A stretch of 36,657 bases of DNA from a virus: positions 1-36,657 of the IMG/VR virus record IMGVR_UViG_3300042331_000354; one strand, 5' to 3'. The notes under the pieces were generated by a model. The model was given only the letters and a program-made list of their open reading frames with translations. It ran no database searches and had not been told where the DNA came from. Made by a program: the position numbers and the translations under genes. Positions 1 through 36,657 of the stretch are shown one piece after another (position 1 is the stretch's first letter; the number at the start of each line of letters is the position of its first letter).

Positions 1-1
1 C

Positions 2-241
2 GGCGCAATGAAGGCTTCGGTCACGCAATCGGGAGCAGCAAACCGGATAGAAGAAATCACGCAAACCGAAGCAATAATTGGAACGTCGCTTTTTTACGCT
101 CCCTATCAACAGTACGGAACCGACGGACCAAGGCCGATTCCTGCACGACCGTTCCTATGGCTGGAGGGTGATTATGTCGACCAACTACATGAAAGATTCG
201 CGGACGAAGTCGCAACAAGATTACTTGGAATCGGAACCTGA
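2..241 (+). CDS. Phage virion morphogenesis (tail completion) protein, 5' truncated
   Basis: The reading frame is open to the left edge of the window, so this is probably the C-terminal part of a larger protein; an in-frame ATG is present at position 8. The segment with YAPYQQYGT followed by IPARPFLWL is the hallmark C-terminal pattern of the phage virion morphogenesis/head-tail connector family (Mu gpG-like and relatives), whose members are usually about 150 aa. Such proteins complete or join the tail to the head. The position just before a probable tail terminator and tail tube fits. Family assignment is from motif recognition only. Confidence 0.7.
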   Translation, partial: GAMKASVTQSGAANRIEEITQTEAIIGTSLFYAPYQQYGTDGPRPIPARPFLWLEGDYVDQLHERFADEVATRLLGIGT

Positions 242-389
242 ACCAACTGAGATGCCTCGCCCTACGTCTGCCCGAGCTGGTAGCCTGGAAAAGGTAGATG
301 TCTTGATTTTGCGACGGATCAACAAACAACAACTTTGGCACCCTGACGACAACACACTGGTGGAAAAACGATGCTCGGATCGAGAATAA
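174..389 (+). CDS. Small hypothetical protein overlapping both neighbours
   Basis: The frame gives 71 aa starting at ATG 174, with a strong GGAGG at 163-167, 6 nt upstream of the start. It overlaps the end of the upstream gene by 68 bp and the start of the next by 19 bp, and it fills what would otherwise be a 129-bp gap. The protein is polar, begins MSTNYMKDS and has no domain I recognise. A longer ATG at 78 in the same frame lies wholly inside the upstream gene and is less likely. The good ribosome binding site is the main support; the long overlap is the main doubt. Confidence 0.5.
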   Translation: MSTNYMKDSRTKSQQDYLESEPEPTEMPRPTSARAGSLEKVDVLILRRINKQQLWHPDDNTLVEKRCSDRE

Positions 390-892
390 AAATACTTGGA
401 GATGCGATCGTCGCGGTCCTAAATGCCGACGCTGACCTGACGGCGCGGGCGTTCACGCTTCGCAAGAAACCCTACAACCGGGGCCGAACCTGGGATCCTG
501 GTGGGCGGGTGTCCCCACTAGGGACCGAGGAACTCACGAACGAGAATTCCCAGGACACGCGAGCGTATCGGTTCCTGATTTCGGTCTCGGACCCTGCGGA
601 CGGGGATCTTGTCACAGGAATGGAATCGCACCTTGGAGCGATCGAACGGATCGAGAATATTTTTGAGAACAAGTCGCACGCAAACATGCCAGTCTCAATC
701 CGTACCACGGCTCAGGCTGCGCTTGATACTGCGACGGCTGCGGGGAAGTTTCCTTCAACCAAAATTCAGTCGATCGGAGTCAAGTTCGCTCCGGTGTTCA
801 TTGATCCGGCATTCGAGGCCGGCTACGATGTAAGTTCCTGTATTGTCACGATCGAATGCACCATGAACCGTTTGGATTCTAAATTGCTATGA
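371..892 (+). CDS. Probable tail terminator / head-tail joining protein
   Basis: This is a 173-aa protein between the morphogenesis protein and the tail tube, the usual place of the tail terminator in siphophages. Its size is typical for that role. I see no diagnostic motif, so the call rests on gene order. The middle contains a polar acidic stretch, and the C-terminal third alternates hydrophobic residues as expected for a beta-rich fold. The stop overlaps the next start as ATGA (889-892), showing translational coupling. Confidence 0.5.
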   Translation: MLGSRIKILGDAIVAVLNADADLTARAFTLRKKPYNRGRTWDPGGRVSPLGTEELTNENSQDTRAYRFLISVSDPADGDLVTGMESHLGAIERIENIFENKSHANMPVSIRTTAQAALDTATAAGKFPSTKIQSIGVKFAPVFIDPAFEAGYDVSSCIVTIECTMNRLDSKLL

Positions 893-1206
893 CCAATGAA
901 AACGTTGAGAAAACAGAACCGATCTTGGAAACGTTTCCAAAACCTGAGCCTGTCATCGAGGTATCGGGGACGATCGAAACAGGTCTTGCTCCCGCTGAAC
1001 AGACAGAAACCAAGGCCACAATCGATGGAGTGTGGATCGTCTACGGGCGGCTTGCCGTCTGCGATACCGAACAGGAAGCAATCAAGCTTTTCGAGGCTTG
1101 CTTCCAGGTCCAAAGTTCGGCAGTCCCGAGCGATCGATTCCCGGCACCTGGGGAGAAGGTTCTGCACCTGCGCGACAGCATCCCGGTTTACGGTCGTCCT
1201 GAGTGA
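889..1206 (+). CDS. Hypothetical tail-region protein carrying a GGAAACGTTTCC palindrome
   Basis: The protein has 105 aa. The N-terminal 45 residues are acidic, rich in Glu, Pro and Thr, and probably disordered; the rest looks globular, with a cluster around GVWIVYGRLAV. No family is recognised. The start is fixed by the ATGA overlap with the upstream gene. The coding sequence for ILETFPK contains a perfect copy of the 16-bp palindrome TTGGAAACGTTTCCAA (925-940), which recurs elsewhere in the window. Its place between terminator and tube suggests a virion or assembly role, but this is inference. Confidence 0.6.
   Translation: MTNENVEKTEPILETFPKPEPVIEVSGTIETGLAPAEQTETKATIDGVWIVYGRLAVCDTEQEAIKLFEACFQVQSSAVPSDRFPAPGEKVLHLRDSIPVYGRPE
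925..940. repeat. Palindrome TTGGAAACGTTTCCAA, copy 1 (inside a gene)
   Basis: This is a perfect 16-bp inverted repeat with a central CG, preceded by GATC as in other copies. It lies within the coding sequence of the 105-aa protein. The AAACGTTT core with a central CpG resembles operators of LacI/PurR-family regulators, but a host-wide iterated palindrome is equally possible. Confidence 0.8.
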
Positions 1207-1218
1207 GCAGACCGGGGA

Positions 1219-1237
1219 TAGAATTCAGGAAATTCTA
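1219..1237 (+). other. RNA hairpin upstream of the tail tube gene
   Basis: TAGAATT and AATTCTA form a perfect 7-bp stem around a 5-nt CAGGA loop, 20 nt before the tail tube start codon. There is no T-run, so it is unlikely to be a terminator. Together with the strong terminator at 2166-2190 it would flank the highly expressed tube mRNA, which suggests a processing or stability element (inference). Confidence 0.45.
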
Positions 1238-1257
1238 AACCTCTTTGGGAAACCAAA

Positions 1258-2139
1258 ATGTCGCAAGCAACTGCAAGCCGTCTGATCGTTCACGATAACC
1301 TTACCTGGGGCAGCGGGATCGGAGTAGCGTTCAACGAATGCTCCCTGGTCGGTCAGCGAACGAACCTCATGCACCAAGGCCACCGAGGAACACGGCAGCG
1401 AGCTAGTTGTCGATCTCGGACGGTGACGGACAAATGCGGGGGAAATATCTCCGGGAACTTCGGCGTGCAGGAAATCGACTGGTTTCTGACTCGGGCGATC
1501 GGTCACGTTGGAGCATCGCCTTACATTCCTGCTGAGACGATCCTTCCGTGGAATGCCTTGCTTGACAAGGTGGCTGGAATTTTTATCTACAACAAGCTGC
1601 GCATCACTTCGCTTGAAATCTCAGGCCAGGAATCGCAGTATCTCAACTGGAACGTGGCCTGTGTCGGAGAGCTCGAAGAAGTCTTTGGATCAACGTACCC
1701 AACGACACCGGTCCCTGAGTGCGGGACTGCATTCACCTTTGCCGACTGCACGCTGACCTACGGTGGAACGGCTTACAAAATGCAGTCGTTCCGGCTGCTG
1801 ATCGACAACATGCTCGATCCGAACCAATACGAAAACTCGCTGACTCCAACACGTTTTGAGTCGCAAGATTTTGGCGTTCAGCTTTCGGTTCAGACAGCGT
1901 ACCGTTCTGATACGAGTGCGCTCTACGATGCGGCTTTGGCCGGTGCTGAGGCATCGTTAGCAGTGACCGATGGTACGACTACCTATTCGTTCAACTTCGG
2001 GAATCTCAAGTACATGGCCGGTGGGCCGACCGTTCCGGGCCGAGGCCGGATCAATCAACCGCTGACGTTCGAGGCTGCTCGAAAAACAAACACCGGTACC
2101 GCGACCGGTGACAACCAATTGCATATCGTTAAGTCATAG
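1258..2139 (+). CDS. Major tail tube protein
   Basis: This 293-aa protein has the pattern of the siphophage tail tube family (Phage_tube_2-like): alternating beta strands, the segment FRLLIDNMLDPNQYENS near residues 177-194, and a C-terminal RGRINQPLTFEA stretch. Many copies polymerise into hexameric rings around the tape measure. The gene is isolated from its neighbours by a 51-bp gap with a hairpin upstream and by a strong intrinsic terminator downstream, as expected for the most abundant tail protein. The ribosome binding site (TTTGGGAAACC) is weak, which is odd for such a gene. Confidence 0.8.
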   Translation: MSQATASRLIVHDNLTWGSGIGVAFNECSLVGQRTNLMHQGHRGTRQRASCRSRTVTDKCGGNISGNFGVQEIDWFLTRAIGHVGASPYIPAETILPWNALLDKVAGIFIYNKLRITSLEISGQESQYLNWNVACVGELEEVFGSTYPTTPVPECGTAFTFADCTLTYGGTAYKMQSFRLLIDNMLDPNQYENSLTPTRFESQDFGVQLSVQTAYRSDTSALYDAALAGAEASLAVTDGTTTYSFNFGNLKYMAGGPTVPGRGRINQPLTFEAARKTNTGTATGDNQLHIVKS

Positions 2140-2165
2140 CGTGCTGAATTTCAGCGGGTATACTC

Positions 2166-2190
2166 AGGGGGCTTTCAGTCCCCTTTTTTT
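2166..2190 (+). terminator. Intrinsic terminator after the tail tube gene
   Basis: AGGGGGCT and AGTCCCCT form an 8-bp stem with one G-U pair and a TTC loop, directly followed by a run of T. It stands 27 bp after the tube stop codon and before the chaperone genes, so it probably reduces read-through into lower-abundance products. Confidence 0.85.
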
Positions 2191-2202
2191 ATTGAGGTTG
2201 CT

Positions 2203-2574
2203 ATGGGTTCACCTTTCGTTCGTGCTGGCGTTGCGTTTCCTGCATTCATAAAGGCTCAAGAGGGCCTGCACCCACAGATATTCTTTCGTTTCCGACGAGC
2301 TGATGCGGTCTCAATCGAGAGGCAACACAAGGCATTCAAGAAGGAAACCGACATCGAAAAGCTGGTCGAGTCGATGCAGGCTTTCGTCTCGCAGTATCTG
2401 CAAGAGTGGGAGTATTCCGAACCGGTCAACGTCGAGAATATCAAAGCGTTGATGCACCCAATTTTGCTCAAGACCTACTTCATCATCATCCAGCAAGAGC
2501 CTTCCGATCCGATTCCACCGGAGTATCTGGCGACCGGCGAGACTGGGACCGCCGAGGGCGAGCAAAAAAAATAA
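2203..2574 (+). CDS. Tail assembly chaperone, short form (G-like)
   Basis: This 123-aa protein lies between tail tube and tape measure, the conserved site of the siphophage tail assembly chaperones (lambda G/T arrangement). These soluble proteins bind the tape measure and recruit tube subunits. The gene ends QKK-stop on a run of eight A (2564-2571), a slippery sequence that lets part of the ribosomes shift to the -1 frame. A GAGG ribosome binding site precedes ATG 2203. The assignment follows from gene order, size and the slippery site rather than from sequence identity. Confidence 0.8.
   Translation: MGSPFVRAGVAFPAFIKAQEGLHPQIFFRFRRADAVSIERQHKAFKKETDIEKLVESMQAFVSQYLQEWEYSEPVNVENIKALMHPILLKTYFIIIQQEPSDPIPPEYLATGETGTAEGEQKK
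2564..2571 (+). other. Slippery sequence for programmed -1 frameshifting
   Basis: Eight consecutive A residues precede the TAA stop of the short chaperone (CAA AAA AAA TAA). A -1 slip exactly joins the zero frame to the downstream open frame. Programmed frameshifting at this locus is established for lambda and most long-tailed phages. Confidence 0.75.
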
Positions 2575-2966
2575 CGTCGGCATTTTTGCTCAGGCTTACG
2601 AATCCTGCACTAGCAGCGAGGTCTTGCGAAATATGCCGAGAGATTATGTTCAATGAGGAAACCGGCCAACCGATCAAGGCCAGGGACGGCAAAGGGTATG
2701 CGAAGCGGCTGCACAAAACACCTTGCGAAGCTTCCATCGGGTGCGCAAAGGGCCACTACAATGACAAGCCGGACCTGAACGCGACTCAAGAGGCGGTGAT
2801 CACTTTGTACCTTGCATCGCGATCGACTGGCGGGGCGATGTTGAACGAAGCAGAACGGGCCGATTGGTGGCTTGCTGAGACGTTCGGACAGCTTCGGGAA
2901 ATCGAACAGCGAGTGGATCGATCGACGATGGAAACCATGATCTTAGGAGCAATCACACGTGGCTGA
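2571..2966 (+). CDS. Tail assembly chaperone extension (T-like) made by -1 frameshift
   Basis: After slipping back one base on A AAA AAA, translation continues with I-T-S-A-F and runs 131 codons to the stop at 2964-2966. The fusion with the upstream 123 aa would be about 254 aa. The new part has a Cys/His cluster (SCEICRE, then TPCEASIGCAKGHY) that could bind zinc, followed by a helical ATQEAVITLYLASRS segment. I see no good independent start or ribosome binding site near 2571. In lambda the corresponding GT protein links the tape measure to tail tube polymerisation. Confidence 0.75.
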   Translation: MTSAFLLRLTNPALAARSCEICREIMFNEETGQPIKARDGKGYAKRLHKTPCEASIGCAKGHYNDKPDLNATQEAVITLYLASRSTGGAMLNEAERADWWLAETFGQLREIEQRVDRSTMETMILGAITRG

Positions 2967-5460
2967 AAATGCAGAACGTGGGGTGATCTTCAACCTGAAA
3001 GCCAACGTTGACGCGCAAGCGAAAACAAACGTTGATGCTTTTTTTGAGTCGATCATCGGTGGACAAGCTAAGGTCAACTCTGCGGTTGATTCTGTTGCGG
3101 TAACAACACAATCCCAAGTCAAAGCGACCATCGAAAAGATGGCGAACGAATTAGGGCAGGCGCAGGAAAGGGTTGTTGCTGACGCTTCTGCAATCGCGCA
3201 GAAAACGGCTGAATCGAATCGAACCATTCAAACCGAATCTGCTGCTAGCGCAGAGCAATTTGCTTCTAAGGCCAAAATTGCCAATGCTTCGGTAGCTGAA
3301 AGCCAAGAGAAAACCGCCAAGGAAATAGTTGAATCGTGGACAAATTCCTACACCGCTTCGTCTGTCGCGGCTGAAAAGGCCGCAGAGGAATCGGTCGATA
3401 CGGTCAAGGAATCTGCAAAGTCGATCGCAGAACGAATTCGAGAGCTTGAGGGTGAAAAAACCCAAATTCGAAAGATATCCGCTGATGCTGAACGAGCGGA
3501 CTACATTCACGCTCAACTAGCCTTAGTCGATATCACTCGTCGAAGGATCGAAGCGGAAGATGCTTTGATCGAGGCTCAAGATCGCGAGGAAAGCAAACGC
3601 AAAATACGACCGTTGAACGACAATGTTATTCGCCTGCGATTAGACGAACTTGAGGTCGAAAAGGAAATCGCAAAAAAGAAAAAGATTTTCTTGGAGGCGG
3701 AGAAAAAAGAAAAAGCGGCTCTCGTTGAGCAGGAGCTTAAAGGTCTAAAGTCGATCGCTGCCGAGCAGGAAAAAGTGGCCTCCATCGCAGCAAGTCGAAA
3801 CGAACAGATCGGAAGGTCGGTCGGTCGCGTGGTCTCGGCATTCTCCGAAGGGTCCGAAGCACTGATGCGGTTTGCCAACGGGTTCAAGTACCTGGGTTTG
3901 GTTGGCGAAACAGACCTGAAAAAACTGACTGATGCACTTTTAACTATCCAGGGGACTACTCAGGTTTTTACCGGGGCGATCCGTTTGGTGCGTCAAGCTG
4001 CAGAAGGATACGACGCATATCGAAAGGTGGTACTGCTTACTGCCGAGGCTCACACGGCACTTGCGGCTGCAAAGACTGTCGAAGCTGCTGCTGGTAGTTT
4101 CTCCGGCCGAGCGACGGCTGGGGCAGTAGGTGGTGCGGCTGGGAGTGCTGCCGGTGCTGTTGCTGGCGGTGCTGCTGGATCAACGCTGGGGTATCTTGCG
4201 ACTGCTGGAGCAGGGGCGGGTGTAGGGGTTGGTATTGGCCTTGGTGCGATCGGAATCGAAACCGGTGGTATGGCTGGGCTAGCTGTTCTAGGTACTGCTG
4301 GTGCTGCGATAGCCGGTCTTGCCGTTGACCTTTATGCCTTCAAGGAATTGATTCAGGAATGGCAGACCTTTGACTTCGGGCAAGGGGCGAAAAAGGGCGG
4401 GTTCGTAGAGACGATGGGAACGAGCTCGTTCAACCCGTTTTTCCAGATCATGAGGAACACTACGGCTGGCGATAACTTCGTGACCCGAGGGACCGGTCTG
4501 CGGGATGATATGGGCGACACCCGGGAGGCTTACATTCAAAAGGATGCCCTAGCCAAAAGGCTGACCGAAGCCGAGAAAATGCGAGAAGCGGTCTTGAAGC
4601 GAAACGCCGAGGACGAAAAGCGAATCGCTGAACTGAATCGAGAGCAGACTGCATCAGCACAAACCAAGGCACAAGCCGAGCGTGATGCGTTGTCGAGCAA
4701 GCTGGCCGGGATGTCTTTGGAAGATCGAAGAAAAGAGATTGTCAATCAAATTGCAGAAACGCAAAAAAAGACAGCGATTACAGCAGAAGAAAGAGCAAAA
4801 CTTACCGACGAAAGGGAAAAAAGCACAGCTTTGCTTGTCGATCAGCGAGCCAAGCAAGTCATACAATTAGCAAATCAAAGACTCGCTGTAGAGAAAGAGA
4901 TTACAACTGAGCAAACGAGGGCTGCTCAAGAAACGCTGAAAACTGCCAAGGAAGAGTTGGCAACGAAAGAGAAGCAAATCAAAGTCGCTCAGGATGCGGC
5001 GACGTCGGCTGCAGAACGCTTCGGGCTTTTAGATGTTGTCGAGCAAGGAAACTTGCTAGAAATGAAGAAACAATTTACTGGCAATGCGCAAGGGATGGAC
5101 GTCGACCAACTGCGAAAGCTTCTCGGCTTCTCGGGGGCGCTGGACGAACAGATCGCTTCGGAGGCTAGGCGACGGGCTCAGGCTGCTGGATTCGGAGCAT
5201 TCCAAACCGAGGACTTGAAACGAATCCAGAGCTTGGAAGCTGAACGAGCTCAGATTGAGGTCAAAGTCAAGGCTCAGGCCCAAGTAATCGCAAAGCTGGA
5301 AGTCGATTCGGCTGCTGTTGCCAAGGAAATCAACAAGCAGATCGATGCACAGTTCGGTATCATAATCAAGGAAATGGCATCGCAGATCGGAACGCAAACG
5401 TTGAAGGTCAAGGAACTAGAGGACGCAATGCGTAATCGATTCAACAAGGTGGCTCCATGA
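2959..5460 (+). CDS. Tail tape measure protein
   Basis: At 833 aa this is the largest protein of the window and sits right after the chaperones. The first 300 residues and residues 520-830 are Ala/Glu/Lys-rich and strongly coiled-coil. The centre (about 370-460) is Gly/Ala-rich and hydrophobic, as in the membrane-active segment of many tape measures. The protein sets tail length; at roughly 0.15 nm per residue it would give a tail near 125 nm (rule of thumb). It starts with GTG at 2959, with AGGAG upstream, and overlaps the chaperone end by 8 bp. No lytic transglycosylase or peptidase motif was seen. Confidence 0.88.
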   Translation: MAENAERGVIFNLKANVDAQAKTNVDAFFESIIGGQAKVNSAVDSVAVTTQSQVKATIEKMANELGQAQERVVADASAIAQKTAESNRTIQTESAASAEQFASKAKIANASVAESQEKTAKEIVESWTNSYTASSVAAEKAAEESVDTVKESAKSIAERIRELEGEKTQIRKISADAERADYIHAQLALVDITRRRIEAEDALIEAQDREESKRKIRPLNDNVIRLRLDELEVEKEIAKKKKIFLEAEKKEKAALVEQELKGLKSIAAEQEKVASIAASRNEQIGRSVGRVVSAFSEGSEALMRFANGFKYLGLVGETDLKKLTDALLTIQGTTQVFTGAIRLVRQAAEGYDAYRKVVLLTAEAHTALAAAKTVEAAAGSFSGRATAGAVGGAAGSAAGAVAGGAAGSTLGYLATAGAGAGVGVGIGLGAIGIETGGMAGLAVLGTAGAAIAGLAVDLYAFKELIQEWQTFDFGQGAKKGGFVETMGTSSFNPFFQIMRNTTAGDNFVTRGTGLRDDMGDTREAYIQKDALAKRLTEAEKMREAVLKRNAEDEKRIAELNREQTASAQTKAQAERDALSSKLAGMSLEDRRKEIVNQIAETQKKTAITAEERAKLTDEREKSTALLVDQRAKQVIQLANQRLAVEKEITTEQTRAAQETLKTAKEELATKEKQIKVAQDAATSAAERFGLLDVVEQGNLLEMKKQFTGNAQGMDVDQLRKLLGFSGALDEQIASEARRRAQAAGFGAFQTEDLKRIQSLEAERAQIEVKVKAQAQVIAKLEVDSAAVAKEINKQIDAQFGIIIKEMASQIGTQTLKVKELEDAMRNRFNKVAP

Positions 5461-6185
5461 TTTTACGAGTCGGGAATTTGAAACGTCCGAACAACGAAGC
5501 CGTGGTAGTTCCATCGTACCAGCCAGTTTATGATTTCACGCGCAGAGTAACCTCAATGCGTATTCGGTGGGATATCTCTGGTCGCGTAGTCAATTTTCCA
5601 ACCGCCTCGCAAATGCTGACATCGGCAGAAGTGATTGCACTGTCGAATGCGTTTACAACTGAAAATCCTTATTTGGCCTTGCTTGGCGATGACGGTACAA
5701 CGCCGACACCGTTTGTTCTCGACCCGTCGCGATGCTTGCAAGGACCATATTTGATCGATATGTCGTTTCCCGCATCGGAACAAGAGGTCTATGTGACCGG
5801 TCTTTCCTATCGCGCGGTGTTCGAAGCTGTCCAGTATGTAGGAGTCGGATCAGACTTACTTGAGTTTGAAGAAACGCTGTCCGAGGATCCTGGCGGAGCA
5901 ACCTACGTTTATGTAGGCGGTGCTGTCAATTTCGCTGAGCGTCAGCTTGCAACGCAACAAAAGACGTACAAGTACACTCAAAGCGGTTCTGCCTTGGGCT
6001 TGCTGGCGTATCCATTGCGTCCGCCACCAATCTGGCCTTTCGCTTTGATGCAATCGCCAAGGAATGAGCTTTCCTCACCGCAATTTAAGGGTACGATCGA
6101 CACTCACTTTCGAACCGTTTGGGAGTACAATTTCGAGTGGCATACAAAATTGATCGGTGTTCCGCATAGAAGTCCACTAGGATAA
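5457..6185 (+). CDS. Distal tail / minor tail protein
   Basis: This 242-aa protein starts by ATGA overlap with the tape measure stop. Directly downstream of the tape measure is the standard place of the distal tail protein, the hub that ends the tube and carries tip proteins. The sequence is beta-rich and ends in aromatic-rich segments (FRTVWEYNFEWHTKLIG), in keeping with a structural protein. No specific family motif is recognised. Confidence 0.55.
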   Translation: MILRVGNLKRPNNEAVVVPSYQPVYDFTRRVTSMRIRWDISGRVVNFPTASQMLTSAEVIALSNAFTTENPYLALLGDDGTTPTPFVLDPSRCLQGPYLIDMSFPASEQEVYVTGLSYRAVFEAVQYVGVGSDLLEFEETLSEDPGGATYVYVGGAVNFAERQLATQQKTYKYTQSGSALGLLAYPLRPPPIWPFALMQSPRNELSSPQFKGTIDTHFRTVWEYNFEWHTKLIGVPHRSPLG

Positions 6186-6188
6186 ATC

Positions 6189-7427
6189 ATGGCAACAAAA
6201 TATTGGGTCGGTCGAGCAGCTTCGGTCGCACAAATAACGAAGGTTGTTTTTTCTTCGATCGTTGCGACAAACACGTATTCGGTGACGATCAACGGAAAGT
6301 CAGTCAGCGTTACAGCGACAGGAACCTCGCTTGGGGATCTGATCGATGCACTGGTCAACGCCTGGAACAGTTCCGCAGAACCGGAACACCGCGAGATGGT
6401 CGCGGCTCGGCGCGAGGATCCAACGCTTTCTGGATTGCAACTGACTGCAACTACGGTCGGAGTACCCTGCACAGTCACAGCATCGGCGACGACCGGAACA
6501 GCGACCGTGACCGAGCCAACCACAGCGAGCGGTCCGAACTTTTGGAACGTGGCAGGCAATTGGCTCGGAGGTAGTCTTCCGGCTGCTGCCGATGATATCG
6601 TGGTTCGTGATTCGTCGGTGTCGATCCTCTACGGGCTGACTGACACGAACAACTACGCAAGCCTGAAAATTGAATCGACGTTCACCGGTACCGTGGGCCT
6701 TCCGGACACAAACACTAGCGGCTATCCGGAGTATCGAACTACACGGCTGACGCTGGGGACTGGCTCGGCATTGACTGTCCTGCTTGGCGAGGGCTACGGT
6801 AATTTTTCGAGTCGTATTCGACTAGATGTACAGAGTTCCAATGTTACTTTTTCTGTCTTGGCAGCAGGGACACAAGGTGGCGTTCAGTATCCGTTTGATC
6901 TGAGGAACCTGGGAACCGGATCGACGGTCCGGGTTTATGCTGGTGGTCTTGTGATTGGCAATTCTAGCGCGGTTACGATCGCAACGCTCGACATCATTCA
7001 GCGAGACACGCTGCAAATCCCTCCATCGGTTTTAGTTCAAGCAGAGGTCACGGTCACGGCTTTGACGATTTACGGCGGGACTCTAATACAAGAAGGTCCG
7101 GCCACTACGTTAATAGCACGAGAACAGGCCAGGGTGACAGTGGCAAAGGCTGCTGCGATCGCAACCGTGAAAGTATCCTCGCAAGCTAGGATCGATTGGG
7201 ATTCTTCTGGTGGGATCACCACAAAGCTGCACGTTGAGCAAAACGGAACGATCGACTTCGGTCGCGTAGGAACTACTAAAACAGTCGCAGCTTGCGATCT
7301 TTATGCAGGCGGTGTGTTGCTCGATCGGCTTGATAAGGTCACGTTTACCGCAGGCGTAGCGCTACAGGCGTGCCGTCTGGCCGATGTGGATCTCGATCTT
7401 GGTGTCGGGGTGACAATCAATGGCTAA
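6189..7427 (+). CDS. Repetitive beta-rich tail protein
   Basis: This 412-aa protein is rich in Thr, Val, Gly and Ser with regular short beta segments from residue 110 to the end (for example TRLTLGTGSALTVLLGEG), which suggests a beta-helix or beta-solenoid. The segment FWNVAGNWLGGSLPAAADD resembles the WNxxxNWxGGxxPxxxDD motif common in autotransporter-like and planctomycete surface repeat proteins. Location in the tail module suggests a tip or side fibre that contacts the host surface (inference). It follows the previous gene after 3 bp and overlaps the next by 8 bp. Confidence 0.6.
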   Translation: MATKYWVGRAASVAQITKVVFSSIVATNTYSVTINGKSVSVTATGTSLGDLIDALVNAWNSSAEPEHREMVAARREDPTLSGLQLTATTVGVPCTVTASATTGTATVTEPTTASGPNFWNVAGNWLGGSLPAAADDIVVRDSSVSILYGLTDTNNYASLKIESTFTGTVGLPDTNTSGYPEYRTTRLTLGTGSALTVLLGEGYGNFSSRIRLDVQSSNVTFSVLAAGTQGGVQYPFDLRNLGTGSTVRVYAGGLVIGNSSAVTIATLDIIQRDTLQIPPSVLVQAEVTVTALTIYGGTLIQEGPATTLIAREQARVTVAKAAAIATVKVSSQARIDWDSSGGITTKLHVEQNGTIDFGRVGTTKTVAACDLYAGGVLLDRLDKVTFTAGVALQACRLADVDLDLGVGVTING

Positions 7428-9288
7428 CGCGCCACAGGGCAAGTTTAGGTATGCGGGGATTTGGGCCGATGGAGATTTCTCCGTTTCGCGGACGGGTTCG
7501 ACACAACCCGATTTGATTCGCGCTCAATTCGTGCTCGCTGCGAACTTGCCTCAGTATGGCGACATTGAGGTTTGGTATGGTGATAATTTCATCCGAATCC
7601 CAAACTGCCGACTGCTGCAACAAACGATCCAGGGTGGTTCAGGTGGAAGATTTCGAGACGTTGACTTTTTAGACACCCGATGGATTTGGTCCTACACCTA
7701 CGGGTTTGGAAACACGAATGTTCAAAAGCGCATGTTCGGTTCCTGGTACAATCTTTTCCATAAAGAGCGTGCTGAAATTGTTAGAGAGTTTTTTCAGTTG
7801 CTTGGGTATGCTCCGCTAGTTTTTCCTGCTGATGCCTTTTTCGAGATGGACCCTCAGTTGTATGGCGTCTTGGCTGACTCAGATTCTTACCATGCTGCAA
7901 ACCATTTTGATGGCCGTCCATTGCCAGAGTGCATCGAAGAAGTACTACAGCCTTTCGGCGTGCAAGTCCATTTAGGATGGGATAATCAAGTACGGCTTTA
8001 CGGGAACGGGTACGGCAGAGATATACCGCAAGATCAACGAGTAATGGACTACACGATATCGAGCACCCCTCCAATCATTCCAGAGGTTCTTGCCTATGAG
8101 TTTGCGAACGTAAACTTTGAAAACGACTTCAAGCTCGAAGCTGTTGGCTACCTTTGGGACGAGACAACGAATTCTCCGACAAAGAAATTGGTTCCTCTAT
8201 CAGCTTTGAATTACGGGCCGCGAGATCCGGTCACAAACGAAATCGACTGGTCGCTAGCTGACCCTCCATCGTTCAACAACATCAAGAATAAGAAGCTGAA
8301 AGATTTGTGTCGGAAGACCATTTTCAAGCTATATCGCATTGATGCTTCTGTACGAACCGAGTTGGTCACGCCATCGTTTCCTAGCATTCCTCCAAAAGCA
8401 AACATTCAATTTGACGCAACTGATTTTGTGTTTTTCGACCCAATTCGTATCAACGTTCCTGCTCAGACCGCACCTGTAGCATGGAAGCAATGGGGTGCCG
8501 GTCGAGAATTCAATCGATTGCTTTTTGATAACGAAGCAGACGACGACCTAAAAATCTATGGATGGTTTGCAGATATTACGCTTCACCAGAAAAACAACTA
8601 CACTCCGGCTGCTGACGAGAAAATACCAGTCGGAGAGTTTCATCGATTCCCGGATGCCGAGATGCGAACAGATCCGTTTGTTGATCGGTGCTATAACGGG
8701 CGAATAAATTTCGATCCTGAAACGATGACAGTTGAACTAGATGATCAATTGGTTTTGATTAACAGGAATGCCGGGGCTGTGCAGGCGCGAACCTACAGAC
8801 CTGCAGAGTTGATTTTGCGAGCTAGGCACAAGCTACGAAGGAACAAAGATTTTGAAATCATTCGGTACGTTGCTCCGGTACCGATCAACAGTCCATACGC
8901 TGCGCGAGGTATCGTGGAAAAAATACGGATCGATGATCCTGTGCACATCGATCGGTTTCATCCACAATCTTTTGATCGCTTGGTCAACCAACTTTCGGTA
9001 CTGACGCAGCAGTACATGGCCTCGAAACGAATGATCGAATCGGCAACGGTTCCCATGAAGGGCTTTGCGTTCGACATTGCAACAGACGGAAAGATTTCTA
9101 CGGTGACGTTTCAAAGGTCCGGGGGGCAATGCACGACCTCGGTACAATGGCAAAATGAAAATCCAACCTTCCAACCCACCTACAAAGAGTTGGTCACAGC
9201 AGTCCTTCGACGTTCACAAATGCAGCAGATGAGCGTTGCGACAGCAAAACAAAACTTTCGCTTGAATTGGTTCACAAACACTAAGTGA
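7420..9288 (+). CDS. Large tail tip / hub protein
   Basis: This 622-aa protein lies downstream of the tape measure and the distal tail candidates, where siphophages encode the baseplate hub or central fibre base. The middle section (around residues 165-200) with VLQPFGVQVHLGWDNQVRLYGNG is reminiscent of phage tail hub domains, which often carry such predicted beta modules. No peptidoglycan hydrolase motif is visible. The start overlaps the preceding gene by 8 bp. Function is inferred from size and order. Confidence 0.5.
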   Translation: MANAPQGKFRYAGIWADGDFSVSRTGSTQPDLIRAQFVLAANLPQYGDIEVWYGDNFIRIPNCRLLQQTIQGGSGGRFRDVDFLDTRWIWSYTYGFGNTNVQKRMFGSWYNLFHKERAEIVREFFQLLGYAPLVFPADAFFEMDPQLYGVLADSDSYHAANHFDGRPLPECIEEVLQPFGVQVHLGWDNQVRLYGNGYGRDIPQDQRVMDYTISSTPPIIPEVLAYEFANVNFENDFKLEAVGYLWDETTNSPTKKLVPLSALNYGPRDPVTNEIDWSLADPPSFNNIKNKKLKDLCRKTIFKLYRIDASVRTELVTPSFPSIPPKANIQFDATDFVFFDPIRINVPAQTAPVAWKQWGAGREFNRLLFDNEADDDLKIYGWFADITLHQKNNYTPAADEKIPVGEFHRFPDAEMRTDPFVDRCYNGRINFDPETMTVELDDQLVLINRNAGAVQARTYRPAELILRARHKLRRNKDFEIIRYVAPVPINSPYAARGIVEKIRIDDPVHIDRFHPQSFDRLVNQLSVLTQQYMASKRMIESATVPMKGFAFDIATDGKISTVTFQRSGGQCTTSVQWQNENPTFQPTYKELVTAVLRRSQMQQMSVATAKQNFRLNWFTNTK

Positions 9289-9292
9289 AAAA

Positions 9293-9946
9293 ATGTTCCT
9301 CGATCAGCAAGTCAAGTGGTCGTTCAGAAACGAAACCGGTCATGAAATCCCCCCCTACGGTTGCATGGTCATCACCGGCGCGACGGTCGTTGAGAACGAG
9401 ATTGTTTTCTCGATCCGAAGACCAACTGCGACCGACGAGCTGGATCAGCAACCAGCGAGTGTTTTGTTCAACGGCATCCAACCAGTGCCTAACGATACTT
9501 TCGGCGTGGGTACGCGAGACTTGCCAGCACAGGCGTTAATCGAGCAACCCTCGACGGATCACCCAAGCGGATTGCAAGTCGGGCTCAAGGCCAATTCCTT
9601 TGCGCTAGCAACGACCGGGAACTGCTTTAAGATTCTGGCCAAGGACTTAACGGACCCGCATATCCAGTCCGGTCATGGGGTGTACTTCATCGAAGAAGCC
9701 TTCGGGCGGTCGGATTTCTACATTGGAAAGTGCGCTCTTGGAATACTCGGTCGGGTCAACACTCAGATGTACCGAGCAACGGTCACGATCTACGAAGAGA
9801 ACTCATCGGGAGTGTTGATAGCGAAGACCGGCGATAACTCGACAATCGAACCGTACAACATTTCATCCGAGGCTGTCCTTGTGAACGCTTGGGTCAAAGC
9901 CTGGCGCACTGGGAACAGATACTATTGCCAGGGGCTATGTCAATGA
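9293..9946 (+). CDS. Hypothetical tail-associated protein
   Basis: This 217-aa protein follows the hub candidate after 4 bp. The N-terminal half has short beta strands and proline-rich turns (ETGHEIPPYGCMVITGA); the C-terminal half includes MYRATVTIYEENSSG and resembles small phage adaptor or surface proteins. I do not recognise a family. Its stop overlaps the next start as ATGA, so the two are probably coupled. Confidence 0.55.
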   Translation: MFLDQQVKWSFRNETGHEIPPYGCMVITGATVVENEIVFSIRRPTATDELDQQPASVLFNGIQPVPNDTFGVGTRDLPAQALIEQPSTDHPSGLQVGLKANSFALATTGNCFKILAKDLTDPHIQSGHGVYFIEEAFGRSDFYIGKCALGILGRVNTQMYRATVTIYEENSSGVLIAKTGDNSTIEPYNISSEAVLVNAWVKAWRTGNRYYCQGLCQ

Positions 9947-10995
9947 GTTGCAATAACGAATGCGCTTTGTGCTGCTGCTGTGGTCCTGGACAGCTTGTCG
10001 AGCTTCCGGACTATTATTGCCGGTTCAATTCAGTATTGCCGGTCGAAGGTCTCAACTACAACTGCACCGACACGACTCGTCAATTCTTAAACTGGGAGCT
10101 AACTAAGCAAAAGGTTGATGGGACAACCTCAACGTTTTTTTCCTTGCTAGCCGACAACTACTATGCCTATGAAGCGGTCACGGAATTCAAGCGAGATGAA
10201 GACGTTTCATGTTTCATAAGCTACGGAACGTTTTTGAATCCGTACTACCAATACGGGTACTTTTGTTTTACTGGTGGGTCTGGTGAGTTCGAGTCGACAG
10301 GCTGGAAAGAAATTGAACGTCTGCAATATAGATGCCGAGACTTCACTACCATCGGTGGGCCATACGTTTGTCGCAGATCGCAGACATGGGCGAGGATCAG
10401 TTACGACACTTCATTACCGAAGATAAAAATCACTAGATGCAAAGTGCCTAACGACGCATGTAAGGCTGAAATAGCTCTTGATGAAGAGTTAGGAACCGGC
10501 CAATGCGGATATTTAGTTGTGGCTACGATTGATATTTGCTACAAGATCGAAACGCAATCATACTTTTCCACCGGGCAGCCGAACGATCCTTGTAGCGAAT
10601 TGCCAGCGTTTTATGATACTCCGACTGGAACGATTACTACGGTGGCTGAGGGTACGGTATGTGTCACTCGATCGAAGGTTTTCAAAAGCCTGAAAAATGA
10701 CCCTTTGAGCCCCAATAGAATTTACTTTGAGCTTGAAGACACAGACAGCGCCATCGATTGTTGCAAAGACTGGCCGAGTCCATTCCTTCGTTTGACGCTA
10801 CCGCTCGGGAAACCAGTAGACTGGAACGATGATAACTTTCGATGCTCATGCGAACCGAAAACATCTTTCGAGATCCAAGGCGATGAGTGTCCGGACCTTT
10901 CAGGGTTCGTTTGCTCGGACGATTACATCTGCGAGCGCGACGGATGGATTCTTCTGACGCCAGCGGGAAAGCTTTGGAGGTTCTGGTGGTCTTGA
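9943..10995 (+). CDS. Cysteine-rich virion protein
   Basis: The start is chosen at ATG 9943 because it forms an ATGA overlap with the upstream stop and has CAGGGG 8 nt before it. The 350-aa protein contains 25 cysteines, beginning with a dense CNNECALCCCC cluster, and also many aromatic residues. It lacks a signal peptide. So many cysteines in a cytoplasmically made phage protein suggest a metal-binding or disulfide-stabilised exposed structure such as a receptor-binding protein. Location in the tail module supports a virion role. No family is recognised. Confidence 0.6.
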   Translation: MSCNNECALCCCCGPGQLVELPDYYCRFNSVLPVEGLNYNCTDTTRQFLNWELTKQKVDGTTSTFFSLLADNYYAYEAVTEFKRDEDVSCFISYGTFLNPYYQYGYFCFTGGSGEFESTGWKEIERLQYRCRDFTTIGGPYVCRRSQTWARISYDTSLPKIKITRCKVPNDACKAEIALDEELGTGQCGYLVVATIDICYKIETQSYFSTGQPNDPCSELPAFYDTPTGTITTVAEGTVCVTRSKVFKSLKNDPLSPNRIYFELEDTDSAIDCCKDWPSPFLRLTLPLGKPVDWNDDNFRCSCEPKTSFEIQGDECPDLSGFVCSDDYICERDGWILLTPAGKLWRFWWS

Positions 10996-11996
10996 TAAAA
11001 ATCGGCGGGACTCCATCGGTTCCGAAAGCAAACACACTGCCGTTGTGGTCCGAGCTTCACTTGCAGGAACTTTACGACGAATCGTGGTTCTCCAAGTGGA
11101 GGGCCAGGGTGCCTCAAGTTGGCTGCGGATGCCAAGTATCGTTCGACGAAATCTTGGAAACGTTTCCAGCGGTCTTCGGGGATCCTGTCGCGCAGTTTGA
11201 GCGTGGGATCGTGTGGCACAACGAGGTCAACCAGAAGCCAAGCCTTGCAAAGCCTGTGATTTCCTTGGAAGATGCCCTGACCCTTTGGAGGCACAAACGA
11301 CCAGCTACCGGCAAGACTCGATGCGTTCTGACCGTGGCGACCGGTCGGAAGTTCCGCGAGCTGCTTGCGGTCACAAGGCCAAACCTCAAAGCCTATGCAG
11401 AAAAATGCAACGCTGACTTTATTGAGTTGACCAACGAAACCGAGTTGTGGTGGGGCTTTGAGAAATGCCGAGCGAAGCACTTTGTTGAGCAATACGACGA
11501 GACGCTTTTTCTCGATGCGGACTGCTTGGTCAACCCTTCTGCGCCCTCGATCTTTGGTCGTCCGGAGTCGCTGGCGATGCACAACGATCTTCCAAACGAC
11601 AACCATTCGCTGCATCGCACCAACTGGCTCGGCAAGGAGCGAACATGGATCGCCGAGACAATCGGGGTACAGTTCGAGCAACGCGACGTATCGCTTAACT
11701 CTGGCGTGGTCTACGCGAGGCGTGAGGCTGCTGCGGTCTGGACTAGGCCACCGGACAACATCCCGCAAAGCCAAACCTCAGAGCAAACCTTCGTCGAGCA
11801 GTCGGCGTTTCGGCTCGGGTACTCGGACCTCGACGACCGGTGGAACTGGCAGTTCTACTTCCGGGATTTTTGGGCAAAGGCTCCGGATGCCTGGATCGTC
11901 CATTTTGCAGGGGAGCGGGATAAGATCCACCATGCCAGAAAAATGCTAGATATCTGGGGGGTCGGGGTTCCAAAATCGCCTGACGTGGCGTTATAG
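10986..11996 (+). CDS. GT-A type glycosyltransferase
   Basis: The conserved region begins near KTRCVLTVATG and includes ETLFLDADCLVN, a DxD motif (D-A-D) with hydrophobic flanks typical of metal-dependent GT-A enzymes such as GT8. The protein would transfer sugar from a nucleotide donor, perhaps onto a tail protein or host surface glycan. I choose GTG 10986 (336 aa), 5 nt after GGAGG; an earlier ATG at 10887 would give a 109-bp overlap, and TTG 10992 is also possible. It carries a 15/16 copy of the 16-bp palindrome at 11154. It is the last gene before the non-coding stretch. Confidence 0.7.
   Translation: MVLIKIGGTPSVPKANTLPLWSELHLQELYDESWFSKWRARVPQVGCGCQVSFDEILETFPAVFGDPVAQFERGIVWHNEVNQKPSLAKPVISLEDALTLWRHKRPATGKTRCVLTVATGRKFRELLAVTRPNLKAYAEKCNADFIELTNETELWWGFEKCRAKHFVEQYDETLFLDADCLVNPSAPSIFGRPESLAMHNDLPNDNHSLHRTNWLGKERTWIAETIGVQFEQRDVSLNSGVVYARREAAAVWTRPPDNIPQSQTSEQTFVEQSAFRLGYSDLDDRWNWQFYFRDFWAKAPDAWIVHFAGERDKIHHARKMLDIWGVGVPKSPDVAL
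11154..11169. repeat. Palindrome TTGGAAACGTTTCCAg, copy 2 (15/16)
   Basis: It differs from the perfect palindrome only at the last base and is preceded by ATC as in copies 1, 5 and 6. It lies inside the glycosyltransferase gene and again encodes ILETFP. Confidence 0.7.
11984..11993 (+). promoter_or_regulatory. Promoter-like motif, variant CGTGGCGTTA, before the non-coding stretch
   Basis: It matches the recurring GGTGGCGTTA motif except for the first base and overlaps the last codons of the glycosyltransferase gene. Its downstream bases (TATAG-TGATTGGC) resemble those after the copy at 12561 (TATAAGATTGCC). No convincing gene follows for about 700 bp, so a transcript from here would be non-coding. 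Confidence 0.45.
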
Positions 11997-12047
11997 TGAT
12001 TGGCGAGGGTTGGTAGCCCTCGACGGCGTTCGGTGCTGAAACGACAA

Positions 12048-12083
12048 GAGCCCAGGTTTCCCTGAGCTCAAGCGCGGTTTTTT
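12048..12083 (+). terminator. Possible terminator at the end of the tail operon
   Basis: GAGCCCAGG and CCTGAGCTC form a 9-bp stem with one mismatch and a TTTC loop; a T6 run follows after 8 bases (12078-12083). The gap between stem and T-run makes it imperfect, but it is the first such element after the tail genes. Confidence 0.45.
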
Positions 12084-12560
12084 GCGAGACCAACCAACCA
12101 GCACCGAGAATTGTAGCAAAGTGATCTGTCAGCTTCAAGCGATAAACTAGATCGGGGCAAAACTCGGATGAAAAAATTCTTGGAAGTGCTGCCTGCGTGT
12201 GTGCGTCGAATGATCCGACAGGGAGCTAGCGGCTGCGGTCCATACCGCAGAGGGATAGTCTCGGACGCAATCTGAGGCGAGCCGGTTCGACCGGCGACTG
12301 GCAGGGGCTCGCAACCCCGCATTGGATTTTTTGCGTGGTAGCTAAATCCGGGCTCTGTCCAACCTGACAACCCGGTCCAGGACACCGAAAGACGCATCGA
12401 ATCCGAGTCCCTGGGGGTCAACATGCCCCTGGCGCTGCTGCAATTTGGCTGGCTGTACCTGTCCAGGGCTGGTGTCCTGGGACAAAGGGCGGGCGCGCGC
12501 AGGGCCGAAAAAACCAAAAAACGGCTAAAAAAAGGAATCTTGCTTTTTTTTCTGCTGGAC

Positions 12561-12570
12561 GGTGGCGTTA
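12561..12570 (+). promoter_or_regulatory. Promoter-like motif GGTGGCGTTA, copy at 12561
   Basis: It is preceded by a T8 tract (12544-12551) and followed by a 140-nt leader with two hairpins before the first small gene at 12711. It belongs to the family of ten motif copies tied to gene starts. Confidence 0.6.
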
Positions 12571-12601
12571 TAAGATTGCCAGGGAAAACGCTGGGAAAAC
12601 G

Positions 12602-12639
12602 CAGGGCAAAAAACTTTTCGAGATTTTGCGCCCTGTTTT
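12602..12639 (+). terminator. Terminator-like hairpin in the leader of the 12.7-kb gene block (attenuator candidate)
   Basis: CAGGGC-AAAA pairs with TTTT-GC-GCCCTG (10 bp with a 2-nt bulge), followed by TTTT. It lies between the motif at 12561 and the gene at 12711, so it would stop transcripts before the genes unless relieved. Just upstream, the sequence GGGAAAACGC occurs twice in tandem (12582-12602). Confidence 0.4.
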
Positions 12640-12692
12640 CGACCGGATTGGGCCTAGATAGATGTGGCGGGAAGTACCCGCTGTTGAAGTAG

Positions 12693-12706
12693 CTCTAAGT
12701 AGGAGA
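12693..12706 (+). repeat. Repeated leader CTCTAAGTAGGAGA, copy 1
   Basis: It is a translation leader containing the AGGAG ribosome binding site. Copies 2 and 3 at 13004 and 13304 are identical to each other and differ from this one at one base. Confidence 0.7.
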
Positions 12707-12710
12707 TCGA

Positions 12711-12920
12711 ATGATGGTTATTTTTTCAGTGAGTCCAGTTCAAGATCCTGAGTACGCTCGAACCGCAGTGATCGAACTGCTGGGTCAAATCCAAGCTCGG
12801 GCAAGATCAGTGCCAGCAGAAGCCTCGAAGATGAGCGAGCGGGACGAAATGATCCTGGCGATGCTCAGGGACGCGACCGAGCAAATCCTGCACGATCAAG
12901 ACCTAATCGATGGCGTGTGA
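12711..12920 (+). CDS. Small hypothetical protein (69 aa)
   Basis: The start is ATG 12711 or 12714, 5 or 8 nt after AGGAG in the repeated leader. The protein is mostly helical, with charged C-terminal residues (MILAMLRDATEQILHDQDLIDGV). No family is recognised. It is the first of three small genes that share the same leader, and a strong hairpin at 12941-12964 follows it. A regulatory or host-takeover role is possible but not shown. Confidence 0.65.
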   Translation: MMVIFSVSPVQDPEYARTAVIELLGQIQARARSVPAEASKMSERDEMILAMLRDATEQILHDQDLIDGV

Positions 12921-12940
12921 AAATAAAAACAAAATGTCGC

Positions 12941-12964
12941 GCCCAGTTCCTCCGGGGACTGGGC
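12941..12964 (+). terminator. Strong hairpin between small genes
   Basis: GCCCAGTTCC and GGGACTGGGC form a 10-bp stem with one G-U pair and a TCCG tetraloop. There is no T-run, so it may be an mRNA-stabilising or processing element. Its 3' arm could alternatively pair with GGGGGCC at 12975-12981. Confidence 0.45.
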
Positions 12965-13003
12965 CCTTGATAATGGGGGCCGAAATGTTTGGTCCCGCAA
13001 ACA

Positions 13004-13017
13004 CTCTAAGCAGGAGA
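13004..13017 (+). repeat. Repeated leader CTCTAAGCAGGAGA, copy 2
   Basis: It is identical to copy 3 and carries the ribosome binding site of the gene starting at 13027. Confidence 0.7.
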
Positions 13018-13026
13018 CGATGACAG

Positions 13027-13266
13027 ATGGCAACAGTAACAGCAAGCCAAGACGTAGAGCTGACCATTCGCTGCAAGGCATTCAGCGGCGAGGGCGTTCG
13101 GGAAAATAAGATCCTCGTTGAGCCCGGCAAGAATGGTCGAGTGCTAGCTTGGGATTCGGTCGCAGGCCACTACACCGCATGCCACAGTATCGCAACCAGG
13201 ACACAGGCCAAGATCAAGAGCCGAGCGATTGCATTCTGGGGTTTTAGCCACCTCTTCGGCAAGTAA
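13027..13266 (+). CDS. Small hypothetical protein (79 aa)
   Basis: It starts at ATG 13027 behind leader copy 2; a short out-of-frame ATG lies at 13020. The protein is basic, with beta-like segments (VELTIRCKAF) and a C-terminal RAIAFWGFSHLFGK. No domain is recognised. It lies between two genes with the same leader sequence and is probably co-expressed with them. Confidence 0.65.
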   Translation: MATVTASQDVELTIRCKAFSGEGVRENKILVEPGKNGRVLAWDSVAGHYTACHSIATRTQAKIKSRAIAFWGFSHLFGK

Positions 13267-13303
13267 CCCCCCAGCCGTTTCCGGGTCGGCTCCGGTTCTT
13301 TCA

Positions 13304-13317
13304 CTCTAAGCAGGAGA
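13304..13317 (+). repeat. Repeated leader CTCTAAGCAGGAGA, copy 3
   Basis: It is identical to copy 2 and precedes the gene at 13324. A weak 5-bp hairpin (AGCCG/CGGCT) lies just upstream at about 13272-13290. Confidence 0.7.
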
Positions 13318-13323
13318 TTTACG

Positions 13324-13587
13324 ATGGCTGAATTGAACGTGACGACCGACTCCGAAGGCTTCCAGTTCTGCGACTTGCAGATGCCAAGCGAAGTCCTCGA
13401 ACAGGTCTTGCTCACCGAGGGGATGGTCTATGTGACCGTGGATCAAGTCTACGGGGTGTTTGATTCCGTCTGGCACGCTCGGCAATCTGATGCCGATGAT
13501 CGATGCTTGGGGATCGTCAGCGGGTTTTTCCTGACCGAGAAGCAGCGAGAGATCGCAGCAAGCAACTCGGCAATTCTTGGCAAGTAA
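13324..13587 (+). CDS. Small acidic hypothetical protein (87 aa)
   Basis: It starts at ATG 13324 behind leader copy 3. The protein is acidic, with a beta-rich middle (GMVYVTVDQVYGVFDSVWHAR) and a helical tail. No family is recognised. It ends 19 bp before the CsrA-like gene, so the two are probably on one transcript. Confidence 0.65.
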   Translation: MAELNVTTDSEGFQFCDLQMPSEVLEQVLLTEGMVYVTVDQVYGVFDSVWHARQSDADDRCLGIVSGFFLTEKQREIAASNSAILGK

Positions 13588-13606
13588 TCAGCAACAAAGG
13601 TGCAAC

Positions 13607-13804
13607 ATGGCCCTGAAAATCAAGGCATGGCGAGGGGACGTTTTCTGGATCGACGGGTCAACCCGGGTCACAGTCGAGAGCGTCGGCGAGCGAAAGGTGG
13701 TGCTGCTGGTCGAGAACCCAAACGGGGCGACGATCGAGCGAGAGGATTTCATTCGCAAGAAAAACCCGGGCGATCCGCGATTGCCTGAAAATGTAAAAAA
13801 ATGA
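13607..13804 (+). CDS. CsrA-like RNA-binding protein
   Basis: I choose ATG 13607 (65 aa) with AAGGTG upstream; an earlier ATG at 13577 overlaps the previous gene. The protein aligns without gaps to CsrA/RsmA (61 aa): conserved Gly at residue 10, the strand RVTVESV, the strand KVVLLVENP, and ATIERED matching the VxVHREE motif, with Arg45 at the place of the RNA-contacting Arg44. In CsrA, dimers bind GGA motifs in mRNA leaders. The other RNA-binding site in strand 1 (TRR in CsrA) is replaced by KAW here, so specificity may differ. It lies next to genes whose leaders contain AGGAG. Confidence 0.6.
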   Translation: MALKIKAWRGDVFWIDGSTRVTVESVGERKVVLLVENPNGATIEREDFIRKKNPGDPRLPENVKK

Positions 13805-13822
13805 CGTTTCCTTTTTTGCTTC

Positions 13823-13832
13823 GGTGGCGTTA
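13823..13832 (+). promoter_or_regulatory. Promoter-like motif GGTGGCGTTA with palindrome 5 nt downstream
   Basis: It is preceded by a T-rich tract and followed, after AAGGT, by the 16-bp palindrome at 13838. The distance from motif end to the start codon at 13881 is 48 nt. An identical arrangement occurs at 16335. Confidence 0.65.
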
Positions 13833-13837
13833 AAGGT

Positions 13838-13853
13838 TTGGAAACGTTTCCAA
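13838..13853. repeat. Palindrome TTGGAAACGTTTCCAA, copy 3 (promoter-proximal)
   Basis: This perfect copy lies between the GGTGGCGTTA motif and the start of the AAA+ gene. An operator at this place could block or modulate transcription initiation. Confidence 0.75.
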
Positions 13854-13880
13854 GATTCATTCACTCAAAGAGGTGGGACT

Positions 13881-15341
13881 ATGCAGGTTTCAAGAGCATT
13901 TCGAGCTGGCGTTCCTTTGGTTTCTGTGACGACGGGCGACCCAGCGGCGACGATCAAAACGATCCGCGAGCAGTTCGCAGATTTCGCCGATCCGGTCGGG
14001 GTCATCGTTTGGGATGTGGTCCGAGGGGCCAGAACCACGAAAGACGATCAGCGAGCGACCGACGCACTGGCCGGACTCCCCCAACAGGATTATCAAGGTT
14101 CGCTGGTCAATTTCCTGTCTGACCTTGGAGAGCTGGCCAACCGCCAAGCGGTGATCATCTGCAACGCTCACCTGTTTCTTGAGGATCCACGAGCGATCCA
14201 AGCGATCTGGAATCTGCGAGACGATTTCAAGGCCTCGAAGAAGACCCTGGTGCTGCTCGGTGTTGCGACCCTGCCACCGGAGCTGATTCACGACGTTGTC
14301 CAGTTCGACGACCCCCTGCCGAACCAAGAGCAACTGCGGGAAATTATCTCGACGGTTTGCGAGTGGGGGCAGGCGGACGCAAGCAAAGAGACGATCGAGA
14401 GCGGGGCGAATGCAGCGATCGGAGTCACGGCGTTCTGTGCGGAGAATCTGGCATCGTTGGCGATGAGCAAGACCGAAGGGCTCGAAGTCGACCAACTGTG
14501 GGAATCGAAGCGAAAGAAGATCGATCAGACACCGGGGCTGCGAGTGGTCACCCAGCAGGGGGGATTCGACAAGATCGGAGGCTGCGGTGCCTACAAGACA
14601 TTCATGCGGTCGGTCCTCAAAGGCAAGGCAAAACCCAAGGCGATCGTCTTCGTCGACGAGATCGAAAAGTGCCTCGGAGCTGCGGGTTCGGACTCCAGCG
14701 GGGTATCGCAAGATCAACTAGGCCAACTGTTGTCCTGGATGCAGGATCGAAGGGCGACCGGTACGATCCTGGTCGGTCCTCCTGGGGCTGCGAAGTCGGC
14801 TGTAGCGAAGGCGGCTGGTTCCGAAGGTGGAATCCCAACGATCCAACTCGACCTGGGAGGCACGAAGGGCTCACTGGTCGGACAGTCCGAAGCACAGATC
14901 CGCGAGGCGCTGAAGGTGATCGATGCGATCAGCGGCGGCGAGACCCTTTGGATTGCGACCTGCAACAGCCTGACGGACCTGCCACCGGAATTGAAGCGAC
15001 GGTTCAAGCTCGGGACTTGGTTCTTCGACCTACCGGACCTGGAAGAACGAACAGCGATCTGGAAGATCTACGCTGCAAAGTTCGGACACACCGACACGAA
15101 GCTGATTGCTCGGCTGACGGAAAACGAATGGACCGGGGCCGAGATCGAAGCGTGCTGCGAGATCGCAGATTCCCTTTCGATCACGCTCAACGAAGCGGCG
15201 GCGTATATCGTACCGGTCGCCAAGCAAGCACCCGAGGCGATCGCTAAGCTACGAGCAGGGGCCGAGGGCCGGTTCCTGTCGGCGAGCGTTCCGGGGCCTT
15301 ACACCAGGACGAAAGAAATCGCCAAAAGAACGATCGAGTAG
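13881..15341 (+). CDS. Ycf46-like AAA+ ATPase with permuted Walker motifs
   Basis: The protein has 486 aa from ATG 13881, with AGAGGTGGG just upstream. Residues 38-160 (VIVWDVVRGA, FLEDPRAIQAIW, SKKTLVLLGVA, LPPEL) resemble the N-terminal domain of Ycf46. The AAA+ part has Walker B AIVFVDEIEK at 254-263 BEFORE Walker A GPPGAAKS at 299-306, then SLVGQSEAQIREAL, sensor 1 IATCNS (358-363), LKRRF (arginine finger region) and a sensor-2 type helix near 417-426. In ordinary Ycf46 and other AAA+ proteins Walker A comes first. All motifs look intact, so the enzyme is probably active. The role of Ycf46 is poorly known; remodelling of a partner is the likely activity. Confidence 0.85.
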   Translation: MQVSRAFRAGVPLVSVTTGDPAATIKTIREQFADFADPVGVIVWDVVRGARTTKDDQRATDALAGLPQQDYQGSLVNFLSDLGELANRQAVIICNAHLFLEDPRAIQAIWNLRDDFKASKKTLVLLGVATLPPELIHDVVQFDDPLPNQEQLREIISTVCEWGQADASKETIESGANAAIGVTAFCAENLASLAMSKTEGLEVDQLWESKRKKIDQTPGLRVVTQQGGFDKIGGCGAYKTFMRSVLKGKAKPKAIVFVDEIEKCLGAAGSDSSGVSQDQLGQLLSWMQDRRATGTILVGPPGAAKSAVAKAAGSEGGIPTIQLDLGGTKGSLVGQSEAQIREALKVIDAISGGETLWIATCNSLTDLPPELKRRFKLGTWFFDLPDLEERTAIWKIYAAKFGHTDTKLIARLTENEWTGAEIEACCEIADSLSITLNEAAAYIVPVAKQAPEAIAKLRAGAEGRFLSASVPGPYTRTKEIAKRTIE

Positions 15342-15357
15342 TTTTTTCCTGTCGGTT

Positions 15358-15367
15358 GGTGGCGTTA
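15358..15367 (+). promoter_or_regulatory. Promoter-like motif GGTGGCGTTA, copy at 15358
   Basis: It follows a T6 tract at 15342-15347 and ends 38 nt before ATG 15406. It belongs to the same family as the other intergenic copies. Confidence 0.6.
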
Positions 15368-15405
15368 GTATTTTGTGATCGTTCCTTTTTTCTACGGAGT
15401 TCAAA

Positions 15406-16311
15406 ATGGTTTCACTGGGTACACAACTGGCCGATCAGATGTCGGGCTGCAAGCTCGAAGTGACAAGCTTCTCGGCAGGCAAGAAATTCACCGACGGCCA
15501 ACGGGCTCGCATGGCCGAGTTCTTCGATTCCGAGGTCAAGTCGGTATCGGGCACACGGCAGATCCTTAACAAGAAGCTTCCCCAGGTCAAAGCGGTCTAC
15601 GCGATCATTCGATCGGCTCGGGCTCTGTGGCAGGGCTACACGGTCAAGTACGAAGAGGGAACACGGCTGATCAAGGCCGACAAGATCGTCTGGATGAACG
15701 AGCAAATCGCAAGCTTCCAAGAGCACTTGCAAGCAGCCAAGGACGAACTGTGGGCAAACTGGGATGCAGTCAAGGCCGATGCCAGGACTCGGCTGGCCGA
15801 CCTGTACGTCGATTCGGACTACAATTTTGACGTTCGCCAAACGATCTGGATCAACATCAGCTACCCATCGGTTCAGCCTGACGGCAAGCTGGAAAAGCTC
15901 GGCAAAGACATTTGGGAAAAAGAGATGCAGAAGTTCGCGCTCAAGTTCGACGAGGCCGCTCATGCTGCCGAGGCTGCGTTGCGACAAGAGTTCGCGGATA
16001 TGATTGCAGGGGTGGCCGAGCGGCTGGAAGGTGGCGAAAGCGAGGACGGCAAGAAGCGAGTCCTGCAACAGCGCGCGGTCGATAACATCGTCGAGTTCGC
16101 GGATCGGTTCCGGTCCCTTTCGATCGGCGACAATGCCGAGCTGGACGCACTGGTCGCACAGGCCGAGCAGCTTGCGGTCGGGCTCGATACCAAGGCGATG
16201 AAGGCCGATTCCGGCCAACACACGGCAATGCGAGAAGCGTTCGCGCGGCTAAAGACTTCGATCGATGCACACGTTGTCACCGCTGCCGAGCGAGTGATCG
16301 AATTTGAATAA
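15406..16311 (+). CDS. Hypothetical protein next to the AAA+ gene (301 aa, mostly helical)
   Basis: The protein is helical and charged, with coiled-coil-like stretches (for example IASFQEHLQAAKDEL). It lies between the Ycf46-like ATPase and the DUF1257 protein and has its own motif promoter. The general layout, an AAA+ protein followed by a ~300-aa helical protein starting SLGTQLADQM, recalls DUF3150 proteins that accompany AAA+ genes in other phages, but that match is weak. It may be a substrate or adaptor of the ATPase. Confidence 0.7.
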   Translation: MVSLGTQLADQMSGCKLEVTSFSAGKKFTDGQRARMAEFFDSEVKSVSGTRQILNKKLPQVKAVYAIIRSARALWQGYTVKYEEGTRLIKADKIVWMNEQIASFQEHLQAAKDELWANWDAVKADARTRLADLYVDSDYNFDVRQTIWINISYPSVQPDGKLEKLGKDIWEKEMQKFALKFDEAAHAAEAALRQEFADMIAGVAERLEGGESEDGKKRVLQQRAVDNIVEFADRFRSLSIGDNAELDALVAQAEQLAVGLDTKAMKADSGQHTAMREAFARLKTSIDAHVVTAAERVIEFE

Positions 16312-16334
16312 ACGGCGCTTTACTTTTTCCAGTC

Positions 16335-16344
16335 GGTGGCGTTA
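16335..16344 (+). promoter_or_regulatory. Promoter-like motif GGTGGCGTTA with palindrome 5 nt downstream
   Basis: It is preceded by CTTTACTTTTTCC and followed, after GAAGT, by the palindrome at 16350. The motif ends 47 nt before ATG 16392. The geometry is the same as at 13823. Confidence 0.65.
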
Positions 16345-16349
16345 GAAGT

Positions 16350-16365
16350 TTGGAAACGTTTCCAA
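16350..16365. repeat. Palindrome TTGGAAACGTTTCCAA, copy 4 (promoter-proximal)
   Basis: This perfect copy is followed by GAATC, as copy 3 is by GATTC, so the symmetric element may extend to about 22 bp. Confidence 0.75.
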
Positions 16366-16391
16366 GAATCGAACCAAGTTTTGAGGGAATC

Positions 16392-16793
16392 ATGAGTCAC
16401 ATTGCAACGGTCGAAGTCGAGTTCCGGGACATGGACGCACTGGCGAAAGCCTGTACGAAGTGCGGCGTCGAGCTTCGACAGGACCAGAAAACGTTCCGCT
16501 GGTACAACGGACAGGTCACGCCATGCGATGCGGCGATCGTCCACCCCAACGCGAAGGCTTACCAAATCGGGGTCCACAAGACCGATACCGGCCTCAAGAT
16601 CCAGTACGACCCGTTCATGCGTGGATACGGGATGCAGGATGCGGTTGCGTTCGAGGACGATATCAAGGGCCTGGGGAAGCTCCAGCAAGCCTATGCGGTC
16701 GAGGTTGCGATCAAGCAAGCAAAGCGACAAGGCTTCTCGGTGCGTCAAACGGTCCAGGCTGACGGTCGGGTCAAACTTACTCTTTCGAGGTAA
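16392..16793 (+). CDS. Ycf35 / DUF1257 family protein
   Basis: This 133-aa protein starts MSHIATVEVEFRDMDALAKA, the characteristic N-terminus of DUF1257 (Ycf35 of plastids and cyanobacteria, MSHxxT). It continues with WYNGQVTPCDAAI, YQIGVHKT, a helix containing LQQAYAVEVAIKQAKRQGF and a C-terminal DGRVKLTLSR, all in the expected order. The family has no firmly established function. Ycf35 genes are often next to DUF2997 genes, and exactly that occurs here. ATG 16392 has GAGGGAATC upstream; an in-frame ATG at 16350 lies in the palindrome and is unlikely. Confidence 0.85.
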   Translation: MSHIATVEVEFRDMDALAKACTKCGVELRQDQKTFRWYNGQVTPCDAAIVHPNAKAYQIGVHKTDTGLKIQYDPFMRGYGMQDAVAFEDDIKGLGKLQQAYAVEVAIKQAKRQGFSVRQTVQADGRVKLTLSR

Positions 16794-16795
16794 TC

Positions 16796-16978
16796 ATGGA
16801 AAACGTGGAAATCATCATCGACAAGGTCGGCAAGGTCACAGTCGAGGTCAACGGCTGCTCAGGCTCGGGCTGCAAGTCGCTTACCGAGGGGATCGAAAAG
16901 GCACTCGGCGCGGTGACGAAGGACGAGACCAAGCCGGAGTACTTCAAGCAGGCTCAGGGCCAACAGGCAAAGCGATGA
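16796..16978 (+). CDS. DUF2997 family protein
   Basis: This 60-aa protein has the DUF2997 pattern: an N-terminal strand with xxxEIIIDKxGKVTVEVNG, then a CSGSGCKSLTEGIEKALG segment. These small proteins commonly accompany Ycf35/DUF1257. It starts 2 bp after the DUF1257 stop, with the ribosome binding site inside the end of that gene (CGAGGTAATC). The two conserved cysteines could bind metal. Function is unknown. Confidence 0.8.
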   Translation: MENVEIIIDKVGKVTVEVNGCSGSGCKSLTEGIEKALGAVTKDETKPEYFKQAQGQQAKR

Positions 16979-17295
16979 TCGAGACCCTGTACTACGAAAT
17001 CAAAGCATCGAGGGAAGTTCCGAAGCGTTCCGAACTGACTCGGCTTGCTCGTTGCACCAGCGACGATGAGGTCTGCGGTAAGTGGACGATCGAGATTTTT
17101 CAGTTCCCGATGAACGGGATCATAGACACAACGTTTGCCTACGATTCGCAGCTACGCGATATGCGGATCGGTCGAACGATCTGCTCGAAGGTCTCCTGTG
17201 CGTTGTCGTTCGGGAGCAAGATTGAGTGGACTGCGAACTGGCGTAAGATCGATTTGACCGAGGCTCTTGATTTACTCGATTTGATAAAGGCTTGA
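16975..17295 (+). CDS. Hypothetical protein (106 aa)
   Basis: The start is set by an ATGA overlap with the DUF2997 stop. The protein begins MIETLYYEIKASREVPKRSE and ends in a leucine-rich helix (LTEALDLLDLIKA). No family is recognised. Its tight coupling makes it a likely part of the Ycf46/Ycf35/DUF2997 operon. Confidence 0.7.
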   Translation: MIETLYYEIKASREVPKRSELTRLARCTSDDEVCGKWTIEIFQFPMNGIIDTTFAYDSQLRDMRIGRTICSKVSCALSFGSKIEWTANWRKIDLTEALDLLDLIKA

Positions 17296-17297
17296 CG

Positions 17298-17624
17298 ATG
17301 AGCGCAGTACAAGACCGTCCGCACATGCAGTACTACCGCGTTCGGTTCCAGAGAACTAAACCAGACTTTTCAGTGATTTGCTTCGTGGTAGCGCTCGAAG
17401 GAGCAAACCATGAGGGATTGAAAAGGTTGAGGCCGGTCTTTGCCGATAAGTTTCCAGGCTGGTCGGTTTGCGGTCAGATGATATCCGAGGCAGAGTTTGA
17501 TCGACGGTCCAATGAAGCGCACGAAGCGAACCTGATCGACTTCGACCATCGGCACCCCAACGAGCTGTTCGATGCTATCAAAAATGTGAACGGTAACTTT
17601 TTTGACCCTTGGCGCTTTACTTAA
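17298..17624 (+). CDS. Hypothetical protein (108 aa)
   Basis: It starts at ATG 17298, two bases after the previous stop. The sequence is mixed alpha/beta, with MQYYRVRFQRTKPDFSVI at the start. No family is recognised. It closes the transcript unit before the motif at 17632. Confidence 0.65.
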   Translation: MSAVQDRPHMQYYRVRFQRTKPDFSVICFVVALEGANHEGLKRLRPVFADKFPGWSVCGQMISEAEFDRRSNEAHEANLIDFDHRHPNELFDAIKNVNGNFFDPWRFT

Positions 17625-17631
17625 TCGGTTC

Positions 17632-17641
17632 GGTGGCGTTA
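17632..17641 (+). promoter_or_regulatory. Promoter-like motif GGTGGCGTTA, copy at 17632
   Basis: It lies between two genes, 18 nt before ATG 17660, the shortest leader in the family. It is preceded by GGCGCTTTACTTAATCG, similar to the sequence before the copy at 16335. Confidence 0.6.
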
Positions 17642-17659
17642 GAAGGGTGGAGGATTGCA

Positions 17660-17899
17660 ATGGAAATCACACTTTTGGTCGGTGCTTCGGTCGAAGCGAT
17701 TTACGATGACGAGTCGGTCGAACTGCTCAAGGATCTTGGAAACGTTTCCATCCGTCGAGCGTCACACGTTGAGCCCGAGGATGACGGCTGGTTTGCGGAT
17801 ATGAGTCCGGTGGGTGGTCCGAAGTTGGGTCCGTTCCCAACACGCGCACGGGCGATTCAATGCGAAGTGGGTTGGCTGCAAAGGAACAGGGATCTGTAA
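17660..17899 (+). CDS. Small hypothetical protein (79 aa)
   Basis: It starts at ATG 17660 with GGAGG 8 nt upstream. The sequence is acidic, with beta-like N-terminal part (MEITLLVGASVEAIYDDES) and C-terminal aromatic residues. It carries a 15/16 palindrome copy at 17736. The stop overlaps the next start as TAATG, so it is coupled to the nuclease. Confidence 0.6.
   Translation: MEITLLVGASVEAIYDDESVELLKDLGNVSIRRASHVEPEDDGWFADMSPVGGPKLGPFPTRARAIQCEVGWLQRNRDL
17736..17751. repeat. Palindrome TTGGAAACGTTTCCAt, copy 5 (15/16)
   Basis: It differs only at the last base and is preceded by GGATC. It lies inside the 79-aa gene and is read in a different frame (LGNVS) from copies 1, 2 and 6, so conservation is at DNA level rather than protein level. 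Confidence 0.7.
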
Positions 17900-18702
17900 T
17901 GGGCTTTTCAAACGGAAAAACATTCATAGGCGAAACACACGAGGCGTATCATCGCCGGGGTGAGATTTCAGCCTCGATGGTTAAGACGCTGCTGGAATCG
18001 CCGGAGGAATTCTACTGGACGCACGTTCAGAAGCGACCGACAAAATCGAGCCAAGCGATGGACTTCGGTACCGTGGTCCATGAGGAACACTTGCTGGCGA
18101 TTTGGGAGCAGTCCTGGGTTCAGATTCCACGCGAGGCTCTGTCATCGAATGGAGCTCGCAGAGGCTCGGCTTGGGAGTCCTTCAAGCGAGAGAACGAAGG
18201 CAAGATCCTGCTCAAAGAGGATCAGACCGAAAAGCTGAAATGGATCCGCGAAGCCCTGGAAAACAATCCGCTGGCAAGGGAGCTGCTTGAAAGGGAATCG
18301 ATCAACGAAATCACGATCACGGCAGACGCTCCGCTAAGCGACGGGACGGTTCAACCGGTGCGAGGCCGGATCGACAAGCTGCACTCAGCGATCGTTGACC
18401 TGAAAACCTTGTCCGACCTGGACGACCGGACGGTGCGGTACAGGCCGTTGGACCACAAGTGGGATATCCAGGGGGTCAACTACCAACTGCTGGTCCAGTC
18501 GATTCGCGGCGGGTCGCTGCCCGATGTATACTTCATCGGAGTTGAAACGTCGGTCCCGTTCCGATGCGAGGTAATTTGTCCGCTTCAACAGACCTTGGCG
18601 GCGGCTGCGATCCTGTTGCAAGAAGCGATCGAGGAAATCGTCGCAAGGACAAAAAGCGGAAATTGGCACCGAAATGGATGGCCGGAAGCTTTAACCTTTT
18701 GA
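17899..18702 (+). CDS. RecE-like PD-(D/E)XK exonuclease
   Basis: This 267-aa protein has the RecE C-terminal/DUF3799 type layout: YHRRGEISASMVKTLLESPEEF near the start, GTVVHEEHL (57-65), then GRID (D159) and D167-L-K169 as the metal-binding core, and QGVNYQLLVQ (191-200) as the conserved Q/Y motif. Such enzymes resect double-stranded DNA 5'-3' to expose single strands for an annealing protein. The partner would be the ERF protein at 22497. Start is at the TAATG overlap. Confidence 0.8.
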   Translation: MGFSNGKTFIGETHEAYHRRGEISASMVKTLLESPEEFYWTHVQKRPTKSSQAMDFGTVVHEEHLLAIWEQSWVQIPREALSSNGARRGSAWESFKRENEGKILLKEDQTEKLKWIREALENNPLARELLERESINEITITADAPLSDGTVQPVRGRIDKLHSAIVDLKTLSDLDDRTVRYRPLDHKWDIQGVNYQLLVQSIRGGSLPDVYFIGVETSVPFRCEVICPLQQTLAAAAILLQEAIEEIVARTKSGNWHRNGWPEALTF

Positions 18703-18705
18703 TTC

Positions 18706-18715
18706 GGTGGCGTTA
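18706..18715 (+). promoter_or_regulatory. Promoter-like motif GGTGGCGTTA, copy at 18706
   Basis: It lies right after the nuclease stop and 45 nt before the secreted protein start, preceded by CTTTAACCTTTTG. Confidence 0.6.
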
Positions 18716-18760
18716 GTAGTTTGTAGATGGTTTGTGTTTTGTTCCTCAAGGGAGATTGTT

Positions 18761-19171
18761 ATGAAGCGTTTTTTGTTGGCAAGCTGGATGCTTGCGGTGG
18801 CGACGTTGCCTGCGTTCGCTCAAGAATGCACGACGGGCCGGTGCTTTAAGCCGGTGGCGACGGTCGCTCAGGCTGCGGTTGCAGTTCCGGTTCGGGTTGC
18901 CGAAACGGTTATCTGCGGAACCCAAGAGCTTCGGTCGGTGTTCTGCTCAAACGGGTTGGCGCAGTGGAAGGCTGAACGACAAGCTGCGAGCGGACGTTGC
19001 TATCACGTTGGCGGCGGCTTCGGTGGCGGTCGCGCTGAAGGGGTTGGGTACAGTCCAACATCGGCTGAGGCTGCGATCCGAGCGTGCTGCTACTATGGCC
19101 GCAGACCGGTCAGGGAAATCGGCGTAGCGCAGGGTCGTCGGGGCTGGTACGCGACAGTGATTTACGAGTGA
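18761..19171 (+). CDS. Small secreted protein
   Basis: It starts at ATG 18761 with AGGGAGA upstream (136 aa). The N-terminus is a classical signal peptide: MKR, hydrophobic core FLLASWMLAVATLP, and a probable cleavage after AFA. The mature part has seven cysteines and a C-terminal domain GGGFGGGRAEGVGYSPTSAEAAIRACCYYG, a pattern I associate with small secreted proteins of planctomycetes. It was probably taken from a host. It could alter the cell envelope or act in superinfection exclusion, but that is speculation. Confidence 0.75.
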   Translation: MKRFLLASWMLAVATLPAFAQECTTGRCFKPVATVAQAAVAVPVRVAETVICGTQELRSVFCSNGLAQWKAERQAASGRCYHVGGGFGGGRAEGVGYSPTSAEAAIRACCYYGRRPVREIGVAQGRRGWYATVIYE

Positions 19172-19512
19172 TCCATGCTCGGCAGTTGGATCGGGAGAGG
19201 CTGACTGCTGAGGGTGTACGGTGCTTACGGACAGCACGGCTGGATAAACGTAACCAGCATTGAGGTGAGTAAACGATGTGACCTCTAAACCTCATCGGGC
19301 GGCAACTGCCTAAGTTGCGAGGATCGGCGGCGCGATCTACCGCACTGGGAACCAGGGCCGAAAGGTTACATTCCCAGGAACGTAGACAACCCAAGCAGGT
19401 AGCCAATCCTGCCCGATCCTTTTGGTCGACGGTTGGAGCCTAGCGATACTTCGGGCTTCTTAAGTCGCGGAAAGAATATCGGTGGCATCACCGACGGACC
19501 GTCGACCTTTTT
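19172..19512 (+). ncRNA. Candidate structured RNA
   Basis: This 341-base stretch has no convincing gene but many inverted repeats in close order: GTGCT/AGCAC, GCTGG/CCAGC, GAGGT/ACCTC, GCAACT/AGTTGC, GATCG/CGATC, CTGGGAA/TTCCCAG, GCAGG/CCTGC. It ends in a long-range 9-bp stem followed directly by T5 (separate entry). It lies on the transcript that starts at the 18706 motif and ends just before the next gene. This looks like a folded RNA or large leader; I recognise no known class. Confidence 0.45.
19424..19512 (+). terminator. Three-way-junction RNA element ending in a T-run
   Basis: GGTCGACGG (19424-19432) pairs perfectly with CCGTCGACC (19499-19507), and TTTTT follows at once. Enclosed are a hairpin with GCG..ACTT/AAGT-CGC (19443-19468) and one with TCGGTG/CACCGA around GCAT (19479-19494). 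The layout is that of a closed multi-branch RNA acting as a terminator or riboswitch-like switch 24 nt before the next gene. Confidence 0.5.
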
Positions 19513-19530
19513 ACCTTTTACCTTTTGGAG
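19507..19530 (+). repeat. Repeated leader with CCTTTTACCTTTTGGAGC, copy 1
   Basis: It holds tandem CTTTTTAC/CTTTTAC units followed by TTGGAGCAATG. The same kind of leader precedes the next three genes (19733, 20144, 20551). Confidence 0.65.
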
Positions 19531-19535
19531 CAATG

Positions 19536-19721
19536 ATGGCCCAGATCGACGACAATCAACACGATGACGGACCTGAGCCGTCGTGCCTAACTTGCGGCGG
19601 CGAAGGCTTTGTGGACTCGGTTAGTGAAGCATCTGGACGACGGGGCTGGGATGACGACGGGCCTGGACCATGCCCAAACTGCAACGGAAGCGGGCTTAGG
19701 AAAGACCAGCAGGTTTTCTAG
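19536..19721 (+). CDS. Small zinc-ribbon protein with DnaJ-like CxxCxG motifs
   Basis: I choose ATG 19536 (61 aa) because GGAG is 6 nt upstream; ATG 19533 is directly adjacent. The protein has CLTCGGEGF and CPNCNGSGL, two CxxCxGxG motifs as in the DnaJ zinc-finger domain, separated by an acidic loop. It probably folds around one zinc ion. A role in protein or nucleic-acid binding is likely, but nothing more specific can be said. Confidence 0.65.
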   Translation: MAQIDDNQHDDGPEPSCLTCGGEGFVDSVSEASGRRGWDDDGPGPCPNCNGSGLRKDQQVF

Positions 19722-19732
19722 CATCCTTTTTA

Positions 19733-19743
19733 CCTTTTACCTT
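19733..19743 (+). repeat. Repeated leader ATCCTTTTTACCTTTTACC, copy 2
   Basis: It has the tandem CCTTTT(T)AC units but then diverges and lacks the TTGGAGC ribosome binding site present in the other copies. Confidence 0.5.
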
Positions 19744-19761
19744 CAATTGTTATCGTGCTTT

Positions 19762-20130
19762 ATGAAAAAACTGACGCGGCCATCAAGTGGCGTAGAAGAG
19801 TTACAGATTGCAAATTGCCCCTGTTGCGTTGGCGAAGTGCAAGTTGGCGATTGTGGATATTCGTCGTTCAATCCAGGATACGCAGAGTGCGAGAACTGCA
19901 AACGCAAGTGGTCGTTTCCAAGCGTCCGCGATTCGTGGGAAGCAGGGCAGCTATGGAACGATCTTGCAAAGCGGATTCGCCACAAACTCGAAGTGCTGTC
20001 GTGGATCGGAGTCAAGGCAAGCCAGTCGATCATCAGTCGTGACTTTGCGGCGGAAAAGCTGCAAGACGAGGCGAAGTTGTTGCTGAAAGAATTTGAGGAA
20101 ACCGTAATTGGGGCGGACAAGCCTAGATAA
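19762..20130 (+). CDS. Zinc-ribbon protein resembling restriction alleviation protein Lar
   Basis: It starts at ATG 19762 (122 aa). CPCC at 23-26, CENCKRKW further on and the following SVRDSWEAGQLWNDLAKR match the Lar-type layout (CPFCG ... CxxCGA ... A-I-xx-WN). Lar of the Rac prophage modulates type I restriction. The C-terminal half is a long charged helix. The protein is longer than typical Lar (about 60-80 aa). Ribosome binding site is poor. Assignment is tentative. Confidence 0.55.
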   Translation: MKKLTRPSSGVEELQIANCPCCVGEVQVGDCGYSSFNPGYAECENCKRKWSFPSVRDSWEAGQLWNDLAKRIRHKLEVLSWIGVKASQSIISRDFAAEKLQDEAKLLLKEFEETVIGADKPR

Positions 20131-20143
20131 CGAAAACGCAAGA

Positions 20144-20175
20144 CCGATCCTTTTACCTTTTACATTGGAGCAATC
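20144..20175 (+). repeat. Repeated leader CCGATCCTTTTACC, copy 3
   Basis: CCGATCCTTTTACCTTTTAC is followed by ATTGGAGCAATC and the ATG at 20176. A related CCCGATCCTTTT also occurs in the structured stretch at 19412. Confidence 0.65.
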
Positions 20176-20550
20176 ATGGCAAGATACTTAAGAAAATCAA
20201 ACTGGGTCGAGGCTAGGCAGTTCACGACAAACAACGACCCAGGCAACCAGGAGATGGATTCGATCGTCGTTTGGCTCAGTTCCAACGGAACAAAAGCAAC
20301 GCACGACGGCACAACGATCAAGATCCAGGACGCAAGCGACAAGCTAGTAGAAATCAATGTCGGCGATTGGATGGTTTACGACCACAAGGGCAGGCTATCT
20401 GCCCCGGTCGCGAAATTTGTTTTTGCTGAGGATTTCGAGGAGTGCAACCATTCTTTGGAACCGGTCGACGATTCCAATTACGATCAGTGTTTAGATTGCG
20501 GCGAAATTAAGCCGTATGAGCAGCAGTATTTCGGCGATGAGGTTTTGTAG
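20176..20550 (+). CDS. Phage protein of the GDW-type small family
   Basis: This 124-aa protein has RKSNWVEARQFT at the start and VEINVGDWMVYDHKGRLSAPVAKFVFAEDFEE, which resembles a widespread phage family with a xxVxxGDWIVKGxxGEFYPCKPDIFEATYE motif. Function of that family is unknown. A C-terminal extension holds a CNHSLEP..CLDCG Cys/His cluster that may bind zinc. The start has TTGGAG 6-7 nt upstream. Confidence 0.65.
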   Translation: MARYLRKSNWVEARQFTTNNDPGNQEMDSIVVWLSSNGTKATHDGTTIKIQDASDKLVEINVGDWMVYDHKGRLSAPVAKFVFAEDFEECNHSLEPVDDSNYDQCLDCGEIKPYEQQYFGDEVL

Positions 20551-20575
20551 CCGATCCTTTTACCTTGGAGCGAAC
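20551..20575 (+). repeat. Repeated leader CCGATCCTTTTACCTTGGAG, copy 4
   Basis: It is a shortened version with one CCTTTTACC unit directly joined to TTGGAGCGAAC and ATG 20576. Confidence 0.65.
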
Positions 20576-21121
20576 ATGGCCCTGAAAAATGTGATCGTTG
20601 CTTTTTTGTCGAGCCGTGGGGGGCTGATCGTCCTTTCGGCGGTGGTCGCTGTGATCGCCAGGATCGTGCTGTGGCCGCTGACAACAAGGGACTGGGTTAT
20701 CGCTGGTTTGATTGTCGCGCTGTGGCCTACGTTCGAATACGTCGCCCATAGGTGGTTCTTGCACGAATGGACCTGGACACCGTTTCGCAAGACGCATGAT
20801 CGGCACCATGACGAGCCGACAACCGAAACGGGGTTGCCGGACCTGTGGGTGATCGCTGATTACTACTTGCTGTCGGTGGCGTTTGCGTTCGCAACTCCAG
20901 GAATGTACACCGCACACGCTACGGTCGCGGTGATGCTTTCGGTTTACGAGTTCATCCACTTTTCTTGCCATTGCAACTACGAGCCAAAAACGTGGTGGGG
21001 CTGGTCGGTTAGAGTGAATCACTTGCAGCACCACCGACTGCAAAGCGCAGACAGGTACGCGATGTCGCTACCGATTTTAAGGGTCAAGGGAAAAGAAAAT
21101 AAAGAGGTAAAAAGTGACTAG
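20576..21121 (+). CDS. Fatty acid hydroxylase / sterol desaturase superfamily membrane enzyme
   Basis: This 181-aa integral membrane protein has about four hydrophobic segments and the full histidine set of the di-iron superfamily: H58-x4-H63, H74-x2-H77-H78, H128-x3-H132 and H149-x2-H152-H153. These bind two irons and catalyse O2-dependent hydroxylation or desaturation of lipids, sterols or carotenoids. The small size suits the carotene-hydroxylase/fatty-acid 2-hydroxylase-like branch. It is a likely auxiliary metabolic gene that changes host membrane lipids or pigment. I cannot tell the substrate. It has the leader shared by its three upstream neighbours. Confidence 0.85.
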   Translation: MALKNVIVAFLSSRGGLIVLSAVVAVIARIVLWPLTTRDWVIAGLIVALWPTFEYVAHRWFLHEWTWTPFRKTHDRHHDEPTTETGLPDLWVIADYYLLSVAFAFATPGMYTAHATVAVMLSVYEFIHFSCHCNYEPKTWWGWSVRVNHLQHHRLQSADRYAMSLPILRVKGKENKEVKSD

Positions 21122-21419
21122 AGCAGACAAAAAAATCGATGGAGTCGTAAAGGTATATGAGTTTTTCCTTTGGTGGGAATCTTTCAAGGATCAGCATTGC
21201 GAGGGGCTCATTGCTACTATCAGGATACCAAACAAGCCTGCTGGATTGGTTGCGTTTCGATTCGACAAAGAATTGACAGTCGACGGAATCACGAAGAGCT
21301 ATCGTATTGAGCGAGTTAAAGAGCGCGAGCTGATTGAGTACTCTAACGGTCTTCCCTTGCTTGAAATCCACCTAAAGCAAGATATTGAAAAAATCAAATC
21401 AAAAGTGACCCACGATTAA
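21114..21419 (+). CDS. Hypothetical protein (101 aa)
   Basis: It starts with GTG 21114, 8 bp inside the hydroxylase gene, with AAAGAGG upstream. The sequence contains KVYEFFLWWESFKDQHCEGL and several Lys/Glu-rich stretches. No family is recognised. Base composition seems more AT-rich than that of neighbours, which could mean separate acquisition. Confidence 0.65.
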   Translation: MTRADKKIDGVVKVYEFFLWWESFKDQHCEGLIATIRIPNKPAGLVAFRFDKELTVDGITKSYRIERVKERELIEYSNGLPLLEIHLKQDIEKIKSKVTHD

Positions 21420-21467
21420 TTGCGTAGCGATTACACCAACAGAACCTGAGTAGTGAGGGATAAAGTA

Positions 21468-21692
21468 ATGCCGACAAAAGAACCAACACCGCCACCGCCA
21501 AGGCGAGGTCTATGCGAACATCAAGATGCGGAACTGATTCTTAATCTTGCGGTTCGATGGAGGCGTAGCCAAGTAGCAAAAGATTCAGTCGCAGAGACGG
21601 CTTACGCTCTCGCTCTTTCCAAAGCGATAGACTGCATGGTTCACGATTTGGCGAATCCACCTACCTCACCACCGCCACCGAAACCCAAGTAG
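21468..21692 (+). CDS. Small proline-flanked hypothetical protein (74 aa)
   Basis: ATG 21468 is preferred because GAGGG lies 8-9 nt upstream; GTG 21453 is an in-frame alternative. Both ends are proline-rich (PTPPPPRRG and PPTSPPPPKPK) around a helical core (AELILNLAVRWRRSQVAKDS). No family is recognised. Confidence 0.6.
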   Translation: MPTKEPTPPPPRRGLCEHQDAELILNLAVRWRRSQVAKDSVAETAYALALSKAIDCMVHDLANPPTSPPPPKPK

Positions 21693-21708
21693 CGAGGAAA
21701 AAGCAACG

Positions 21709-21954
21709 ATGATAATCTTTAAGAAACTACCCTCGTTTGAAAACACGAGACCGAAGGATGCGGTGGGCTCTTGGGTGATCGAGCTTGCTTGGATTTCTTA
21801 CTACTGGGAGGGGGTTGGCTGGCGTGCTTTTTCTTTCGGCGTATTCAAGATCAATCGCGGTGTTAAGGAGGGCGAACGAATGCTGACTCCAGAAAACATC
21901 CGAGGGTTCCGACGCGAGTACCGGATCTGGTTGCCTTGGGTGCGGGTGAAATAA
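21709..21954 (+). CDS. Small hypothetical protein (81 aa)
   Basis: It starts at ATG 21709 with GAGG upstream. The protein is rich in Trp and aromatics (SWVIELAWISYYWEGVGWRAFSF) and ends with a basic WLPWVRVK tail. No signal peptide is visible. Its stop overlaps the next start as TAATG. Confidence 0.6.
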   Translation: MIIFKKLPSFENTRPKDAVGSWVIELAWISYYWEGVGWRAFSFGVFKINRGVKEGERMLTPENIRGFRREYRIWLPWVRVK

Positions 21955-22169
21955 TGTTGCGACCTAAGTGCAGCTTCTGCGAAAAGCCTCTCAATGCACA
22001 AAGCCCTGTGAACGGTTGCCCGAGCTTTAGGTGCGAGGTTTGCAACGTGCGCGTCGTTGTCACAAACCAGTCATCAATGGAAAAAAAACTGCGTGCGTAT
22101 TATTGGCGTCTTGTTCGCAATCAAGGACTGATGAAACAGAAATGGCTAGAAGCCGAAACGGAAAAGTGA
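21954..22169 (+). CDS. Small zinc-ribbon protein (71 aa)
   Basis: The start is fixed by the TAATG overlap. CSFCEKP near residue 6 and CEVCNVRV near residue 27 form a four-cysteine zinc ribbon; the rest is a basic helix. It is one of a run of small zinc-ribbon genes between 19.5 and 22.4 kb. It may bind nucleic acid. Confidence 0.65.
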   Translation: MLRPKCSFCEKPLNAQSPVNGCPSFRCEVCNVRVVVTNQSSMEKKLRAYYWRLVRNQGLMKQKWLEAETEK

Positions 22170-22173
22170 AATA

Positions 22174-22443
22174 ATGGTTCGAGCCTACGTCATCGCGATC
22201 TGCGACAAGTGCGGCGGTGAGTACCGCAGCAACGGAAAAAGTAAGCGTTGCCAATATTGCCAACGTGGAGTCAGCGGACCCCCTAAGTCGGCTGATGTGG
22301 TCGCGGCGCATCGCTGCAAGAACTGTGGCCGGAAAATCACCACCAGGGATTGCCTGGGCTGCATGACCCTCCAAGGGATCGAATCTGCGAAAAAAGAACC
22401 CGTCCAGGTTTCTGAATCAGATCCGGTGGCGTTAGAGGAGTAG
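22174..22443 (+). CDS. Small protein with two zinc ribbons (89 aa)
   Basis: The Cys pairs are CDKC and CQYC in the first half, and CKNC and CLGC in the second half. That gives two complete four-cysteine sites. The last codons (PVALEE) are encoded by the GGTGGCGTTA motif at 22425, so the promoter of the next gene is embedded in this gene's end. Function is unknown. Confidence 0.65.
   Translation: MVRAYVIAICDKCGGEYRSNGKSKRCQYCQRGVSGPPKSADVVAAHRCKNCGRKITTRDCLGCMTLQGIESAKKEPVQVSESDPVALEE
22425..22434 (+). promoter_or_regulatory. Promoter-like motif GGTGGCGTTA, copy at 22425
   Basis: It overlaps the 3' end of the zinc-ribbon gene and ends 62 nt before the ERF start at 22497. Confidence 0.55.
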
Positions 22444-22496
22444 GGATTGAGTCGCTGGTGCGACGTTGTTTGTTGTCTTTTTTGGAGGGCTTTGAA

Positions 22497-23342
22497 ATGA
22501 TCGAGAGTTCGGAATCCATTGTTGAGCTGGCCGTCGCGCTGGCAAAGTTCCATGCTGATTGTCCAGTGATCGTTAAAGATACGGTCAACGGTCACTTCAA
22601 GAACAAGTACGCTGACCTGGGAACGATCCTTCGCGAGATCAATCCGGTGCTTGCAAAACACGGATTGTCGGTTCTGCAAATCCCGTTCAGCGATTTCTCA
22701 TTGGCAACCATGCTGTTGCATAGTTCCGGTCAGTTCATGCGGTCGGTCAGTATGATCCGCCCTACAGATGCGGTGGTACGTCGAGGGACTGGCGGCGAGC
22801 CCGACGTCAGGATCGTGACACCACAGGCGTATGCTTCGGCTTTGACCTACCAGCGACGGTACGCGCTTGCTGCATTGTTGAGTCTTTGCATCGACGACGA
22901 CGACGACGGGAACGCTGGAAGCGAGGGTGCGAAGACAGGTACTTTCATGGACCAAACGAATACGCTCCCGAAGGATGCCTTCGACGCAAAGCCGGAAACC
23001 AAACCGCAGCCACCAGCTCCCGCATCCAAGCCTGAAATGCTGTCCGAGACTCGCATCGGCGAAATCCTGACCATGATGGCCTCGGCAACCGAAGGGCAGA
23101 TTCCCAAGTTGGAACAGTCGCTGAACACTCACGGAATCCAACAGACGATCAGCAAGAGCGACTGGGCGATGCTGGCCGCTACAATGCTCTCACGAGCGAT
23201 CAACGTTGCGTCGAGCCCTGCCGAGCTTGCAAAGATTCCTGCAAAGCTGACAGCGTATCGAAGCAAGGGACTGCTCGCCGAGGATGCGTTTGCATCCCTG
23301 AGCGAATCACTGGCAAAGCGAACCGAGGAAATGAAGGGCTAG
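22497..23342 (+). CDS. erf: ERF family single-strand annealing protein
   Basis: This 281-aa protein carries the ERF hallmark: VNGHFKNKYADLGTILREINPVLAKHGLSVLQ (residues 30-61 region) and TPQAYASALTYQRRYALAALLSL, followed by the acidic CIDDDDDGN. ERF proteins form rings that anneal complementary strands for phage recombination or genome circularisation. The C-terminal 130 residues are variable. Start ATG 22497 has GGAGG 8 nt upstream. Functional partner: the RecE-like nuclease at 17899, about 3.8 kb away. Confidence 0.88.
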   Translation: MIESSESIVELAVALAKFHADCPVIVKDTVNGHFKNKYADLGTILREINPVLAKHGLSVLQIPFSDFSLATMLLHSSGQFMRSVSMIRPTDAVVRRGTGGEPDVRIVTPQAYASALTYQRRYALAALLSLCIDDDDDGNAGSEGAKTGTFMDQTNTLPKDAFDAKPETKPQPPAPASKPEMLSETRIGEILTMMASATEGQIPKLEQSLNTHGIQQTISKSDWAMLAATMLSRAINVASSPAELAKIPAKLTAYRSKGLLAEDAFASLSESLAKRTEEMKG

Positions 23343-23343
23343 G

Positions 23344-23643
23344 ATGTCTGACACTGGAAGAACCGTGAGAACGGACTTTGACATTTTGATCGAGTTGGTC
23401 GCTGCTCTTGCACCGGCCTATGTTGCGATCGATCCGGATCAAGAATGGTCAGCCGAAGATATTGCTTCGATGGCCGTTGACCAAGCACAAGCCATTCAAC
23501 TCGAACTGAAACGACGAAAGAAAAATGAGCGTGAAAACCAAGCTGGTAACAACAAGCCTTTTGAACCTCGACCCGAGACTCCAATGCCGGGAATCGGTAC
23601 CCGAGTCGATTATCAAAGAGTACGAAGAGGCGTGGAAGGATAA
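23344..23643 (+). CDS. Hypothetical protein with long overlap into the ParB-like gene
   Basis: It begins one base after the ERF stop, giving 99 aa. The first 60 residues (FDILIELVAALAPAYVAIDPDQEWSAED) look like a genuine helical protein; the last 39 residues lie in the 119-bp overlap with the ParB-like gene and are less convincing. The overlap is unusual for this compact genome, so part of the protein may be an extension fixed by drift. Confidence 0.5.
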   Translation: MSDTGRTVRTDFDILIELVAALAPAYVAIDPDQEWSAEDIASMAVDQAQAIQLELKRRKKNERENQAGNNKPFEPRPETPMPGIGTRVDYQRVRRGVEG

Positions 23644-24400
23644 GGTTGCTTTTCCACCTGTCCAGGTCTTCGAGGTTGACGGCGAACTGTTCGTGACCGA
23701 CGGTTTCTGCCGAGTGATGGCGGCGGCGAATATCGGCAAGTCGAAGATACCCGCGACGATCACGAAGGGGACGTTCAGCGATGCGGTCAGGGCGGCTTGC
23801 GGTGCAAACTACAACCACGGACTGCGGCGCACGAACGCCGACAAGCGCAAGGCTGCATTGATTGCGATCGCACAGTTCCCTGACGAGACGACGAGGGCCT
23901 TAGCCGAAATGTGCGGGGTGTCCCATGCCTACATCGGGAACCTGCGCGACGGCGAAAAGAAGATCGAGAAGCTGATCGACCAAGCGGCTGCGGGGGAAGT
24001 TCCGGATTTGGAAACGGAACCGAAAACCATAAAGCCGAAGCCTCAAACAAAAGTGCAAATCGGCTATGGGGAAGTTCCGGTATCGGGCTGGAAGTGCTCG
24101 GACTGCGCAGGCAAAACTCAGGTTCTAACCGATGGTGGGTACGCTTGCTCTGCGTGCCTTTGTCCGGTCGGGCAGATTGCAAAACCAGTCGAGACCAATG
24201 AAAACACTGAGGAACAGCAAGCCGAAGCCGATCCAATCTTGGAAACGTTTCCAAGCGGGACCGATCCGGAGCCGGAGAAAATGCCAGCGGTACACACCGC
24301 CTGGGGCCGGTTTATTCGGGCTTGCGAGGCTGCGAAATGCACGCCGGTCCTACAGGCTGAGATTGTTTCGATCACCAAGAAGCTTCGGGGGCTGCAATGA
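23525..24400 (+). CDS. ParB-like nuclease/DNA-binding protein with zinc ribbon
   Basis: This 291-aa protein has a ParB/Srx-like N-terminal domain (TDGFCRVMAAANIGKSKIPATI) and a phage-type helix-turn-helix (HGLRRTNADKRKAALIAI then RALAEMCGVSHAYIGNLR). After residue 185 there is a four-cysteine ribbon (CSDC...CSAC). No ParA is present, so plasmid-type partition is not indicated; phage ParB-like proteins may act in transcription or replication. It contains palindrome copy 6 at 24239. Confidence 0.75.
   Translation: MSVKTKLVTTSLLNLDPRLQCRESVPESIIKEYEEAWKDKVAFPPVQVFEVDGELFVTDGFCRVMAAANIGKSKIPATITKGTFSDAVRAACGANYNHGLRRTNADKRKAALIAIAQFPDETTRALAEMCGVSHAYIGNLRDGEKKIEKLIDQAAAGEVPDLETEPKTIKPKPQTKVQIGYGEVPVSGWKCSDCAGKTQVLTDGGYACSACLCPVGQIAKPVETNENTEEQQAEADPILETFPSGTDPEPEKMPAVHTAWGRFIRACEAAKCTPVLQAEIVSITKKLRGLQ
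24239..24254. repeat. Palindrome TTGGAAACGTTTCCAA, copy 6
   Basis: This perfect copy lies in the ParB-like gene, preceded by ATC, and encodes ILETFP as copies 1 and 2 do. A degenerate half-copy (AAACGTTTCCAG) is also at 35188-35199. Confidence 0.75.
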
Positions 24401-24459
24401 GCAAACCAGTTTTGCAAGTCGGGCCGGTTGAGTTGGCAGATGGATCAGAGGGGCTATGA
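24397..24459 (+). CDS. Very small coupled open frame (20 aa)
   Basis: The frame MSKPVLQVGPVELADGSEGL starts by an ATGA overlap with the ParB-like stop and ends by an ATGA overlap with the next start. It fills the gap exactly and would keep ribosomes coupled through the operon. Its start has GGGGGCTGCA just upstream, as in the next junctions. It may be a real micropeptide or only a coupling device. Confidence 0.4.
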   Translation: MSKPVLQVGPVELADGSEGL

Positions 24460-24692
24460 GCGACAACAAAAGACTACTGCCGGTCGGTACGCGAATCCAG
24501 TTCGTTAAGTCGATCTACGGAGCTGCCACCGGAGACAGTCCCGCTTGCATCTACGCCAAGAAGGGAGACGGCGGTGCTGTGACTGGACACGGAACGCCAG
24601 AAGGGCATTGGGTGAAGTGGGATAAATGGCCTCATGCGTTTGGGGCAGAATACGGTGTTGAGTTCGTTGCAGAAGGGGAGGGGCTGCAATGA
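24456..24692 (+). CDS. Hypothetical protein (78 aa)
   Basis: It starts at ATG 24456 after AGAGGGGCT. The sequence MSDNKRLLPVGTRIQFVKSIYG suggests a small beta-barrel-like fold, followed by GDGGAVTGHGTPEGHWVKWDKWPHAFG; this resembles short phage proteins with an SH3-like layout, though no family is sure. ATGA overlap with the next gene. Confidence 0.6.
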   Translation: MSDNKRLLPVGTRIQFVKSIYGAATGDSPACIYAKKGDGGAVTGHGTPEGHWVKWDKWPHAFGAEYGVEFVAEGEGLQ

Positions 24693-24898
24693 TCAATATC
24701 CGGTTCATTCACGACACCGAAACAAAAAAAGTATCATCGCTTAAATTTGTCTCGACAAAGGACGATGATGCAACATTGGATTTTCTGACGAAACTTTGTA
24801 GCGTGATGCTTCGCGGTGGCGTTGTAGTAATGGATCAAGGGCTTGCAACGGAAGTAACTTACGAAGCTCCTGGGGTTGATGTTGCTGAAGTTAAGTGA
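24689..24898 (+). CDS. Hypothetical protein (69 aa)
   Basis: Start fixed by the ATGA overlap with GGGGCTGCA upstream, the same junction as at the end of the ParB-like gene. It contains a copy of GGTGGCGTTG (24815) inside the coding sequence, probably by chance or as an internal site. No family recognised. Confidence 0.6.
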   Translation: MINIRFIHDTETKKVSSLKFVSTKDDDATLDFLTKLCSVMLRGGVVVMDQGLATEVTYEAPGVDVAEVK

Positions 24899-24905
24899 GG
24901 GAAAA

Positions 24906-26510
24906 ATGACCAACGGAAACTGGCCGCACCAAGACCTAGCCAAAGAACGAATCAGAGAGGCAAGAGCGCGAGGAATCAAGTCGGTGATCGCGGCTGCTCC
25001 CTGCGGGGCCGGGAAGTCGCGCGTGATGCAACAACTCACCGAAGAGGAGCGTTCCCAGGGTGGTTCGGTCCGGATCTATCTGCACCGGACCATGCTGAAA
25101 GAGCAGCTATCGGAGTCATTCACCCGGGCCGGTTTGGACCACGGAATCATGGCTGCGGGTCACGAGTACGACGAATCAAAGCCGGTTCAGATTTGCATGA
25201 CCGATTCGGTGTTCGCTCGGGCAATTCGCAAGTCGAGTTGGGATCTTGGAAACCCAAGTTTGGTTCTGTTCGATGAGGCACATCTGCAAACCAAGAACAA
25301 GGCGATATCGATCGTCGAGGGTGGGTCGACCGACAACGGGGCAACCTGGGAAGGGCACAAGGCTCGGGGTGCGTTTGTGCTTGGCATGAGTGCAACTCCG
25401 GTAAACTGCGGGAGCATGTACGAGGAATTGATCGACTTTGGAACGTACTCGGAAATGAGGCGGGTCAAGGCTCACTTGCCGGTCAGGGTCTATTCTCCGA
25501 GCGAGATTGATTGCTCGGGTCTCAAGCAGGACGTCGACAATGAATTCAGCTCCAAGCAGCTCGAACCGAGGGCCTACAAGATTTTCGGCGATGCGTACTC
25601 GAACTGGCGCAAGCTGAACCCGGACAGCAAGCCGACGATCCTGTTTGCTCCATCGGTTCCGGCCTCAAGGTGGTTCGCCGAGGAATGGGCGAAGATGGGC
25701 GTACCGGTCGGACATATCGACGGCGAGACTTGCTTGCTCCCGCATCGAACCTCGACCGGAGCAATTCACCTGGAAACCTACGACACGACTGCCGAGACTC
25801 GAGCGCAGGTCATGGAGATGAGCAAGTCGGGCGAGATCAAAGTCTTGATGAACAGATTCATCCTTCGAGAAGCGATCGATATGCCGTGGTTGTATCATGG
25901 CATAGCGGCGACGGTGTTCGGGGGAATCGCAACCTATTTGCAGTCGGTCGGACGGATCCAAAGGTATTTCGCGGACTACGATTTCAAGATCCTTCAAGAC
26001 CATGGGGGATGCTACTGGCGACACGGAAGCCCGAACATGGATCGAGAATGGACGCTCGGCTGCACGAACAAGACGATAGCGCAGGGCAGAGCAACACGGA
26101 TCGCCAAGTCTGACAAGCCACAGGACGTTGAGGGGATCTGCTGTCCGAAGTGCAAGGTCTGGCGTCAGTACGGTCAGCGGTGTCCTGGATGCGGCCATGC
26201 TCACGCTCAGAGCGTCCGGTCGGTGCAAATGGTCAGCGGCGAGCTAAAGCTGATGCGAGGCTTGGTCACCAAGCAGAAGAAAAAGAAGGCTAAGAACGCG
26301 AACCAGATTTGGGTCTCGGTCCTGTACTCGATGAGCCGATCCGACAAGCCATGCAGCAGCGCAATCGCAGTCTGGAAGGCTCGTTGTGCGAAAGAAGGTG
26401 TTTGGGCCAACCCTGCTGAATTGCGATTTAAGCCACCGCAGCAGGGGTCGGTTGACTATCACAAGTTGGTTTGCGATGTGTTTCCCTGGACGCGAGCGAG
26501 GGTGTCATGA
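24906..26510 (+). CDS. Superfamily 2 DEAD/H helicase with C-terminal zinc ribbon
   Basis: This 534-aa protein starts at ATG 24906 with GAGGG upstream. Motifs: I APCGAGKS (31-38), II DEAH (123-126), III SAT (162-164) and VI QSVGRIQRYF near residue 360. Near residue 420 a ribbon CCPKCKVWRQYGQRCPGC is added, followed by a basic tail. It uses ATP to translocate on nucleic acid and probably helps phage replication or recombination, like other phage SF2 helicases. It overlaps the next gene as ATGA. Confidence 0.88.
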   Translation: MTNGNWPHQDLAKERIREARARGIKSVIAAAPCGAGKSRVMQQLTEEERSQGGSVRIYLHRTMLKEQLSESFTRAGLDHGIMAAGHEYDESKPVQICMTDSVFARAIRKSSWDLGNPSLVLFDEAHLQTKNKAISIVEGGSTDNGATWEGHKARGAFVLGMSATPVNCGSMYEELIDFGTYSEMRRVKAHLPVRVYSPSEIDCSGLKQDVDNEFSSKQLEPRAYKIFGDAYSNWRKLNPDSKPTILFAPSVPASRWFAEEWAKMGVPVGHIDGETCLLPHRTSTGAIHLETYDTTAETRAQVMEMSKSGEIKVLMNRFILREAIDMPWLYHGIAATVFGGIATYLQSVGRIQRYFADYDFKILQDHGGCYWRHGSPNMDREWTLGCTNKTIAQGRATRIAKSDKPQDVEGICCPKCKVWRQYGQRCPGCGHAHAQSVRSVQMVSGELKLMRGLVTKQKKKKAKNANQIWVSVLYSMSRSDKPCSSAIAVWKARCAKEGVWANPAELRFKPPQQGSVDYHKLVCDVFPWTRARVS

Positions 26511-27058
26511 GCTGGATGGAATTCACGAGCCGAAAACAACTCGCAGCATGGTTGCTGTTTTCCGATCAGGGGCTGCGGTTCCTGTCCTGGTTCTTTCGGA
26601 AGTACTACAAGAGCATAATGAACAGCGAAGCCGGCAACGCAGCCTACGAGTGGATCCGCTCGGAGGTGATCCGCGAGGAGCAGGAGCGAGGCTTAGCGCG
26701 TCGGATTGTGATCGAGCGATTTCCGGACGGGTTCATCAAAGTCTACGGGGAAAAAACTGACGTTGTGTTTATTCACCGATTGATTGTGACAAGCGACAAG
26801 GCTTTGGAACTGGACGAACAGTTGGCAGAACTCAGTTGCCCGAAACGGGCCAAGGAGACTTACGATGGCAGGGTGCTGGCAACGGATTTTTATCAGGGGC
26901 GAACCGTGGAGCAGGAGGCCAAGCGCAGAGCGAGGATTGCAATCTCAGCGGCGCTCGGTCGATCAGTGCCTACGAAGGATCGAGCGAACCCAAAACTTCG
27001 ATCTGGTGATAGCGTCGTTGGAGCTGGTCGAGTTTCAGGAAACGCCGGAGGTGTTTGA
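26507..27058 (+). CDS. Hypothetical protein (183 aa)
   Basis: Start by ATGA overlap with the helicase. The N-terminal part has aromatic-rich helices (WLLFSDQGLRFLSWFFRKYY), then a charged segment around EQERGLARRIVIERFPDG. The last third (after about residue 120) overlaps in another frame with the gene at 26865; residues up to KLRSGD look plausible, while the final GAGRVSGNAGGV looks like low-information sequence. No family recognised. Confidence 0.6.
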   Translation: MSWMEFTSRKQLAAWLLFSDQGLRFLSWFFRKYYKSIMNSEAGNAAYEWIRSEVIREEQERGLARRIVIERFPDGFIKVYGEKTDVVFIHRLIVTSDKALELDEQLAELSCPKRAKETYDGRVLATDFYQGRTVEQEAKRRARIAISAALGRSVPTKDRANPKLRSGDSVVGAGRVSGNAGGV

Positions 27059-27152
27059 TGGGATCTGCAAAGGCTGGGAAGGAAACTATCGCGACATGCT
27101 CAGAGAGCTCATTGAAGCCCTGGGAGATCAACGGCTACAGAGCCAAGTTTGA
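26865..27152 (+). CDS. Overlapping hypothetical protein (95 aa)
   Basis: ATG 26865 has a perfect AAGGAG 8-9 nt upstream. The frame overlaps the previous gene by 194 bp and the HNH gene by 95 bp. Its second half (NFDLVIASLELVEFQETPEVFDGICKG) reads like a real helical protein, with GC-rich third codon positions over 27003-27060, unlike the other frames there. The evidence therefore favours a real gene, but a frameshift joining it to the previous frame is also possible. Confidence 0.5.
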   Translation: MAGCWQRIFIRGEPWSRRPSAERGLQSQRRSVDQCLRRIERTQNFDLVIASLELVEFQETPEVFDGICKGWEGNYRDMLRELIEALGDQRLQSQV

Positions 27153-27513
27153 GTACGATGCGATGCGGTCGCTATTCGCTTGCTGCTGGGCCTGCAACGC
27201 GACACGCAAGCCGATGCAGTATTACGGGCCGTGGCTGATCGAACGAGCGCATATCGCAAACAAGCCCCGCAGGGAGGACCGCAGGCTGGTCGTCATGCTC
27301 TGCACGCTTTGTCACAAGTTCCAACACGGCGAACGATTGCCTGGGTTCGATCGTCCGAGGCTTACGGTCGGTCAGATGCTCGAACTAAAACGCGAGCGCG
27401 ATCCGGTGTGGTACGATCCAGAGTTCGTCCAGAAACATTCAGTCAGGCGGCTGCACTCCGAGCCGGTCGTAAATTGGTACTTCGAAGAAAGGATCCGGAA
27501 CCGTGGTAATTGA
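27058..27513 (+). CDS. HNH-type endonuclease
   Basis: ATG 27058 has GGAGG 7 nt upstream (151 aa); TTG 27112 is a later alternative because the first 18 residues look non-native. The core is CCWACN, then ERAHIANKPRRED and MLCTLCHKFQHG: two Cys pairs and the His residues of a zinc-structured HNH fold. Phage HNH nucleases nick or cut DNA, for example in packaging or recombination. It is followed by the RusA-like resolvase with an 11-bp overlap. Confidence 0.7.
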   Translation: MGSAKAGKETIATCSESSLKPWEINGYRAKFEYDAMRSLFACCWACNATRKPMQYYGPWLIERAHIANKPRREDRRLVVMLCTLCHKFQHGERLPGFDRPRLTVGQMLELKRERDPVWYDPEFVQKHSVRRLHSEPVVNWYFEERIRNRGN

Positions 27514-27871
27514 TCTCCCCTGGCCGAAAGGCGTGACGGCACACAATGAAAAACACTGGTCGGCCAAGGCGACGCCGATTGCTGGCTTGCGGCTGATCGC
27601 CAAGATGATCACCTTCGACCAGCTTGCTCGGGGTCAGGTGGCGGTCAAGGGGCCTCACGTGATCCACTATCGGTTCTTCGTTGGCGACAACAAGCACCGG
27701 GATCGGGCAAACATGATTCAGATGTGCAAAGCCTTCATCGATGGGATCGCCGACGCCGGGGGAATCGACGGGGACCACTGGCAGATTTCCTGGATTGGGA
27801 CGGTGGAGGTCGAGATTCGGGCAAAGAATCCTGGGGTCCGGCTGGAAATTTTGCCGAAAAAAATAGAGTAG
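27503..27871 (+). CDS. RusA-like Holliday junction resolvase
   Basis: This 122-aa protein starts with GTG 27503. LPWPKGVTAHNEKHWSAK corresponds to the RusA N-terminal LPxPPSxNxxxR pattern, and KHRDRANMIQMCKAFIDGIADAGGIDGDHWQI to the DxDNxxKxxxDxLxGxxxxDD metal site: acidic residues around 73-76 and in the GIDGDH end. RusA dimers resolve four-way junctions. Length matches the family (about 120 aa). The acidic pattern is slightly degenerate (D-R-A-N). Confidence 0.75.
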   Translation: MVIDLPWPKGVTAHNEKHWSAKATPIAGLRLIAKMITFDQLARGQVAVKGPHVIHYRFFVGDNKHRDRANMIQMCKAFIDGIADAGGIDGDHWQISWIGTVEVEIRAKNPGVRLEILPKKIE

Positions 27872-27907
27872 TTTGCGCCCTGGGGTGCTCGAAAACGGGC
27901 CCTTAGT

Positions 27908-27913
27908 TATAAT
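27908..27913 (+). promoter_or_regulatory. Housekeeping-type -10 TATAAT before the sigma factor gene
   Basis: It is a perfect TATAAT, but no good -35 TTGACA is found 16-18 nt upstream. No GGTGGCGTTA motif precedes this gene. This fits an early gene transcribed by the host polymerase. Confidence 0.35.
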
Positions 27914-27924
27914 GGGCCATGTGA

Positions 27925-27952
27925 CGGGTCGATGACCCGATTGTTTTGTTTC
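27925..27952 (+). terminator. Hairpin with T-rich tail in the sigma gene leader
   Basis: CGGGTC and GACCCG form a 6-bp stem with a GAT loop, followed by ATTGTTTTGTTT. It could end read-through from the resolvase gene or attenuate the sigma gene 25 bp downstream. Confidence 0.4.
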
Positions 27953-27977
27953 TGAAAAGATTTGAAAGGGCAGTAAA

Positions 27978-28448
27978 ATGCTTGAAGTTCTTGATGTTCT
28001 TGATGGTTTGCAAGGCGTGATTCGGTCGAAACTCCGAGGCGTAGAGGCCAAAATCGACATCGAAGACGTCATGCAGGACGCAGCAATCGCGATCCTCACA
28101 AGATACTCGGCAGCGGCTCGAACCAATGCAGTTTGGACAGCCAAGTCCGCTAGGCGCAAGTGCTGGCGGGATTCCAGGAGGGACCACGAGCGATTGGTCA
28201 ACGGGGGCAACCCGAGGCAGGAAATCAGCTACAACCCGCTAGCCGATCTGATCCGTGGCGAAGAGACCCAGCAACTCGGTCAGGCGATCGAGCAGCTAGA
28301 TCCGGACACGCTGACGGCGATCCGGATGCGGTTCTATGAGGACCGAACCTTTGCGGAGATCGCGCAGCACTTCGGGGTCAGCAACCCAACGGCGGCGGCG
28401 ATGGTTCGGCGTGGCCTGGAAACGCTCCGCGAGGCGATCGGGGAATAA
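27978..28448 (+). CDS. ECF-type RNA polymerase sigma factor
   Basis: This 156-aa protein has region 2 (27-72: DIEDVMQDAAIAIL, then WTAKSARRKCWRDSRRDHER, as in DAEDLVQxxFLxxL...W..xIARN..xDxxRRxxR) and region 4 (103-153: LDPDTLTAIRMRFYEDRTFAEIAQHFGVS with a helix-turn-helix ending VRRGLETLREAI). Regions 1 and 3 are missing, as in group IV sigma factors. It would direct host RNA polymerase to phage promoters; the GGTGGCGTTA motif is the obvious candidate. No anti-sigma gene lies next to it. GAAAGGGCAG upstream serves as the ribosome binding site. Confidence 0.8.
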   Translation: MLEVLDVLDGLQGVIRSKLRGVEAKIDIEDVMQDAAIAILTRYSAAARTNAVWTAKSARRKCWRDSRRDHERLVNGGNPRQEISYNPLADLIRGEETQQLGQAIEQLDPDTLTAIRMRFYEDRTFAEIAQHFGVSNPTAAAMVRRGLETLREAIGE

Positions 28449-28459
28449 GGAGCTAAGCG

Positions 28460-28717
28460 ATGCGGGTACAAAAAACGCAATGCTCAACTTGCATCTACCG
28501 TCCGGATTCGCCCCTGGACCTAAAGAAGCTTGAGGCAGCGGTAGCCGATGGGTACGGTGGTTTCACTGGGCATCGGATTTGCCACCACAGCGACGATGCT
28601 TGCTGTGCTGGTTTCTGGGCCAGACACAAAAACGAGTTTCAACTGGGGCAGATTGCACAGCGGCTCGGGCTGGTCAAGTTCGTGGAAGATGACACGTTGA
28701 GGGACAAAACAGGATGA
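28460..28717 (+). CDS. Cysteine-rich phage protein (85 aa)
   Basis: It starts at ATG 28460 with AAGGAG upstream. The sequence CSTCIYRPDSPL, then HRICHHSDDACCAGFWARH, then a helix QIAQRLGLVKFVEDD, matches a family of small proteins common in phages, in which the cysteines and histidines probably hold a metal. Function unknown. ATGA overlap with the next gene. Confidence 0.65.
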   Translation: MRVQKTQCSTCIYRPDSPLDLKKLEAAVADGYGGFTGHRICHHSDDACCAGFWARHKNEFQLGQIAQRLGLVKFVEDDTLRDKTG

Positions 28718-28965
28718 GCACAGAGCTAGGTTGGCGTCAATGGAAGGTCAGTGCCTACACTGGCAAGAACCGGAATATCAAACTCGGCAGCAGCTACGTG
28801 CTAGCCGACAGCGAACGCGAAGCGATGCAGCTTGGAAGGCGGGCATTGCGTCTGATCGGAGTGCGGGGATCTTTCCAGGTCTCGGCATCGCAGTATTTCC
28901 CCTGGAAGGATTTAGCCTTTGTGGGATTCATTTCTCATGTTGCCGGTAGTCCGGCGAAAGGGTAG
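28714..28965 (+). CDS. Hypothetical protein (83 aa)
   Basis: Start fixed by ATGA overlap. The first part (WRQWKVSAYTGKNRNIKLGSSYVLADSEREAMQLGRRALRLIG) suggests a beta-alpha fold of the kind seen in small phage regulators. No family recognised. Confidence 0.6.
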   Translation: MSTELGWRQWKVSAYTGKNRNIKLGSSYVLADSEREAMQLGRRALRLIGVRGSFQVSASQYFPWKDLAFVGFISHVAGSPAKG

Positions 28966-28969
28966 AGCC

Positions 28970-29137
28970 ATGAGCAAACCGACCGACTGGATCGAAGCGC
29001 AGACAGCCAAGCTACTAGCAACAGCTAAGCGTTCGGGGTACTTCCGCGAAGTAATCCAGGACGCAAAGCACTTCGAGTCGCAAGGGTACGTTTGGGATGT
29101 TGCGTTGGCGATGGCTTGCGGGTACTGGTGCTCATAA
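28970..29137 (+). CDS. Small hypothetical protein (55 aa)
   Basis: It starts at ATG 28970, 4 bp after the previous stop, with GGTAGAG upstream. Mostly helical (DWIEAQTAKLLATAKRSGYFREVIQDAKHFESQGY). It ends 19 bp before the methyltransferase start. Confidence 0.55.
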   Translation: MSKPTDWIEAQTAKLLATAKRSGYFREVIQDAKHFESQGYVWDVALAMACGYWCS

Positions 29138-29156
29138 ACGAAAAGGAATCGCAGAA

Positions 29157-30578
29157 GTGACCTACACGCTACATCATGGGGATTGCCTCGAAGTCCTGGC
29201 TACCTTGCCCGATTGCTCGGTCGATTGCTGCGTAACATCGCCCCCGTACTTTGGCCTTCGTGACTACGGGCATGACGCGCAGATTGGGTTAGAGCCTACG
29301 CCTGACGAGTTTGTGTCGAAGTTGGTTGCGGTGTTCCGTGAGGTCCGAAGGGTGCTTCGAGATGACGGGACGCTGTGGCTGAACCTTGGGGATAGCTACG
29401 CAGCGCAGGGTGGAGCGCAGGTCAAGGGAGCCAAGCAAGTCGAAGGGTCGCAGGAGGGTGCGTGGAATGGCGAGACTCGTCGCGCTCCTGGCGGCCTCAA
29501 ACCGAAAGACCTTATGGGCATCCCGTGGCGCGTTGCGTTCGCGTTGCAGCAACCGTACTACACGGGCATCATCAAGAGAATTGAAGATCGAATCTGGCTT
29601 GCGGCGATGCTTGACGCTGAAGGCTGCATGTTCATCCACAAACGTAAAGCGGGGCAGAGCAACGGACAGGGATACGAACGAAAGAACGACACTTATGCAC
29701 CTGGCGTTGAGATTGCAAACACATCGCTGGCCATCATAGAGCGCGTACACAAACTTGCTGGCAAGGGGTCGATTTGTTCGCAAAGCCCCGATCAGAACAA
29801 TCGTCGCAAGCAGGTCATTTACCGATGGAATCTTCGCACCACGGAGTGCCGAGAGTTTGTGCAAGAACTATACCCGCACTTGGTTGGCAAGCAGCAGCAA
29901 GCTCGCATCATTTGTGGTTGTCCGTCATCGGGCGAGCGCGCTGAAGCTGCTCACGCTGCGCTTATATCACTGCATCGAACCGGCGTATCTGATATTGACT
30001 TCGACGCGCCGCCTACCATGTTTGAGCCAGGGTACTACTTGCGGCAGGACATTATATGGAAAAAACCCAACCCGATGCCCGAGAGTGTGCGGGACAGATG
30101 CACCAAGGCGCATGAGTACGTTTTCCTGCTGTCGAAGTCGGAAAGGTACTACTTCGATTTCGATGCGATGCAGGAACCATCAGTCGGCAAGCCTAGCGGA
30201 AATAAATCGAAGTCTTGGGGTAATAACGAAACTGATGTGCGAGCTGACGGGAGTGGAGAAATTGAAACGATGCGTGGTGTTCCTTGGGACGGTAAACCGA
30301 CTCGCAATCGTCGCTCCGTCTGGACGGTAACGACTAAGCCGTACAAGGGCGCACACTTTGCGACTTACCCGCCAGCGTTGATCGAGCCTTGCATTCTGGC
30401 CGGTTCGCGGGAAGGTGGCGTTGTGCTTGACCCCTTCAACGGCAGCGGGACCACAGGCGAGGTTGCGATCCAGAATGGTAGGCGATACATCGGCATCGAG
30501 TTAAACCCCGAGTATCTTGAACTGGCAAAGGCAAGAATCGACGCGGCAATTAAGTATCGTTCAGAGTTTTTATTCTGA
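29157..30578 (+). CDS. DNA (N4/N6) methyltransferase with a LAGLIDADG-like insert
   Basis: This 473-aa protein starts with GTG 29157 after AAGGAA. Motif IV is TSPPY (27-31), motif I DPFNGSG (425-431), the usual order in beta-class DNA methyltransferases. Residues about 132-291 are an insertion between GIPWRVAFALQ and YYLRQDIIWKKPNPMPES, which are normally adjacent. The insert holds LAAMLDAEG (148-156), a LAGLIDADG-type motif, followed by the HKRKAG...GVEIANTSLAIIERV pattern of homing endonucleases. No Cys/Ser or HN-C boundaries of an intein are seen. The enzyme probably methylates phage DNA against restriction. Confidence 0.85.
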   Translation: MTYTLHHGDCLEVLATLPDCSVDCCVTSPPYFGLRDYGHDAQIGLEPTPDEFVSKLVAVFREVRRVLRDDGTLWLNLGDSYAAQGGAQVKGAKQVEGSQEGAWNGETRRAPGGLKPKDLMGIPWRVAFALQQPYYTGIIKRIEDRIWLAAMLDAEGCMFIHKRKAGQSNGQGYERKNDTYAPGVEIANTSLAIIERVHKLAGKGSICSQSPDQNNRRKQVIYRWNLRTTECREFVQELYPHLVGKQQQARIICGCPSSGERAEAAHAALISLHRTGVSDIDFDAPPTMFEPGYYLRQDIIWKKPNPMPESVRDRCTKAHEYVFLLSKSERYYFDFDAMQEPSVGKPSGNKSKSWGNNETDVRADGSGEIETMRGVPWDGKPTRNRRSVWTVTTKPYKGAHFATYPPALIEPCILAGSREGGVVLDPFNGSGTTGEVAIQNGRRYIGIELNPEYLELAKARIDAAIKYRSEFLF

Positions 30579-30593
30579 ACAAAGGGAATCACC

Positions 30594-30764
30594 ATGAGCC
30601 AAGAGCTAGAACTGTACCTCGAGCGCAAAGCTATGTGCATGATCGACGGTGGCCTCGCAGAAGAGCAAGCAGTCGAAATCGCCTACGAACAGATCCGGCC
30701 AATGCTTACAAACTGGATGCCGGATATCATCTACAAAGACCTGAAACGCTTTGGAAAAAAGTAG
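30594..30764 (+). CDS. Small helical protein (56 aa)
   Basis: It starts at ATG 30594 with AAGGGA 7-8 nt upstream. The protein is helical and acidic/basic mixed (ELELYLERKAMCMIDGGLAEEQAVEIAYEQIRPMLTNW), ending in FGKK. It sits between the two methyltransferase genes. No family recognised. Confidence 0.6.
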   Translation: MSQELELYLERKAMCMIDGGLAEEQAVEIAYEQIRPMLTNWMPDIIYKDLKRFGKK

Positions 30765-30842
30765 CATTGCGTTTTTCTGCTTTGTTGCGTGGAGTTTGAT
30801 CTTGCGTTACGCTGTTAGTTCCTTCAACCCTTCCGAGGAATC

Positions 30843-32072
30843 ATGGCGAAAAAGAAAAACGAGCCAAGCAAGTGGCAATCGAAGATCGTTGGACATGGCA
30901 AAGTTCCTGCGTCGCAACTGCTGGCAAACCCGTTCAACCACAGGCGGCACCCTGAGAAGCAGCGTCAGGTGGTCGCAGCGTCGATCGAGGAACTCGGGTT
31001 CATCAAGTCGGTCATTGTGAACCGCTTGACCGGTCACATCGTTGACGGCCATGAACGAGTGATGCAGGCCCTGGGGGTCGGTGAAGAAACGCTGGTCGAT
31101 ATCGAGTACGTCGAACTGAGTCCCGAGGACGAGAAAAAGGCTTTGCTGCTGCTGGATTCGTCAAGCGAGTTGGCGACCGTCGATGCTTCTGATTTGGATG
31201 CCTTGGTCAGTGATTGTGCGTTCGATACGGATGTTCTCAACGACTTTGCGAAGGAAATGCTTGACTCTCTTGGAGTCGGTCCAGAGCCGGAAATTCACGA
31301 GGATGACGTACCAGAGACCCCGGTCGATCCGATTACCAAACCTGGGGATCTTTGGATCCTTGGCGAGCACCGATTGCTATGCGGGGACTCAACTAAGGCC
31401 GAGGATGTTGCACGGTTGATGAATGGGGCAAAGGCAGACCTATGGCTAACGGATCCACCTTACAATGTGGATTACACAGGCAAGACAAAAGATGCGTTGA
31501 AGGTCACTAATGATGCAATGTCCGATCCGGACTTCCGAATCTTCCTTGTTGAATGTTTCACAGCAGCTTTTTCTGTTCTCAAGCCAGGCGCGTCGTTTTA
31601 CGTTTGGCACGCAGATTCAGAAGGATACAACTTTCGTGGTGCTGTCTTTGATTGCGATCAAAAAGTAAGGCAATGTCTTATTTGGAAGAAGCAAACAATG
31701 GTCATGGGGAGGCAGGACTACCAGTGGAAGCACGAGCCATGCCTTTACGGATGGAAGGATGGCGCATCGCATGGCTGGTACTCTGATCGAAAGCAAACGA
31801 CCGTCTTGGAGTTCGACAGGCCAAGCCGAAGCGAAGATCACCCGACGATGAAGCCGGTCGCCTTGATCGCATATCAGGTCGGCAACAGTACAGCACCGCA
31901 GGGTTTGGTCTACGACTCATTTCTCGTCTCAGGAACAACCCTAATCGCAGCAGAGCAACTAGGACGCAAGTGCTACGGTATAGAGCTGGAACCGCGATAC
32001 TGCGATGTCATCGTCAAGCGGTGGGAGAATCTGACAGGCCGACAGGCGGTTCTTGAGAAGGTCGCCCAATAG
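30843..32072 (+). CDS. ParB-domain/DNA methyltransferase fusion
   Basis: Residues 20-110 are a ParB/Srx-like domain (LLANPFNHRRHPEKQ, IVDGHERVMQALGV), residues 170-409 a DNA N6/N4 methyltransferase. Motif IV is DPPY (204-207). Motif I reads YDSFLVSGTT (357-366): position 362 is Val where the family has Gly (DxFxGSGTT). This loop binds the methyl donor, so activity may be altered. Such ParB-MTase fusions are common in phages and prophages. It starts at ATG 30843 after CGAGGAATC. Confidence 0.82.
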   Translation: MAKKKNEPSKWQSKIVGHGKVPASQLLANPFNHRRHPEKQRQVVAASIEELGFIKSVIVNRLTGHIVDGHERVMQALGVGEETLVDIEYVELSPEDEKKALLLLDSSSELATVDASDLDALVSDCAFDTDVLNDFAKEMLDSLGVGPEPEIHEDDVPETPVDPITKPGDLWILGEHRLLCGDSTKAEDVARLMNGAKADLWLTDPPYNVDYTGKTKDALKVTNDAMSDPDFRIFLVECFTAAFSVLKPGASFYVWHADSEGYNFRGAVFDCDQKVRQCLIWKKQTMVMGRQDYQWKHEPCLYGWKDGASHGWYSDRKQTTVLEFDRPSRSEDHPTMKPVALIAYQVGNSTAPQGLVYDSFLVSGTTLIAAEQLGRKCYGIELEPRYCDVIVKRWENLTGRQAVLEKVAQ

Positions 32073-32211
32073 TCATGGCGGGAGCATCTACCTGTAAGAA
32101 TGCCGATAGAGCCCTTCGGATCGCCTCGCTAGGCGTTGCGTTATTGGCCTTGCACCATTTTAGCAACGCTTCGCAAAGCGATCCTGGTCGAAACGTGATG
32201 CGGTCTTTCAT
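32014..32211 (-). CDS. Probable ribbon-helix-helix regulator (65 aa)
   Basis: The N-terminal 42 residues (ITFRPGSLCEALLKWCKANNATPSEAIRRALSAFL) fit an Arc/MetJ/CopG-type fold: strand, helix, turn with T/S-x-S-E, second helix. Such dimers bind operators. The C-terminal tail overlaps antisense with the end of the MTase gene (59 bp, convergent). Ribosome binding site AAAGG is present upstream. It is in the minus-strand operon and might repress the divergent genes. Confidence 0.6.
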   Translation of the reverse strand: MKDRITFRPGSLCEALLKWCKANNATPSEAIRRALSAFLQVDAPAMTIGRPSQEPPVGLSDSPTA

Positions 32212-32242
32212 GGGGAAACCTTTTTATTCATTTTTGGATCGT

Positions 32243-32494
32243 TCAAAGTATCTTTCCGAGCTGGCTTTTCTTCATCGTGTCAATAGCTTCGATCGCGTAA
32301 ATGTGTTCGATCAGCAGCGGTCCAGCAGTTTCCGGTTGCTGTGCGTCGGCGATCTCAAGCAGGTCGGCCAAGGTTCGGAGCCCCTCAACCGCTTTGTAGT
32401 AAGCCTCGCGGATCTCTTGGGCTTGGTGTGCTTCCATAATACGAAAGGTATCTCGAAGGATCTTTTCGTTAGCTTTTTTGTCGCTATCTGTCAT
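32243..32494 (-). CDS. Hypothetical helical protein, minus-strand operon (83 aa)
   Basis: MTDSDKKANEKILRDTFRIMEAHQAQEIREAYYKAVEGLRTLADLLEIADAQ is a helical, charged protein with AAGGAAC upstream, the same ribosome binding site as its minus-strand neighbour. No family is recognised. It is the second gene of a three-gene cluster. Confidence 0.65.
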   Translation of the reverse strand: MTDSDKKANEKILRDTFRIMEAHQAQEIREAYYKAVEGLRTLADLLEIADAQQPETAGPLLIEHIYAIEAIDTMKKSQLGKIL

Positions 32495-32526
32495 GGCGTC
32501 GGTTCCTTTCTGTCGTCGACCAGGGG

Positions 32527-32733
32527 CTATGATTCGCTTTGGTCGAGGAACTTTACAATCGTCGACAGGCGGTGGTTGACCTCGGTTATGTCTCCAACAT
32601 GGCCCCAGTTGATCCCCTCGGTGTCCGGTGCAGGGCAGTCGTGCAGAAGCTCCAAGATCCGGTCTAGCAAGTCCCTGGCTACTAGGTGGGCGTTTTCGTA
32701 TGCGGCGTCGGCGGTTAGCTTTGGCTTGGTCAT
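32527..32733 (-). CDS. Hypothetical helical protein, minus-strand operon (68 aa)
   Basis: The start is the ATG whose complement lies at 32731-32733 (MTKPKLTADAAYENAHLVARD), with AAGGAAC 8 nt upstream; a longer frame to 32904 lacks such a site. The protein is acidic and helical, with VGDITEVNHRLSTIVKFLDQ at the end. Its layout, small protein with a DLLDRILELLH helix, resembles small regulatory proteins. First gene of the minus operon. Confidence 0.6.
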   Translation of the reverse strand: MTKPKLTADAAYENAHLVARDLLDRILELLHDCPAPDTEGINWGHVGDITEVNHRLSTIVKFLDQSES

Positions 32734-32798
32734 TCTCAGGTTCCTTTTGGCTTGTGGTCTTGTGCCGGTCGTTTGCCGGTCATCCTTGCCACGATTGA

Positions 32799-32826
32799 AG
32801 CATAAGAACTGTCGGACGTTTTGCAA
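32799..32826 (-). promoter_or_regulatory. Candidate promoter of the minus-strand operon
   Basis: On the minus strand, TTGCAA (-35) is followed after 16 nt by TATGCT (-10). Because TTGCAA is its own reverse complement, the same hexamer could also serve a plus-strand promoter with TACAAA at 32843-32848 after 16 nt. Both matches are only 4/6 to consensus. Confidence 0.35.
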
Positions 32827-32904
32827 GCGGAGCTTTCGAGAATACAAACAGATTTTTTGATCTAGGCATTTTTTACGAACAACGCTTCCAATCCGAGGCC
32901 ACAA

Positions 32905-33411
32905 ATGACCAAACGCGCCGGAAAGAAGAAGTCACCGGGCCGCAGGAAAACGACAGGCATCAAGCCGGTGTCACCCGCAGTACCGAAAGCGACAGGCGAA
33001 CCGAACCCAGACTCGTTTTTCTGGCCTGAACTGACACAGGCAAACGAGGATCTTGCAATCAAAGCTGGGCGAGGGGACCAAGTAAAACGCCTCAAGGATC
33101 TGCGGCTGGAACTCAGAGCCGTAAACGAACGATGGCCGATACCCGCAGAACTTAGGGAACGGATGATCTTCGAGTCAGCAAGGATCGTCATGGATCCGAA
33201 GGCCGGGGTAAAAGAAAAGCTGTGGGCAAACCGACTGCTGCTCGGAATGGACCAAGCCAACAACAGACCGAGAGACCTTCCGGTACAGATCACCGGCAAC
33301 ACGACGATCACGGTCAACCAAGTCCTGGCGATGCTAGACGGTGGATCCTCCGACGACCTGGACATGCGGGACAGAAAGATTCTGCCGGGGTCGGTCGATG
33401 ACTACGCTTGA
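32905..33411 (+). CDS. Probable small terminase subunit
   Basis: This 168-aa protein lies directly upstream of the large terminase and overlaps it by 14 bp. It is basic at the N-terminus (TKRAGKKKSPGRRKTTG) and helical in the centre (LRERMIFESARIVMDPKAGVKEKLWANRLLLGMDQ). Small terminases recognise the packaging site. Sequence alone does not prove it; gene order does most of the work. Start ATG 32905, after CCGAGGCCACAA. Confidence 0.65.
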   Translation: MTKRAGKKKSPGRRKTTGIKPVSPAVPKATGEPNPDSFFWPELTQANEDLAIKAGRGDQVKRLKDLRLELRAVNERWPIPAELRERMIFESARIVMDPKAGVKEKLWANRLLLGMDQANNRPRDLPVQITGNTTITVNQVLAMLDGGSSDDLDMRDRKILPGSVDDYA

Positions 33412-34837
33412 CCAAGCACGCGAGGCATTCGATAACGCTAGGGCGATGCGGTCACCCCTGCTGATGGCCGAACGATTCAGCAAGGGGGCATGGCAGCGAG
33501 CTAGGCATCTGGCCGTGATTGACTTCGAGTTTCGCAATTTATTGAACGATCCGAATTTAGATATCTTGATTGTCAAATGCCCGGTTCGCCATGGAAAAAG
33601 CGAGTACTTAGCGCACTGGGCACCGGCTTGGTTCTTGCTGCGGAATCCGTACAAAAAAATCATTCTGTCGACCAACACGGCAACGCTGGCGAACAATCAT
33701 TCGCGGTGGGTGCGAGACAAGGTCCACGAGCTTTCACCGATGATGGGACTGGCTGGCGTGGACCCGAACAACTCGGCGGTCAAAAACTGGCGATTGGAAA
33801 AGACGCACGGAAGCTGTCTTTCGGCTGGCGTCGAGGGATCGATTCCAGGGTTTGGTGCTGACCTTTTAATCATTGACGACTACATGAAAAACGCGAAGGC
33901 AGCGTACTCTCAGAGGGTTCGAGACGGTCAATGGGATTGGTTCCAATCAACGAGTTCGACCCGTCTTGAGCCTGGAGGAAAGTGCGTCCTTTTGTGCACC
34001 CAGTGGCACCCGGATGACTTGATCGGTCGGATCGAAAAACAAAAAGATGAGCTGCAATTGAGGGTCCGGTCGATCACGCTCCAAGCCTTGCGCGAGGGGA
34101 CCGAAATAAAGGATCCGCTCGGTCGGGCCGAGGGCGAAGCATTGTGGCCGGAACGCTGGCCGGCAGAGGTCATGCAGCGTCGGAAGCGACAAGCCGGTCA
34201 CTGGTGGGACTCGATCTACCAAGGCAACCCGAAGGGCAGCTCGATGTCCAACTGGCCGGAGTCCTACTTCCAAAATATCTGGGCGCAGGACGACGAATTC
34301 CCGGACCCGCGAAGCTGCTACCTGTCGGCATCGTTCTTGGACCCCTCCAAGGGCAAGAACACTCGAAAGGGTGACTACCAAGCAATGATCTGGATCGGCT
34401 ACCACAACGGTCTGTTCTATGTGGATTCCCATATTGATCGGATGCCGGTCCCTCAGATGCTCCGGACCTATGTTCAGTGGAATAGGGATCGTCGGACGGC
34501 ATTCGTTGGTATCGAAGCAAACGCATGGCAAGACCTACTAGCCGAGCCCTACCGAGAGCTTTGCCAGGAAATGGAGTACAACGCAGACCCGCCGAATCTC
34601 GTCAACCAGACGGTCAACAAGAACGTCAGGATCGAAAGGCTTGGGAAGTGGTTCAGCGATCGCCGGTTCCGATTCAAGCGGACGGCATCGAACGAGAAGC
34701 TGATCGAACAGTGCAAGGCGTTTCCCTACGGGGACCATGACGACGGGCCGGATTCGTTCGAGGCTTGCTTGGCGATGCTTTGCCGATCGGTGGATGCCTT
34801 GCATGGTTTGCACGAAGTTACCGAAACGGAAATCTAG
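33398..34837 (+). CDS. terL: Large terminase subunit (TerL)
   Basis: The chosen start is ATG 33398 (479 aa), 14 bp inside the small subunit gene. Walker A CPVRHGKS is at 61-68, Walker B LLIIDD at 156-161, then the coupling motif region LLCTQWHPDD. The nuclease domain has D315 (FLDPSKG), E373 (GIEANAW) and a late Asp cluster (GDHDDGPDSFEA). This is the packaging motor and headful/site nuclease of tailed phages. Length fits. The protein should be followed by portal genes, but here other genes follow. Confidence 0.92.
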   Translation: MTTLDQAREAFDNARAMRSPLLMAERFSKGAWQRARHLAVIDFEFRNLLNDPNLDILIVKCPVRHGKSEYLAHWAPAWFLLRNPYKKIILSTNTATLANNHSRWVRDKVHELSPMMGLAGVDPNNSAVKNWRLEKTHGSCLSAGVEGSIPGFGADLLIIDDYMKNAKAAYSQRVRDGQWDWFQSTSSTRLEPGGKCVLLCTQWHPDDLIGRIEKQKDELQLRVRSITLQALREGTEIKDPLGRAEGEALWPERWPAEVMQRRKRQAGHWWDSIYQGNPKGSSMSNWPESYFQNIWAQDDEFPDPRSCYLSASFLDPSKGKNTRKGDYQAMIWIGYHNGLFYVDSHIDRMPVPQMLRTYVQWNRDRRTAFVGIEANAWQDLLAEPYRELCQEMEYNADPPNLVNQTVNKNVRIERLGKWFSDRRFRFKRTASNEKLIEQCKAFPYGDHDDGPDSFEACLAMLCRSVDALHGLHEVTETEI

Positions 34838-34853
34838 TTTTTTTCTCGTGGTC

Positions 34854-34863
34854 GGTGGCGTTG
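34854..34863 (+). promoter_or_regulatory. Promoter-like motif GGTGGCGTTG, copy at 34854
   Basis: It follows the TerL stop and a T7 tract at 34838-34844, and ends 43 nt before ATG 34907. Confidence 0.6.
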
Positions 34864-34906
34864 TATCTGCGAACGATTGTTTTTCCATTCATCGCAGAGG
34901 TGTTTC

Positions 34907-35485
34907 ATGGCGTGGGAGTTTACAGACGAGGCCGGTCAGTTCCGATCGGTCGGCGGCAACTATTTGCAGCGGTTGATAAACGACGGGTTGATTACCAAGG
35001 AAACAAGGCTGATTTCGACTCGCAGCGGCAAAAGTGCTTATGCAAAGCACGTAACAGGTCTGCGCTGGCCGGATGAAGATGATCAAGAAAACGTCGAACG
35101 CTTGCTCGACGGGTTTCCGTTATTTTCGGAAGAACCTTTACCAGCAAATGACTGGCCCAAGGAGCCACCGCAAACCGCGACGCCTGTAAACGTTTCCAGG
35201 GACGAGCGAACCGGGATCTTTGATTTAGGGTTCCGGTCGGCTTTGACCCCGGCGTTGGTTTCGGCTCTGTGGGGTACATGGCTGACGGTCGGTGCCGGTG
35301 GGGTTGCTCTGATGGCGATCGGTATGGGGCTGCGGACTCGCTCGGGCGGTTCAGTCCCTCAGATGATCGCTACGGTAGCGGCTTACGCTGTGGCGTATCT
35401 GCTGGCCTCGGTCGTGGTGCGGATCGTGCTGGAGTGCGTTGTGGTTCTGTTTCGGATAGCGGATTATTTGAAAAGGATGAAGTAA
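34907..35485 (+). CDS. Membrane protein with GYF-like and DUF4282-like parts
   Basis: This 192-aa protein starts at ATG 34907 with AGAGG upstream. The N-terminal 50 residues (WEFTDEAGQFRSVGGNYLQRLINDGLITKETRLIST) resemble a GYF_2-type module, which binds partner proteins. After a proline-rich linker come two hydrophobic helices (ALVSALWGTWLTVGAGGVALMAIG and MIATVAAYAVAYLLASVVVRIVL), the layout of DUF4282. Such GYF/DUF4282 combinations occur in planctomycetes. Possibly of host origin; it could be a lysis or envelope protein, but that is a guess. Confidence 0.65.
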   Translation: MAWEFTDEAGQFRSVGGNYLQRLINDGLITKETRLISTRSGKSAYAKHVTGLRWPDEDDQENVERLLDGFPLFSEEPLPANDWPKEPPQTATPVNVSRDERTGIFDLGFRSALTPALVSALWGTWLTVGAGGVALMAIGMGLRTRSGGSVPQMIATVAAYAVAYLLASVVVRIVLECVVVLFRIADYLKRMK

Positions 35486-35487
35486 CG

Positions 35488-35883
35488 ATGATTAGCATAC
35501 CTGGGCTAGAGCACTTGGAAAAAGAAGGTTGGGAGTTAGTGTCGTTTCGCAGGGTTGTCGAAGGCGAAAGCTACATTGACCGGCATGGGAAGGTGAAGCA
35601 ATGGCAAACCGAAACTGAATCTGAGTCCTCTTACCTTGTTGTCCGCAAAGTTGTGAAGCCTGATGAGTACAGACCGTTCGAAAATGCTGCCGAGTACATT
35701 CCTCACTTCGATCGTACGTTGATAACGATGGATCGACCTGGGGCGGTTCGGGTGGTCGAGTGCAACGACAACGGCGTGTGGATCGGTCCTGGTTCGGCGA
35801 TGCTGACCTATGCCCAAGTTTTAAGTGATGGATTCAGGTTCGGAGACAATGGGACACCTTTTGGAGTCAAGGTCCAATCATGA
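35488..35883 (+). CDS. Hypothetical protein (131 aa)
   Basis: It starts at ATG 35488, 2 bp after the previous stop. The N-terminal part (LEHLEKEGWELVSFRRVVEGESY) is a common pattern of small proteins with a beta-alpha unit (WELVSxR). The C-terminal half is beta-like and ends with FGDNGTPFGVKVQS. Ends in an ATGA overlap with the next gene. No function can be given. Confidence 0.6.
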   Translation: MISIPGLEHLEKEGWELVSFRRVVEGESYIDRHGKVKQWQTETESESSYLVVRKVVKPDEYRPFENAAEYIPHFDRTLITMDRPGAVRVVECNDNGVWIGPGSAMLTYAQVLSDGFRFGDNGTPFGVKVQS

Positions 35884-36371
35884 GCAAGATCGAAGTTGGG
35901 CAAAAAGTCCTGGTCGAATGCGAGGTGCTTGAGGTTCACTTTGGAACGTCGGCACGGATAAAGACCAATTGCGGATCGTCAATGTGGGTTGCGACAAGCG
36001 GATGCCGAATTGTCGAATCGGAACCCATCGAGCCGAAAGCGAATGCAAAGCCCTCAATCCTCGATCGACCCTACGCCTTCGCGCGTCAGTGGTACGACGC
36101 TGAGGGGATCCATCGAAGTTTTACCAGACCGGAAGTGTATCGCCAGCTCGGAGACAGTAACCCAGTCCCGACCGATGTTTACAGCCGAGAGTTTGCGGTG
36201 TGGATGGCCGAAGAGTACGCGCTTGCAATGACCAAAGGTGCTCAGATTGCCAAGCAGGAAATGGAAGGCTTGCAGGCGACGGATCAAGCTAGGATCAAAG
36301 CCATTGCAAAAGAGATAGCCGCAGAAATCATGAAGACCGAAGTTCAATCCCTGAGGTCGGTGGCGTTGTAA
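35880..36371 (+). CDS. Hypothetical protein (163 aa)
   Basis: Start by ATGA overlap. The first 45 residues (MSKIEVGQKVLVECEVLEVHFGTSARIKTNCGSSMWV) look like a small beta barrel (SH3/OB-like); the rest is helical with a conserved-looking YAFARQWYDAEG. The last codons (RSVAL) overlap the GGTGGCGTTG motif of the next gene. No family recognised. Confidence 0.6.
   Translation: MSKIEVGQKVLVECEVLEVHFGTSARIKTNCGSSMWVATSGCRIVESEPIEPKANAKPSILDRPYAFARQWYDAEGIHRSFTRPEVYRQLGDSNPVPTDVYSREFAVWMAEEYALAMTKGAQIAKQEMEGLQATDQARIKAIAKEIAAEIMKTEVQSLRSVAL
36359..36368 (+). promoter_or_regulatory. Promoter-like motif GGTGGCGTTG, copy at 36359
   Basis: It overlaps the end of the previous gene and ends 55 nt before ATG 36424, as at 22425 where the motif also lies in the upstream gene's last codons. 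Confidence 0.55.
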
Positions 36372-36423
36372 TCTCGGACTGTTTTGTTTTGAATCGTGGA
36401 TTATCTCAAGGGGGTAAAGTAGC

Positions 36424-36657
36424 ATGGTAATCAAGGGTTTCAACGTTCCTGGGACGCCGAGCGGTTGGTTGGCAATTGCGTTTAGGAAGCCAGCTAGGTA
36501 CGAATGGATCATCGACGGCACTGGCAAGCCTATGCAATGGAACTGGGATTATACTACCCAATGGTTTGTGATCATCCGCAAGATCGACCTAAACGAACAA
36601 GAGCTCGAAGCCGAGTATCGAGACTGCCAGTGCGGAGCCGTCTGGTTTGAGCGTCTG
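36424..36657 (+). CDS. Hypothetical protein, 3' truncated by the window edge
   Basis: ATG 36424 has AGGGGG 10 nt upstream. At least 78 codons are open to the window end. The sequence MVIKGFNVPGTPSGWLAIAFRKPARYEWIIDG is rich in Trp and aromatics and ends with CQCGAVWFERL. No family recognised. Confidence 0.6.
   Translation, partial: MVIKGFNVPGTPSGWLAIAFRKPARYEWIIDGTGKPMQWNWDYTTQWFVIIRKIDLNEQELEAEYRDCQCGAVWFERL

Follow-up and report, generated by a model that had tools for sequence, protein, structure and literature searches.

The untranslated stretch at positions 19172-19512 (+) of the window, the whole 36,657-base IMG/VR record analyzed here, is an RNA array of three independently folding modules: an element designated E1, a tRNA-like unit and a closed domain, Part B. 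Judged by comparison with related sequences, all three are shown to be conserved structures and E1 to be a widespread phage RNA element, with its core in at least 117 non-redundant contexts, mostly as one copy per record. The alignments likewise show that the material lying 3' of E1 and inside closing stems is exchanged between phages as cassettes. E1 may be a new cis-acting phage RNA, located at the junction of untranslated, exchangeable and probably RNase-processed cassettes and acting via a general host factor, a reading to which we tentatively give somewhat less than an even chance. The features discussed are as follows.

18703-18716 (+): repeated intergenic motif TTCGGTGGCGTTAG, found upstream of genes
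18761-19171 (+): upstream gene, coding for a small protein with an N-terminal signal-like (secreted-like) sequence, used as the anchor for finding relatives
19174-19216 (+): E1 hairpin H1, 15 pairs, directly after the stop codon of the upstream gene
19217-19260 (+): E1 core, with UACG at 19217-19220, stem A 19221-19225/19233-19237, a bulged G at 19238 and stem B 19239-19258
19302-19318 (+): linker hairpin GCAACU-GCCUA-AGUUGC, also present in locus L011, where it precedes the same type of unit
19321-19419 (+): tRNA-like unit, with acceptor GGATCGG 19321-19327 / CCGATCC 19413-19419, T-arm GCAGG-tagccaat-CCTGC 19395-19412 and a non-tRNA interior
19424-19507 (+): Part B closed domain, outer stem 19424-19433/19498-19507, recovered by RNAalifold
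19435-19440/19454-19459 and 19479-19484/19489-19494 (+): Part B hairpins, inside the outer stem
19461-19478 (+): Part B invariant strand AAGTCGCGGAAAGAATATCGG, common to five further phage loci
19508-19512 (+): U-run after Part B, the first bases of linker CCTTTTTACCTTTTACCTT
19533-19721 (+): zinc-ribbon ORF (CxxCxGxG), Pfam DnaJ_CXXCXGXG with E 2.9e-4, below the gathering cut-off

Genes of the record include those for a helicase, methyltransferases, the large subunit of terminase (33341), an exonuclease (17860) and an annealing protein of Erf type (22458). The array lies between the gene at 18761-19171 and the zinc-ribbon ORF, which is the next gene, as had been noted earlier, and which is missing from the corresponding place in the closest relative, L003. 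The upstream gene has 12 homologous loci (59-98% identity), its protein matches no Pfam or PHROG family, and blastn of 18700-20200 against sequenced phages gave no similarity. The motif noticed earlier at 18706 was confirmed: the window contains 9 near-matches of TTCGGTGGCGTTAG vs 0.23 expected, and the motif likewise precedes genes in the relatives. Its core, CGGTGGCGTT, occurs on the + strand at 12560, 13822, 16334, 17631, 18705, 22424, 34853 and 36358, mostly just 5' of genes, and is a candidate promoter or operon-start signal specific to this phage group. Other repeats were observed ahead of consecutive small genes, where the linker CCTTTTTACCTTTTACCTT...GGAGCAAT(C/G)ATGGC recurs at 19506-19524, 19725-19743 and 20148-20166. 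The short sequence CCGATCCTTTT is found at 19413, 20144 and 20551, and two linker places open with this same CCGATCCTTTT that forms the 3' end of the tRNA-like unit, as if the small-gene cassettes had been joined to old RNA 3' ends. The phage gene further on, at 20585-21118, has a Pfam match to fatty acid hydroxylase (PF04116, E 1.2e-10).

The unusual folding of 19172-19512 and its coordinates were confirmed. On the + strand, the predicted free energy is -135.3 kcal/mol vs -116.4 +/- 5.1 for dinucleotide shuffles (z -3.69, 0 of 100 shuffles as good), and the sub-stretches 19180-19422 (z -3.79) and 19420-19512 (z -3.36) also fold better than their shuffles. As the reverse strand folds about equally well (z -3.62), the strand was decided by comparison and not by energy. 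No tRNA was called by ARAGORN in this stretch, and Rfam 15 gave no family match for it, even at E<=5. The earlier note had seen one RNA here, and a single multi-branch fold, pairing 19188 with 19419, is energetically better than the sum of the separate modules (-135.3 vs -120.2, with module limits that trim two bases off the tRNA-like unit), but it was rejected as having no comparative support; what is found is, instead, an array of separable, exchangeable modules.

E1 (module 1) spans 19174-19260, and its core follows the pattern NCG-stem A-GCYGG[AYAAACGUAA or ARACGUAA]CCRGC-A, stem B of the window being GCUGG-AUAAACGUAA-CCAGC (19239-19258). Stem A directly abuts stem B in most instances, while the window has one extra G between them; in most scan matches, the hairpin that abuts stem B on its 5' side is of unrelated sequence and is preceded by CG. 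A structure alignment (A3) of the window and the 12 relatives having E1, covering the 15-bp hairpin, the short stem A and stem B, has double-sided changes in 8 pairs, whereas shuffles give 1.5 and slid partners no more than 3; in H1, 6 of the 15 pairs are changed on both sides. Across phages, 32 aligned E1 sequences, picked for a stem A of 4-5 bp and hence biased towards pairing, have 98.2% of cells paired, a covariation score of 0.401 vs 0.122, and 59 cells with changes on both sides, a number that falls to 17 on shuffling and to at most 10 on sliding. Independent of that selection is a reshuffling test on the 117 listed contexts: stem A has at least four Watson-Crick pairs in 65% of them, and reshuffled 3' strands reach a mean of 6.3% and a maximum of 13.7%. 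A covariance model trained without the window finds the window copy at 19217-19260 with 32.9 bits (E 1.1e-4). The 5' CG is invariant in the 32-sequence set and complementary to the CG of the loop; a pseudoknot between the two, whose bases never vary, is possible.

For Part B, the 9-bp stem 19424-19432/19499-19507 proposed earlier is present (10 pairs plus a U-G), with two hairpins inside and TTTTT following it, and RNAalifold recovers it unprompted from the window and four further loci. The outer stem is comparable in these four of the five further Part B loci, and the fifth, L132, has the same core with a tRNA-like closing stem. Compensatory changes in this stem had been named beforehand as decisive, and they were found among five sequences: six pairs are changed on both sides, of which the first hairpin has three and the outer stem the other three (columns 1-89 and 3-87 with A-U/G-C, columns 7-82 with A-U/G-U/G-C). 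Although the set consists of only five sequences, shuffles and slides do not reproduce these changes. A pseudoknot between a loop and a strand, seen by eye, is possible in Part B, for which Rfam has no family match. A terminator call in its vicinity concerns only a 5-bp, short-loop hairpin (19492-19504), the 9-bp stem enclosing more than 60 nt, and the terminator sites found are of a chance number.

Stem A, H1 and Part B could covary only under selection for base pairing. Their covariation thereby largely refutes the proposal that the array is neutral debris, with decayed tRNA genes and terminators gathered at a variable spot and E1 a short repeat spread by recombination, as does the persistence of the stems while interiors change. 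Several observations fit such decay, namely the lack of a tRNA model match for the window's tRNA-like unit, the unconserved interiors, and the slight advantage over shuffles in the folding of several relatives' arrays (z -0.2 to -2.6), and we consider it very improbable. The suggestion of the earlier note that the stretch is a new structured phage RNA is, on the other hand, borne out by the compensatory changes in the stem and first hairpin, the covariation of the 5' part, the phage-wide core and the absence of an Rfam match.

In the tRNA-like unit at 19321-19419, the 7-bp acceptor stem and the 5-bp T-arm are in register. The unit has no anticodon arm with a 7-nt loop, its interior folding as one long arm, and a true tRNA in the window was rejected given the lack of both an ARAGORN call and a tRNA covariance model match. 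The preceding linker hairpin region is 88.6% identical to that of L011 over 35 nt (blastn). Combined acceptor and T-arm units of 65-132 nt occur in most arrays examined, the window included (control DNA, 0.43/kb), and most are followed by TTT or TTTT. Their acceptors differ yet pair: GGATCGG/CCGATCC, GAGCCGG/CCGGTTC, GGGCCGG/CCGGCCC, TCCCTGT/ACAGGGA and GCTCCGA/TCGGAGC. In most of the 12 relative loci, an untranslated region directly follows the stop codon of the upstream gene. E1 of the relatives is followed by true tRNAs (L008, 56.9 bits; L006; L009), tRNA-like units or other folded pieces. Phage tRNA arrays are thus a close comparison, as relatives' arrays contain true tRNAs and E1 stands just before tRNA genes in P1 and in Bordetella phage IFTN6, whereas the window unit has just the acceptor stem and the T-arm, whose 8-nt loop is non-canonical.

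Related structures were observed elsewhere. Two tRNA-like units (L006 768-885, which scores 39.9 bits as a tRNA, and L013 4432-4546) have an insertion of ~50 nt between anticodon arm and T-arm. Enterobacterial and aquatic prophages have untranslated arrays of up to ~1.2 kb with nested tRNA-like and hairpin units (L042 ~6300-7700, L016 ~5500-7500, L052 3700-4800), some of which follow an antiterminator-Q-like gene. The hairpins GCGYAGGCUGAURCGC and GCYNG-AGAUCAGCA-CNRGC recur in these arrays and have complementary loops; inspected by eye, a kissing-loop scaffold (GGCUGAU x AUCAGC) is possible in the enterobacterial ones.

The distribution of E1 was established with exact-core scans, which returned 103 viral stretches with a 10-nt stem-B loop and at least 120 further ones with an 8-nt loop; since an exact core was demanded, they undercount the family and understate its variation. 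Among the 117 listed contexts, 23 have no convincing stem A and are possibly chance matches. The carriers include P1, Sashavirus, Taipeivirus, Bordetella and Enterobacter phages (among them Enterobacter phage Tyrion), E. coli phage ECO1230-10 and many prophages. In P1 (AF234173), E1 is located at 68988-69026 in the ban leader, 3 nt ahead of tRNA-Asn, and in IFTN6 it is ahead of tRNA-Arg; other copies are found after SSB-like ends and before or after terminase genes. About 450 of 5,426 E. coli genomes contain a matching sequence, mostly as weak partial matches at a permissive cut-off, and the one genome inspected, with prophage L259, has a clear E1 according to the model (47.3 bits). E1 is found closing untranslated stretches as well as opening them (P1, E. 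coli prophage L259), which counts against the cis-acting reading.

The genes lying 3' of E1 are completely different from one instance to the next (terminase subunits, tail, regulatory, tRNAs, or nothing), which is unlike a ligand sensor. The riboswitch-like leader considered in the earlier note is therefore unsupported, there being no consistent set of regulated genes across E1 instances. This independence from particular genes points to a general host partner. ORFs 3' of E1 are co-directional with it in a ratio of 67:15, based on crude contig ORF calls, as expected for an RNA element. ARAGORN tRNAs begin 4-8 nt 3' of E1 in 8 of the 117 listed contexts. Over the whole set, T-arm-like motifs reach 0.35-0.50/kb within 300 nt of E1 vs a background of ~0.05/kb. 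The enrichment of terminator-like sites 3' of E1 is not clear; if anything, there are more of them upstream.

Exchange is best seen between the window and L003, whose flanks are 91-94% identical. Their alignment breaks off at 19259, one base past stem B, and is back only at 19394-19432, comprising the T-arm, the acceptor 3' strand and the 5' strand of the Part B stem, and at 19499-19540, with the 3' strand of that stem. As the similarity is confined to stem strands, the stems have been kept and their interiors replaced. L008 and L009 are 92.5% identical around E1, and L008 has an insertion of ~300 nt that starts 3 nt after E1; in other pairs, similarity is lost at +5 and at +90, and in one it continues to about +273. 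Among the listed instances, clustered with thresholds set by hand, 17 upstream clusters are each found with two or more downstream segments (9 at most), and 10 downstream segments each with two or more upstream clusters; no complete four-gamete set was found among the clusters. Several phages have a closed domain, with a stem of 15-22 bp, beginning 1-4 nt 3' of E1, and high-scoring closing stems follow E1 in 13.8% of cases, compared with 2.1% for shuffles and 2.6% for control DNA.

These junctions could also be explained by E1 acting as DNA, as a site of insertion or recombination that forms a hairpin, in the manner of an integron attI, and receives structured cassettes. The breaks in similarity 0-5 nt after E1 in several close pairs, the clean ~300-nt insertion in L008 vs L009 and the reassorted flanks all suit this explanation, but E1 orientation matches that of the downstream gene, no recombinase gene was noticed linked to E1, and attI/attC cores were sought by eye (neither search being systematic). 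Ordinary phage recombination could, moreover, make do with the homology of stem B, an Erf-like protein and an exonuclease being encoded nearby, and a DNA site is distinctly improbable. In the cis-acting reading, the conserved stem B of 18-20 nt, beside phage recombination genes, would also offer a natural place for crossovers and thereby account for the reassortment.

E1 is oriented like the gene behind it yet has no fixed gene partner and, therefore, most likely acts as an RNA on something universal in hosts. Its function is most likely antitermination or RNA processing. It would act in cis on the nascent transcript, via a host factor shared by many bacteria, for which RNA polymerase or the termination machinery is the likeliest candidate, as for the HK022 put RNA. 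Antitermination at E1 would allow the untranslated RNA stretches and the genes behind them to be transcribed, and the long closed stems and tRNA-like tops may offer handles for host RNases (P, III, Z), by which cassettes would be cut from the mRNA.

The put RNA is a nascent-RNA antiterminator (PMC9378689) of the phage leader, ~70 nt in length, with a long stem II. It works through the zinc-binding domain of the RNA polymerase beta' subunit. Like E1, with its stems A and B, it has two abutting stem-loops in leader RNA, and the inferred put sequences likewise begin with AACG before stem I (sites deduced by aligning two HK022 early regions), whereas the E1 core is ~40 nt long with a short stem B and an invariant loop. 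The E1 model found no match in HK022 24-36 kb, the early region holding put, so that the parallel is one of architecture only; as the alignment-derived put sequences also differ, E1 was rejected as a put member. Because no relation to put was found and downstream terminators are not clearly enriched, the antitermination step is one that we infer. A bolder proposal, in which E1 is an unrecognised RNA class that serves highly diverse phages across many bacteria, acts directly on the transcription machinery of the host and also provides the fixed end of an exchange system for folded RNA cassettes, is quite unlikely.

Alternatively, E1 could be mainly an RNA-processing or stability element that positions RNase cleavage or protects a new 5' end, transcription being unaffected. 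In a subset of phages, its location 4-8 nt 5' of tRNAs or 1-4 nt 5' of 15-22 bp closed stems argues for this role, as do the tRNA-like acceptor/T-arm tops, which are RNase P-type shapes. Many E1 copies, however, directly precede an ORF, with no tRNA or closed stem nearby, and the invariant loop of 8-10 nt suggests a specific partner over a generic RNase site; this alternative is conceivable, though on balance unlikely.

The C4 RNA of P1/P7 and the CI RNA of P4 are leader RNAs processed by RNase P, with antisense or regulatory products. They resemble the present arrays in that untranslated leaders of phages adopt tRNA-like or RNase P-type shapes; the E1 core is not known to be part of either. 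The proximity of tRNAs also recalls the theta (HDV-like) ribozymes of gut phages, which adjoin phage tRNAs (PMC10879173). A compact fold, the possible CG x loop CG pseudoknot and the invariant loop would fit a comparable small self-cleaving ribozyme beside tRNAs, but there is no Rfam ribozyme match and E1 lies 5' of the tRNAs, whereas the theta-ribozyme study concerns tRNA 3' processing, making such an identity highly unlikely. GOLLD and ROOL are large, ornate noncoding RNAs linked to phages (PMC12286853), compared with which the window RNA, phage-linked as well, is far smaller and modular, with no Rfam match. Finally, dicF and dicF-like prophage leaders (PMC5069750) offer a parallel in that the E1 of P1 lies in the ban leader and the P1 record annotates a 'dicF-like region' upstream, but the two are separate stretches, and Rfam DicF has no match in the E1 loci of P1 and L259. 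The Rfam families DicF, GOLLD, ROOL and the ribozymes were all rejected as identities, with no covariance model match.

Rfam 15 has no family for E1, the window or the E1 regions of P1, IFTN6, Sasha and others, and the open-licence literature gave no description matching such arrays, E1 or Part B. E1 can therefore be regarded as a new RNA family among the structured leader and intergenic RNAs of phages, and its unusual trait is that its neighbors are exchanged as RNA cassettes. A strongly covarying RNA of ~40 nt, found in over a hundred independent settings in phages, P1 included, and lacking an Rfam family, would constitute an unclaimed regulatory element, and its presence in P1 makes it directly testable in a model phage. 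With folded interiors swapped between kept stems, phages exchange RNA domains like protein modules, which may explain the variability of phage tRNA and noncoding regions and is of relevance to transcription, RNA processing and phage mosaicism.

Some E1 loci contain further elements. Weaker second E1-like copies were observed at L008 4604-4645 (26.9 bits, loop AAACGUAA), L256 2882-2921 (19.1) and L025 4022-4071 (18.0). Rfam matches in E1 loci include Burkholderiales-2 RNA in Bordetella phage IFTN6 (L258 56-129, - strand) and int-alpA RNA in Enterobacter phage Tyrion (L257 2787-2851).
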